Shown here in pieces: positions 1 through 64,000 of a DNA stretch of 64,000 nt (position 1 is its first letter; every line of letters begins with the position of its first letter). The notes under the pieces are model-generated. The model saw nothing but the letters and a program-made list of their open reading frames with translations. It was not told the DNA's origin and made no database searches. The stretch is from assembly GCA_015501595.1 (NCBI GenBank), contig JADNRX010000144.1, forward strand, positions 1 through 64,000, written 5' to 3'. Origin of the DNA: Hymenopellis radicata (taxonomy: Eukaryota; Basidiomycota; Agaricomycetes; Agaricales; Physalacriaceae). The translations under genes were made by a program, and so were the position numbers.

Positions 1-1149
1 ATAGCTAGGAGAGTAAACTACCAGACGATCGAACCCCAGCCCAACCATATCGCCCAATACAGAGTCCAGCCGTTCCCATACATGCTGCTCCGACTCCCAG
101 TCATCGGAGAACACATGCACATGGAGTTCGCGCATGACAAGTAGATCGACGCGCAGCCCCGCCCTCGTCCGCGCCACCACATCCTCCAGCGCCTGGATAT
201 ACCCATTAAGGTCTGCTCCGCAAGTAAGCCGTAACACGACTTTCGGCACATCATAAAATGGGAACGCCAACCTACGCAAGTCAAGGACATGGCGATGAGT
301 ATGGTCGATATCCAAAACGCGTAGCGCCCGGAAGTCGACTGAGACGTCGCAGGGATCCAGGGTAGGAGAGATGAGGAGCGCTTTAACGTTCGTTAAAGCG
401 AAGAGGTTGATAAGGAGACGATCGAAGGGAGGCGGGCAGGAGGATACGTCCAGGAGATGTAAGCTGGTGTTTACGAACGTTGTATTTCCGGTCCAGTCTG
501 TGGGAGATGACGTAGGGTTTTCGATGGTGATGGGCCATAGACAGCGAGGGATTCCAGCATGGGCATGCTCTGAAGGATGAGACGGAAGTACGCGAAGCGA
601 TGGGATGGAAATCGTCTGTAGGCGGAGATGCCTAACTCGGTCGAGATATGGATACCACCCGCAGCTACCAACGCCCAGATGATCTTCAACAGGCGAGTCA
701 GATGGCGACCCGCCGCCAAAGGTAATACTCTCCACCCTCGCGATGCAGGCATCGCTTCCACGAATGGACGTCTCGTCTTCACAGTAAGGTCCTTGACAAC
801 CAGCTCCTTAACCCACGGCTTCCTAGGGCTCTTTCGGAATATTGAGACGAATGTCAGGTAATTGGGCGGCTCGGGGGAAAGCCAGAATAGCTTGAAATCC
901 GCCTCTGGGTCCTCCTGGTATGCGTTCGGTTTGAACCACGGACGACGGCTCCATGCGAAGATATATGCGATGGAAGATGTGTTTCCGGGCGCGCGGGAAC
1001 CATGTCTTGGAGACGAGCGTACAAGCTTGTAAGGTGTCGGTACGATGGAGCCGCCAATCATCGTCATCGAGACTGGCAGACGCGATGAGGTCGATGATGA
1101 GATCGACCAGTTCCTGCGGAATACGGCACATGGAGAGAGGATACTGCAA
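1..1149 (-). pseudogene. F-box protein gene, runs off the left edge, two frameshifts
   Basis: Minus-strand gene starting at 1149. The N-terminus has an F-box pattern (IPQELVDLIIDLIA, then LVSKTWFPRARKHIF), the usual Skp1-binding motif of basidiomycete F-box proteins. Downstream, LRR-like segments can be read (KPWVKELVVKDLTV; SMPMLESLAVYG; LDVSSCPPPFDRLLINLF; ALRVLDIDHTHRHVLDLRRL; GFDRLVVYSP). Reading them needs two frame changes, near 822-828 and 529-536, both at short C runs. Such proteins normally recruit substrates to an SCF ubiquitin ligase, so the likely role is substrate adaptor; the substrate is unknown. The C-terminus lies outside the window. The frameshifts may be real decay or sequencing indels, since the sequence on either side stays protein-like. 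Confidence 0.7.
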
Positions 1150-1211
1150 GCAGAGTCAGTCGGCGGCCAATACAGGAAGGAAGGAAAACTCGCCTCAATG
1201 GCGTTGCGCAT

Positions 1212-2746
1212 TGCTGGCCAGCACGGGGATGGAAGTGGGAGAAGGACAATTGTATTCTTATGACCATTATTTGGTTCTGCGTCGTCGACTGGTCCATTGT
1301 GCGCTAATTAAGGCAAGTGTGAGTTCCCACCCTCGGATATTAGCCACGAAAAGAGGGAGTTTCACCCACCTGCGATTATTTTTTTAGCAGCGATTCGCGT
1401 AGCGCCTTGAGACAAACTCTCCCGGCCGCGACATGCAGGTGTGTATGAGATGTGATCTTGTGGGATGGTCAGACAGAAGGAAGAAACAAATTAGCACACA
1501 TTCATCAGGATAATACAGCTGTGTGTGTCGATAAATGCGTAGAGGACGTCGAGTATCCGCTACGAGTGGCAGAAAGTGCGCAGACAAAATGACAAGACTG
1601 TCGGGGCTGAGGGGTGTAACATCCATGCGCTTCGGGGCGAGACCGCGCAGAGCCAAGTAGAACATAGGGCGCCGCGTAGTCGCCGATGCCAGCTGTAACG
1701 TCGCCAGTTTCGGTGAATGTGATATTATAGCAATGCGAAAGGAATCGGTCCCAGAAGGGCAACTCACAAAGCAAGCGCGTCGGCGCGCGAAAACCGCGTC
1801 ACGTTAGATAGTATACCCATACTGTCTTTCCCAGAGATGAATGGAAGTGCCTGGTGACGATATTCTACGGTTAAAGGAGCAAGCAACCACCGAGGAACAC
1901 GTACCATCAGCATTTTTGGATGTCCGATTCGACCTGAAGGAGAAAGTCGACAAGGCCACGTCAAACACGTCAATTACTGTGGGCCGCAGAGTCCTCGCTA
2001 GTCGATAAGACCAGGCTAAGACGCTACGATGAAGCTAGTGATGATAGTAGGACGAAAAGCCGACACGTGGTCTACGGCTTTACCCGACCTAAACCTGTAC
2101 AGTGCACCTCTGTTCTCAACGTCGACGTCGCATCTGTCGTAGCCTCCTCCAACGGTCCCGAATACGCCTGGATCCGACCGCATAATCACACCTGGTTAAT
2201 TGTGCTATCATAGCATGGTGCGATTATGGAAATGCACGTTCAAAGACAAAGCAAGGCGATCTGCGCACTTTCACACTCCGGTCCTTGCTCTGCCCTGTCT
2301 GCTCTCGCGATGAATGCTCAGACTGTTCTCCTTCTGAATAAAATGGCTCGTGGCTCGACACCCAGCTCGGGAATTCTTGTCGAAGGAGACTCTGAACAGT
2401 TCAACATTTCACGAATGCCAAGTCTTCCACGAGAATGCGCAAACCGGCGCCCACACACCTGCTATAATAGCACAAACGCCTCATGTCCTCCTTTCCACGC
2501 GGTCCCGGCAAATCCGCACCCACAAACCCCGGCCCAATTTCACTGATCCTCCTCAATATCTTCACCCTCCTGCTTAATATCACATCCCCCGCTCAGGCGT
2601 CCCTCAGGTCTTTGTCTCTCGACGCGTTCAACTCTCCTAATATCACCTCGCGCCTCCTCCCCACCCGAAATACCGCTCGTGAATGGGATGTCTTTCACCA
2701 CCGCATCAGCTCTTTCTTCGTCGACTTATAAAACTTGGCCGACGAG
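1212..2746. other. Intergenic stretch without a supported gene
   Basis: Only short, unsupported reading frames are present on either strand. A minus-strand stretch near 1764-1850 ends at a GTGAGT donor-like site, but the frame that follows shows no family resemblance. The right end is the promoter side of the next gene, with a TATA-like TTATAAAAC at about 2727-2735. Confidence 0.5.
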
Positions 2747-3442
2747 ATGCACAGCTCAACCGACCTCGGCGCAATGTCCTACAGCAACCCCCTGCACCCC
2801 GCCTCCGTCCCGTCCTCATCGCAGGTCTACTCGCTCAGCGCGCCCGCCAAGTTCGCCCTCCCGAACCGCCGGCGCGTCCCGCAGAGGGCGTTCGCGCCCA
2901 AGCACGGCCCGCCGCAAAACCCCCAGCCCACGATCTACTACGACTACCCCGGCTTCCAGCACCAGGGTGTGCCCATGAAGGCGTTCGGCGCCACGGAGCC
3001 TGCTATCGTCGGCGCGAAAGACGCGGTTTTCACCAAGCTAGGCGTTACCAGGATCACATTCCACATACTGGTCAGTCCGTCTCCGTCCTATCTAATGAAC
3101 GACTTGCTTATATTTCGATCAGTGGCCCGGATATCCACATGTCGAGTGGTACCGTTCTGTGGAAGTAAACACGAAGACGGGGCCCATGACAAGGGCCCAG
3201 CTTGGTTATGTCGTCGCCGGAAACTTTATGCGGTTCATCGAGGTAAGCTCACAATCTGGATCCCATGCATTTTCCGACTCATGGACTGTTCTGCAGAAAA
3301 CTCAGTACGAATCTATCAACGCTGTGCAGAGAGACATTGGAAAGTTGGCGCTGATGGCATTCGACTCGAAAACCTTGTTATCCTGTCCGTCTGGAACACC
3401 TACGAGAACTCCTGGCAAGCTGAAATCGCGGTTGATTTATGA
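2747..3442 (+). CDS. DUF6699-like basidiomycete protein, one probable frameshift
   Basis: Three exons: 2747-3070, 3123-3242 and 3297-3442, with GT..AG introns. The central part reads GVTRITFHIL/WPGYPHVEWYRS across the first splice, then GPMTRAQLGYVVAGNFMRF. The end reads HWKVGADGIRLENLVILS and WQAEIAVDL. This layout (hydrophobic strand plus WPGYP, GP(I/M)TRAQL helix, final LVLVSLWN..WQ.. strand) resembles the uncharacterised DUF6699 family of mushroom genomes; no function is known. Exon 3 opens in the frame KTQYES but the conserved C-terminus lies in another frame, so one base is lost or gained near 3310-3345. Start: Met at 2747 or 2774. The TATA-like box only about 15 bp upstream of 2747 favours 2774. 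Confidence 0.55.
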   Translation: MHSSTDLGAMSYSNPLHPASVPSSSQVYSLSAPAKFALPNRRRVPQRAFAPKHGPPQNPQPTIYYDYPGFQHQGVPMKAFGATEPAIVGAKDAVFTKLGVTRITFHILVSPSPSYLMNDLLIFRSVARISTCRVVPFCGSKHEDGAHDKGPAWLCRRRKLYAVHRGKLTIWIPCIFRLMDCSAENSVRIYQRCAERHWKVGADGIRLENLVILSVWNTYENSWQAEIAVDL

Positions 3443-3984
3443 TCAAGTAGTACCATAGGACTCATTATATTTCTATTGCGCTTTATACATACATGGATAA
3501 CGTACGACCTACCTTGATACTTTATACTGCATCGTTCTTACTATACTAATCGTGGAAATCAGAAACTGGCGAAGATTGTACATTCAACAGTCGACGGACG
3601 TATCGATACAACATGTAATTACTCCTCGAAAGGAAGGTTGATATAAGATAACTAGTGAATCTTTTGAACGACGAAGGAACTAAGTATTCAAGACTTGGTA
3701 TTAAGGGAACAGTAGAGTACGCGACAACATGTATCCAATCCAGATAGTCATGGATATCTTCGAAACGAGTGTTGATAGCAAAATGGAAGATCCACGACGA
3801 CACGATGTCGACAGAGAAGAAGATGAGTATGAACATGTCAGAAACGTCAACAATGATAGCGATGAAAACTAGAACGGAAAGCCAAGGGGATCGCGAAAGG
3901 GTATGAGATGTCGATAGCAGGGTTGAAAACAAGAACGAATAACCAAGATAACAAAGTGAGGAAAACGTGGGAGCGAAAGGACGA
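3443..3984. other. Convergent intergenic region
   Basis: Lies between the 3' ends of the DUF6699-like gene (+) and the P450 gene (-). It is AT-rich. A 128-codon minus-strand frame (3546-3932) is hydrophobic and low in complexity, with no splice or family support. Most likely it is 3' untranslated sequence. Confidence 0.5.
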
Positions 3985-5946
3985 TCACGGTGTTCTCGGG
4001 TTGAAGATGAGCTTGCACTCCATTGCCGAGGGGAAGATGACCTGGATGTACGTGTCAGTAATGGGATTAGCGACGTGCCAAAAGGTGCTTACGAAGCTGT
4101 CCTTGATCTCCATGCTCCTCTCGTTCGTCTCCGCGGGAGCTTCAATGTTGAAGTTTCTTGCCACGGCAGCGACAACGACCTTCATCATGGCCTGCGCAAG
4201 GTTTTGGCCACCACAAACTCTAGATCCAGTTCCGAAAGGCATAAAGTGCTGGTTCATGACGGCCAAGGAGTCCGCGGATACCGCGTCATCCAGCCAGCGG
4301 TCGGGAAGGAAGGTGTCTGGAGATGGGAAGACAGCTGGGTTGCGATGCATCGACCAAGCCTGGGTGGCGACGACGGTTCCTGGGGGGAGCGCGAAGCCCA
4401 TGAGATCGAACGATTCGTTTCCGGGACCGAACTTGGAAATCGACGTGGGCACAACACGTTCAAGAAGGCTCGGGGCCGCAGAGTAAACTCGCAGACCTGA
4501 AACAGACGTCAAACCCGAGTTTAGTTGAGTGATTGTCATACGTTACTGACCTTCCTTGATAAAGGCATTTAGATACGGCAGGTTTTGAAGGACCGAGATA
4601 TCGGGAATGACACGAGGATCCACCATGATTTCGTCGAGTTCAGCATGAAGCTTCTTGGCAATATCGGGGCGGCGGCTAAGTTCCCAGAAGAAATATGACA
4701 AGGTGGTCGAAGTTGTATCAGATCCAGCGATCCTACAGATTAATTAGACGAGTGTGTCAAAGAGAATAGGCAGCTTACATGTGACCCATACATTCCGAGA
4801 TGATGTCACTGTCAGGCATGGCGTCCTTGGTCGAAGAGTAGTTGTAGTTGAGGAGACGGTGGAGCATAGGGACCTTTTCAGTCTCTTCTAGCTTGCCCGC
4901 GTTCATCTGGGCACGAGTCTGATAGACGCGTTCGCTGACAAACTAGACACGCGTTCAATAACGAAGTAAAGGAATCAAGTCAAACTAACCTCCGCCATGA
5001 TCTTGTCCGAGTCGCACATCTGACGCCAACGAGAATTGGGAATCTTGCAGATAAGATTCCATGCCCAGGTCGGTACAGCGCTTCGCTGGATGCATGTCAG
5101 TTAAGCATCTCGGGGGAATTAGATCGCCATACCAGGATGCCACGCTTCGGGAAGTCGTGGATGGCGGTTGAAAGAGGGTCTTCAGAGTTCAAAGCCCATT
5201 TGTGGACGGCGCCAAGACGGTAGCCATACGAGGTCGAGACGCCAACGTCGACCATGAGGTTACGGAAGAGGGCGAGGCATTCTAGTGGGGTCTTGCCGCC
5301 CATGTTGTCGAGGGTCTATATAATCTGTTAGGTCGATTCGCGTCAAATATGATTGTAACAACGCACGGAAACAAGCTCGAGGGTGGGGTCGTGCATCTCC
5401 GGTTGGAATTTCGCGAGATTCGCGGAACGTAGTGTGGGGCGTAGCCTTTTCGGCGCATGGAATGTGACGAATGTTGTAGAGTGGTCATCCTGTGCGAAAT
5501 GAGTCAAATAACACGCATATATGCGGTAAAATACGCACGCATGGTCGTTTTCGTTCCTAAGAGGGGTAAGTAAACTGAAAAAGGCTCGGCAACAACTACT
5601 CACGTAAGTAGACTCTTGTAGTAGGAACTCTTGTCAAACTTGTGGACAGAGTAGACGCTTCGCATAGTAGAGAGATCGTTGAAGACGACCTTGTTGGGCC
5701 GACGCGGACAACGGGGCCGTACGTCTCGAAAAGCTGCTGGATGACCTTGCACTGTTCGAGGCGCAGAACGTGTACGGTTAGCCACAGGTCGGAGACTGCA
5801 GCATACCAAGGACCGGGGATAGCGCAGAGCGGGGAAATGAAAAGGTTGTATACAATGTTAAAGGCGATATACGCGACGCCGAGCGAGACGATGACGAGCG
5901 CTGCGCTGGTGGCGAGCGCGGAGACGGTGAATTCGAGGTTGTACAT
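3985..5946 (-). CDS. Cytochrome P450 monooxygenase (two frameshifts in this sequence)
   Basis: Eight exons on the minus strand: 5946-5604, 5556-5539, 5489-5367, 5315-5133, 5085-4990, 4942-4779, 4732-4551 and 4496-3985. All have GT..AG introns of about 47-60 nt. The N-terminus has a membrane anchor (ALVIVSLGVAYIAFNIVYNL) followed by the proline hinge IPGPWYA. Family motifs: I-helix GHMIAGSDTTSTTL, ExxR as EGLRVYS, PERF-type FLPDRWL, and haem loop FMPFGTGSRVCGG with the cysteine ligand. The protein is probably ER-bound and oxidises a small molecule; subfamily and substrate cannot be assigned. Two single-base frameshifts interrupt it, near 5693-5698 (VRVGP/NKVVFND) and near 5425-5432 (GYAPHY/ANLAKFQPEM). 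Splice sites and all catalytic motifs are intact, so these may be sequencing indels. Confidence 0.9.
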
Positions 5947-6050
5947 CGCGGAGGGCGGCGGCGGCGTAGGCGGCGGTGGGGGGTGACCGGTGATGGTGGT
6001 GGCGGGAGGGAAGAAAGAGAGTGGGGCGGTCTCTGATCAGCCGCCTCCGT

Positions 6051-6058
6051 CTTTTATA
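6051..6058 (-). promoter_or_regulatory. TATA box of the P450 gene
   Basis: TATAAAAG on the minus strand, about 105 bp upstream of the P450 start codon. The sequence between is GC-rich with G and C runs. Confidence 0.5.
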
Positions 6059-7689
6059 CCGCAGAAGCTGCTGACCAAACAGCAAATCTCATGTCGAGCA
6101 GGGCAGAAGGGAGAACGCGATCGATGCTTTTTAAACTCCGCTCATTCGCCTTTTCTTTCCATTTTAGGGTTCCCCGCACACGTGATCCGCACTTCCCAAA
6201 CGCCACACACAGATGCCGTCTAATCGATAGCACCTTTCAGGAACCCTTTGCATTCTTGTCATCCAGCGTCCTTGTCTCTTGTCAGATTAGCCATGGCTCT
6301 CCGAACGCTGCTTTTGATATGCTTTACATCCGAAGCTGTCTTACTTTTTCTCCCCCGAATGCCCGGTCTAGTTCCGACCTCTCAAAGTAGACGCGGCTGT
6401 TAGCCATTCTTATTAGCAATACTCCTCTACTTGACAGTAGGGGTACCTGTGCACAAGGAACACCGGCACTCCAAATGAACAGTTTCCCAGTCCTCTTAAC
6501 ACGCAGCCCCGGAGTCGAGGTGCCACTGGCAATCCACTTACTTTCTTCGTTTAGTGCGACATGATTACTCGGATAACATCAACGTACAGGTGTTCATGTA
6601 GATTGAGTGCTTCCGACGCGAGCCTTGAACACATCATTTAATTTTGCTGTTCGCAGTTCCAACTTTACATAGGCGGGTCACTATGAGCTCCTCCCGCCTC
6701 TTCGTACAAAAAAGAAGCAACACCCGGAATTACGATTAGACTCTACCTTTAGTGTTGAAGACGTATCTACGAGAGATCTGGACCGTCAGCAATCTACTGG
6801 GACTAGCATCGTCACTACCATTCATTCCCTAGCTGTGGCGCGAGCCTTGTCCGTGTCAAGGCGGACGGACTGATGTTTAACAGAATACACTAACTAGCCA
6901 CAAGCGCGAAATATCCGGAGGTGCGATTCAACAGGACCTCACAAGTTCATTATTATGGACTTTAAAACATGTCGCACCAGTGGCTTGTTCGCGATCGGCA
7001 GCCGTTATTATACACGGGCCCATGTTTCTATCACGGCGTAAGCCCTACCTCCAGAGAACGTAACAATACAACCTTCTATCCGTAACACGAGGGGATACTG
7101 GGCGATCGCTCACGTCAAGGCGGAAACCATGAGGCAAACTAATCTTTCACTTCAGGATACACATACGCCCGAGGCGGTTCACTCCTCGTTGCTCCACCCT
7201 CGGAAATGATACTATCAATACGCCTCGAGATGACCTCAGGTCCTCTAACCTCGCGTGGCACCGTGCCTGTCGGCCAACGGCTTTCATCATGATCCCGTCC
7301 TCCGACAATTGTGATCCTCAGGACATCGGACGCGGAAGTTTGACCTAGTAACGCGCTTTGGGATCCACTGAACGATGGTGAAATAATAACAACGCAGTTC
7401 ACCCTTGTTGCTATCCAATGTAGTCCGTCAATGGAATATCCAGTAAAGAAGCTTGATGGCGCACTGTTTTGGGATGCATCTGAGCGCGCGCTGCTTACGA
7501 CGTTTCCGTTCTTGGTATCGGCATCTTACCACCTTCTGGTGCCGGACTATACGACACCAGAAGTCTGCGGATTCATATCTGCCTCCACACTCACCTCATT
7601 GATCGTCGGTAATGCATCCTCCGGCTCGTTACACGGGCTCGGTGTGCAAGGCTTCGAGGTAGACAGTTGCCGGATCCAAAGCCGTTGCT

Positions 7690-7789
7690 CATGACTTCAA
7701 GCTAGACAGCTGCCGCATCCAAGGAGACAATAAGAAGAGAAGACGAACTACATATTTAATCGTTCATGACTTCAAGCTAGACAGTTGCC
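7690..7789 (+). repeat. 25-bp direct repeat, two copies
   Basis: CATGACTTCAAGCTAGACAG plus (C/T)TGCC occurs at 7690-7714 and 7765-7789, 75 bp apart with one mismatch. A partial third copy (AGACAGTTGCC) lies near 7660. It does not resemble the other repeats in the window. Confidence 0.7.
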
Positions 7790-8531
7790 CAGGAAGAAAA
7801 GAAGAGCTGTCGATGTGCCTAGTCGTAGTAGTAATCGCAATCAGAATTGATGCACCCTGATAGGGATCTGCAGCGTTCGAGACTGGCCTTTGGCGTGGTA
7901 CTCAAAAATAGGCCCAACCAAGTCTGCGTGGCCGAAGAATGCGCTTGGCGTAGCGGTTAACGAGCGCGTCATGGTTAAAGATAAAGCAGCATCGGCATAT
8001 TCCGTGTCCGTCCCTGTTATGATGACTCATCGCCGCTGGTTCGACTTTCCTTCCATCTCATCAGACCTCTCCTCGTCTGTTAATTGTCACCGCTGGTTCC
8101 AGTACTCTCGGATCCCACGACGGCTACCACGTCCCACTCTCACCTCACTCTTGATAAGCCAGTATCAATTTCGCTTTCCAATTGTATGGATACCAACTTG
8201 AACTCCAACAGAGAAGAGAAGTTGTGATATCCGCCTCCGCCAAACAAGTGACTAAGGACAAAGTGCCTCAACAAGTCAACAGGCTGGATCACGGTACCGC
8301 GACAGAAGGCTTCCGATTTCTTGCGTGCACCTCCCATGACTGTCAGCGAACGAACTCGTACCCAGGAACGACAAGTACGCATCGTGTTCTATATTCAGCG
8401 CTCCTCCGAGTCATAATTTCATTAAGAAGCAGAGCGTACAGTCAAGGTACCCAACCTCGGAACCTGGCCCGACCCCAGGCACGAACAAACCGAGATCAGT
8501 CATCATGCAGCGTCCACGCGGCTTGGGCGAG

Positions 8532-8540
8532 TATAAAAAA
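8532..8540 (+). promoter_or_regulatory. TATA box of GH16 copy A
   Basis: TATAAAAAA, 64 bp upstream of the GH16 start codon at 8596. At the matching place in copy B (about 58510) the sequence is TGTAAAAAG, so the box is mutated there. Confidence 0.6.
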
Positions 8541-8595
8541 GTTTCCCGCGTGTCCGGCCTAGAAGCGCCGCACATCCTTGTTTCTCACCGCCATC

Positions 8596-10085
8596 ATGAC
8601 TCGGGCCCATCTGCCAGTTCTGCTCGCCCTCCTGGACATATCCTACGCGCTATACGCACCCGTCCGCGAATACGCCGGAAAAAGCTTCTTCGATGGATGG
8701 GACTTTCCTGGGACCATAGATAATACTACTTGGGGTATGTCAATTCGTACACTTCGGAACTCACTGTCAACTATTCGTACTTGTATAGGGAACGTAACAT
8801 TCGTGGACCACGCAACTGCGACATCGGATCAGCTCGCTTTCGTGAATACTGCCGGGAACGCAGTTCTGCGCGTAGACAATGTCAGCGTGGTCTCTACCAA
8901 CGCACTAGGGCTGGCGTATCGTAATTCCGTGAGTCGTGTTCGCGCGAAGCAGAGGAGAAGGGTTTACGAAGATCCTCATTATAGGTCAAAATCAAAACAC
9001 AAGACGTGTACCCTCTTGGAAGTTTGATCACCGCTGACATTACACACATGCCCTTTGGTTGTTCGGTATGTCGTACTTTTCTGGTGCGACGTATGTCCTC
9101 ACCACCTACTAGGTCTGGCCTTCTTTCTGGACTTTAGGCGGTACCGACGACGAATGGCCCATGTACGGCGAGATCGACATAATCGAAGGCGTAAACCAAA
9201 TGACGAGCAACCAAATGGCGCTACACACCAATATCTCGACCTGCGTGCAGTCCGCTGATGCTAAGCAGCTTGGCAGTACGGTGAACGCCGGGTGCGCAGA
9301 CGAGGCCGGCACAGTGGGATGTCGCGTCACCGAGACGAAGCCCGACAGCTTCGGCACTGGATTCAATCAGGCTGGGGGCGGCGTCTTCGCGCTGCAGTTT
9401 GATGTATCGGGGGCATTCATATGGTTCTGGAGTGTAAGCTGCTCCCGCACCAATTGCGCTCTGACGGTTCGCTGATGGACTAGACAGCGCGCGAACATAC
9501 CAGCTTCTATCACAGGCGCCACATCGACGTCCACGATGGACACGGCGGACTGGGGCCTCCCTTCTGCTTCGTACCCGGCGACAGGCTGTAACCTCGAGGC
9601 GATCTTTAAACCCCAGAAGCTAATCCTAGATATCACCCTTTGCGGTAACTGGTTCGTGTCTAACCCTTCGGCCGTGATAGTCCTTTGTAACACTTCTTAG
9701 GGCCGGTGTACCTTCCTTGTTCAGCTCATCATGTACTGGCGAATGTGTAAGTCGTCTCCTTGCTTCTAGGATTCGCTTTTAATTCGTTGTATAGGTCCCA
9801 GATTGGGTACTGGGTGCAGGCAGCGGCAAGTACGACGATGCGTTCTTCGAGATCGCCTATGTCAGGACGTACACTGCTTCCAACGCGACCTCTACTGCCT
9901 CAAGCGGAAAGACAGCGACAGCGACAGAGACCTCCTCGGGCACGTTAACGAGGACAGAGACTTCATCGTCGACTGCTTCCGGATCTTCCTCTTCTGATAC
10001 AAACGCTGCTCCTCCGGCTTCGTCTAGTTCAAGGACCCTACTATTCCTCACTCCATTCGCGTTGATTGTTTTCCTCATGCTGTGA
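8596..10085 (+). CDS. GH16 endo-beta-1,3(4)-glucanase, GPI-anchored, copy A
   Basis: Multi-exon gene (starts 8596; later exons begin near 8790, 8984, 9112, 9488, 9700 and 9796) with GT..AG introns. A signal peptide (MTRAHLPVLLALLDISYA) leads into a GH16 fold: FFDGWDFPGTIDNTTWG, then VWPSFWTLGGTDDEWPMYGE. The catalytic motif is EIDIIEG (nucleophile E, acid/base E). CGNW and DDAFFEIAYVRTY close the domain. A Ser/Thr-rich tail (SGKTATATETSSGT) and a hydrophobic end (LLFLTPFALIVFLML) point to a GPI anchor, so the enzyme probably works at the cell wall, trimming beta-1,3- or mixed-linkage glucan. All splice junctions keep the frame, so this copy appears intact. It is transcribed convergently with the kinase gene downstream. 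Confidence 0.9.
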
Positions 10086-11018
10086 TACGATACCACCTTT
10101 CATTCTTGTGATATTCGGACTATTCTGTTATTTCCAATGTATGTATGATACCCTAGACGAGCTACGTATACGTACTATTCTACGCCACTGTCAACGCACC
10201 GCCGATCATTGATAGAATTCCTGTCAATGCGTATGAGGACACCAGTTTAACTTGCCGGCGTAAATGTGCGATTAGTCAAAGTACAAACACCGCTCAGTCG
10301 GAGACTGTAACTAAGTGATGGATGTGATGGATTGACATTCTGCAACGCCACATCAGCGACGTGTGTCAGTCAGACACCAGACCTGTCAACCAGACTACTA
10401 CGAAGCAGAATATCTCATTGTCGAGTCGCTTGAGCCTGGCGAACAATGCCGTTGGCATCTAATGCGCCAGAGACCGAACCTACATCCCAGAGTTCCCGAC
10501 ATGCAGTCCACACAGAAAATCGCAGAAGGCCGTCCTAGCAGAAGATGGGAGAAGATGGGTCAATAGGTGGCCAAATCAGAAATTAACGCCACCACAGCTT
10601 GTCATGAATTTGTGAGGTGTTTCATACTAGAATAAAATGGCCTAACCCGAAATCATCAAGTCCCCGGGTATGGGCCAGCAGATATGTTTCGAAGCGGGCT
10701 AGGACTCGGAGTTTATCCAATCGCGTAGCGGAGAGAATGACAGCGAGCACTCATGATCATGAGCGCCGCTATGAAAGCAAGGTCAGGATCAACTCAGGTC
10801 ACATGTCAGTCGTTCATAATGCTGGCCGCATTCGTCCAGTCTTCCTCTAACACTCAAGTGAACCCGAAGTACTCGCATTTCTCTTGCGGCAAGGCGCTTG
10901 CCTGCATTATAACACGCGGCACACATGATGATGTCCCAGGATCTGGCTTCGCAGGTAATAAATCTCGATGAGGAACACTAGATACTGTATTCCCTGAAGA
11001 AGTAAAGAGGTATTAAAG
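10086..11018. other. Convergent spacer between GH16 and kinase, copy A
   Basis: The first 380 bp match copy B (60115-60480). From about 10480 to 10965 the sequence is unique to copy A. It has no supported gene; the frames at 10363-10566 and 10617-10971 look random. It may be an insertion in A or a deletion in B. Confidence 0.5.
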
Positions 11019-13154
11019 TTAGGTAGAGGGTGAATACGAGAGATCATCCTCGCCGATGATAGGCGCTCGTTCGACATAGTCTCCGTCAATGAATCTATCT
11101 AGACGCTCCTTCTCCGCAATGTAATCGGCGCTCTTCGCGCGAAGACTTCCTCTGTCGAAATCAGTGAACCGCAGGCACCCAGATTGATCCTCCATGATGT
11201 TGTACGCGCGCACATCACGGTGAAGCACTCCGGCGTCGTGAATGCTGTTTAAGATGGCTCTTAGTTCCTCCCTGCGTTCGAGTACGATCAGTCCGCTGCG
11301 CAAATTTCGAATGTATTAAGACCTACTGTTCTTTAGGTGAGAGGTAAACTTCACGCTCGCTGTCCATTCGATCCGCAATAGGAAAGCCAGCGTCCGATAG
11401 CATGATCGCGTACACGTCGGCAGCCGTGTTTTCTCGGACACCAAGAAGAGACGGTATGCCAGAGACACCTGCCTTTTCCAAGTGCCGATATATGTGGACC
11501 TCGTGTTTCAAGCGTCGAATGTTTTCCTCGCCTGAAGCAACCTTGAGGATGAACGAAGGATAACCTGCCTCAGGATCTTCCAGGCAAAGGTCCGGGTCAA
11601 TGGTGACACGAAACACAGAGCCTACAGCTCCCGCGCCGAGGCTTTTATCGGCAACGATGCTGATATACTCGCGAGGCTCATACCGTCGTTTCTTGACGGC
11701 TCCGGGGGAGAAAAGAAGAAGAGGAGCTGGAGAGTCGAAGTGGTCGTATCGAAAGAAGACTGCTACGAGAGGAAATGAGCCGATCGTATCGGTCAAGTCC
11801 TGATAGGATCCGGTGAGCTTTGACAAGAACAGCTAAGAAACAGTCGTCTTACTTTAATGCTAGGCTCAGTGCGCACCTCTGAAACCTTCCGCCTTTTAGA
11901 TCGGCGTCCGTGTGCAGACAATGTCGCTTTCGTCTTTCCCAGTACACCGTTCTCGAGTAAGGGCAACCTCTGAAGAGCGTCGAAGGTTACAGCAATATCC
12001 AACGCCATCAGAAGTCCTCCGTAGGATGGCTCCTTGCAGGAACGGATGTCAATCATGTCGGACAAGAATAATGTTTGACTTTCGCGGTGACGGACACCAA
12101 TCCTGACAAAGTTCCCACAATCAAAAACAATTGTCGACGCGTCGACTTTAACGGCGGTGACCCAGGCCTAGACGGTCAGTGGACTGTCCTATAATCAATG
12201 GATAAACTTACCTTTTGTACATAATCCTCGCATTTGGGAGTGTATGCCCCATCTCTGTCGTCTGCTGTTTCAATGGGGCCCACATCTTTCGCCTGTGGGG
12301 TGGCTGAAGGACGTCCACGGCGACTTCGGCGCGGCCCCTCTGCAGTCGGCAGTGTCCACAGAGTTGTCGAGGCATCGAGAGGCTGTGGACGAGGAACGGG
12401 CAGGGTACCGTTTGAATACCGCGAATGAAGCTGCCACGGAAAGGTTTCCATGGTCGCGAGGCCTGACATGGCTTCCATGAGCGGCAGGCCATCGGTGCAG
12501 AACACCATGCAAGAGTTCAGCTGGTGGAAGTTCTTTAAAAGACGCTTAATAGTAGCCCGGTTCTTTGGGTTAAAAAGCTCAAGCTCCTCTGCGGAAGGAG
12601 GAAACACCCCAAAAGCAATGTTCTGAGAGGCGAATTCCTCTTTTATGAGGGTGGCTATGAGATGAGCGGCGGGATCCATCCAATGGAGCACCGTCAATAG
12701 TTTCGGCTGGGAGTTGTGAATGAGCACTTTCGATGCGACCCGTGTAGGTGCCATCCCTACGCCGGATACTCGCCGACTGATAATGCCAGGTGCGTCGGTG
12801 CCCCTTCGCATATCAACAGAGGAATCCGTGTAAAAGTAAAAACTGCGCATCATCTAAGGCGTCAAGTTGTTCCGTGAAGGAATCTAAAGCACGGTAGAGG
12901 TCGACCTCCAAGGAAGGAAGGATTTTCACGCGCTTTAGAACCAAGTTTGGGGAAAGGTGAGAGTCCAGAAAGTGCAGAGGTGGCGATGGCATTGGAGGGG
13001 AGAGTGATTCATTCCTCTCTATAGAAGGAGGATTGAAATCAAAGAGTTTCTGCCGGTCAGTGGGTAAAAGATCTGCTGGGGGTATCTCCTCGGGTTCCGC
13101 AGGAGAAGGAGGATTTGTCTCCAAGACTGGATTCCATAGTGTCCGAAGGGGCAT
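11019..13154 (-). CDS. Basidiomycete protein kinase-like protein, copy A
   Basis: Minus-strand gene with a long N-terminal region of unknown function (about 400 residues, with DASTIVFDCGNFVRIGVRHR and MIDIRSCKEPSYGGL) and a C-terminal kinase domain. Kinase motifs: glycine loop LGAGAVGSVF, lysine FILKVASGE, catalytic loop HRDVRAYNIM, and FTDFDRGS, which has DFD where most kinases have DFG. Introns: 44 nt (VQK/AWVTAVK), 35 nt (SIK/LTGSYQD) and 55 nt (PKEQ/EELRAIL). One extra T in a T run at 12838-12842 shifts the frame after DALDDAQF; copy B lacks it. Substrates are unknown. It probably belongs to the large lineage-specific kinase-like families of mushrooms, but is not a typical FunK1. Confidence 0.75.
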
Positions 13155-14049
13155 TCGTTCGACGCGGCAAGGACGAGACGCTCTGCACGGAAAGAAAGAA
13201 AACCAACATGATCACGTTTGATCGCATCGTACACGGATCCGGGTACGTGATGGCAAATTCCAAACCGAACCACATCAGCAGCCTGAGGGATGTCGTCTTC
13301 CTATCCCTCCATTTTACCTCATGTTGGATACCTCGAAACCTTCGACAATATAGTTGCTTGGACATTCTTCCTCTCAGCTGCTCCTCCCACCTGGCGTCAA
13401 TTTAGTCCGGCTGCATCGTTCTTTTGTCCAATCGACGACACATTCTTTTCGAGTAAGTACCTAGTACGGCTATGTACACCATCTATTCGGAAAACGATTG
13501 CGGTCATCAGCTCTTGTTATCTAAATGCATCTCTCCGTCCTCACGTCTTCTCGACTTTCAACTTCTTCCTCTACTTATCACGCCCTCTTCGTCGCATTGC
13601 TCACCGTGGGACATGCATTTTCCGAATCCTGGATCACTACCGCGGATGTGCTCACACTCTGATGTGGGCTGCCTCATCCTGCCGTTGCACTAGTCCATTG
13701 ATTCCCCATATCTCCCGAAATGCCCAATTAGACCTTGATCTCCACTTCTCTACGGCCTACTTCCTCAATTCATGCTGTTCCAAAAGTCAGTCGAGTTTTT
13801 TACTTTCCCTGTCATGTTAAATACGACTCGTTCATAATACAATCACCGAACAGGAATCGGACATCCACCGCGTTCAGATCTCAGACTTCCGTTTCTCATC
13901 CTTACGCGGAAACGGTTTTAAAACATGAAAAGTAATCCGGTGCAAAAGCGATGACGATTTATATTTACGACACGAGAGCGCGCCCTCTGTATAAAAGCCG
14001 CGCCATCTGCTCAACATGCTCACGTCCGTCCCTTCTTTAGGTGGCTAAA
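13155..14049. other. Intergenic region between kinase A and the S28 peptidase
   Basis: The first 165 bp are the kinase promoter side and match copy B. The rest is unique. A 176-codon plus-strand frame (13290-13820) lacks family or splice support. The last 60 bp are the S28 promoter with a TATA box. Confidence 0.5.
13990..13997 (+). promoter_or_regulatory. TATA box of the S28 peptidase gene
   Basis: TATAAAAG, 60 bp upstream of the ATG at 14050. The spacing is the same as for the GH16 gene. Confidence 0.6.
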
Positions 14050-16131
14050 ATGCTGTTGACTTCTCTCTTGCTTTCCAGCTCTGCATTCGTCGGCGGAATA
14101 TATGCATATCAGCCTGGTATACATCGACGACTGTTGGATACACGAGACATCCCAAACCCCGAGAAATACAATACGACGTATTGGTTCGATCAGCTCATCG
14201 ACCACGCCAATCCCTCTTTGGGCACATTCAAGCAGCGTTATTTCTTCTCCGGAGAATTCTACCAACCAGGTGAGATCCCTCCTTAATTTCTTTCCTCTCA
14301 ATTTTCCTAACATACCCAAAGGCGGACCAATTCTTCTCGAGAACGTCGGAGAACAGAACGCAGACGGCAAGTCCCCTCTCTTCAATTCGATGCATATCTA
14401 TCACGACCACAGGCTTCTGGCAAATCCTCAGTGCGAATGACAGCATAATAGGCCTGGTCGCGCAAGCCACAACTGGCTCCTCGATCGCCCTCGAGCACCG
14501 CTTCTTCGGCCAGAGCAACCCGTACCCCGACCTCTCTGAGGAGAGTCTCAAGTATCTTACCCTCCAACAAAACATCGATGACATGGTGTACCTGGCACAG
14601 AACATCGTGTTACCTATGGAAGGAGGCGACTCGGTCGGACCGGATAAGGCTCCATGGATTCTTTTTGGCGGAAGTTATCCAGGTACGAACACGAAGTTGC
14701 TTCTGTCCATGACGGATGTTATTCATGATGTGTCGTAGGCGCGGTGGTTAACTGGGCAGTCTACCAGTAACTATATCCATCTTATCTCTTTACCACACCT
14801 CCTGACTCTCTGCTAGACGCCCCGAGATCTTCTACGCCGGCTACGCTTCATCGGCCATAGTTGAAGCCATTGAGTCTGTTATCCCCCTCGCCTGACCACC
14901 ACCTATTTAATACCCTCCCCAGAGACTTCTGGCAATACGGAGACGCCATCCGCACCCGCATGCCCGCCAACTGCTCCAGCGATTTCCAAGCCCTCATCTC
15001 TCACGTCGACGAGGTCTTCTCCAGCGATGACGACCTCGCAATACAAGCCTTGAAGGAAAACTTCGGTATGGGAAACGTCACCCACGTCGACGATGTCGCA
15101 ATCATGCGTATGTTGCCTTCCTTTCACAGTCCCTTGGTATTTTCTCAAGGACCGTGATTAGTTAGTAACAAACAAATAGGCTTGTGGCAGGATCTTCAGC
15201 AATATGAAGGTCCTAATCAGCCCTTTTACGAGTTCTGCGACTACTTGGAGGTCTGCGAGGTCGACGGGAAGAACACAAGCGCCCCGGAGAGCGGATGGGG
15301 TCTTGATCATGCGCTCGAAGCCTTCGGCTCGTGGATGCGAGAGCAAAATCCCTCAATCTCAGAGTGAGCCGTTCGACTGGTTCTGTCCATTGTCATGAGA
15401 GACTCATTTCTCCTTGAGTGCGGACATCAGCACTCACGATGATACCCTACCTCGATACAGGAACATCAGCGTTGACAATGGTACGCGTTCTTGGCATTGG
15501 ATGGTGTAAGCTCCTTCTTCCAATTTCTGTGCCACACTGAAATAAGGACAGATGCAATGAACTTGGATGGTTCCAGGTGGGTGTCATGCCTCTTCATGTC
15601 GCCTATAATCTCGTTCTAACGCACGCCTTTCTCTAGACCGGTGCACCCGAAGGCCATCCCACCATCATCTCTCGATTTGTTGATCTCGAATACTTCAAGG
15701 TACTTGAACCTATTGTCATGGAACCACCAACTTACATCCGTAGCGCTTCACCTGTCAAATGTACTTCCCGAAAACCTTTGGCGACAAGCCCACGTCCGCG
15801 TATCCCGCCGTCGACGCCACCAACACCAAATTCGGCGGATGGAACGCTCACGTCGATCGAGTCTTCTTCGCTAATGGCCTTAGTGCGTTTCTTCTTCTCC
15901 GACGCACGAATGCATAACAGCTCAATTCCGGCTGCTACTCTTAGATGATCCCTGGATAGACACCACAGTCTCCAATCGACCTCCCTGACACCAGTCTTTC
16001 TCGGCAAGGGATCACACACGGCGGACATGGATATTGCGAATGCAGAGGTCGAACCGACGATTGCATATATTCAGGAGCAGGCGGTCGCATATATGCTGGC
16101 CTGGCTCGCTGATTGGACGCCTCAGATTTGA
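14050..16131 (+). CDS. Serine peptidase family S28 (Pro-Xaa carboxypeptidase type)
   Basis: About eleven exons. A signal peptide (MLLTSLLLSSSAFVGGIYA) precedes YWFDQLIDHANPSLGTFKQR and YFFSGEFYQPGGPILL, the typical S28 N-terminus. EHRFFGQSNP and the nucleophile elbow GGSYPG (catalytic Ser) follow, then RPEIFYAGYASSAIVEAI, GWGLDHALEAF and CNELGWFQTGAPEG. The end has FFANGLNDPW (catalytic Asp region) and GKGSHTADM (probable catalytic His). The enzyme is expected to be secreted and to cleave after proline in peptides. The second intron appears to be GC-AG (GCAAGT donor after EQNADG). The frame breaks once between DPWIDTTVS and TPVFLGKG near 15975-16000; without that the gene is complete. Confidence 0.88.
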
Positions 16132-16181
16132 AATGATTTCTCTTGATGGAGGGCTAGGACTGCATTTAGGCATCTGCGGTA

Positions 16182-16434
16182 CTGTATACTTTCGACCGGA
16201 TGTTCGCCGGTCGTGACGCGTTATGCGTCGAACTTATATGAACTAAGTTCGATTTCAGGCACGAGGCCCGTTCTTACCGGATTGAGACATCCCGCCGCAG
16301 GCGGGACCGAAAATTTTACTACTTTGAGACATATGACCCTCAAAATAAGGTGCGTTACGCGTTATCTGATGGTCTAAGTTCGGTTCAACGGGCTCCGTGA
16401 CGCGTTATTCGAATATACGGTCGAAAGTGTACAG
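16182..16434. mobile_element. MITE-like element, 253 bp, TA target duplication
   Basis: Ends CTGTATACTTTCGACCG and CGGTCGAAAGTGTACAG are inverted repeats with one mismatch. They are flanked by TA on both sides (16180-16181 and 16435-16436). The interior carries GTGACGCGTTATG near each end. It has no coding capacity. Length, CTGTA ends, TA flank and internal GTTAT motif match a second element at 24921-25175. Confidence 0.75.
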
Positions 16435-16862
16435 TATTGCAACTACTACCGATACTGTAATTACCAAGTGGACTTTAGTAATTCTCATGATGGTACTTAT
16501 TTGCCATGGGTTTTAGACTATTCTAGCAAGCTTGAGCAAGTATCTACCGTGCACGTGCCGACGTCATGAAGGACAAGCCACGTACAGGGTGCGCGAATTC
16601 TGACAGAGGCGATCTTCGCAGAAAGAGCTACGACTACATCGTTGAGAAGGAGCTGTTAGATAGGTTCATACACCGAGAATACGTTGAACTAGCCAACATT
16701 ATTTGCGAAGCTGATCCTTGATTTGACAAGTAATTGCCCCCGAGGACGAACGTTGAATAGAGATTAAGCACCCATAAAACATTAACTTAGATATAAATGC
16801 AATCGCAGAACGTATGAAAGAGATGAAAGTAAAGTACTCAGCAGATCATCAGCTAGATTCGA
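16435..16862. other. Intergenic region
   Basis: No gene seen. It is AT-rich with short unrelated frames and forms the 3' flank of the minus-strand F-box gene. Confidence 0.4.
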
Positions 16863-18439
16863 CTACCATTCGTCAAGTAAAGATCGTCCGTCAACACCTC
16901 GCACGTCCAAGGCTAGCCCGCTCTGTGCGAGACCCTTGAGTGCCGTAGCAGCCCCATCCCGAACATCGTTGAGAGGGCGCATCGAAACGGATGTCAAGAC
17001 GCCTCTATGCCACAAAGACGAGATCGTGCGCACAACACCACCGGTGTCGAACGTCTGCCAGATGTCGAGGGAGTCGTCCGAAGAGAAGGTAAAACTCTCA
17101 ATCGGACGATCTTCCAAGACGCTTCCAGCGAAACTGAAAACCGCCTCAATGTTCCCAGTATTCCGGATGTGCACAGAAAGGTGTTTCAGCGACGTAGTAT
17201 ATCTGAGGATGGTCGCCAGCGCAGTGGAATCGTGGTTGAGGAAATCGTCAACGACGAGGTTGAGTGTGTGCACAGAGGAACCTATGCCGAATGCGAATTG
17301 ATCATTGCTCATCGCACGAAATGAGATCGTTTCGAGAGTCAACTCGGTCAAATTGGGAAGAGTGATACCCTGAAGAAAAGTAGGTAACGTGAAGGATGGG
17401 TACCCATGTCCCTCCCGTAGCGTTAGTCTTCGCACGCCTGCACTCTCTGGTGGTAAATGGGGGAGCATAGGAATCCTCTCGGGTGATAGTGCGAGGCTTG
17501 CAGACTCTAACATAACACTAGCGCAGAGGAAACGACAAGCCCCCGTTGCATCGGTAGACACCAAGTCACCGTCGTGAACGAAACGTCGTACACGGGAAGA
17601 CAGGCCTGGGAGCACAATCGGTAAGGACCCGACGTGTCTGCGGGCTGTCAACTGGTCCAACTGCGCTACCTCATCGAAAGTATCAATGCGAAGCGGGAAA
17701 GCGTAGCGCGCAAGATCGTGCATGTCTATGGCCAGGGTTTTCAAGCCCACCAAGGCGTGCTTCATCTCCGCGAGGACGAGGAATTCACTGACGATGAGCG
17801 ATAGGCAGGCGTGTCTCCAACGAGAACAGGTCTGAAGGATCAAAGGAATGCAATGAGGGGATATCGGGTTACGACTGTGCAGCGAGAAGGATAACGGAAA
17901 ACTTCGGACATGCTTCATGAGCTCCATGAGTAGAAGCGCTAGTTTTATCGACTGCGCGGGACGGTCGAACGAAAGGACAACATTTGTCCAGCAGGGGGAT
18001 AATTTTGAATGGCGTGACGCCACTGGCGACATACATGGGAGAGCGTCCATGACGGATGTCGCATGGATAGGGAGTCGACGACCTCGGGAGACTGGAGATA
18101 CTCCAACGTGACTTCGGGGAGGTCGTCCACGGCAAGCTCGCAGATGCGGCCAATAATCTCGTGTGGCACCATCCGTACTGGGTTAAGGACGGTATCCAAA
18201 ACTGTGAGTCCTTTCGAGACTTGCACAGCATCGGCCTTCATTATGGCAAGCTGTACAGTCAGGGAATCGATGGTCTCGCTCAAGGACGCGAAATGGGCGC
18301 GACCTGTCTCCCGGGACGCTTCCAGATGACGGCGGGCATCATCAGTCGGGGCATCATTAGACTCTAGGAGATTTCGGACGCCATGAGACTCGACTAGAGC
18401 GACCAGATCCCGACTGGGACTGCTTGGTCGCACGTCCAT
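16863..18439 (-). CDS. F-box protein with N-terminal coiled coil (one frameshift)
   Basis: The gene starts at 18439. The N-terminus has a probable helical segment (HLEASRETGRAHFASL..TVQLAIMKAD), then an F-box-like motif (LNPVRMVPHEIIGRICELA.. WTLSHVCRQWRHAI) as in many Agaricomycete F-box proteins. After that, about 380 residues of leucine-rich repeat character follow (MKHALVGLKTLAIDMHDLA; LTELTLETISFRA; LKHLSVHIRN). The two halves lie in different frames, and the break falls in a run of five G (C on the coding strand) at 17994-17998. One more C would join PP to CWTNVVLSFD exactly. The likely role is SCF ubiquitin-ligase substrate receptor; the target is unknown. No intron is needed. Confidence 0.75.
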
Positions 18440-18959
18440 AAGTCAAAAGGCAGTATACTGGTCAATAGTCATGGTCAGCATTGAATGGACTGTATGGAGG
18501 GCAATAACTGAGTGCGTACAGTCCGTCAAGAGCGATGCGAAGGATCCCAGGGAATTATGATGGTGGTAAGGAAGACAAACCCGGGTGATCATTCTTCCCT
18601 GATCTCACGCCTGACTAAGCTCGCCACTCACTTTCACTCCTCGCCAAGTACGAGCGCCGATGTGCTCGCCACCGAGTCCCGCTCAGAGAGATGCCAGGCT
18701 CTCAATGCACAACTCAAATTCGAGGGCTTACACTACACTTTCTAGGGCGACGGGGTTCCACTGCTCTGGAAGAGAATCCGATTGGAAACGTCGAAGAAAG
18801 CGAACGAAAGTAAACGACCCTTTCCATAATTTAGTCGTAAACTTAATTCTGAGATCACGACAAACACGATATCAGTGAACGACGGTGAACTTCAAAAGCA
18901 CATGACCCGCCACAATTACGCAAAGAGACTCGTAGCATCTTTGGCGCGACTTCCCGGTC
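18440..18959. other. Divergent intergenic region
   Basis: Lies between two divergent F-box genes. No gene is supported. The right part leads into the conserved small-ORF block. Confidence 0.4.
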
Positions 18960-19123
18960 TACTACCCTCGTCATGTGTGGAATACCGTCATTCCTCGACA
19001 ATGGAACAGGCGCCGTCATCAATCCCTCCTCGTCAGCTCGGATTCGTCGGGGTTAAGCAATTGACTCACGAAGACATGCGTGATATGGTACGCAACCTTG
19101 CTCCGTTCCTTCGGCTGATCTGA
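18960..19123 (+). repeat. Conserved small-ORF block, copy 1
   Basis: Reads SSCVEYRHSSTMEQ.. and ends LTHEDMRDMVRNLAPFLRLI plus stop. It is the same peptide pattern as at 32.5, 36.4, 47.5 and 57.4 kb (LATHEGMRDMERNIAPFLRA). It sits about 270 bp upstream of an F-box gene on the same strand, as the copies at 32.5, 36.4 and 47.5 kb do. It could be the last exon of a lost gene or a short gene; function unknown. Confidence 0.4.
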
Positions 19124-19285
19124 TCTATGGACAGACAATATTCGGTTCGTTCGGCGTAGGCGCAATCGAATATTGTAACATTGTAACAACGCTCCATTTT
19201 TCTCGGGCCCCACACGAGGCAGGGCGACGCAGGTACCCACGCGCAACGCTGTTGTATCTCGGAGAAGACAATGGCATTTATTGTT

Positions 19286-19343
19286 CCTGGTGACGTGCCC
19301 TTCGAATCTTCTAGACACAGCCCAATCCGATTCCTCTATAAGG
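19286..19343 (+). promoter_or_regulatory. Conserved F-box promoter module, copy 1
   Basis: TGACGTGC at 19291, then GAATCTTCTAGAC (three contiguous 5-bp heat-shock-element-like units, the third imperfect), then CTCTATAAGG as TATA box 52 bp before the ATG. The same order and spacing recur at four other F-box copies. Confidence 0.6.
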
Positions 19344-19394
19344 TGAACAAGGCTCCATAATCCTACCTCGTTCCACTGTCCTCTTTATCCCTCT

Positions 19395-20654
19395 ATGGCA
19401 CCGAGACTACCCCCGGAACTCTGGTCGGAGATCTGTCGTTTTGTAAGAGCCCGTCGTCTACTATGGCGATGTTCTGAATGCCTCCAGTTGAATCCTCAAG
19501 CCCTCAGGAGCCTCCGACTTGCAAGTCGAGAGTGCGCAAACCGTCTCGCAGACAGGCTGCTGTTCTCTCAGGTTGTCGTCGATCTGACGACTGAGACCTT
19601 TGGACATCAAGAGATTAACAACAAGGCCCGCCTAGGCTTCCTACGCGCCATCGACAAAGGCGAAACAGATCTCGGATTCCATGTCCGGCTCGTCCGGATC
19701 GACTACCTGGATTCAATGTTTGTCAGGGAGCAAAGTCACATAGCCCATCAGCAAGCCCGGCGTAAGGAACTGCATACTCATCTTTTGCATGTTCTGAATA
19801 CAGACTCAAAACTGCCTTCACTCAGTCAATTCGGGTTAGTCTCTTTTGAAGGTATAGAAGCAAAATTGTTGACACCCCATAAGGGTACGGATCGGCAGCA
19901 ACTCACGGTGCACCTCCGACGACATCTCCTGGTTCCAGGAAGTCCTGCAGACCGTTTCCAGTCGGACGACTATCAAAGACTTGTACGTGTCGATTGAACT
20001 ACAACCCCCGAATGTCAAAATCAGGACCGCCGACATCTGGACCGCCCTCTCCAACTTCAAGGACCTACAAGTTCTTCATCTAGATGGCACCTTCGACAAC
20101 AGGGTCCTTAAATCACTCCTATCTCAGAACTCCCGACTCTCCCGACTCTCTGTCAGTGGGCGCCACTTCAGCTCCGTCTTCGATGACATTGTCCAAGATT
20201 TCTCGAAGCAGAATTCAGGACATCCGCTGCTTCGCCATCTGAAGCAACTTACACTTTTGTTGATGAGCCCATCCGAGTCGGATGAACTTTGGGTTGCGCT
20301 AGGACAGGCGGGAGTGCATCTGGCAAACCTCAAGCTTGTCTCCGAAAAATTCAAACCTTCCCTTCTGAAGTACCTGACGGCGTATGACGGATTGGAAGAG
20401 CTCCAAATTTTAGAACCTAATACGAAAGAATCTGGCTTAGGGACGCGGATTTGGAATGGGGTCTTGGAGGAGCATCGAGACACGCTGCGAAGACGAACAA
20501 TCGGGGAATCAGACGAAGTGAGTAATCATACAATTATCATCGCTGGTTTTTCTGATTGAACTTTCAGACAGTATCGTGCGCGCTCCAGGACGTCTTCAAC
20601 TTCCCCTACTTGGGTCGGCTGGACTTTAAGATTGATCCGCTACCCTCCGAATAA
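19395..20654 (+). CDS. F-box/LRR protein, expanded subfamily, member 1
   Basis: Four exons. Exon 1 encodes MAPRLPPELWSEICRF, a short F-box start. The introns lie at 19443-19487, about 19830-19880 and about 20518-20567. Joined, it reads LNPQALRSLRLASRECANRL, GETDLGFHVRLVRIDYLDSM, VSSRTTIKDLYVSIELQPPN, FKDLQVLHLDGTFDNRVL, LKYLTAYDGLEELQILEP and a final FNFPYLGRLDFKIDPLPSE. Repeated L..L.L pieces indicate leucine-rich repeats. All junctions keep the frame, so this is the best-preserved member of the subfamily. Predicted role: adaptor that recruits a target to an SCF ubiquitin ligase. The promoter module upstream suggests stress control, by inference only. Confidence 0.75.
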
Positions 20655-20782
20655 AGCTCATTGTCTGATTATACACGTTCAAATCAAGAGTATTCAGTAG
20701 ACTAGAGAGGCCAAAGCCACCATCGAATGACACACTTTCTGCTGGCCATAAGTACTAGATTAGGACCTTTTCCGAGAATAAA

Positions 20783-20806
20783 CCTTCCTTCCTTCCTTCC
20801 TTCCTT
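20783..20806 (+). repeat. Microsatellite (CCTT)6
   Basis: Six tandem CCTT units, 130 bp downstream of the F-box gene. Confidence 0.9.
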
Positions 20807-21150
20807 ACGTACTAGGCACGTCACCGACAACTAAGAGCATGACAGGACCTGAAAACAACATGTAGAGGAGAAAATAACAGCCTGAGTTACATCAGGCCGC
20901 CTTATGCTACGTGTCATCAACAAACCGTGGGAAGATTCTTGATCACGCTCTTGCTCTTAACCGCGACCAGCAACATCGACTCGATTCCATGATTCAACAG
21001 TTCCAGAACGTCGCGTCTTTTCTTGAGCATTCGATAACCGGAGCTACGCCCCGGCTATATATTCTATGACCGTATTCGTTCCGTACAGCGCTGACATACA
21101 ATTAAGGTGGCTCGCACCCGCCGAAGGCGCCTATCATTCATCTACGCGAA
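20807..21150. other. Intergenic region
   Basis: No gene seen. A TATA-like CTATATATTC near 21055 could serve the small gene at 21151. Confidence 0.4.
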
Positions 21151-21663
21151 AATGGTAGTGTTTTCGAGATCTTCTTTGGGCGCTTCATCATCTGTGAGTC
21201 GCTAATGTCAATTCATGTTCTCGCCTCATTTGTTATCCATCGATCTGCCAGGAAATCCACGCTTCATCCGTAGCCGAGCTATCGCGCAAGTATCGCTTTC
21301 TTTCTTGGACGGAGGTAATCACATCCAAACCTCCTTCCGTGTCTTCGAGGGAAAATACAGACGGCCATATGGACATGCCGCGTTCGACTCAGGATTTCCC
21401 GTGCGTACTGGTAAGCGGCAACTCTTTACGCGACCGGGCTACTATTCCCAGTGCAGACACCTCAGACGTCCTCCCAAACACATCTTTTGCTTCCACCCTC
21501 CGACACGTTTCGGCGGCCTTTCTAGTACCCTGCAGTTATTTCGCATTCATCGACTACGATATACTTAGCCGTGATCTCGTACGTTGATCGATATCCCATT
21601 CAAAGTATACTTACCTTCTTCGTGCAGCGCGAGACTCCTGCTACACGTCAACGAGTGCAGTGA
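21151..21663 (+). CDS. Small hypothetical protein, four exons
   Basis: Not recognised. A frame can be joined across three plausible short introns: MVVFSRSSLGASSS / EIHASSVAELSRKYRF..TQDFPCVL / DTSDVLPNTSFASTL..FIDYDILSRDL / RETPATRQRVQ stop, about 115 residues. Donors GTGAGT, GTAAGC and GTACGT and the CAG acceptors are good. A TATA-like box lies about 95 bp upstream. The third exon has a hydrophobic stretch (AAFLVPCSYFAFI). Three frame-keeping introns in a row favour a real gene, but no domain is visible. Confidence 0.4.
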
Positions 21664-22360
21664 CGCCGGTGGGGCACTGTGACCTTCCGTCTATGCCTCA
21701 CTTCGTCCCCATCCAAGCGCGAGACTGCTACAGCGGCTCCACCGACACATAGGGCTCTAACGCTGAAATCCCGCAGGGTTTGACTGCCGCTTAAACACCC
21801 TTCGGGCAGATCTCATTGTGGTCCGAGTCAGTTTGACCTCGAGGAAGTATTAGGTGTAGATATTCCATATACCCTTCGTTCAAATCCAATCGGACTTTTC
21901 ATATGATCATTTAGAATGTGTGTCTACTAACTCAGGCTGGGGGTGAGCCGTAAGCTACAGCCGAGTCTTCGAGACGGTGCACTAGACAAGGTTCTGTGGA
22001 TTTTGGAAGCGTCAAGACACGCTGCGATGTCAATCGAAAGGAGTGGCGTGTGAAGCAGCTTATCCTCGCCATGCTGCCGGTGGTTCATAGTAACGTTGAT
22101 ACATCGCGTTGGAGGATGAATCTGGAAGGCTGTTACAGGGTTATCTCCGGCGATTAAACGAGATCCCCTCATTCGAATCAGCTACAGGGAGGAACTTTCA
22201 ATACTTTACGCACCGCCCAGCTCATGTGCTTGGTATGCATCCGATTGGAATCTGGAGGTCTAGTTGCGGATAAGTGACATCTTTCAGCGTGAAATATCCT
22301 AACTGTGGCGAGCAAAACTGGGATATCAGTAACCAGTTATTTCACGCCACGACGGTGTGT
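21664..22360. other. Intergenic region
   Basis: No gene or repeat recognised between the small gene and the tRNA terminator. Confidence 0.4.
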
Positions 22361-22367
22361 AAAAAAA
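22361..22367 (-). terminator. RNA polymerase III terminator of the tRNA
   Basis: Run of seven T on the minus strand, 13 nt beyond the tRNA 3' end. Confidence 0.7.
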
Positions 22368-22380
22368 CATGGTACTGTTA

Positions 22381-22469
22381 TGACCACCGCAGGACTCGAA
22401 CCTGCAACCTTTTGGTTTGGTGCCGCTCGGTAATCGAAGCCAAACGCGCTACCATTGCGCCAGGTAGCC
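22381..22469 (-). tRNA. tRNA-Arg (anticodon TCG) with 17-nt intron
   Basis: Acceptor stem GGCTACC pairs with GGTGGTC, with two wobble pairs. D arm GCGC-AATGGTA-GCGC. Anticodon stem TTTGG/CCAAA. T arm GCAGG-TTCGAGT-CCTGC. The anticodon loop CTTCGA+A is split by a 17-nt intron (22417-22433) in the standard place, one base after the anticodon TCG (22435-22437). The intron contains CGA, which could pair with the anticodon. The TGGCGCAATGG and GGTTCGAGTCC parts are the internal A and B boxes. Mature length is 72 nt before CCA addition. It decodes CGA. Confidence 0.85.
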
Positions 22470-22764
22470 ATGATTGTGGCGTCGCCAACAACACCTCCTC
22501 CAAGGCACCTAAATGCCAAGACGAAGAATTCGACATTTCCGTCAGGACATACAAGGTTCAACCAGTTCAACTTGATAAGTATAATACAAGTGATATAGAT
22601 GCCAAGCGTATGTAGAGTGTATGTAGACGAAAGTACAACGTAAATGATGAACTATAGTAGATAGAAAGTCCGCATTGAAAAATCGTAAAGAAAAGTGACC
22701 CAGCACCCGACCCAACCCAAAAGAAAACATCGGAACTCCACACGGAAAACAAGCTAGAGCCGTG

Positions 22765-23888
22765 TCACCGCTCGGGGAACAGCATGACCTCGTTACTCTT
22801 ATCTGGAGAGTTTGGAGTATCGTCGCCGTCGGGGTCGAGCGGTGTGCTCGAGTTCGCGAATTCAGCCCAATTCGAAGCCATGGCGTAGCCACCCTCGCGA
22901 TCATCTTCCTCACCGACGTCAGATAGCGGCACCGGCGATGATGTTATCGTCCGGGAGAACATGAGGCTGTCGTCTAGGTCGACAAGTGGTGGTGGCTGAG
23001 AATATACAGCGATCTGCTGAGGTGGATGGTGCTGCCGGATGTGTGCAGGGCGCGAAGAAAACGAGTACGTCGGCGCCGATGACACTGCAGAAGAAAAGAA
23101 CGTGTATATGTAGAAATCCGGGGGCGGCGTCGACGCTGCTGAGTCGTGCCAGTACGCCGGCCCATCAGGGTGAGGGTGGGGACGAGGATGGCTAGCATGC
23201 GGGACAAAGATGCCGTCTTCCGCGGTCTTGCAGGGTCTGTAGCGCGTGCCCAAGGGATTGCCGCTAGAAGGTCGTTCATTAATTTCAAGGACAAAGTCTA
23301 AAGTCTAGCGGATGCTTACCATACGGCACAACCGACGCCCTCACGGACACACCCGCACGCGCTCCGTACAATCTTCGAGACTGCGGTGCGATCAAAGTAG
23401 GCATTGTCCAGCGAGACTACAGCGTCAGACGCGCGGGTCTTGGCTGTCCATACACCGAGCCGCCCACGCGGAGCCGCTCGCATATGTACCAGTGCCCCAC
23501 AGCCATTCGTTCGTCTGGGCTGTCTCGTCGTCGTCGGGCGCGATGGCGCCGATGCCGGGCAAAGCGGGAAAAGCGATGGTTCAAAGGCGGCGTGGTGGTA
23601 CTCGTCGAACTCGTCGTCTTCCTGTTCCTCCTCGCCACCGCAGAACAAGGTCCACAGATACTCCTCCTTCTCTCTGTGCAGCCTCGGCGTCTCATCAGGC
23701 TCCCACGTCGCCCCGTCCGCCGCAGCCGCAGTCTGCGCTGCCGTCGTATGATGATCTAGCCGCATAGCGCCCCTGCGACGCAGGCGAGACGCCTCACCAG
23801 TTCGGACCAAGTCGGAGAGCACGATGCTGTCGTCCGCGTCATTCAGATCAGCGTCGGACGATGTCGACGGCCTGTAGGTGATGGGCAT
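22765..23888 (-). CDS. Conserved basidiomycete protein with a Cys cluster, function unknown
   Basis: Two exons joined at a GTAAGC..CTAG intron near 23281-23336. The join gives SACGCVREGVGCAVCGNPLG followed by TRYRPC. The paired cysteines (CGC, GC, CxxC, C) suggest a zinc-binding knuckle or a partial RING/treble-clef. The rest is low-complexity: acidic GGEEEQEDDEFDEYH, basic/proline PSRPTTTRQPRR, and a His/Pro stretch PHASHPRPHPHPDGP. The end (SNEVMLFPER) is intact. Start: Met at 23888 (MPITYRP) is preferred over 23978, because the extra 30 residues look non-coding. I recall similar uncharacterised proteins in mushroom genomes but no assigned function. Confidence 0.6.
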
Positions 23889-23978
23889 CGTTAATAGAAA
23901 GTCGGCGAAAGTGCATTGTGAGGGTGCGTGGATACAATGTGTCGCTGACTCAGCCTCCAGGCAGCCCGCGCCGGTCAT

Positions 23979-24715
23979 GCCGCCGAGTCCCGACTAAATT
24001 GGACACGTCCCGACTCTCCATCCAACTCGGACTAGGCATCTTAAATAATTGCAGATGATTCCGAGGACGCTTTACGCTGTGATATTGTCGAATAAACTGC
24101 TCTTGGTATTGCGGAACGTGCACCACGCTGGGAAATGGAAGCTCGACATTCTCGGCTCCATCGATAGTGCGCCACTAGGCAGCATCACACGACCACTCTC
24201 CACCTCACGCTCACGAGACGAAGGAGATACTCGGATCACTCCTCGAACGCGTGTTGCGATCAACAATCCATTATCAACGACGTGTACACGCCATCGGTGC
24301 CAGTACTGGCGTTATCTCTGTTCCATGTCGCCGTTACACAAACCACGGACAAGGTCACCGTTCATTATACGGCACGGAATTCCGTTGACGCTTTTGACTT
24401 GCTTTTGACATGGGAATGGGATGTCGTTTGCAGCGTGTATTCTCGAGTCCATATCTTAGCACCGGGGCACGCTGCTATAAAATGAAAAATCTCGCCTTAT
24501 TCCATTTGTCGATGTACGGCCAACAAGCAGTACGAAGCTGCAAGGTCTATCTCTACACCGACAGTCTTCTCACAAAGATCGAGACAGCGCGGAAACTTCG
24601 GAATGCCTCATGCTAACCTTCCACTGGAGCCCCAGTTTTACCCAACGGTGCAAGTACTATCGGACCCGAGAATCGCTCAGGACAGGACCTAACGCAAATC
24701 AGTAATCTCCGCTGA
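23979..24715. other. Intergenic region
   Basis: No gene is supported. Frames at 24049-24408 and 24282-24485 lack splice or family support. Confidence 0.4.
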
Positions 24716-27700
24716 CATCACAAAAAGTGTCAGCCTAGCAGGCATAATTATGTTTTGCCGACATTGCTATGCCCTAATTATCCGGCCCATTCCAAGTTAT
24801 GTTACGGTCACCCTAATTAGGGCATAGTAATGTGGCGCAAAACCTAGGCTGCATAGACAGCCTAGGAACCCTAATTAGGGCATAGTTAGCTTGTAATCAA
24901 CCGCTAGGTAGACCATAATACTGTACTATTACACGCAAGTCTTCATGGGGCGTTACCCGTTATGCATACTCTTCACAGACGTTGCTCTTCATTCAGGGTC
25001 CAATTTCCTTATATGGGCAGGCAGGAGCGGTGGCGGCAGTCACCGCCTTAAAAAATTTCCTTTTTGGGCCTTACCTGGGGCCTAATTTCAGCTGTTATGC
25101 GTTATGGTAGCACAAACTCTTCATTTCACAGGTCCCCGTTACCCGTTATGCGAAGACTTGCGTGTAATAGTACAGTATAGGCATCACGGACCTGTATTCT
25201 TATCGTAACATGCTCATAGCTAGGCTATACTTATGCCACCACATGTCTGTAGCCATTGCACAACTTACACATAGCAACACCATAGTCCAGGTATAAACAT
25301 AGCAAGCTCAGTGCATTACGAGATAGTATCTACCCGTACACTACGCCATACGCGCGACGCGTCAAGATTACCGGTACTACTACTCATGGGTCTCCGTCCA
25401 GTTTTTGACCACCATGATGCGCAAGAAGCACCGCACTTTGAAATGTCACCCCAACCAGACTGTCCTTCCCCATAAGGCTAACCGCGGAATACATCCCACG
25501 CCCACTTTACGAAGACAGTCTCCAGAGCTCCTTTCATCAAGACTACCCCACCACATTCGAAGCCGACTTATCCTCAATTGCACCCCGACGCCGATGTTCA
25601 CGACGGCGACTGTTCGTGCCCATGCACAGACAGCGTATGCCCAGGAGACGGCGGACTACTTCGACAACGGAGGGCAGGTGGCGTTTGTCTTGGGTCGTAT
25701 CATGAGGGAATCCTAGCCGAACAGCGTGTGGCCGAAGGGCAGGCATGATACCCAGTTCGCCTTCGTGGGCCACATTCCGACAAGCACCGGGAAACGTATG
25801 AGGAAAGGTTTATCGTCGACTAGGAGCGCGAGGAAATTGGCGATGATGGTTTCTTCGAAGAGAGGGAGGAAGACGAAAGTCTGGATTAGGGCTTACATAT
25901 GTGTCCGCCTTGCTCGCGCGGGAATCCCCGAATAGCGGTAGACGAGCAGCAATCAATAATCTGCGAAGAAGACACCATGTTGGTCCGAGGACGTAGGCGT
26001 CTCGGTGACTGTTATGGTCGACCGGCTCGTTGAGCGAGAGTAGCGGACTGGATGGTAGCGGGGAGGAATGAGGGTTGTTGCAGCAGCACAGGCGATTAGT
26101 GGGACACTGGGACTGCGCTCGACGGCGAAGAACTGCTCCAGATGGACAAGCTGGTCTGGCGCGCCCCGTCTGACTTTTTGGTGGTGGACGAGCGCTCCCC
26201 AGCTCCTCATCGGCATCGGGCAAATCTGAGCCGCTGGGTGAAGGACGAGCAGACCTTATGGGCCTGTTGGGCAACTGAGATGTGGCTGAAGCCCGGAGTG
26301 AAGGCGCGTCTGTACCTTGGAAAGAGCTAGGCAATATGCTAGTCTTGGGTAGGCGTATTGACCAGCATATCGTCGATGTTGGTCTGTGCTGCACGTTAGC
26401 TTTCCAACGTCACGAACGGTGTACAGGGCACGTACAATAATATCGTTTCTGCCAGCCATCTTGGATCCCTTCCAGACCCGATCCGGAGACGACCGTTGCG
26501 TGAGTCTGCTTCGGGGAGTAACGAGCACAATGCGGTCCAACGTTGTACTACCGTCGCGCAGACGGGTGTCGACCTGAAGTCGGGCAGTCGGTCCACGCCG
26601 GCGACTTGTAGTCGAGTGGTGGTGAAGAGCAGAGGGGACTTGATCGGTCAATGCCGACTTGCCGATGTAAGGCTTGAGACAAATAATGCCAACATAACTT
26701 GGCGCGTCATCCCATCCAACCTCTCTCTCTTACCACCAGCATCTCATGCTCGGATACAGTCCGGCGAGGATGGATGGCCGCGGTCGACTGCATGTCGCCG
26801 CTGTGCGATGCAGCCGATGCTCGACTGTATGTCGGCGCTGTCATGGACATATCGCCCAGCTGCGCGCTCGGATACGGTGCAGCGGGCGTGGCTTTCTGGA
26901 CGTCGCCTGATGGCGCTTGCGATAGCGATAACACGTGCGTTGCGCCATCTGGGATGGCGATGCTGTACAGCTAACGACGACACGGGTCAGGATGTCAGAT
27001 CGAGTCACATTTGGACCAGGTCGTCGACAAGTGAGTGTACTGCCCGAGGACTGTGCTGTATGCGCCCCTGATGGCACCTGCGATAGCTTCGATGATATGG
27101 ATATCAAGCCGGAGCTGTTGAGATGTGTCTATGGATACGGGTGAGCAGGCATCATGTTTACTCTTTTCCCGCTCGTTGATGGCGACGCCAGTTTCGAGCG
27201 GCGCGCCGTCGTGTCCATTGTCACTTTCTCCACACCCTCCCGATGTGAGTGTTAGGATCACGCAGGCTTTTATCCTTGCGCTGACCCGTGAGCGTGCTCA
27301 GAGGTTGTTATTACCTGGCCGATGAGATGTCGTCAAGAGGTTTTAAGGACCGGATCTACGAAGGTAACACTACTCTCTTTCGCTTTTCTTACTTTTTTTC
27401 ACCCTGCTTCTAGTCTTTCCGCTTCTCCCCAGGACACGCTGGTCGCAGCTCGCATGCCGACCGGCGTCGTCTGTATCCCCGTCGCTGTTCATCCTTTATG
27501 TTTGTGTTTCTTTTACTATAGATTTGTTTTCGGTACACATAGATGTAACTTTGTATTCCTGTAACTGGTTGCTATAATACAGTGTTTGTTGAGATTCTTG
27601 GTGCTTGCTCCGTCAGTCCTTGAGGGTACTTTAACTGTGAGTTGGCCAAAGTCTACGCATAGGGAGCATGCAGGAAGCGCGTAAGTAGCGGGTAGTTAGG

Positions 27701-28026
27701 GCATAGTTAGTGCATAGTTAGGGCATAGTTCGCACGTAGTTAGCGGGTTATTAGCACATAATTTGCACGTAGTTGACACAGAGTCGAGGCATAGAATTGC
27801 ATAGTAAGTACATAGTTAACATGTACGATACACATAGTTGACGGGTAGCTTACAGGTAGAATACACATACCTTGATGATAACTTGGGCTCAGGAAGGTAG
27901 GGGGTTTCAGAGTTATGGGTAGTAATGTCGGAATTCATAATTATGTCTAACTATGTGCTAGGTAGGAAATGCTGACATTACTTGGCCTAGCTAGGGTATA
28001 GCTAGGATTTGACACTTTTTGTGATG
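24716..28026. mobile_element. TIR-bounded element of 3.3 kb, no recognised transposase
   Basis: The left end CATCACAAAAAGTGTCA (24716-24732) and the right end TGACACTTTTTGTGATG (28010-28026) are perfect 17-bp inverted repeats. Similarity continues inward: GCATAATTATG then CCGACATT on both arms, and many GCATAGTTAGGG-type repeats in each subterminal region (24760-24900 and 27650-27990). The interior (25400-27560) is GC-rich with frames up to about 190 codons on both strands, none recognisable. A MITE (24921-25175) is nested near the left end. A two-base AT duplication is possible. It may be a non-autonomous or heavily decayed DNA transposon. Confidence 0.65.
24921..25175. mobile_element. MITE-like element, 255 bp, 24-bp perfect TIR
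   Basis: The left arm starts CTGTACTATTACACGCAAG and the right arm ends with its exact complement (24 bp in all). TA lies on both sides (24919-24920 and 25176-25177). GTTACCCGTTATGC occurs near each end as a direct repeat. It is related to the element at 16182-16434 by length, CTGTA ends, TA duplication and the GTTA..GTTAT motif. Confidence 0.8.
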
Positions 28027-28629
28027 GAGAACACGATAACGGGAATCCCGCCGTAAACCATGTTGGCGATATACCACGGCTCTCGAAGACCCTAGCTTTC
28101 CGCCGTATCCTAAAGAGCGATCCGGAGTCGAGTATATGACGAAGAATCGACGCCGGAGAAGCCTGATAAATCGATGGAGCCGGCGAGATTCTCTTCAAGC
28201 ACGCCACCGGGTATACGGCACCCAGATCAAAATAGCATGTCGAAGCAGGACAGGGCAAGGACATTTACTCGGCTCGGAACGCCGGCTAGATACATTGACG
28301 GGATGTGCCCTAATCTACGCCACACTCCCGCCTGATATGATCACAGCTTCAAGTCACCGAGGGAATCAATGGTGCACAGTCAGTCATAACACGCACCAAT
28401 CGATACACACCACGCGGACGCGCTGAGCGAGTGCTTTAGACCACGGCCATCACCGAGGACTGTACAATTGGTGAAACCTTAAACGTTTTGTATCCACACC
28501 TTCTCGCGCGCTCAAGTACAGCGGGGTGTGTCCTAGCAGAGATTACAAGGTCAGCGTGATCCTCGCCAGGTAGTTCTTGCGTTATCCTCGCCAGGTAGTT
28601 CTTGCGTTATCCTCGCCAGGTAGCTGTTT

Positions 28630-28866
28630 TTATGCGTGTTCCGCGCGAGGTAGTCGAGCAAGGAAAAGGACTTCCGCGCCTCGCTCTGCCTCCTCCCGGA
28701 AGCGCTGCTCTTCCTCCTCTGCTTCGTACTTCCCCTTCTCCTCCATATTGCAGGCATTCCGCGCTTCTTCCTCTCGTCTCCGCACAGCCTCCTCACATTG
28801 GCGCGCGCGATCCTGCATTCTCGGAAGCGACTTTGAGTAGGGCGTCTCGCTCATTCTCTCTGGCAC
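28630..28866 (-). other. Charge-rich coiled-coil-like reading frame inside the element
   Basis: Reads CEEAVRRREEEARNACNMEE then AEEEEQRFREEAERG, a strongly helical acidic/basic pattern that runs outward towards the left arm. It may be a captured exon fragment. No start or splice context supports a complete gene. Confidence 0.3.
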
Positions 28867-29203
28867 GGAACGCCTGAACTAGCATGACGGTGTGACTCGG
28901 AAGAAGTCCCATACAACCCTCCATCGACGAAATCCTACAAGTTTAACACACTATGAGGGGGGAAGTCATTAAAGACAATGATCCTGGAATTACCTACTAG
29001 AACGTGTAATGCGACTTGGGGATGAATAGCCTCGAAAGATATCAGCTTCACGGAAAATACTGCCTGTCGACAGCATTTGTGGCGATGGAACGGATTGAAT
29101 TAGCCGTAGAAAATGGTGATAAAAGAGAGAGCGAGGAAGCCAATAGAAATTTGTAATTTGCGAGTGCTCCTCGAGTCGGAGTTGCAAGCGCAAGAGGAAA
29201 AGC

Positions 29204-29545
29204 GTGATCGTGAATCTTGTTGTGTACCGTCGTCGTTTATTCGAACATGGACACGCTCTGTGGATTCCCAAACCCGACGAGAGTCTTCCGGACGCGTACA
29301 AAATCCAGGGAATAAGCGTTGGAGACGTTGGGGTGTTTACTCCACATGGCGGATTCGACTTTCTGTACGCCTCCATCGCATTTTCCCAGCCACCGTCGCG
29401 ACAGGACGCGACTCGCGACTCGATTCCTCTTTCGCTTCTGGCCTTTTTTGCGAGTGGCGCTTACAGCGGTAAATATGCCCTTTCTTTTCCAACTACCTGG
29501 CGAGGAATACGCACAAAAACAATTACCTGGCGAGGATACGCATAA
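29204..29545 (+). pseudogene. Fragment of a common Agaricomycete protein domain inside the element
   Basis: The frame reads HGHALWIPKPDESLPDAYKI then GISVGDVGVFTPHGGFDFLY. This resembles the N-terminal motif (GYPLW.P.P...LP..Y...G..IGDVG...P.G.FD.LF) seen in many uncharacterised, lineage-expanded mushroom proteins. It then runs into the LPGED-like tandem repeats of the right arm, so it is a fragment, probably captured by the element. Function unknown. Confidence 0.45.
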
Positions 29546-29869
29546 TTACCTGGCGAGGATAACGCACGAACCACCTGGCGAGGATCACGCTGACCTTGGG
29601 ATTCACGGTAAAACACAGTCCGCATGTAGCATGGATGAGCGCTGTGCTGTTCGAGCCAGCGGGCGGCCGCCGACGCCATCGGGTGATACTAAATTTTAAG
29701 GTTTCACCAACTGCATAGGTCCCTCGGTGATTGCCGTGGTCACGGTGTCCAGTCACTCTCACGTCCGTGTCGATGCTTATTTTGACTGACTGTGCACCAC
29801 AGCGCGTCGCGAGTGCTACAAGCAATGCGTGATGTGTTCCTGACCAAGCGTTACAGTGAGGCTCCGTGG

Positions 29870-30196
29870 TTAGTAAAACAGGCTAGCCACATCTCCCCCC
29901 GTTTTGACGGTGAGCTCGGCGGAGCTAGTCTTGTGGGGAGTAGGTACATGACAGGAGGCTAACGTAGATTGAGGTCTACGTAGGAACATCGTGTCACTGT
30001 ATCTAGCCGGCGTTCCTGATGGGACCGAGCCGAGTAATTTTCCTTTCCTTTCCTTTCCCACGTTCGGTTCCTTTATCACCACCATCTCGCGCTTGATGTC
30101 TCTTCTGCAGTAATATGCCGGGTGAGCGTGCAGCTGTCGGAATCGACGACTATAGTTGCCCGTTTGTGCTATTGACGCGGAGGAGACTTCCTGCAC
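29870..30196 (-). repeat. Block conserved downstream of both tandem F-box genes, copy 1
   Basis: About 150 bp here (30055-30200) match 34045-34190 closely. In both, the minus strand reads SIAQTG.Y.R..RQLHAHPAYYC and RRDIKRE..VIK.PNVGK. Neither copy has an ATG in the right place. It may be 3' flank carried along with the tandem duplication or an exon remnant. A (TTTCC)4 tract sits at 30039-30058. Confidence 0.45.
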
Positions 30197-30627
30197 ATCC
30201 CGGCTCAGTTACCGTTCTCGTCGTTGGGATGTGCCGGTGGCTGTTAACGAGGACCACTCAAGTTTGTGATATTCAAACACCCTCCGGCTCGTTGTTCCCT
30301 TTGGTGAGCCGTCGTTTTCCCCCTTCCTCGTTTGTTTCTTTGAATTAAATTCGCCTCCTCTTACCAGATATCGCTACTACTGATGGTTGCTTCCCGTATT
30401 TGTCTAGCCCCATACACATCGCTACCAACGCCCTCGACATCTTTAATGATTCTTCATACCGACACCACGCCATCTTACTCGACAATTTCTGTACTCGTTT
30501 CCTATTCCGGGCCAGTGGCCTCCGAGTCTCTTCGCCAAACATGGCTGTACGCATTCCCCTTTGTTTCTTTGAATGTTTTTCTCCTTTTCATACCGGTTCA
30601 CTACTACTGATGATTACTATATGTCCC

Positions 30628-32140
30628 CTACACATCGATACCAGCTCCTTCAACATCATCGTTAACTATCGCACTCACACCACCTTGCTGCACAATTTCT
30701 GTCTTCGCTTTCAATTTCGGGCCATCGGGCTGCCATCCATCCTTGCAAACAAGTTTGTATCCCCTATAGACACACGGTCGTATCCACTGAACCATAATCT
30801 GCTCCGACATCAGATTCGGAAAGATATCTTGGCAATGAAGCGTCTTCAGCGCTGTCATCTAAAAACAGGTGTTAATCGGCGCCACTTTGTCTTCATGGAC
30901 ACGTACCGCTACATCCTTCTTACTCATATCTGCTACGACATGCACCGTTCGCAGTTGCTTACACTCCTGCAGCTGCGCCAGACGGGATTCATCGATAAAC
31001 CACTGCGTAGCCTTCAAATTTTCCTTCGGAATGATGCTCAACACGCGGAGTGACTCGTGATGGCGCGTCAGAACCTCTTTCCAGAATCTCTTCGCCAAGT
31101 CATCGTCGGTCGCATAAACTTGTGAGATGCTGAGCTCTTCCAACCCCTCGTACGATGTAAGATAGTCAAGAAAGGCCCCAGAAATAGGTCCGATCCCAGT
31201 AACATCCAGCTTCGTGAGGTGCACACGATTGCGCCACAGTAGTGACCAAGGCTTCTCAAAAGGCTTCGACTGAAAAGTGGTAACGGTCTCAGGCTGTTCG
31301 AGTTTAAGTTCCTTCAAGCAGTTAAGTTGGAGTAAGCAGTTAAGTTGGAGATTTTGGGCGTCCGAGTCGGTGGGTAGGTAGGTAGCCTCGAAGAGCTTGT
31401 CTAGATCAAGCCAAACGTCAAATGCCTGCAAAGAGAGCCCGAAAAGACCTGGGTTCCCCCATATGAATGTTTGAAGTATCTCAGCGTTGATTAGGCCACA
31501 TAAATGGAGCCTTTGTAAGTTTCGGAAGCCATAAAGGGCGGTCCAAATGGCCTTGCAGCCATCCGTGCGGATGGTAACGTTCAGGGTGTTGATGGTTGAT
31601 TGCTGGGCAGCGGCATCGATGACATCCTTGATAGAGTCGTCGTAGGCCGTCACATGAGGTCGTAGTAGGCAGATACGTAGGCTTGCAGAATGTGAGTGTG
31701 CTTATATCTATGCTCTTGGTAACAAAAACTAACCTGAATTCAATTAGTGAAGGCAGTCGTCCCTTCCTGAGAGCCCGCGGGAGATGCGCGAGCCTCTCCC
31801 GAAACGTTTCTCGGAAGAAGGATTCGTCGTAAGTCACTTCCAGATGGCAGACATTGGATCTCAGATGCGTTTCACCGTCAGCTATGGCTCGCCACAGAGA
31901 AGTAATCCTCTTCGTTTTGATATCGGAATGACGATCGGGTATAGCGGCCATCTCGACGACGACTTTGGAGAAAAGCCGCTTTTCTGCGACATACCTCGCC
32001 TCTCGACTGACAAGCCGGAGGTTCTTGAGAGTTTCATCGTCACACTGGAGGCATTCAGAACGGTCCCCACGGTAGTTGATGGACTCTTACCACTGAGAGG
32101 CAGATCTCCCCCAGAGTTCTGGAGGTAGCGTTGGTGTCAT
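30628..32140 (-). CDS. F-box/LRR protein, expanded subfamily, member 2 (one frameshift)
   Basis: Minus strand, start at 32140: MTPTLPPELWG, then a short intron (GTAAGA..TCCAG), then CDDETLKNLRLVSREARYVA. Exon 2 continues with KRITSLWRAIADGETHLRSN and LPSLIEFR. Exon 3 (31.7-30.9 kb) reads STINTLNVTI, FRNLQRLHLCGLINAE, LKELKLEQPE, VHLTKLDVTG, LDYLTSYEGLEELSISQ and ESLRVLSIIPKENLKATQWF. A last exon (30858-30628) after GTACGT..TTTTTAG reads MTALKTLHCQDIFPNLMSEQ. The frame is lost once at a run of five C (five G on the coding strand, 32108-32112); a sixth G would restore LWGEIC. It forms a tandem pair with the gene at 34.4-35.9 kb. Probable SCF substrate adaptor. Confidence 0.7.
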
Positions 32141-32194
32141 AGAGGGAGATAGAATACAGCGGAGCGAGGTAGCATTATGGAGTCTGGTCCCCCT

Positions 32195-32250
32195 CCTTAT
32201 ATACAAGAGCCGGTGGGCTGTGTCTCGAAGATTCGAAGGCCACGTCACCA
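32195..32250 (-). promoter_or_regulatory. Conserved F-box promoter module, copy 2
   Basis: Minus-strand order: TGACGTGG (32240-32247), GAATCTTCGAGAC (32224-32236), TGTATATAAGG (32195-32205), then the ATG 55 bp on. Same order as at 19.3, 36.0, 47.1 and 55.8 kb. Confidence 0.6.
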
Positions 32251-32454
32251 GGCACAATGGGCGTTATTGTCCTCTCCATAACACAACAGCTGTGCATTTT
32301 GAGGCGCCTTGCCTCGTGTGGGGACCCGGGGGGAAATGGAGATCAGCCTTGTTTTTCATTGTCAACGGACTTCGGACCAGTATCGGCTAACGGCCGGATG
32401 CTTCTTAAACGTCTGGGAATGAGGCTCAGTAGCAGCTCATCAAGAAATAGTAAG

Positions 32455-32790
32455 ATGCTTACTAAACTACGAGTCGGACACTATCTCGAACGAACAGAAT
32501 ATCGTCTGTGCATGCGTCAGATCACCGCCTGAATTCGCTCGTAGGAACGGAGCAATGTTGCGTTCCATATCACGCATGCCCTCGTGAGTCGCCAGGTCGC
32601 TTACAGGACCATTCCATAATGATGCCCCACAGCTTTCCACACATGACGAGTGTACAGTGGGGAGGTGGAACGCCAACATAAAAGGTGCTATGAATCGTCT
32701 TGTATCGTTTCAGAGGGTCAATTTATACGCGGCGCCTGTTATACGTGAGTTTACTGAGAGCAAAAGGCCCGTAGCGTAGGTAGTCGGCAC
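32455..32790 (-). repeat. Conserved small-ORF block, copy 2
   Basis: Minus-strand frame 32679-32467 reads MLAFHLPTVHSSCVESCG, then NGPVSDLATHEGMRDMERNI and APFLRA. The block extends to about 32790. It is repeated at 36.24-36.6, 47.3-47.7 and 57.35-57.63 kb. Length differences between copies around the SDLATHEG motif appear to be in multiples of three, which hints at coding constraint. Confidence 0.5.
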
Positions 32791-32803
32791 GGCTCATCAA
32801 AGG

Positions 32804-33985
32804 TGAACGTTGATGATGTTGTTTCGAATTGGGACGAAACTTCGAGACCATTCTGTGCAGCCCCAGAGTACATGCAGCGGAGTGCCTACAAGGGAGCATT
32901 AATTGAGCAATAACGATGACTTTACAGGTCGTCCAGAAGAGTTGCAGAAGAGGAATATTCGGAACTCGCTGGGAGGAAGCAGCAATGCTGTGCGGTTTAT
33001 TTGTTTGTGTATCTGATCGCCGCTTTTCTCTTGCCGCCAACATCTCGACACGTCGGGCAATGCCTTCCAACGCGTCGGATACGCCTAGAGCGTCTGATAA
33101 GGCTGCAGGTTGATGTCCCGCCTCCTCCCTCGCTGTGCACGCCACTCTAGTCGATGCAGAAGGCAGTACGTACTCGTCCCCTACCCCATATGTACCCAAT
33201 ATTGTCGTTAGCGCCATGCTCGCTTTTGTCGCGATGACGCCTAATCTGTGCCGCCATCTGCGCTCTGTACTCGCAGTCCACCTTTGCACCGACACTGCCA
33301 TGGTCATACAGTTGACTGCCTACGGTCAAGTACAAAGTCTGAGTCTCAATGCGCCTAGCCGATGGTGTGTGCCAAAGTGCCCTACTATATCAACTCTCAC
33401 CTAGTTTCAGATAGCGCTTCTGCCTTCCCATCAATATCTGCGCGCTACGTCAAACCTTGGCTCGCATATACACGGCGTACTACCCACCCCGATACGTTCT
33501 TTTGGACCACGTATCTTCGCAGCCATCGCCTACTCGAACCGACAATCCTCGCCGACTTTTGTCTCTGCTGCGCGGCCTAGGCTGTAGTAGGCGCATATAT
33601 ACGCATACATCTTAGGTACGGATTCTCGTCCACGCCTACCTACGCATTCTCAACCGCTTGTGGCAGACGCGAAGGCTTGGGCTTTTAGGATGGACGGACG
33701 AACAAGTGTGGCCCGGGTCTGTGCTGCGCTGCCCCTCCGCTCACGGTGTGCATCCGTGTATTCGTTGATGGGAAATGCGCCTAATCGATCCGAATCCAGC
33801 CCTGTGCAAGAGCTCGATATTACTGTTCCTTCCTTCCATACCTCAATATAATTACGCGCTGCTGGGAGCATGATGGTAAGATACAATGTCTCTTTCCAAA
33901 GCCACATGTTGATGGAGACAATAGGCTGTCAATACGTCGGCCAGGTTCGGCCAGGTACTGGATCCTTCATCTTCGATTACTTTAG
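32804..33985 (+). repeat. 1.2-kb repeat block, copy 1 (empty site)
   Basis: Matches 54365-55490 in the same orientation at high identity. The junction GGTGAACGTTGATGATG at its start is continuous with the small-ORF block. In the other copy this point is interrupted by the 6.7-kb insertion 47706-54364. An 89-codon plus-strand frame (33135-33404; 90 codons in the other copy, 54691-54963) is open in both, but its differences are mostly amino-acid-changing, so coding is doubtful. Confidence 0.75.
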
Positions 33986-34044
33986 CTATCCTACGGCTCG
34001 ACTACCCGAATCTTTCTGCTGTATTTCTTGATTTGTGTATCCGG

Positions 34045-34190
34045 CTTTCCCACGTTCGGTTGCTTTATCACCCCGATCTCGCGCTTGATGTCTCTTCTGC
34101 AGTAATATGCCGGGTGTGCGTGAAGCTGTCGGACTTGACGACGATAGTCGCCCGTTTGTGCTATTGACGGGGAGGTGACTTCCTGCAATG
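34045..34190 (-). repeat. Block conserved downstream of both tandem F-box genes, copy 2
   Basis: Counterpart of 30055-30200, same orientation. See that entry for the shared peptide pattern. Confidence 0.5.
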
Positions 34191-34410
34191 TCGCGGCTCA
34201 GTTAACGATCTCGTCGGTCGCGGTTTGTCCCAGGTTCCTTGTTCGTCGCGGTTCGTTCCTCGTCGGTCAGAGCTGGTTCCTCGCTAGTCAGAGATCATTC
34301 CTCGTCAGTCATACTTGTTCTTCTTTGGTTGTGACCTGTGCTTCGTCGGTCCTCGATTGCTCATTATTGGTGAATGTTATTCTCCTTCTTCTACCGACTA
34401 CTGATGATTA

Positions 34411-35925
34411 CTACTTCCCGTATATGTACACATCGATACCAGCTCCTTCGACATCGTTAACTATCGCTCTAACACCATCTTGCTTCCGCAATTTCTGTCT
34501 TGGTTTTCCATTCCGGGCCATCGGGCTGCTTCCTAAAATGGTACATATCGACTCAATCGTAATCTGTTCCGACACCAGATTCGGAAAGAAACCTTGTCGA
34601 CGAAGGTTCTCCAGCGCTGACATCTAAAAACAGCTGTTAATCAGCGCCACTTTGCCTTCATGGACACGTACCACTGCATCCTTCTGACTCTTTTCGCTGC
34701 GACATTTATCGTTCGCAGTTCCTTACACTTCTGCAGCTGCGCCAGATGGGATTCATCGATGCACCACTGTCGTAGCGCTCCAACGGTTACTGCCAAAATG
34801 ATGCTCAACACGCGAAGTGACTCTTCATGGTGCGGCAGAACGTCTTCCCAGAATCTCTCCACTAAGCGATGTTCGATTGCACAAGCCTTCGAGATGCGGA
34901 GCTCTTCTAGCCCCTCGTAGGCTGTGAGATAGTCAAGAAAGGCCTCAGAAACAGGTCCGATCTCAGTAACGTCCAGCTTCGTGAGGTGCACATCATTCTC
35001 TGCAGTATCGACCAAGGCTTCTCCAAAGCAGGCCCCAAGTCAAGAGATTCAGTCTGTTCGAGTTTAAGTTCCTTCAGGCAGTTGAGTCGGAGACTCTGAC
35101 TGTCGAAGACTTCGTGTAGCCTCGGCCCAAGGGCGGATGGATACAAAGAGAGCCGGGAAAGATCGGGGTGCAGCAGTATGAATGATTCAACCATCTCAGC
35201 GGTGAATTCGCCATATAAATGGAGCCTTCGCAAGTTCCGGAAGCCAAGGAGGGCGGTCCAAAGGACATTGTAGTAGTAGTCACCCCGGTCAAAGGTAACG
35301 TTCAGGGCATTGATAGTTGATTGCTGGGCGGCGGCATCGATGACATCCTTGAAAGAGTCGACGTCGGCTGCATGAGCTGGTGCCAGGTCCATAGATAGGC
35401 TTGAAGGGTGTCAGTGAGCTGATATCTATGCTCTTAACCACGAACACTAACCTGAATTCAATTAGTGAAGGCAGTCGTCCGTTCCTGAGAGCCTGCAGGA
35501 GATGTGCCAGTCTATCCGACCGCATTTTTATGCTCTCCGGTTTAAGCGCGTCTCGGACCAGTAGTATGTCATTGTCGTAACTCACTTCCAGATGGCGGAC
35601 ATTGGATCCCAGATGTGTTTCACCGTCGGCTATGGCTCGCCACAGAGAGGTAATCCTCTTCGTTTCGACATCGGAATTACAATTGGGCACAGCGGCCAGC
35701 TCGACGACGACTTTGGATCCCAGATGTGTTTCACCGTCGGCTATACCTCGCCACGAAGGGTTAGAATGATGACGATTTGGCACAGCGGCCAGCTCGACAA
35801 GCCGGTCTTCTGCGACGATATCGTCGGACTGGAGGCAATTAGAACAGTCCCCACGGTAGTTGACGGGCTCCTACCACTGAGAGGCAGATCTCTGCCAAGG
35901 GTTTTGGAGGTAGCGTTGGTGTCAT
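34411..35925 (-). CDS. F-box/LRR protein, expanded subfamily, member 3 (frameshifts, internal duplication)
   Basis: Tandem paralogue of the gene at 30.6-32.1 kb, start at 35925 (MTPTLPPKPLAEICLSV, so the F-box tryptophan is lost). Exon 2 holds an internal direct duplication with a 111-bp period (35604 and 35715), giving IADGETHLGSK then IADGETHLGSN. The LRR exon reads STINALNVTF, FRNLRRLHLYGEFTAEM, LKELKLEQTE, VHLTKLDVTE, LDYLTAYEGLEELRISK and ESLRVLSIILAVTVGALRQW. The last exon reads SALENLRRQGFFPNLVSEQI. Frame breaks occur near 34991-35002 (A run) and near the final exon boundary. The degenerate F-box suggests a decaying copy or altered Skp1 binding. Confidence 0.6.
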
Positions 35926-35979
35926 AGAGGGAGATACAATGCAGCAGAGCGAGGTAGCATTATGGAGTCTTGTCACCCC

Positions 35980-36035
35980 CCTTATATACAAGAGCCGGTG
36001 GGCTGTGTCTCGAAGATTCGAAGGCTACGTCACCA
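35980..36035 (-). promoter_or_regulatory. Conserved F-box promoter module, copy 3
   Basis: TGACGTAG (36025-36032; last bases differ from the other copies), GAATCTTCGAGAC, and TGTATATAAG, about 55 bp before the ATG at 35925. Confidence 0.55.
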
Positions 36036-36235
36036 GGAACAATGGGCGTTTATTGTCCTCTCCATAACACAGCAGCTGTGCATTTTGAGGCGCCTTGCCT
36101 CGTGTGGGGACCCGGGGGAAATGCAAATCACGCAGCCTTGTTGTTCATTGTTAACGGGCTTCCAGTGTCGGCTAACGGCCGGATGCTTCTTAAACGTCTG
36201 GGACTGAAGCTCAGTAGCAGCTCCGAGTCAAAAAA

Positions 36236-36637
36236 TAGTAAGATGCTTACTACTTAAACTACGAATCTCAAACGAACAGAATATCGTTTGTGCATAGTAG
36301 GTTAGATCACCGCATGAGAATTCGCTCGTAGCAAGGGAGCAATGTTGCATACCATATTATGCATGCCATCATGAATCGTCAGGTCGCTTACAGTTACACG
36401 AGAGAGATCCGAGTTGACGAAGGGGGATTGATGACAGCGCCTTTTCTGTTTCATAATGATGCTCCACAGCTTTCCACAGATGATGAGCGTACAGTGGGGA
36501 GGTGGCAGGCCAAACATTAAGACGACGACTCGGACGAGAGGGGAAAGGCAGGAAGATCGAAGACACAGCCACTGATGGACGATCACTGAACACTTTTCTC
36601 TTCGTTCTCTCACCTGCATCTGCACCCGAGATGGCAC
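36236..36637 (-). repeat. Conserved small-ORF block, copy 3
   Basis: Minus frame reads KRRCHQSPFVNSDLSRVTVS then DLTIHDGMHNMVCNIAPLLR. It overlaps head-to-head the first codons of the MYND gene on the other strand. Confidence 0.5.
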
Positions 36638-37820
36638 TCCCCAGCGGCGCGACTACCTTCACGGTAGCTAAAAAAATTTAAGGTTTCTCTTCTATTTCAT
36701 GATGTGCTCCCTAGATTCCGAAAGACCTTCCTAAAGGTTCTGTCGTCCTCATGGACGGCGGCGAACCGAAGATTATTTCTCGCGAACATCTCTTCAAGGA
36801 GATCCCTGACCGCGGGCCTCTCGTTCAATGTTGCGTCGCATGTAAAACTACGCCAGGCAAGGAGGGCACAGGCAAACCGTTCTCCATGTGCTCGGCGTGT
36901 AAATGGGCGAAGTACTGCAGGTGCGTCATTTGTTTCATGTCGACGCTCTTCGTTCCTGATTTTCTGTAGTAAAACTTGCCAAAAGTCAATTTATCTTTGA
37001 GACGCGTTAACTCAGTCCCTCAATGGTCCTAGGAACGACTGGCGAACACATAAACCGAACTGTCTCCAGCGTCAAGCACAGAATGCCCAACTCAAGGCCC
37101 AAGAGGAGACCTGCGCAAAGGAAGGACGACCATTCTACAATCCTCTCGCGCTCCAGGCGTGGTACCGGAAGAATCATAGTGCCGTTGAATACGCGGTGCG
37201 CTTCCATCCCTCCGGACCTTCACCTGCTTATGTATAGTAGATATGTAATGTTCTACAACTCGACAAAGGCCGGGCGTCACCTCACCAGATAAACGAATAC
37301 GCTGCTGCCTTTGTGCTCGAGCGCGATGATTCGGCGCCGAATGACATCGGGAAGATGTGGCTTGCCAGAGTTGACGCGGCGCCGTTGGACATAGTGAAGA
37401 GCATGCTTCCTGTGCGTTTCCTTTTGGGGTCCTGCTTCTATTCTAATCTACGACACACAGGATGCTACATTGGCGACAGCGCTGAAGAACAATATGATTT
37501 TTGTGTGGCTGATGGAATCCGATCCCAAGCTTCTTATGTCGAGTATGGTGGAATTCCATACGCCACCGCCCAAGGAGGAGATTGTTATTGACGAGAACTG
37601 GTTCTTGCAGGTGCGCTTCGCCTGCGCAGGGGCAAAAATGCCACCAGACGAGGACACTGCAGAATAATGAGCTTTTCTCCATTTTGTGTAGTACGCGGAG
37701 AATTACAGCACTGCTCCCTTCATCCGCGAGCGAAAGAGAACCATACGATTCACGAAGATGCAGGTATGCATAATAGCGGCCCAGTTGACAGATGTTCTTC
37801 TCGTCCACATTCAGCGCTAA
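36631..37820 (+). CDS. MYND-type zinc-finger protein
   Basis: About seven exons with good GT..AG sites, all in frame. Start at 36631 (MALPSGATTFT / IPKDLPKGSVVLMDGGEPKI). The MYND finger is CCVACKTTPG.., CSACKWAKYC/SKTCQ, K/NDWRTHKPNC, with all Cys/His ligands present. Downstream: PFYNPLALQAWYRKNHSAVE, INEYAAAFVLERDDSAPNDI, ALKNNMIFVWLMESDP and the end VCIIAAQLTDVLLVHIQR. MYND fingers mediate protein contacts; such proteins are numerous in Agaricomycetes and mostly uncharacterised. The gene looks intact. Its 5' end abuts the repeated small-ORF block. Confidence 0.8.
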
Positions 37821-39600
37821 ATACGGCGGGAAGGGTTATATCGGTTCGGCGTTTAGAGGACGACTGAGAAATTCGAATGTATACAGTACTCGTAGAGTAT
37901 GAGTATGAGTATGAGTTGGGGCTAACACTCCTGTAACTTTATAGTTTCAGTCGTGTTTCCGCGCCGACGTGTCCCGGCCACACGCTCGCGGTCACCAACA
38001 CAATGTCACATTTGAGTGGGGACTCAAGTTCCCGTCGCCTGCATACACTGCGTGATGAGTGACGGACGACTACCAGACCCCATGGCAGCCATCCCAATAA
38101 GCCGGATTGAATGTTCTTTTTAAGATGGCTGCGGGGACCCCCCGCACCCCGCACACTGTCAGATATGTCTCGCTTGCCTCAAGACAGAAGCCACAGTCTA
38201 CAGCGTCTCGCTCACACCGAAACAGAAACGGCTTAGACGCGAACTGTCCCGGTCGACGCCCGTGACAGCCCGCACAGAGGCTCCCATCCGACCACCCACA
38301 CGAATAAACTTGCAGCACCCCACTCAACCGACTAACTGGCGAGCTGCCCTCTTCTGGACGCGGCCACAGTGACACGACACCGGCTGTCCTAATAAGCAGG
38401 GAGACTCTCGCTGACACTCACGCACTCGTCCCAGGCGATACCCACGCAGCCGTCCTGACGAGTAGCCGCGCTCTCGTCCAGGTGCACTGGTGATGCTCCA
38501 TGTAGATGTGTATATTATCACAGCCTTCCAGCGTGAGAATGGTTTCCCTTTACGGGCGTTAGCGTACCTTGGCTCCTACCATGGCATCGACGACGACGCT
38601 GTCACTATATGAACTTATCAACCTCAGCTTAACGGCTCTCGGCCGTCCACGTTGGGGATGAGGGTGTCTAGGCATCATCGTTCGCGGGGTCCAAGGCGAT
38701 TTTTCGACTCGCTCGGTCGGGGCGACAAGTAGCATTGGGAACCTGCGCGACGGGATGGCGACCCTCTGCAGGATTCGTCTGCTCGAATTGACGGTACGCA
38801 CGGCCTCATGCGTTCTTTTGGCCAACTAACAGCCGTTTAGAGTGCTATCTGGGAGTCGCATGCCATGCAATAGGACTTGTCAGCGCCTTGGACATCCCCG
38901 ACGAGTCTGATCCAATCCAAGATGGCAGTACCGACATGACGCGGAGCCGCCTTCCGCAGGGACCGCGACGGCGAGATCGCTTCCATTCGCATTTGCGTGG
39001 CCAACTGTCTGACTCTGAGGCCGCCTCGCCAGGACATTCGCGATGCACGCACGTCGGTTCTCGTAGACAGGCCCCGCGCCTCGACCACACGCCACTCGAT
39101 ATGAGCAACGGTTAATCCCACGATGGTGGACCGCTATTCCAGAAGAAGGATAGGCCGATGCCCAAAGGACTCTGTTGGATGTTTCCTCTGCGGAAGTCAC
39201 AGTGAATGGTGCATACTGGTGGCAGTGGATAGGCTGTTGTGATGTTGCCTATAGCGTAATTGTCATAGTACGTTTATCGCGCATTCTTAAAATCTTCGGC
39301 TAATGCTTGCATAGTACGGGACGTTTCCTGCCCACCGCTGAAGATCACGTCTACCCAGGGGGCTCCTCGCGTACTAGACGTCCATGGAGCCGGCTTTATC
39401 CTATTTTCTTTCGTGTGCCTACATGTTCCTCGCTCATGTATTCTTTTCCGAGAATCATATTTAATTCCTTCTCGCTCATGAACATCCTGTGTTTTCGAAA
39501 AGTGGCCACCCTGACAAAAGTCAGTCGTACTAACCGCTGTCTATTGACTCTATACCAGACTGGGGCTGGACGACGTATCCTCATCCTTATTTTGCAACCA
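37821..39600. other. Gene-free stretch
   Basis: About 1.8 kb without a supported gene; several 60-115-codon frames overlap on both strands and none is recognisable. It contains the (GAGTAT)-type repeat at 37895-37923. Confidence 0.45.
37895..37923 (+). repeat. GAGTAT microsatellite plus flank, shared with 62.9 kb
   Basis: Three GAGTAT units followed by GAGTTGGGGCT. The same 29 bases occur inverted at about 62891-62919, inside duplication copy B, where copy A lacks them. Confidence 0.75.
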
Positions 39601-39679
39601 TGTCCGTGATCCGTTGTCCGTGATCTGTGGATTCCTGGTTCTTCTTTTCGCTTCGGCTGTCCTTGCGAACAGTAATGGA

Positions 39680-40351
39680 CGTGTCGGGCAGTGTTATCAA
39701 GGACGTGGTGATTTCGCTCAACGTGACGACGTTGGAAATTCCGATTCCTGTTCCGTCGAGCTAGGAAGAGCTCACTGGCACTATAGTCCCGGCGCTCGCT
39801 CCAACAGCGCCGCAACCCTCCTTTGAAAACAGTCGTGAACTTTGCTCTACATGGGTAAGTCTCTCCATTTCCATCTTGGCCAAATTGCTGATTCCCTTGT
39901 ACAGACTCGGGTTCACGAAATCGTACTGGGACGTCGTCAACTACACTTATTCATTTGTGGAAGCCGCTGCAGTCTGGGGAGAAGCGACATTTGCTTACGA
40001 CCGTCTGGCTACAGGATGCTCTGTTAGAGCTGACGGGAGGTATCCAGGAGCTTCAGCTCGCGAGTCATGTTACTGTAGCGAACACCATAGCGCCTCGGGA
40101 TGAGCTCCACGCGAAGACCGTGATCGCTGCCGAGCATTCTTACAGAAGGTATGCATGCGCGTGGTTAGAAACTGATGTTTATGAACTAAGCAAGCTCTCT
40201 GTATAGCTTGACGCTGTTGTACTTGGCGTCCGCGCTCCCTCAAGCCGTCGACTCACGGGTTTCTCGGCTGTCCCAAGTCTTATCCTGGGAGATCAGCATT
40301 TGCTCTGAACCTCGCTTTGGCGAACGAGGCGTATTCGGACACATGTTCTGA
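39680..40351 (+). CDS. Hypothetical protein, at least three exons, in-frame stop
   Basis: Not recognised. The joined frame starts MDVSGSVIKDVVISLNVTTL, has a TAG at 39762, and continues EELTGTIVPALAPTAPQPSF. After a GTAAGT..TACAG intron it gives WKPLQSGEKRHLLTTVWLQD then ALLELTGGIQELQLASHVTV. After GTATGC..TATAG it ends SLTLLYLASALPQAVDSRVS and FGHMF. The splice sites are good and the frame is protein-like. The TAG suggests a pseudogene or a base error. It may start further upstream. Confidence 0.35.
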
Positions 40352-40490
40352 CGACGGCGCTCTACCTGGCCGCGGGAGACTTGGTCGCACCACTACCTCA
40401 CCGCGCACTGGGGCGTGGTGCGCACGTACGCTTCCCCGGATTCTCTGTTGACGCCGATATGATGGGGTCCCTCCGCCGCGGGAGGAGCCT

Positions 40491-40862
40491 ATGGATTTCA
40501 TACGTGGATTCTCGCCCGCACCGACGCGCGCGTTTAGTCTGAGCACACGTAGTCTCGTGGCACGCAAACGAGGCTGGGGGCGACGGTTTAAGATGAAATG
40601 GGCGAACGCGGTCAGGGAGTTCAAGCGATTTTGGTACGTTGATTCACTACCATCGTCGGAAGTCATCACGCTAATTGACCGGATGGCGATGCAGGATTTC
40701 ATAACTTCGGGCTCATCGTTGGATGTTCTACTGAGGGCCCGTAGAGCGGGTCGTGCGTTTACACCGCGAGTCTGGAACTCGAATGTTACGTTTGGTCGTC
40801 TGTTAGTGTTGCCACATGTTAAATTGGCTGTCAAAATGAATCTTTTACCCTTGTGTGTGTGA
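40491..40862 (+). other. Unassigned 123-codon reading frame
   Basis: Reads MDFIRGFSPAPTRAFSLSTR, later MKWANAVREFKRFWYVDSLP. It is basic, with no known motif. A longer antisense frame overlaps it. Coding status is unclear; the stretch 40352-40984 is otherwise empty. Confidence 0.25.
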
Positions 40863-43800
40863 TTCTTGCCCCGCGCCGTGTACCAGGCTACTAGTCGAGA
40901 GCGGCTCACATCTACAGCTTACATCGTGCAGAAGGCTATCATGAAGACCATGTTATTCAAGTCCCTGTACGCAATACTAAACTACTAGTACATGCCGAGC
41001 TCAAGGCATCGAATTTCCAGCAGGTACCCATTAAGTTGGGTCATGTGCTGGAAAAAGGTCCAATAACTGACTTCTCCCCCGAGTGTCTCATTGTCGACCG
41101 TCAACTTTGCTTTCATGACCGGTTCCTTGAGGTGGCCAGCCTTTAAGGCGGGGTACAGCCTTTCGTCAATGGTGAAATCCTCAGCCTGAGGCCGCCACAT
41201 CTCCGCCTCTCGCCTTTTTAAGAAACCTCTTGCAAGAACTTTCCAAAGGAATATGACCCACTCCTTGAACTCGTTGAAGCCCGGGGCGATGCACGATTCG
41301 ATGAAGTCGCTCCTGTTCCAGTAGAATCTACCCTTCGTCCGGTGAAGCTCCGCCCAAGACTGTCTCCCGTCAAACCATTCCTCGAAAGGCGGGTTCTCTC
41401 GTAGCTCCTGGTAATACTTGTCTCTGTGTACAATGTCGTGGCGACAGACGAGCATGAGAAGAACGTAAAACAGGGATTCCAGGTCATGCCGGTAGAGATG
41501 ACGGACATTGAATTTATGGGGTTTTTGGAGGAAGGGAGGGGTTCCAGTGAGCAGCGACGTACTCCCACTTTCGGACTCGAGGTCGGAAACCAAGGAGGCG
41601 AGGTCGAGGTCATTCGGAACGCCGTATACATTTCCTGCTTCATCCACGCGGAACATGATATTCGACGCGCTTAAATCGCGGTGGAGGATTTTTGGGACAT
41701 CATAAAGCCATTTGTGAGCTATGGAGTCGTTAGAATGGGGAGAGGAATTGGTTTGTAGAACTCACTTTGGAGGATATCCAGAAAAACTTGAGCAATCTTG
41801 TGTTGGCTGGTCAAACTCGTTATCGCATGCAGCTCTTCGGACACGCAGAGGCGAAGACAGCGGTCCTCATAGTTATATGTCTTCCCATCCGCGTAGTCTG
41901 CCCTGCTGAGGAAGTCGCGCATGCGGCCTTGAACAGACTTCTCGTCAATCATTACATCTTTGGAAGCAATCATGTTCGGGAGGTGGTTTAGGACCCAGGC
42001 ATGTTTCTCGTCTGCTTCGGCATAGTTTCTCGCGCGCTGGATAAGCTTCGTCTCTGGGACACGTGTCGCGGTCGGACAGCTGATTTTTACGACAAAACGC
42101 TTCTCGTCGGATGAACGTATGGATCCAACGACGCATGTGGAACGACCGATCAGACCTGGCTCGCGGAACACAATCTCCTTGAGAGTGTACGTCTCGTTCT
42201 CAATCTCCATTCGCCGGTCGTAGAACAATCTGCGCCAATCCCCGGAGCCATTCTCGACCACATGTTTCGAGGCAGATTCTGTGCATAAATTCCACGCATC
42301 TTGGACGTTACGAAGCCCGAGGTCCTCGGGACTGAGGCGGCGGAGACCGTACAACATCAAGATGAAGAGAGTCTGTCCTTCCTCGGTCGAGAGGTCGACG
42401 GCGCTGGAAACAGCGATTACACTCCGGTCAAAGTACTCGAACTGGACTTGGTCGCGGTCGAACAAGGTGAGTATGCTGTGGGAACGGAGGATGACGTCGG
42501 ATAGATGCTCCATCGCATATCGCGCGCATTGCGTCTGAAGATCGACTTGAGTCAACGGATCCTCAGTATTCTGCGCCTCGCCACCCGCACTGAAGGCCTC
42601 TTTGGACTGGGGGCCGATCTTTCGACCGGAAATGAGCCCTTCCGCATCGTAGTCTGTGCGCTTTCGCTTCCTAGACGCAGACCCGCCCATTCCGGCCGTT
42701 GTACCGTCGGAAGCAGCAAAACCCGCTCCACCTGAATTTGCCGGGCTTGCCTGTTTGGCCAGGCGCGGGTCCAAACCTGAAATCGACGAGTAAGACTAAA
42801 TCATCCGCAAACGCTGATGACTTCAACGCTACCTTCATGTAGAATGCGAGGATCGTTGTCGCCACGGCATAAGGTGCTGCCAGCGTTGGTGTCCCTCACC
42901 TCGACGACGTGGATGAGATTAGAAAAGCTCAGCCCCTTGTCGTGAATACAGAAGGAGTGAAACAGTGATTCGGGAGACAGGCGATTAATCACACCATCAA
43001 CGAGTTCGGTGGGATCGTTCACGGAAAAAGCCAGTTTCAATGTCTGTCGATCGTGGCCGTCCGGGAGAGGATCACGTTGATCCAGCAGCTTCAAGACAAC
43101 GGCGTAGAGGGATACAACGAAGGGATAAAGGCGGTGCTCGGTACCGGGACCTTTAACGACCTGGAGAAAGCTCTTCAAGGCCTTCTTGAAGTCGTCGTGG
43201 GCAGTGATAAACGTCAAGACGTTACGGCACGATGAATCTTCCTGCCAGTTAGCAGGCGTTCGAAACACCAGTTCCATGAACTGCTTCGCGTGCATGAAAA
43301 CACGGTTGTTATGCAAATCATGCTTGATGTATTCGTCGTAGTCTTTCCTACGGAACAGACCATTGCTGCTTGTGGTGTCAGAGCCATTGGGGCACCACAA
43401 AAGTGCCGTGGCAGGGGACGTGAGGGGACGTGCTACCGTGCACGATACCGTGGCCGTTACCGTGGCCGCAGCCGCGACGGTCCAAGAGTGCCGTGCATGG
43501 ACCCTGACTTTCGTAGATCACCGTGCTAAACGCCGTTACGTTCACCTCGTCACACTGTGACCAGTCAGCGTAACATCTAAGACCTAACCCTATGGTGAGC
43601 CCAACTTGTCCTTGTCCTTGTCCTTGGCCGTGCATCTGCATGTCCTTAGACGCAGTTGTTCGCATGCGCATACCATACAGGTGTTTCCAGTGTCCCCGAC
43701 TAATTCCTCGATGCGTACGAGAGGCTGGTTAACAACGGCGGTATCACCTTAAAGGTCCGTGCTTATTCTGTCTCTCGTATGCAACTTTACTTCCGACCGG

Positions 43801-43924
43801 CTTGTTGAAGGCGACAATGATGAGGTTGTTCTTCTGAATTCGGCTGATAACTGACAGTGTTTAGGACTGACGGTCATCCACAACTCAACTGCGCTAAACA
43901 GGATTGTATGTTCGAGTGTTTCAT

Positions 43925-44056
43925 ATCGCTGGCTGTTTGGCCAGCGATATCATGTAGACGACGAATACAAGAATCCACGAGGAGTCAGAGTATACACTCA
44001 AGTTCTCTCTGAAGATGGTTCCCTGGACTTTGGCATCCGGAAAGTGGCTGGCAGTA
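43925..44056 (+). other. Exon-like fragment inside the Pack-MULE-like element
   Basis: Reads YRWLFGQRYHVDDEYKNPRG then VRVYTQVLSEDGSLDFGIRK and VAG, followed by a GTAAGT donor. It looks like a real exon but is not recognised. Possibly a third captured fragment. Confidence 0.3.
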
Positions 44057-44220
44057 AGTCGTGTTTCGAAAGATAGTCATCATGTTTCTCATGAGTGCGT
44101 AGACGTCGGTGACGAACACATGTGCGCGGACCCTACAATGAAGGCTTTTGATGGTTTGAACGTGTCTGTTAGTCCGTCTGCCTGTTAACCTTCTTCCTTT
44201 TCTGAGAGCATTCTGTAGGT

Positions 44221-44427
44221 GCTCGTCTCCCTGGATACGACATGTCTTCATGGACCAGTGCTGGTGTAATCGCTTATCGGACTCGGACAACATTTGATCT
44301 CGACCTGTCTGTCGGCTCGGATGTTCCGCTAGCATTCGACTTTGCACTTGATAACGACGCTCCCCATCGAGTCCTGATCTTCGTAAATGAGTGGCGATTC
44401 GGACGGTACGTACTCGAACAGTTGTAA
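44221..44427 (+). pseudogene. GH35 beta-galactosidase C-terminal fragment
   Basis: Reads ARLPGYDMSSWTSAGVIAYR then TRTTFDLDLSVGSDVPLAFD, FALDNDAPHRVLIFVNEWRF and GRYV. This matches the C-terminal jelly-roll of fungal GH35 beta-galactosidases (GV.AY.T.FDLDLP.G.DVPLAF.F.....R..I.VNGWQFGRYV). Only this piece is present, with no catalytic domain and no C-terminal continuation, so it is a captured or relict fragment. Confidence 0.6.
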
Positions 44428-44579
44428 CTGGTTCTAGTCACACTCATTATCTAAACAGTTCTAATGTCGTCGCGACATCTGCCACGGCCGCGCTCGTTCG
44501 TACACAGTCAGTGTCATGATTTCCACGGTATCCCAAGATACGAATTATATGCAGTTCTTGTCTCGTAATTCAAGCGGTG

Positions 44580-44980
44580 CACCGATGCATGCATAGTGGT
44601 TATCAACAACGACGACTTTCTCGTGGTGGGACCAGAACTGGACTGAGTCCTTGGAACCGATGTGATCTGGATGGCGCAAACAGGTAATGTTGCGATGGAG
44701 ATCCTTCAGAACGTGTTTCGTGTTGCTGGAGCTCATAGTCATTGTCTGCGTGACTTCCTTGTACGCGACGACATAGATGTTGGCGCCCTGTTCGGCCTTG
44801 CGCTTTAAAAGGCTTTAAAAGGTGGTCCAGACGGTAGTCAACATGGTCCGCAGGCGGGCGCCTCAAGAAGACCTCGCGCGTGAGCCACCAAAATGAAGAT
44901 AGCCTCCTTGGCGCGGTCCAGCATTTCTGAGAGCGCCCACATGTAGTCGTGGCCGTCGACGTGCCTTGGCAAGATAAGAT
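44580..44980 (-). pseudogene. Phospholipase D1-type fragment with one HKD motif
   Basis: The minus strand reads HVDGHDYMWALSEMLDRAKE AIFILV, then WWLTREVFLRRPPADHVDYR LDHLLK, then ANIYVVAYKEVTQTMTMSSS and RHPDHIGSKD. It ends FWSHHEKVVVVDNHYACIG, the first HxKxxxxD motif of eukaryotic phospholipase D. Two or more frame changes are needed and the second HKD half is absent. The PX and PH parts are also absent. It is a decayed fragment within the element and cannot be functional. Confidence 0.65.
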
Positions 44981-46399
44981 CAACATCGATGGAAACCGTG
45001 AAAGCGTACCATTTGACAAAGTTGTTGGCCTTCTCTTCAGCAAGCGGTAAATCATCAAGGCATGAGACTCCCGGCCTTGATCGAGAGGCGCTGGCAAGGT
45101 TGATTGGAACAGATCACCTGCTGAATCCCGCTGAAGACTTGCGACAATATAGTAGTCCGCCCCAAATAAACACGACTCGAACTCGGCTCTAAGAGGGACT
45201 CGAGTCTCGGACTTGGAGGTGTACAAGGAATTTTCATGGGCGGGAGAACAATACTAGATAGTAGTGCTTCAGCATTCAAGGATATTCTCATAGGAATACC
45301 ACCAATCCCTGTTGAGTGATTATCCCAAGGGAGGAGGAGCACGAGTCTTGAACGAGAGTTTTAAACAGGCGGTGCTGGTGGAAGGAGAGCCCTCGTCTTG
45401 TGGTTAAGACGAAGTTGCAAATGGTAACGCCAATGTAACACGTTATCACGCACCTGTCACGCTACCGTGTCAGTGCCGTGAGAGCCAAGAGTGCCGTGCT
45501 ACTGGGCCCGAGCCATAGCCGCTACCGTGGTGACCGTGACTGTACCGTGGCCGCTACCGTGGTGACAACCATGGCTGCTACCGTGAGTACCGTGCTACCG
45601 TGGCGGCTGCAGGGTCTACCGTGCGCACGGCACTTTTGGCTAGGAGGACTTCGACGGTATTTGGTGATTTTTGGGCTTCATCAGGGTTCTTTTCATTGAA
45701 TACAAGTACATTGACTCAAGCTATTTACAGGACATGACTTGTCTGCCTAGAAGGTACGTACTCTAGGCGACTGGGAGGACAAGTCAATTTGGGCTGTGGC
45801 TGTGCTACCGTGCAGCCGTGAGCCGCTACCGTGCATGCACGGTCGCGGCCACGGTAAAATCGCGGGGCCCAGAGCCATTGTGGACAGCAGAGCTAAGAGC
45901 CTGAGGTGTATGTGGGACGAGGATTCGATGACATATTGGACTGCCGTCCGGACGGGGGGCCCTCGAGACTGTCATCGTCGAGCTCATAGTCTATTTTCGG
46001 GTCTGAGGACGATGGTGGAGCCATAGCAACAAGCAAGAGCGGTTCTCGAGGAAGATATAGAAGATGGAGAGCAATCTTGGAGACTCCTGGCTCTGATAGT
46101 TTGCCGAGGGATGGGCGTTCTACGTGAGGCGCACTGCTACACATGTATTTTCGATCAATTTTCCTTGTCACGATAGTCACAGCTACATCTCGTAACCCTG
46201 AAGGCTCTGGGCGACACGAACGAGAAATAATACAATGAGAGATGGCCGTAGGATTGCTTTCCTAATGCCATTAAATCGAGGTCCTGAACATAACGCGTCA
46301 TTACTGTCCTCACCGCCCGGAATCACGATATGATGGGTCGTTTTGAAGCTAATGTTACTAAATGTAGTTTGTTTGTCTACCTTCTGTTATTCTGTACGA

Positions 46400-46890
46400 T
46401 CACAGTCGTCTTGCACGTTCGCTAGCAGGTGTCGGACGTTGAGGTGGACGCTGCTTCCTCGACCGCTTCTCGATGTCTTTCGCACGTTGTTGTACTTCCG
46501 CCGCTTTGGAAATACTCTTCACCCCCAGGACTACCTGGTCGAACAGGTCTTCTTGTTCTTTACTCATAGGACCGGCGACTTCCTTGTGTTTCAGCCTCTC
46601 AAAAAAATGACAATGGCAGCCAGCTTTAAGCCCGCCCTTTCAAGGGCACTTATCAGGCCCTGAAGACGATCTTCCACTGTGAGCGGCCGTGTGTTAGCAT
46701 CGTTCCCGGGAGTCAAGTGACCACGTACCGTCTGATAAGGCCTTGATGAATCCGTCTCGCGGCAGATCCAGGCCTGAGATCATACATGAATGTGGGGAGG
46801 GCGTGTTAAAACCTTTCGACGTCCGAGTAGAGTCCGTGGTAGATAGCCATGCTATTGAATCTGGAAAAAATCCCGATGCAGAGTTTCTTG
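46400..46890 (-). pseudogene. Unrecognised gene fragment next to the F-box remnant
   Basis: The minus strand reads KKLCIGIFSRFNSMAIYHGL near 46880, then SGLDLPRDGFIKALSD. After a GTACGT..ACAG intron it gives VEDRLQGLISALERAGLKLA. After a frame change at a run of seven A (T on the coding strand, 46601-46607) it gives FFERLKHKEVAGPMSKEQED, LFDQVVLGVKSISKAAEVQQ and a basic tail to a stop at 46400. It is helical and charged, with no known domain. The 5' part is replaced by an F-box promoter and first exon, so it may be a chimaera created by rearrangement. Confidence 0.4.
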
Positions 46891-46914
46891 AGGTCGTGAG
46901 AAAAGCCACTTTTC

Positions 46915-47071
46915 TGTGACATACCTCGCCTCTCGACTGACAAGCCGGAGGTTCTTGAGGGTTTGATGGTCGGACTGGAGGCATGCAGAACGGTCCCCAC
47001 GGCAGTTGAAGGGCTCTTACCAGTGAGAGGCATATCTCCCACCAGAGTTCTGGAGGTAGCGTTGGTGTCAT
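46915..47071 (-). pseudogene. Truncated F-box gene, expanded subfamily, member 4
   Basis: Starts at 47071 with MTPTLPPELWWEICLSLV and the usual first intron, then continues for about 30 codons (LRLVSREARYVAEKWLFS in the right frame). It then breaks off near 46915 into unrelated sequence. The promoter module upstream is intact, so a fusion transcript with the adjacent fragment is possible. Confidence 0.6.
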
Positions 47072-47121
47072 GGAGGGAGAAAGAATGCAGCGGAGCGAGG
47101 TTGCATTATGGAGCCTTGTCC

Positions 47122-47180
47122 CCCCTTATATACAGGAGTCGGTGGGCTGCGTCTAGAAGATTCGAAGGCCACGTCACCAG
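47122..47180 (-). promoter_or_regulatory. Conserved F-box promoter module, copy 4
   Basis: TGACGTGG (47169-47176), GAATCTTCTAGAC (47153-47165) and TGTATATAAGG, in the usual order before the truncated F-box gene. Confidence 0.6.
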
Positions 47181-47309
47181 GAACAATGTGCGTTATTGAC
47201 CTCTCCATAACGCAACAGCTGTGCATTTTGGGGCGCCTTGCCTCGTGTGGGGCCCGGGGGAAATGGAAATCGCGCAGCCTGGAATTGAGGTTCAGTAGCC
47301 GTTCGTCAA

Positions 47310-47700
47310 GAAAGAGTAAGATGCTTACCAAACTACGACACTATCTCGAACGAACAGAATATCGTCTGTGAATAGGTCAGATCACCGCCTAAGAATTCGC
47401 TCGTAGGAACGGAGCAATGTTGCGTACCGTATCACGCATGCCCTCACGAGTCTCCAGGTCGCTTATATCCGACTTGACGAAGAGGGATTGACGACAGCGC
47501 CTTGTCCGTTCCATAATGATGCCCCACAGCTTTCCACACTTGACGAGTGTAAAGGGGGGAGGTGGAACGCCAACATAAAAGCTGCTATGAATCGCCTTGT
47601 ATCGTTTCAGACGGTAAATTTATACGCGGCGCCTGTTAGACGCGAGTTTACTGAGAACAAAAGACCCGTAACGTAGGTAGTCGGCACGGCTCATAAAAGG
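47310..47700 (-). repeat. Conserved small-ORF block, copy 4
   Basis: Same block as at 32.46-32.79 kb. Its right end (GGCTCATAAAAGGTGAAC) is cut by the insertion that starts at 47706. Confidence 0.6.
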
Positions 47701-48730
47701 TGAACTGTTATGGTAATGGGGTAAAATGGCGCGTCGCGTGGTGCGCGAAGGTTCTGATGCGCCGCAAGTGTTCTCGCGTGCTTCGCGAGAGCGTAGGGTT
47801 CGATCGCCGTACAGAACTGTCTGTAGTGAACTGGAAATGAAATGATGAGTGGCGCGAAGTCTGTGTTGCGCGCGAGAGAAAAGGAGAGAAGCAAAGAGTT
47901 AAGATAAAAGCAAGTAAAATTCGTATCCGTAGGTTGTCAACATGGTAGTAGTGGTAAGGTAAAACTATGCTAATCGACAGTATATATAGTGTCTGGCGAG
48001 GCTGTGCTGTGGAAAGCTGTGGAATGAACGAGTGCGTTCGCGGCAGTTATAAGCCCGGAGTGAGCACGGCAGTACGACTCACTGCAGTACACTGCATCGG
48101 CCCAGTGGATTCTACTGCGATGTACCACATTTCAGTGCAGAATTTCCCTCTTTTTAGGCAGGTCGGTTGCAGTACATCTCACTAAATTACACCGCACTAT
48201 TACGTATAACAGTGTCATATAGCGCTGTATTGTACTGCATCACGACTCCTCCGACGGCGATCTCCTACAGTATCTTACAGTGCAACGTACCACATAACAG
48301 TGCTACATCATGGTATATTACAGTGTACCGCAAGAGCTCCAGAGCGTACCCACTGCAGTACATCACAGTGAAATGGAGCGCATAACAGTGACACATTGTG
48401 GTGTATTACAGTGTGCTCGAAGGACTCCTAAGCGTACTCGCAGCAGTGCATTACAGTAAAGTGTAGCACCCGCTGTAGAAGGGTGCCGTGTCTGCCGAAC
48501 GCGGCCGCGATCGGACTTAACGGACTTAAGCCGATGAACACGAAAAGTAATCCTATTATATTTCAAGAACGGACATGTAACGGTATTCCGTTTCACATAT
48601 ATTACATTCATACATTCAGTCTGCACTCAAGAAAAATATGACCTTAGCTTAGCGTAGGTAGCCCGCGTTACGACTAGCCCGGACATTAGTACGTGCCCGG
48701 ATCACTTGAACCCGAGTCATACAACTTCAT

Positions 48731-50981
48731 TTAACCTAATATCTCTACCCAAAAGTCCTCATCCAATCCTCGATCCTTCGTATCAATCCGTCCTTGGACC
48801 ATATCTGCGTACATGAGGAAAAGAGAATGAAGGTAGAAGTCAAAGGTGATGTCGGTCATCTGTCGAAGCTGTGTATCAAAGCCGTCCAACCACGAATTCA
48901 GTTGCTCCGCAGTCTCCGTATTGAACGCGCGTGTAAGAAAGGTATTCCCCAATGAATCGGTAGCTGTACAAATGAGATCAGGTTGCGAACCATTCTTCGG
49001 AGTAGGGTTGCACCAAAGCCGGCATAGTGAGTCGGATGCCTTATGCCCGATATAATGCCAGACATCGACGATGAATTTGGTGGTCTGCAGCCAATGGCTG
49101 TGTCGATCCTGGGTAATGATATGCCGCAGAAGCTTACAAGCATTGTCGTATGCTAGAATGCTTGGCTTCAGATGATGATGATCGACCCAGACATCGTCAA
49201 TGATGCGCAGAACCTGTGAAGGACTCTCTGAGGAATAGCACTTGCCCCATCCAATAGGAAACCCGCAAGCCCACTGAACCGTTTGAATACAGTAGACATT
49301 ACACGCCCTAAAGGTATGCTCGACTTGTGTTCCTGGTAGATCATCAAGCGACGGAAGATCAATGTTGAAGGTAGCAGGAGGTGCGTGACCAGTACGAGTC
49401 GGATCAGCAGCTGGAGCATTGAACTCCTGCTGTCTACGAATGACTCGACGTACACCATCAAAGCCCAAGCGCTTGAAACGCTTCGAGTAGTGCTTGTACC
49501 AAGATTTATGTGTAGGAGTGCTGCACGTAAGGCTGCCGTCTTCGACCGGCTGATTACAGCCTACAAGACCGCAAACATCGGCGAGACCCTCATCCAAATG
49601 GGTAGAGCAAAAGCGCCCATTCTTGAAATTCTTGAGTGGCGACTTACAATCTCGAACGGCACAAATCTATAATTCCTAGAATGAGAACTACCGAACTTGA
49701 AGGAGGAATAGGCTCAACGCACACGATGACCGGTATTCTTGCCATCCATAACTGCAAGACGGACATATCCTCGAGGCTCATCTGGAGCAGGTGCAGGGGT
49801 CGCCTGGTTTAGTTGACGCTCATATGCAGAAATAAGATCCTCGTCGTCCTACATATAAGTATGAGAGATGAGAAGCTCTAGTTAGGTCAACAACATACCT
49901 GGGTAGTATCATCATCACTGACAGATTCATCATCTGAATCATGGTCGTTCGAGCTCTGACCAACGAGTCCATCGACTGTCGTTCCGAGAATTGCCCCCTC
50001 AGCGATAAGGTCCTCTTTATAGCGCTTCTTATGGGTACAATCTTTGCACCCATGATCCATGGCACTGGGAAAGAGGCCGCCATTGATGCCGAGCACGTCC
50101 CGAACTGATTTCATAAGAACATCCGTTGTGGCATTCGATGGGAACTGCACAACATCCGGCTTAGCATGTGCAACCAGTAGACGGCGAGACAGATGCTCCA
50201 CGAACAGTCTCTTCGACTGACGTGTAGTGATCTTTCGCGACTCGCCCCGTTGACGAAGAGAGTCGTTCATCCATTCTGCAAAGTTGGCCCATCCGCATTT
50301 GAATCGAGCGACAGCCTTTTCCTGCTCGATAGCAAGATAGCGGTGAACCCATATACCGCGCTTGGAGATGCGCAGATATCTGGCATCATAATCCAGTCGC
50401 TGGATACGATGGTGCCGAATGTCACCTGGGGAGACGATGCAGTCTGGATAATAATCGGATTTGCAGACTCCACACCGGCCAACAAGAAGGTTTCCAGCTC
50501 GCCAGCGTCGATCCTTGTCAAGAATCCAAACAGTATGGACTTTAGTTCTCTGGCGTAGGCTTGTTAAACGAGTACCGGGAGGACAGATGATGCATGCACG
50601 ATGATGTGTTACGAGGATAATGGGTGGAGAGGGAATAAAGGTTGACGAAACCTCGAAGCCGTCACTGTCAATGCCAAGGAGATCATACAACGCATCAGCA
50701 TCGCGAGCCATGGCAGCTGCAAATTCGAAGCGCTCTGTATCATCCCGCCAAAGCTCCATGTCATGGGGATCAAGAGCGCCCCCTAGAACTTGGATGAACG
50801 CGGTCAGCCAAGCAGTATGGGTGCGCGCGTGAGAACCATCAGTTGGTTGATTTTTATGAAGCTGGTAGATGGGATAGAGGCTGATGATTGTACAAAGGGA
50901 AAGGATAACATTCTCCAGTGAAAGACCGGCTGGAAAGAATAAAGCCAAAACGTTTGATAGATCTTGGGTTGTTGAAACCAT
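48731..50981 (-). CDS. KDZ transposon protein with CxC5 and CxC6 cysteine clusters
   Basis: Minus strand, start at 50981 (MVSTTQDLSNVLALFFPAGL). Introns near 49848-49898 and 49671-49720. The N-terminal part has CIICPP..LTSLRQR and GRCGVCKSDYYPDC (CxC5-like cluster). A CxC6-like cluster follows the last intron: ICAVRDCKSPLKNFKNGRFC, then STHLDEGLADVCGLVGCNQP. The C-terminus reads SILAYDNACKLLRHII, FIVDVWHYIGHKASDSLCRL WCNP and TETAEQLNSWLDGF, the RNase-H-like part typical of KDZ transposases (D in YDNAC, VD.WH, E in TAEQLNSW). It probably catalyses or supports transposition of the surrounding element. Exons join in frame and no stops intervene. Confidence 0.8.
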
Positions 50982-51070
50982 AACGATGATGACTGTTCAG
51001 AGCAAAGTGTTCAGACAAATAGGGGCAGAAGTAACGACTCTTATTGACAAGGAACTCTAGTTAGCCTACA

Positions 51071-53940
51071 CTACTCATCTAAATTGTCACTATCAAGACT
51101 GAAGCACGACGCGTTAGAAGCTGGAGTACCTAGACGATCAATATCGACATACCGAGGTTCGCTTCCCCTTGGATTGTAGTCGTTTGCGTACCTCCTCTCT
51201 TTATCCTCTCTCCTGCTCTTCTTTACCGGTCGAGGGCTTGACGCGCGAGAGGCGCTTCCAGATCGAGACTTAGAAGGAGGGCTCGAACCACCACGACGTC
51301 TCTCTCCCACAGTATCAGGGCTTTGACCACCTGATGAGCCAGCATGCTTCCTTTTAAGCTTGCTATTATCGTCAACGCGGATATGATCTCCACCGCGGAC
51401 TCGACTGCGACTGCGACTGCGACTATAGTATCGACCACGACTGGTGCTGCCGCGGCGGATTCGACTAGTGCTTCGATGATGGGAATGGCTCCTACTGCGG
51501 CGGGAAGGCTGACGACCTGGAGAGAGGTGACGCTCACGACTGGTGGTATGAGACCGAGCTATGCTGCGGCCACGACTAGAACCTTCCCGTCGGCGGTAAT
51601 TGTCTCGTCCACGGTCTCTCGAGCGCCCACGCTCATCTTTATCTTCTCGTCCACGCTCTCTGGGCTCTCTCGAGTGCCCACGCTCATCTTTACGCCTATG
51701 CTGATTGTGCCGATCTCCATGATCCCCACGGCCCTGGCCCTTGCGATTAGCTGGGTGGTTTCGGTTCCGAGGTGCAGAAAGCTTGCGCGATGTATCCATA
51801 ACATCGCCTTTTACAAGCTTGTCGAAGGCGCTAGCCGAGAGTCCCATGTACTTAGCCTGCATTTCTTGATCGTTGGGTTTCTGCCACCATAGATCGATGT
51901 CAGGATGCTTCTGGCGTGCATCCGGGCCGAATTGGCGTTTATCAGTTGCCGCCTGAGATGAGCGGAATCCAAAAAAGCCGTACAGATCGGTCTCTGAGAA
52001 GAGACGGCCAGAAAACTCATCATCTGATGAGACATAAGCGATGTGAACATGGAGTGATGTGAAATATGTACGCGAAGCTTCCATTGGAGTCGTAAACTTG
52101 CCCTTTGTTCCTTTATGCCATCCCAACTCTCGCAGCTTGTCAAGAACACAGGTCTCAAAAAGCTTGCGCCGCTGCAAAACAACAAGACGATTATCTGCAT
52201 CAACATCAGCTTAGACGAATACAATAAAATAGATAGATACAAACTGGCTGTAGCGTGAAGAGCTTCGAATTTTTCATCTCGAAAGTCGATCTTAAGATAC
52301 TCAGTGCGCAACATCTCAAACATCTCATGGGATAGCTGAGAGTCGCCCTTCTGATACAGACTTCTTGCTGTTTCGGCAGCGGCAAAGGCATCCTAATGTG
52401 CTTGTCAGATAGATGAAGTCGCCGATAAGTATAGGATCAAGTACCTTACGCTTATCAAAACCCTTTCTCTCTGCCTCGGACATCTTGCTGAGCTCATCGT
52501 TAGTGGCCTTTGGTGGACAGTCACGACGAGCAGTGTGCGATGGAAAAAGTGCTTTTGCAACTGAAGACTGTACCGCCTCGGGCTACATGGTGCTGAGTAT
52601 GCAAGCCTTAAAGATAAAGACTCACTTACGATAGCGACACGCGTAGATGGATCATCTGTACGATGAAATAGAGTACAGCCAAACTCCTGCAGCCCGAGAT
52701 CTGCAACTTCGTACATGTTCGCACTCAACAAGTTAAGCGCTTCGTTGGTCCCCTTTAGGATCGCATCAATCTTGCCAATATCAAGCTGGCTGTTAGGATT
52801 GCGAGGACTCTGACGCAAGAAACGAGCATTTCGATCTAGACAACTGATGAGTCCTAGATCACAGTCTTCCAAAAGCAAACATACCTTTGCTCGGGGAATT
52901 TTTCTGCAGAATGAGCGGTACAACCTGCTTGAGCTGAACGTAAAGAGCAGAACTCGACTCGCGTCCTCGCATGGAATAGAAAGAGAGGTCGCTATTTTCT
53001 TCGAGAATGATGTCCTCACAGCGAATAAGCGTGTTACGAAAGTCGACAAACTGAATCGTAATGATCACTGAGTAGATTGTCAGTTAAGGTATGAATAGAT
53101 GTGGATATAACGTACACTGCCGGCGTGCAGACTTCATCGCGACGAATTGTCCCATAAGGTCAGCTGAGGGAAGTGGTTCGAGCGTCTTTTCCTCTTGGTC
53201 TTCAACACTTGATTTGTCGTCATCGTTATCGGACTGGTGGTTGCTCTTGAGGGTGTCCTTCGGATCTAAAGTAAACAGATTAGTCGAGTGATAGAATGTA
53301 AATAAGTCGACGTACTGGTGGGGGTCGTCACGCTATCATCGTCCATTCTATCAATAGACATCGAACGACGGGCTTCTGAATGGTATTGTTAGCGAGATTC
53401 AGGCAGGAATTGGGAAGTCATGACACACCCTTTTTCTCTGTCTCTGTACCCAACCGATGAAAGCTTGGCGATGGGGCAATGGCAACTTGCTCGTCCAGAA
53501 GCTTCTTCATCGCCCTGAGAAAATCTGTATGAGAGAGAAGGCAGCCGGAAAAAAACAACGCACCCAGTCGGAAGGCGGTCGTTGTCCTTGTCCTGTTGCT
53601 GCGCCAGCGTATCTTCGCGATCCTTGTCGGCACTTGTCTTCTGGTGTGCAGCGGCGACATCGGATGCCTTAGGCTGTGAAGCCGAGCCCGCTGCCTTATC
53701 GTTCTTGTCAAGCCATACTTTATTGTAGAGCGGGTTAGCGCGGATCGCCGCACGATTGGCCTTGTAGTATTCGGCGAGCAGCGGTTTGAGTTCCTTGGGC
53801 TGCATGTCCGGCACCTTGTTCGGGTCACCGACGCCCCAGTTCAGAGCGAGAGGGACGAGGGTTTCCTTCTTCTTAACATTCGAGTCAAGGATGATACCCC
53901 CTTTGAAAGGTCGGAGAGGCGGTGTTGGCGTGTCGGCCAT
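51071..53940 (-). CDS. KDZ-linked protein: SAP-like N-terminus, RS-rich C-terminus
   Basis: About eight exons, start at 53940 (MADTPTPPLRPFKGGIILDS), stop at 51071, 90 bp upstream of the CxC gene on the same strand. The N-terminus has WGVGDPNKVPDMQPKELKPL LAEYYKANRAA, a SAP/HeH-like helix pair that often binds DNA. The middle exons read QFVDFRNTLIRCEDIILEEN, LYVQLKQVVPLIL and FRSSQAATDKRQFGPDARQK. The C-terminal 200 residues are an Arg/Ser/Asp repeat region (RSRDRGRDNYRRREGSSRGR; YYSRSRSRSRVRG), like splicing RS domains. Function unknown. Its position inside the element suggests a helper or regulator of transposition. Confidence 0.65.
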
Positions 53941-54364
53941 TGTGCTGACAGGAGGAAAGACAGGAGTGTAGCGAGTCACAGTGAGTGGCAGTGCACGGCA
54001 GTAGAAGGTCGTCGAATCCGATCGAAGGAGGCTGGAATAATTAAAATCCGACGTGCCCAAGAGTTCAGTGAATTTCATTGCATTACAGTACGCCACAGTG
54101 GTGGCGGTCGGGACCAAGAATGTGTCTGGTTACGTCACATTACACTGCCACGGGTCGGTCTACAAGGTAAGTTACCGGACTGCTATATATAGTACTGCCC
54201 ATCACCGACCACCACTGTACAGTGTTGTGCAGTGGTGTACAGCAGTGTTAGTGCTGTTTCCGGGCATATTACTCGTTCGCGGGTTCGCGCAGTAAACTGG
54301 AAGCCCGAGGTAGCCGATACCTGTCCGCTTCCGAGAGGCTGGAAAGTAGTATAGATCCATAACA

Positions 54365-55490
54365 TGAACATTGATGATGTTGTTTCGAATTGGGACGAAA
54401 CTTCGAGACCATTCTGCGCAGCCCTAGCGTACATGCGTCGGAGTGCTTAAAAGGGTGCATTAATTGACCAATAACGATGACTTTACAGGTCGTCCAGAAG
54501 AGTCTGGCAGAAGAGGAGATAATCGCTGTGAGGAAGCAGCAATGCTGTGCAGTTCATTTGTTTGTGTATCTGATCGCCGCTTTTCTCTTCCCGCCAACAT
54601 GTCGACGCGTCGGGCAATGCCTTCAAACGCGTCGATACGCATAGAGCGTCTGATCAGGCTGCAGGTTGATGTCCTGCCTTCTCCCTAGCTGTGCACGCCG
54701 CTCTAGTCGATGCAGAACGGTACGTACGCCGTCCTCTACTATCGCATATAGTACCCAATATTGTCATTAGCGCCATGCTTGTTTTTGTCGCGATGACGCC
54801 TAATCTGTGCCGCCATCTGCGCTCTGTACTCGCAGTCCACCTTCGCACCGACACTGCCATGGTCGTACAGTTGGCTGCCTACGGTCGAGTACAAAGTCCG
54901 AGTCTGAATGCGCCTAGCCGATGGTGTGTGCCGAAGTGCCCTACTATATCAACTCTCACCTAGTTTCAGATAGCGCGTCTGCCTTCCCATCAATATGACC
55001 ATTTATCTGCGCGCTACGTCAAACCTTGGCTCGCATTTACACAGCGTACTACCCACCCCGATACGTTCTTTTGGACCGGGTGTGTCTGTCCAATGTCGAT
55101 TCGAATTCCGGTTGATTAAAGTCTCGTTGAATAACCCACTCGTCGTTGTTACAACGCGAAGGCTTGGGCTTTTAGGATGGACGGACGAACAAGTGTGGCC
55201 CGGGGTCTACGCCGCGCTGCCCGTCCGCTCACGGTGTGCATCCGTGTCTTCGTTGATGGAAAATGTGCCTAATCGATCCGAGTCCAGTCTGCGCATGGCA
55301 AAGAAGAGCTCGCTATTACTGTTCCTCCCTTCCATACCTCAATATAATTACGCGCTACTGGGAGCATGATGGTAAGCTACAAATGTCTCTTTCCAAAGCC
55401 ACATGCTGATGGAGACAATAGGCTGTCGACACGTCGGCCAGGTACTGGATCCTTCATCTTCGCTTACTTTAGCTATCACGGCTCGACTAT
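54365..55490 (+). repeat. 1.2-kb repeat block, copy 2
   Basis: Matches 32804-33985. Its left end is the TGAAC target duplication at the right edge of the 6.66-kb insertion; its right end leads into the upstream region of F-box member 5. Confidence 0.75.
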
Positions 55491-55759
55491 ACGAATCTTT
55501 CTCTGCTGGTTTTTTTAACTTGTGTATCAGGCTTCCGACTGCACTTGTCTAATGCAGTTTACATTGCCCAACGTTCATGGCGTGTTTTCTCAGACGGGTC
55601 AGACATATGCGCCCGAACCTCCGCTCTGCGGATCGCCCGGACAGTGGAACCCCGTCAACAAAGAACAACAAGTCTGCGTGATCTTCATTTTCCCTCGAGG
55701 CAAGGCGCCCCAAAATGCACAGCTGTTGTGTTATGGAGAGGACAATGACGCCCATTGTT

Positions 55760-55817
55760 CCTGGTGACGTGGCCTTCGAATCTTCTAGACACAGCCCACC
55801 GGCTCCTGTATATAAGG
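55760..55817 (+). promoter_or_regulatory. Conserved F-box promoter module, copy 5
   Basis: TGACGTGG (55765-55772), GAATCTTCTAGAC (55778-55790) and TGTATATAAGG (55807-55817), 65 bp before the ATG at 55882. Confidence 0.65.
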
Positions 55818-55881
55818 TACAGTAGACAAGGCTCCATAATGCCACTTCTTTCCGCTATCTTCTTTCTTTCTCCAGCCCTCT

Positions 55882-57159
55882 ATGAGACCAACGCTACCTG
55901 TAGAACTCTGGTTGGAGATTTGCCGTTACGTGAGTGCCGTTAATCTAACATTTCAACCGCTCTGAAAAGCTCCAGTGCGACACTCAAGCTCTCAAGAATC
56001 TCCGGCTTGTTAACCGGCGGTGGACGGCGGTGAACAAGTGTGCAGAAGCCCGCCTATTCTCTATACTCGCCGTTCATCTGGGCTTTATGTACCACGACGA
56101 TCAATATTCTTTGCCTATCAGAACCGGGGCAATTGCCTTCCTACAGGCCATCACCCAGAGCGAAACAAATCTGGGCGGCCACGTCCGGTTCTTGAGCATT
56201 ACATCTGCGTGCGAGAAGTCGTTGCCCTCGATTACAGGAACATAGGAAAGCGCGCGTACACACGCTTCATCAGCTTTCGGGCGTTTTGAGAAAGGACGGA
56301 GGACTCACTTCCGTAGCTGACTTCAGGCTAGTTTTGTTTTTAAGCATATCGAATGAACGTGCTAACTCTTCCTTCAGGCTATCCATTGGTCGGCACTCAC
56401 CGCACTTCCCCGACATCGCCGAATGTATCAAGGACGTCCTCAATGCTGCCACCCAGAAATCGACTATCAAGCATCTGAGCGTGTTGATTGAAACATTTGA
56501 ACACGTCGACGTCTGGATGGCACTTTCCGATCTCAAAAATTTAACTAGCCTCCATTTATCTGGTACTATCAACTACAAGATCATCAAATCACTTTTATCT
56601 CAGCACCCCTTGCCTGTACTTCCCTCTCTGAAGGAGCTCGTCCTAACCCGAGTCGGTGTCGATGTATGCGAGGAGCTCTTGTCGACCTTCAAAGACAAGG
56701 ACATATATCTCACTAAGCTGAAGGTCTCCGCCAGTATCGCTCCTTTTTCTCAAGTTCTTCTTGACTACCTGACGGCGTATAGCGGACTGGAAGAGCTCAT
56801 CATGTCGGGGGTCCATACGAAAGACACCACCTTGGCCGCGCGAGTTTGGGGTGAGGTCCTGGAGAAGCATCAGGACACACTGCAAACATTGAGTATCGTA
56901 CCACTGTTGAAGGTGCCGAATACTTACAGGCATTGGTGCATTAACCTCGAGGCGCTGAAGAGGTGCAGAAAGTTGAGGAGGGTGGATATCGCGGTGGATA
57001 CGAGTGACGCAAATGCAAAGGTACGTGTTTATCCTGGGTGCTTTATCATGCTGACTGTACATTTAGGCGGAGGTCGAGAAGGCACTTCGTGATCGAGTTG
57101 TTTTCCCGGAGCTGAGTTGGGAAAATGTTAGAATCCAGCCTATGGCGTGTCACTCGTGA
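55882..57159 (+). CDS. F-box/LRR protein, expanded subfamily, member 5 (one frameshift)
   Basis: Start at 55882: MRPTLPVELWLEICRY, intron GTGAGT..AAAAG, then LQCDTQALKNLRLVNRRWTA and GGHVRFLSITSACEKSL. The frame changes at a CCC near 56225 (one C fewer gives RLQEHRKARVHTLHQLSGVL). An intron near 56325 follows. The LRR exon reads IKHLSVLIET, LKNLTSLHLSGTINYKII, LKELVLTRVGVD, LDYLTAYSGLEELIMSGV, LQTLSIVPLLKVPNTYRHW and LKRCRKLRRVDIAVDTSDA. The last exon after GTACGT..TTTAG ends FPELSWENVRIQPMACHS. It is a paralogue of the 19.4, 30.6 and 34.4 kb genes. Probable SCF adaptor; target unknown. Confidence 0.7.
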
Positions 57160-57344
57160 ATACTCAGAGTAAACGATGTACGTACTCGGGATGATTTCTG
57201 AATGAAAGTTGTTGTGCATTGGGTGCTTTTGGCAGATGAGACGTACGCTAAGAGGTACGCGTCTATCTTTCAGGACACAGGAGGAATCACAGGCGAGAGT
57301 CTGTGGTTGATTCAACAAACCGAGCGCGGGACGATTCACGAAGT

Positions 57345-57635
57345 GCATAGGTCAGATCACCGCCTCAGAATTCGCTCGTAGGAACGGAGCAATGTTGCGT
57401 TCCATATCACGCATGCCCTCGTGAGTCGCCAGCTCCCTCACAGGAGAGGGATCCGAGTCGACGAAGAGGGATTGATGACAGCGCCTTTTCCGTTCCACAA
57501 TGATGCCCCCACAGCTTTCCACACATGACGAGTGTACAGTGGGGAGGTGGAACGCCAACATAAAAGGTGCTATGAATCGCCTTGTATCGTTTCCGAGCTT
57601 AAATTGGCAGGCGGCGCTTGTTAGACGTGAGTTAT
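57345..57635 (-). repeat. Conserved small-ORF block, copy 5
   Basis: Minus frame 57561-57352 reads MLAFHLPTVHSSCVESCG, then VERKRRCHQSL and ELATHEGMRDMERNIAPFLR. Here it follows an F-box gene tail to tail, so it is separated from its usual downstream partner. Confidence 0.55.
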
Positions 57636-58024
57636 ATTCGAATCACTACGGAAAGTCGAAAGCGTAGAGTCTAGGAAGGCTGCTGGTCCAGATCAAATCG
57701 GTCGGAGGGTTATTCAACATCAGAACAACGGGCATGATGAGAGGGGAAAGGATGCTGCCGACGACTTGTGCACGGACCAGGCAGGTTTTGGTGACGTAGT
57801 CTGCTGAAAAAGCCAAAATTTGCCTGCCGCGAAATGGATATGTAGCTGGATGCCGCGTCCGGCCGTGTGGTCTCTCTATTCGGCGCTCTACCACATCAAG
57901 CGCCCTGTTGCTCGGTACTTTGGCAGCGCCATTTCCCGCCGACCCGCAATCATGCCCCCTCGTCTTCGTCGGGAACGCCCACCACGCGGCACAGGTGGTG
58001 GTGGCGGAAGGATAGCCTTCGTCT
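57636..58024. other. Intergenic region
   Basis: No supported gene; borders duplication copy B. Confidence 0.4.
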
Positions 58025-58508
58025 ATGACTCATCGCCATCGGAACGACTCTCATTCCATTTCATCAGACCTCTCCCTCGTCTGTTGATTCTTACCGCTGG
58101 TTCCAGTACTCTAGGATCACACGACGGCTACTGTACCGTGTCCCACTCTCACCTCGCCGCTACTTGATAAGCCAGTATCAATTTAGCTTATGGATACTGA
58201 CCTGGTCCAACCCGAACTCCACTGGAACAAGTCAACAGGCTGGGTCACGGTACCGCGACAGAAGGCTTCCGATTTCTTGCGTGGCCCTCCCATGACTTTT
58301 AGCGAACGAACTCATACCCAGAAGCGACAAGTACGCATCTTGTTACTATGACTATATTGGAACCCGCCTACGCTATATTCAGCGGTCCTCCGAGTCGTAA
58401 TTTCATTAAGAAGCAGGGCGTACCACCCAACCTCGGGACCTGGCCCGACCCCAGCAGGCACGAACAAAACGACATCCGTCATCATGCACGCGGATTGGGA
58501 TTGGGCGA

Positions 58509-58516
58509 GTGTAAAA
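58509..58516 (+). promoter_or_regulatory. Mutated TATA box of GH16 copy B
   Basis: TGTAAAAA in place of copy A's TATAAAAA, at the same distance (about 64 bp) from the ATG. Confidence 0.55.
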
Positions 58517-58572
58517 AGGTTTCCGCGTGTCCGGCTAGTAAACGCCGCACATCCTGGCTTCTTACCGCCATC

Positions 58573-60114
58573 ATGACTCGGGCACATCTGCCAGTTCTGC
58601 TCGCCCTCCTGGACATATCCTACGCGCTTCACGCACCCGTCCGCGAATACGCCGGAAAAAGCTTCTTCGATGGGTGGGACTTTCCTGGGACCATAGATAA
58701 TACCACTTGGGGTATGTCCAATTCGTACCCTTCGATCGGAACTCACTGTCAACTATTCGTATATAGGGAACGTAACATTTGTGGACCACGCAACTGCGAC
58801 ATCGGATCAGCTCGCTTTCGTGAATACTGCCGGGAACGCAGTTCTGCGCGTAGACAATGTCAGCGTAGTGTATACCAACGCACTAGGGTTGGCATATCGT
58901 AATTCTGTGAGTCGTGTTCACGCGAAGTAGAGGAGAAGGGTCGGGTTACTAAGGTCCTCATTATAGGTCAAAATCAAAACACAAGACGTGTACCCTCTTG
59001 GAAGTTTGATCACCGCTGACATTGCACACATGCCCTTTGGCTGTTCGGTATGTCGTGACGTTTACTTTCTGGCGCGACGTATGTCCTCACCACCGACTAG
59101 GTCTGGCCCTCCTTCTGGACTTTAGGCGGTACCGACGACGAATGGCCCATGTATGGCGAGATCGACATAATCGAAGGAGTAAACCAAATGACAAGCAACC
59201 AAATGGCGCTACACACCAACATTTCGACCTGCGTGCAGTCCGCTGATGCTAAGCAGCTTGGCAGTACGGTGAACGCCGGGTGCGCAGACGAGGCCGGCAC
59301 AGTGGGATGTCGCGTCACCGAGACGAAGCCCGACAGCTTCGGCGCTGGATTCAATCAGGCTGGGGGCGGCGTCTTCGCGCTGCAGTTTGATGTATCGGGG
59401 GCATTCATATGGCTCTGGAGTGTAAGCTGCACCCGCACTAATAGCGCTCTGACGGTTCGCTGATGGACTAGACAGCGCGCGAACATACCAGCTTCTATCA
59501 CAGACGCCACATCGACGTCCACGATGGACACGGCGGACTGGGGCCTCCCTTCTGCTTCGTACCCGGCGACAGGCTGTAACCTCGAGGCGATCTTTAAACC
59601 CCAGAAGCTAATCCTAGATATCACCCTTTGTGGTAACTGGTTCGTGTCTAACCCTTCGGCCGTCACAGTCCTTTATAACACTTCTTAGGGCCGGCGTACC
59701 TTCCTTGTTACTATGTTACTATATTGGAACCCGCCTACGCTAATTGAATAGCTAAGGATCAGCTCATCATGTACGGGCGAATGTGTAACTCGTCTCCTTG
59801 CTTCTAGGATTCGCTTTTAATCCGTTGTATAGGTCCCAGATTGGGTGCTGGGTGCCGGCAGCGGCAAGTACGACGATGCGTTCTTCGAGATCGCCTATGT
59901 CAGGACGTACACTGCTTCCAACGCGACCTCTACTGCCTCAAGCGGAAAGACAGCGACAGCGACAGAGACCTCCTCGGGCACGTTAACGAGGACATCGTTG
60001 ACTGCTTCTGGGTCTTCCTCTTCCGATACAAACGCTTCTCCTCCGGCTTCGTCTAGTTCCAGGACTCTATTATTCCTCACTGTATTCGCATTGATTGTTT
60101 TCTCTATGCTGTGA
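58573..60114 (+). pseudogene. GH16 endo-beta-1,3(4)-glucanase, copy B, disrupted
   Basis: Paralogue of 8596-10085 with the same exons, signal peptide, EIDIIEG catalytic motif (near 59158) and GPI-type tail (SSRTLLFLTVFALIVFSML). The exon following the CGNW junction contains an extra stretch (59708-59758) that brings a stop (..RLR, TAA) and shifts the frame by two. The next donor is GTAACT instead of GTAAGT. The TATA box is mutated. The catalytic domain upstream of the insertion is intact, so a truncated secreted protein without the GPI tail could still be made. If so it would be released rather than wall-anchored; this is inference. Confidence 0.75.
59708..59758 (+). repeat. Small insertion in GH16 copy B, related to one at 58344
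   Basis: Contains CTATATTGGAACCCGCCTAC then GCTAA; the same string (to CGCTA) stands at 58351-58374 upstream of the gene. Copy A has neither insertion. Confidence 0.75.
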
Positions 60115-60629
60115 TACGATACCACGCTCCATTATTGTGATATTCGGACTATCTGTTATTTCTAGTGTATGTATGATACCCTGGACGAGCTACGTATGCG
60201 TACTATTCTACGCCACTGTCAACGCACCGCCGATCATTGATAGAATTCTGTCAATGCGTGTGAGGCCACCAGTTTGACTCGCCGGCGTAAAAAGTACAAA
60301 CACCGCTCAGTCGGAGACTGTAACTAAGTGATGAATTGACATTCTGCAACGCCACATCAGCGAGGTGTGTCAGACACCAGACCTGTCAGCCAGACTGCTA
60401 TGAAGAAGAACATCTCATTGTCAAGGTGCTTGAGCCTGGCGAACAATGCCGTTGGCATCTAATGCGCCAGAGACCGGGAGATGATTGATATGTTTCAGAA
60501 AGTGGCATACCTTTCTCATTGGAGGATGCGCAGTAATGGTCTAACGAGGATAAACCACGATGAGCAACAGCTCCCTTCAGCCGAAGGTTTGCTGAAGAAG
60601 GACAGTGGAAAACTAAATAAGCATTCAAG
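60115..60629. other. Convergent spacer between GH16 and kinase, copy B
   Basis: The first 365 bp match copy A; 60480-60620 is unique to copy B. No gene seen. Confidence 0.5.
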
Positions 60630-62760
60630 TTAGGTAGAGGTTGAATACGAGAGATCATCCTCGCCAATAATAGGCGCTCGTTCGACATAGTCTCCGTCAA
60701 TGAACTTATCTAGACGCTCCTTCTCCGCAATGTAATCGGTGCTCTTCGCGCGAAGACTTCCTCTATCGAAATCAGTAAACCTTAGCCGCCCAGATTGATC
60801 CTCCATGATGTTGTACGCGCGCACATCACGGTGAAGTACTCCGGCGGCGTGAATGCTGCTTAAGATGGCTCTCAGCTCCTCCCTGCGTTCGAGTACGATC
60901 AGTCCGCTGCGCAAAGTTCGAATGTATTAAGACCTACTGTTCTTTAGGTGAGAGGTAAACTTTACGCTCGCTGTCCATTCGATCCGCAATAGGATTTCCA
61001 GCGTCAGATAGCATGATCGCGTACACGTCGGCAGCCGTGTTTTCTCGGACACCAAGAAGAGACGGTATGCCAGAGACACCTGCCTTTTCCAAGTGCCGAT
61101 ATATGTGGACCTCGTGTCTCAGGCGTCGAATGCTTTCCTCCCCTGAAGCAACCTTGAGGATGAACGAAGGATAACCTGCCTCAGGATCTTCCAGGCAAAG
61201 GTCCGGGTCAATGGTGACACGAAACACAGAGCCTACAGCTCCAGCGCCGAGGCTTTTATCGGCAACGATGCTGATATACTCGCGAGGCTCATAGCGTCGT
61301 TTCTTGACGGCTCCGGGGAGAATAGAAGAAGAGGAGCTGGAGAGTCGAAGTGGTCGTATCGAAAGAAGACTGCTACGAGAGGAAATGACCCGATCGTATG
61401 GGTCAAGTCCTGATAAAATCGGTGAGCTTTGACAAGAACAGCTAACGAATAGTGGTCTTACTTTAATGCTAGATTCAGTGCGGGCTTCGGAAATCTTCCG
61501 CTTTTTAGGTCGCCGTCCGTGCGCAGGCAACGTCGCTTTCCTCTTGCCCAGTACATCGTTCTCGAGTAGGGGCAACCTCTGAAGAGCGTCAAAGGTTACA
61601 GCAATATCCAACGCCAACAGCAGTCCACCGTAAGATGGCTCTTTGCACGAACGGATGTCAATCATATCCGACAAGAATAATGTTTGACTTTCCCGGTGAC
61701 GAACACCAATCCTGACAAAGTTCCCGCAATCAAAAACGATTGTCGACGCGTCGACTTTGACGGCGGTGACCCAGGCCTGCATGCTGAATGAGAAAATTCG
61801 TTTAGAATCAATGAGATTAAATGACCTTTTGTACATAATCCTCGCATTTGGGGTATATGCCCCATCTCTGTCGTCCGCCGTGTCGATGGGGCCTACATCT
61901 TTTGGGCGCGCAGTGGTTCTAGGACGTCCACGGCGGCTTCGTCGCGGTCCCACTACAATTGGGAGTGTCCATAGAGTTGTCGAGGCATCGAGAGGCTGTG
62001 GACGAGGAACGGGAAGGGCATCGTTTGAATACCGCGAATGAAGCTGCCACGGAAAGGTTTCCATGGTCGCGAGGCCTGACATGGCTTCCATGAGCGGCAG
62101 GCCATCGGTGCAGAACACCATGCAAGAGTTCAGCTGGTGGAAGTTCTTCAAAAGACGCTTAATAGTAGCCCGGTTCTTTGGGTTAAAACGCTCAAGCTCC
62201 TCTGCGGAAGGAGGAAACACCCCAAAAGCAAGGTTCTGAGAAGCGAATTCCTCTTTTATGAGGGTGGCTCTGAGATGAGCGGCGGGATCCATCCAATGGA
62301 GCACCGTGAACAGTTTCGGCTGGGAGTTGTGAATGAGTACTTTCGATGCGACCTGTGTGGGTGCCATCCCTACGCCGGATGTTCGACGAAAGATAATGCC
62401 AGGTGCGTCGGGGCCCCTTCGCAGAAGATCATCGGACTCCGTGTAAAAGTAAAACTGCGCATCATCTAGGGCGTCAAGTTGTTCCGCGAAGGAATCTAAA
62501 GCACGGTAGAGGTCGACCTCCAAGGAAGGAAGGATTTTCACGCGCTTTAGAACCAAGTTTGTGGAAAGATGACAGTCCAGAAAGTGCAGAGGTGGCGATG
62601 GCATTGGAGGGGAGAGTGTTTCGTTCGTCTCTATAGAAGGAGGATTGTAATCAAAGAGCTTCTGCCGTTCAGTGGGTAAAGGATCTGCTGGGGGTATGTC
62701 CTCGGGCTCCGCAGGAGGGTTTGTCTCCAAGGCTGGATTCCATAGTGTCGGGGCGGGCAT
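60630..62760 (-). CDS. Basidiomycete protein kinase-like protein, copy B, two introns apparently turned into coding sequence
   Basis: Paralogue of 11019-13154. One open frame of 608 codons runs from 62760 to 60934, then a 55-nt intron (GTAGGT..CGCAG) leads to the last exon (EELRAILSSIHAAGVLHRDV to DDLSYSTST, stop at 60630). Kinase motifs: LGAGAVGSVF, FILKVASGE, HRDVRAYNIM, FTDFDRGS (DFD). Where copy A has introns of 44 and 35 nt, copy B is read through. The first intron is now 49 nt with a weak donor (GTCATT), and one base is missing just upstream. The second is still 35 nt but is balanced by two single-base deletions downstream. The N-terminal region is of unknown function. This is the more intact of the two copies as written. 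Confidence 0.75.
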
Positions 62761-62890
62761 TCGTTCGACGCGGCAAGGACGAGACGCTCTGCACGGAAAG
62801 AAAGAAAACCAACATGATCACGTTTGATCGCGTACCGCACACGGATCCGGGTACGTGATGGCAATTCCAAACGGAACCACAAGATTGGTC

Positions 62891-62919
62891 AGCCCCAACT
62901 CATACTCATACTCATACTC
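62891..62919 (-). repeat. Inverted copy of the 37.9-kb GAGTAT repeat
   Basis: AGCCCCAACTCATACTCATA and the following CTCATACTC are the exact complement of 37895-37923. Copy A of the duplication lacks this insertion. Confidence 0.75.
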
Positions 62920-62965
62920 AGCAGCCTCAGGGATGTTGTCTTCCTATCTCTTCATTTTGCCGCCA

Positions 62966-63519
62966 TTTCATACGCATTACGACGTCCTGTCACTACTTAT
63001 TTTCATGACCACCAGCCAGATGAGTTTCGGGTCTGGCCTCTTCTTCCTCCTGACAGCGTCATTGGATGAGACTTCATCACTTCATCATTGTTGCTAGTTG
63101 GGTAGGTGCCTAGGCTTCATAGTGGGCGCCAGGGTGCCCGGTGTAGCCTCCCGAGCATCATTTACTCGAGCTATGGTTCACACTTCGGTTGAGTAACTTC
63201 CCATATATCGTCGGCGTTCGCCGCTAATTGTTTGGCTGCATTCGAGCTCCCAGTCTACAGATCGCAGTCACGCTACGAGCCTGAATTCTATTTCATTCCA
63301 TCAGATAGATTCCATGCGTTAGACATGCTACCCACAGCCTCCTCAGTGATTGCCGCCTAGTATGTTTATTGTCATTCTGGATGTTTGTGTGTCCAACGAC
63401 GCAAATGGAACAATAACGGCCTCCCCCAAACAATAAGCTGTTGTTCCTCTTCCGGTCTCGGACCTCTATAATAACTCGCACTGTCGGAAGAATCTCTAAC
63501 CTTTCTTTCCCGTCTCGCC
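62966..63519. other. Intergenic region
   Basis: No gene is supported. A TATA-like CTATAATAA at about 63466 lies 54 bp before the next start codon. Confidence 0.4.
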
Positions 63520-64000
63520 ATGAATCCGCCTAATGTCACAGAGACCATGGCTAAGGCTCTGAACACCCCGTTACCGAGTTACCATTCCTCTCACGACTCC
63601 GCAGCTGCGACGTCTGTGGCGATGGCATCTTTGAAGAAGCCAACTTCGCCAGAGATCGTGACTGGCTCCAAGCGAATGTTTGAGACGACCGAGGAGGCCA
63701 CTCAGCCCCAGTATCGCATTCATAAACTTTTCCGAGGTGAGGCTGTCTCTACTCCTTTCTGTGCTTATCGTCTGAAAACACTGGCAGGGAGCTCGGAGAA
63801 GGTCAAGAATGCGGTGGCTGTAATCCTTTCAGGCGCCACAGACCTGCATGAAGCCATGCATTTAGCGCCAAAGTTGAATCTTCTACGACTCCAATCCATG
63901 TCGAACCTGCCTATTGCGGTTGTTGAACCGGTGTGGAGCTCCACGAATCTGAATTGCCCAATCTCTTCGCCGTTCACGGAGGATATCCTGGGACGCAAGA
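63520..64000 (+). CDS. Hypothetical protein, 5' end only
   Basis: Start at 63520 (MNPPNVTETMAKALNTPLPS). Exon 1 ends QPQYRIHKLFR, followed by a 51-nt intron (GTGAGG..GGCAG, about 63737-63787). Exon 2 reads GSSEKVKNAVAVILSGATDL, HEAMHLAPKLNLLRLQSMSN and ILGRK at the window edge. It is in frame throughout, with no domain recognised. The gene continues beyond the window. Confidence 0.55.
   Translation, partial: MNPPNVTETMAKALNTPLPSYHSSHDSAAATSVAMASLKKPTSPEIVTGSKRMFETTEEATQPQYRIHKLFRGEAVSTPFCAYRLKTLAGSSEKVKNAVAVILSGATDLHEAMHLAPKLNLLRLQSMSNLPIAVVEPVWSSTNLNCPISSPFTEDILGRK

What the first reader, a model, noticed from the sequence alone, without database searches (positions are those of the whole stretch)
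43380..45880. Pack-MULE-like element carrying GH35 and phospholipase D fragments, inserted in a FunK1 kinase exon
Seen: a perfect 10-bp direct repeat (AGAGCCATTG) flanks 2.48 kb; the ends are weak GGGC-type inverted repeats; the subterminal arms are full of CTACCGTG; inside lie a GH35 C-terminal jelly-roll piece (+) and a phospholipase D piece with one HHEKVVVVD motif (-). Removing the element and one repeat brings the 5' coding sequence (MAPPSSSDPKIDYELDD..) next to the FunK1 body (..NGSDTTSSNGLFRRKDY). Known: MULEs make 9-11 bp duplications and Pack-MULEs capture gene pieces, mostly described in plants. Inference: this is a fungal Pack-MULE-like capture of two unrelated enzyme genes.
Basis: partly seen in the sequence, partly recalled or inferred. 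Interest (0 to 1): 0.88.

Follow-up and report, generated by a model that had tools for sequence, protein, structure and literature searches.

The report
Fungal transposon carrying stolen gene pieces
A 2.5-kb jumping DNA element in a mushroom-type fungus has swallowed pieces of two unrelated enzyme genes and landed inside a kinase gene; sister copies with the same ends elsewhere in the genome carry other captured gene pieces, a process described mostly in plants.

Summary
Window 43390-45870 is a complete 2,481-bp element with a perfect 10-bp target duplication, one of a family: nine other near full-length copies share its ends (GGGCACCACAAAAGTGCCGTGGC...GGTAAAATCGCGGGGCC). Nine of the ten copies have an 8-10 bp duplication, six of them 9 bp; 90 cross-copy pairings give at most 4. 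Inside this copy lie a GH35 beta-galactosidase piece (80% to a resident gene, two introns kept) and a phospholipase D piece (91% to a resident gene). One sister copy carries another GH35 piece; four full-length copies and one truncated copy carry a ferric reductase piece with upstream sequence. Kinase-gene paralogs show the empty site. So it is a non-autonomous, gene-capturing DNA transposon ('Pack' type). The MULE label is only likely: duplication length fits, but no transposase with these ends was found, and the end types resolved for 9 of 14 resident MULE places differ. One detail is corrected: the flanks are both FunK1 coding sequence, but not in one frame, because of an 8-bp gap relative to paralogs about 30 bp away. 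Gene capture by fungal hAT, Tc1/mariner and Helitron elements is already known.

The parts
43380..43389 (.). left target-site duplication AGAGCCATTG
   Evidence: exact 10-bp match to 45871-45880
43390..45870 (+). whole element, 2,481 bp
   Evidence: ends shared with 9 other near full-length copies in the genome
43390..43559 (+). shared left end with TACCGTG direct repeats
   Evidence: 76-96% identical over about 170 bp to 9 full-length copies and 3 further ends
43390..43414 (+). left terminal inverted repeat, imperfect
   Evidence: 17 of 25 matches to the reverse complement of 45846-45870
43777..44473 (+). captured GH35 beta-galactosidase piece (second all-beta domain region), decayed, introns kept
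   Evidence: 80% over 752 alignment columns to C611/L015; Pfam PF13364
44054..44102 (+). first intron kept in the GH35 piece
   Evidence: GT..AG stretch aligned to the donor intron; the spliced donor peptide is open and matches PDB 1tg7 across the joins
44162..44218 (+). second intron kept in the GH35 piece
   Evidence: as above
44580..45043 (-). captured phospholipase D piece with one HKD motif, decayed
   Evidence: 91% over 469 alignment columns to C1284/L016; Pfam PF00614
45368..45412 (.). 45-bp repeat also present at nine other listed places
   Evidence: 92-95% matches; nature unknown
45423..45870 (+). shared right end with TACCGTG direct repeats
   Evidence: 91-97% identical over about 450 bp to 9 full-length copies and 1 truncated copy
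45846..45870 (-). right terminal inverted repeat, imperfect
45871..45880 (.). right target-site duplication AGAGCCATTG
41400..43379 (-). FunK1-type kinase body, interrupted host gene (low end approximate)
   Evidence: Pfam PF17667, two frames, E 2e-9 and 8e-17
45881..46024 (-). 5' coding part of the interrupted FunK1-type gene, with an 8-bp gap relative to paralogs
   Evidence: alignment with paralogs L070, L071, L072

Best explanation
This is a non-autonomous cut-and-paste DNA transposon of the 'Pack' kind. A transposase supplied from elsewhere recognises the about 30-bp GGGC ends (probably with the TACCGTG arrays) and inserts the element at a staggered cut that leaves 8-10, mostly 9, bp duplicated. 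Between the ends it has replaced its interior with chromosomal DNA: a genomic, intron-containing piece of a GH35 beta-galactosidase gene and a piece of a phospholipase D gene. Capture probably happens when the gap left by excision, or a break in the element, is repaired by copying from other loci. Shown: ends, duplications, shared family, donor-like genes, retained introns, empty paralog site, several different captured pieces in sister copies, amplification of one captured piece. Inferred: the repair mechanism, a trans-acting transposase, and its identity as a Mutator-like transposase (I put that at about 0.6).
For: Ten near full-length copies including this one; own-flank duplications of 8-10 bp in 9 of 10, control of 90 cross pairs at most 4 bp. 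Left-end 21-mer: 14 exact and 4 near matches (1 with one, 3 with three mismatches), reversed control 0; right-end 21-mer: 10 exact and 3 near, control 0. The GH35 and the PLD stretch each match one other listed place, on different contigs (which scored 40 of 59 candidates). Two GH35 introns kept. Copy L010 carries a GH35 domain-3 piece (Pfam E 4e-9). Copies L011, L012, L013 and L018 carry a ferric reductase piece including sequence upstream of its probable start codon, and truncated L022 the first 300 bp or so of it. Empty site in FunK1 paralogs. Right ends do not follow interiors: L018 has the ferric reductase interior but its right end groups with L010. L011-L013 are 97-99% identical at different sites, so amplification was fairly recent.
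Against: No transposase with these ends was found. Two orphan left ends (C527, C627) have no right end within about 5.8 kb and no transposase domain in what was scanned there (of the last 2 kb on C527 only the three - frames were scanned). Copy L009 has no target duplication. About 660 bp of this element's interior has no match in the genome search (43560-43776, 44474-44579, most of 45044-45422). The two-gene copy is single in the listed matches, so its movement after capture is inferred from its duplication and from sister copies. The PLD piece is flanked by an 8-bp direct word, CAAGCGGT, which 62 of about 2,000 random position pairs match in length (the GH35 piece shows none), so it may have come in as a separate insertion or repair event. 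The GH35 piece is only 80% identical to the nearest listed gene, so the true donor may be a lost or unassembled paralog; the catalytic part of that gene was not seen in the fetched stretch, so its completeness is not shown.
Confidence: 0.85

Rival explanations
1. The same gene-capturing transposon, but mobilised by a non-Mutator transposase (for example a KDZ-group, hAT or undescribed enzyme).
For: KDZ domains are very common in this genome (at least 166 matches, 150 of 180 candidates scored) and hAT dimerisation domains number 70; the end types resolved for resident MULEs differ from GGGC.
Against: hAT (apart from 5-7 bp variants), Zisupton and Dileera are reported to make 8-bp and Kyakuja 7-bp duplications with CA..TG ends (PMC12730594, passages and section 11 read); here 7 of 9 duplications are 9 or 10 bp. 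No IS1595/Merlin-type domain was found.
Confidence: 0.33
2. An ordinary decayed transposon into which GH35 and PLD pieces were later inserted or copied one by one without any link to transposition.
For: The two pieces differ in divergence (80% and 91%), so they may have arrived at different times; the PLD piece is flanked by an 8-bp direct word, reached by 62 of about 2,000 random pairs; one 250-bp and one 350-bp repeat lie inside sister copies.
Against: The GH35 piece has no flanking duplication (longest shared word 4 bp); several sister copies hold different host-gene pieces inside the same ends, and one such interior was then amplified at separate sites.
Confidence: 0.12
3. A Helitron-type rolling-circle capture.
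For: Helitrons capture genes in the basidiomycete Pleurotus (Castanera et al. 2014, seen only as a reference-list entry in PMC8290104).
Against: Target duplications of 8-10 bp in 9 of 10 copies and inverted ends; Helitrons make no such duplication (recalled).
Confidence: 0.01

Closest known systems
Pack-MULEs of plants
   Same: Non-autonomous, host-gene fragments between transposon ends, several donors, 8-11 bp target duplications for MULEs (PMC6446971, passages). Introns kept in captured pieces (recalled for plants).
   Different: Fungal host; ends are a short imperfect inverted repeat with long direct-repeat arms, not long TIRs; no linked Mutator transposase found.
Mutyl (group 35 with Hop in PMC6446971, passages)
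   Same: A fungal MULE listed with 9-10 bp duplications and a 22-bp TIR, close in both measures.
   Different: Autonomous, with a second ORF; no sequence comparison was made; no gene capture for it in the passages read.
Transduplicating hAT and Tc1/mariner elements of Pyrenophora and Pseudocercospora (PMC3538342, PMC6710886; passages read)
   Same: Fungal DNA transposons that took in host-gene sequence between their ends and amplified it.
   Different: Those elements carry one recognised captured gene or ORF (histone H3-like, or an osmosensory-transporter domain ORF), and the long hAT form still encodes a transposase; the Pseudocercospora H3 copy lacks introns and is read as coming from a transcript or retrocopy. 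Here genomic DNA with introns and pieces of two genes were taken. The Cercospora hAT has 8-bp duplications.
Helitron gene capture in Pleurotus (Castanera 2014; reference entry only seen)
   Same: Gene capture by a transposon in an agaricomycete.
   Different: Rolling-circle element without target duplication (recalled).

Membership tests
Pack-type (gene-capturing non-autonomous) DNA transposon | defined ends and target duplication around host-gene fragments | tested here: met
Pack-type (gene-capturing non-autonomous) DNA transposon | fragments derive from genes resident elsewhere in the genome | tested here: met
   L015 GH35, L016 PLD, L046 ferric reductase, L047 GH35; 80-91% identical, so nearest relatives rather than proven donors
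Pack-type (gene-capturing non-autonomous) DNA transposon | no transposase inside | tested here: met
   no transposase domain in six frames of this element and of L020, nor in three frames each of L010 and L014; L009, L011-L013, L018 and L019 were not scanned
Pack-MULE / MULE | target duplication of 8-11 bp | tested here: met
   8 bp in 2, 9 bp in 6, 10 bp in 1, none in 1 of 10 copies; range from PMC6446971
Pack-MULE / MULE | terminal inverted repeats, often long | tested here: inconclusive
   only an imperfect repeat, 17 of 25; non-TIR MULEs exist (PMC6446971)
Pack-MULE / MULE | ends shared with an element encoding a Mutator transposase | tested here: inconclusive
   14 PF10551 places; 9 of 14 of three other end types, 5 unresolved; none of the 14 lies on a contig with an end-pattern match of this family
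hAT | 8-bp target duplication (5-7 bp in hAT5-hAT7) | tested here: not met
   7 of 9 are 9 or 10 bp; lengths from PMC12730594
KDZ (Zisupton, Dileera, Kyakuja) | 8-bp (Zisupton, Dileera) or 7-bp with CA..TG ends (Kyakuja) | tested here: not met
   7 of 9 are 9 or 10 bp, ends GGGC..GCCC; lengths from PMC12730594
Merlin / IS1595 | IS1595-type transposase in the genome | tested here: not met
   0 matches to PF12762
Helitron | no target duplication | tested here: not met

The most novel reading that the evidence does not exclude
An agaricomycete-type genome harbours a transposon family, moved by an unassigned or Mutator-type transposase, that repeatedly samples genomic DNA (GH35 pieces in two copies, PLD, ferric reductase with its upstream region) and exchanges ends among copies: a fungal counterpart of plant Pack-MULEs with short asymmetric ends.
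Probability: 0.6. Interest if true: 0.6.

Novelty: new variant of a known kind. Interest (0 to 1): 0.52.

Why it matters
Repeated gene-fragment capture with introns by a cut-and-paste element is documented mainly for plants. My searches of the held library (listings partial: for example 20 of 51) and the passages I read gave fungal cases for hAT, Tc1/mariner and Helitron elements but no fungal Pack-MULE family. A family with fairly recent copies, identifiable donor-like genes and an empty paralog site in a 75-Mb fungal genome would let one test how capture works and whether captured promoters or exons are expressed.

Tried and rejected
Looked for the autonomous partner: MULE, KDZ, hAT and IS1595 domains in the own genome, end patterns, and unpaired or partial ends L017, L021, L022, L023, L026, L027, L043, L044, L045. 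L017, L021, L022 and L023 are truncated or contig-cut copies of known interior types; L043 and L044 keep 68 and 30 bp of the left end and no right end. A one-mismatch candidate duplication in L044 at 590 was rejected because no right end precedes it. C900 (L067) gave no convincing ends.

Looked for more of the donors around the unexplained interior stretches: no convincing extension. Interiors of the L020 and L014 types gave no host gene.

The hAT list holds domains on C508 about 8 kb from the truncated copy L017; not followed, because that copy has the ordinary L014-type interior and is cut off.

Full report
Observation. The window lies on contig C457 of a 75.5-Mb, 1,405-contig genome. The element spans 43390-45870 and is flanked by AGAGCCATTG on both sides. 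Its first 25 bases and the reverse complement of its last 25 match at 17 positions; 0 of 20,000 shuffles reach that. TACCGTG occurs 25 times in the window (both strands) against a mean of 5.4 in shuffles; 15 lie in the element, 13 of them in its two arms and in one orientation.

Family. Searching the own genome with the element (40 of 59 candidates scored) found the left 170 bp and the right 450 bp at many other places, the GH35 and PLD stretches at one place each. After fetching the places, ten near full-length copies could be outlined, this one included: W, L009, L010, L011, L012, L013, L014, L018, L019, L020, 2.30-2.51 kb long. Nine of ten have a perfect duplication: 10 bp here, 9 bp in six, 8 bp in two; L009 has none, and its last base is G, not C. 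Pairing the left flank of each copy with the right flank of each other copy (90 pairs) never gives more than 4 bp. The left-end 21-mer occurs 14 times exactly plus 4 times with 1-3 mismatches, the right-end 21-mer 10 times exactly plus 3 times with 1-2, and the reversed controls 0 times. Further truncated or contig-cut copies are L017, L021, L022, L023.

Captured pieces. In this copy 43777-44473 aligns at 80% with C611 (L015), a GH35 gene with BetaGal_dom2, dom3 and ABD2 domains in several frames, and 44580-45043 aligns at 91% with C1284 (L016), where the other strand shows PLDc and PLDc_2 domains. Two introns of the GH35 gene are present in the captured piece; removing them from the resident gene gives an open peptide that matches the fungal beta-galactosidase 1tg7 with E 7e-27 across the joins. 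So capture was from genomic DNA. The GH35 piece has frame changes and a 30-bp gap, the PLD piece 10-bp and 5-bp length differences, so neither is likely to code. Copy L010 carries a GH35 domain-3 piece, 86% to C852 and 82% to C611. L011, L012, L013 and L018 carry a piece of a ferric reductase gene, 82-87% to C611:54106-55009, including sequence upstream of its probable start codon, and truncated L022 carries the beginning of it. Interiors of the L014 type (three frames scanned) and L020 type (six frames) gave no host gene.

Junctions. The GH35 piece has no direct repeat over 4 bp at its two junctions. The PLD piece has CAAGCGGT next to both; 62 of about 2,000 random position pairs in the element share a word that long. 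This is weak, and it could mark a separate insertion or repair of a staggered break.

Ends and interiors recombine. In a tree of the 445-bp right ends, L018 (ferric reductase interior) groups with L010 (98/97 support), and the L009 and L014 ends fall with W and L011-L013 (92/99, drawn open) although the interiors differ. This fits repair-based exchange; the tree is small and its bootstrap had not settled.

Insertion site. The element interrupts a FunK1-type kinase gene (PF17667). One search gave 8 matches to the joined flanks, two of them the window itself: C463 at 89% over all 390 bases, C477 (90567) and C513 at 73% over all 390, and C1228, C869 and C477 (102194) over 270-357 bases that also span the junction. 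Three of these six places were fetched (L070, L071, L072): none has the insert. The target reads AGAGGCATTG in L070 (9 of 10 to the duplication) and AGAGGCATCG in L071; in L072 it has diverged, and L071 and L072 have 9 more bases close by. I cannot say which lesion came first.

Which transposase? The duplication lengths fit Mutator-like elements (8-11 bp in PMC6446971, passages read) better than hAT or Zisupton/Dileera (8 bp) or Kyakuja (7 bp, CA..TG) as given in PMC12730594 (passages and section 11 read). The genome has 14 MULE-domain places, 13 over the cut-off. Three end types were resolved: AGTTGCATTT.. with 9-10 bp (C718, C842; C1287 by similarity and one end), TAGAGACCTC.. with 8 bp (C1218, C511; C966 and C951 by similarity alone) and ATTATGGGCA.. 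with 9 bp (C458; C375 shows the same end repeats, duplication not checked). None is the GGGC type; C715, C974, C900, C113 and C482 stay unresolved. The family is therefore Pack-like by structure and MULE-like by duplication length, not proved a MULE.

Prior work. Manning et al. 2013 (PMC3538342, passages) call their hAT case the first indication of fungal transduplication and add a Tc1/mariner case; PMC6710886 (passages) describes histone H3 capture by a hAT element, apparently from a transcript or retrocopy; PMC8290104 (passages) mentions widespread putative non-autonomous MULEs in the agaricomycete Marasmius oreades; PMC8647823 (passages) reports genes over-represented next to MULEs in Rhizophagus. 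In PMC10853768 and PMC4522978 the Pack terms stand only in the reference lists. Searches for Pack-MULE with fungi, transduplication with Basidiomycota, Pack-TYPE with fungal, and related terms listed no fungal Pack-MULE family that I recognised; the listings are partial (20 of 51, 10 of 112, 10 of 10, none, 2 of 2, 12 of 48, 2 of 2), and I opened eight papers in all.

Noticed in passing
window 49490-50627: CxC5 and CxC6 cysteine-cluster domains associated with KDZ transposases, - strand.
   Followed up: partly
L010 (C737:16647-19007): A stretch of about 350 bp inside this sister copy recurs at more than 20 listed places in the genome at 69-91% identity, probably a small transposon nested in it.
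   Followed up: no
L020 (C498), element interior: A 250-bp insert is present at 36 listed places at 96-100% identity (40 of 433 candidates scored), probably a recently active miniature element.
   Followed up: no
L024 (C466) and L025 (C972): A duplication, 93-97% identical over about 4.7 kb, contains a decayed copy of the ferric-reductase-carrying element.
   Followed up: partly
L044 (C627), 2059-2193, - strand: Part of an SRA (methylcytosine-binding) domain lies 1.8 kb from an orphan left end whose outer 30 bp are identical to the family.
   Followed up: partly
L043 (C527), 721-1528, - strand: A protein kinase piece lies 0.5 kb from another orphan left end.
   Followed up: partly
L015 (C611) and L047 (C852): Two GH35 genes about 94% identical over 1.4 kb; the similarity stops inside the gene, so the C852 copy looks truncated or rearranged.
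   Followed up: no
window, about 44571-44578 and 45041-45048: The 8-bp word CAAGCGGT stands next to both junctions of the captured PLD piece.
   Followed up: partly
window 48050-48480: Degenerate repeats rich in CAGTACA/CACAGTG-like words, seen by eye.
   Followed up: no
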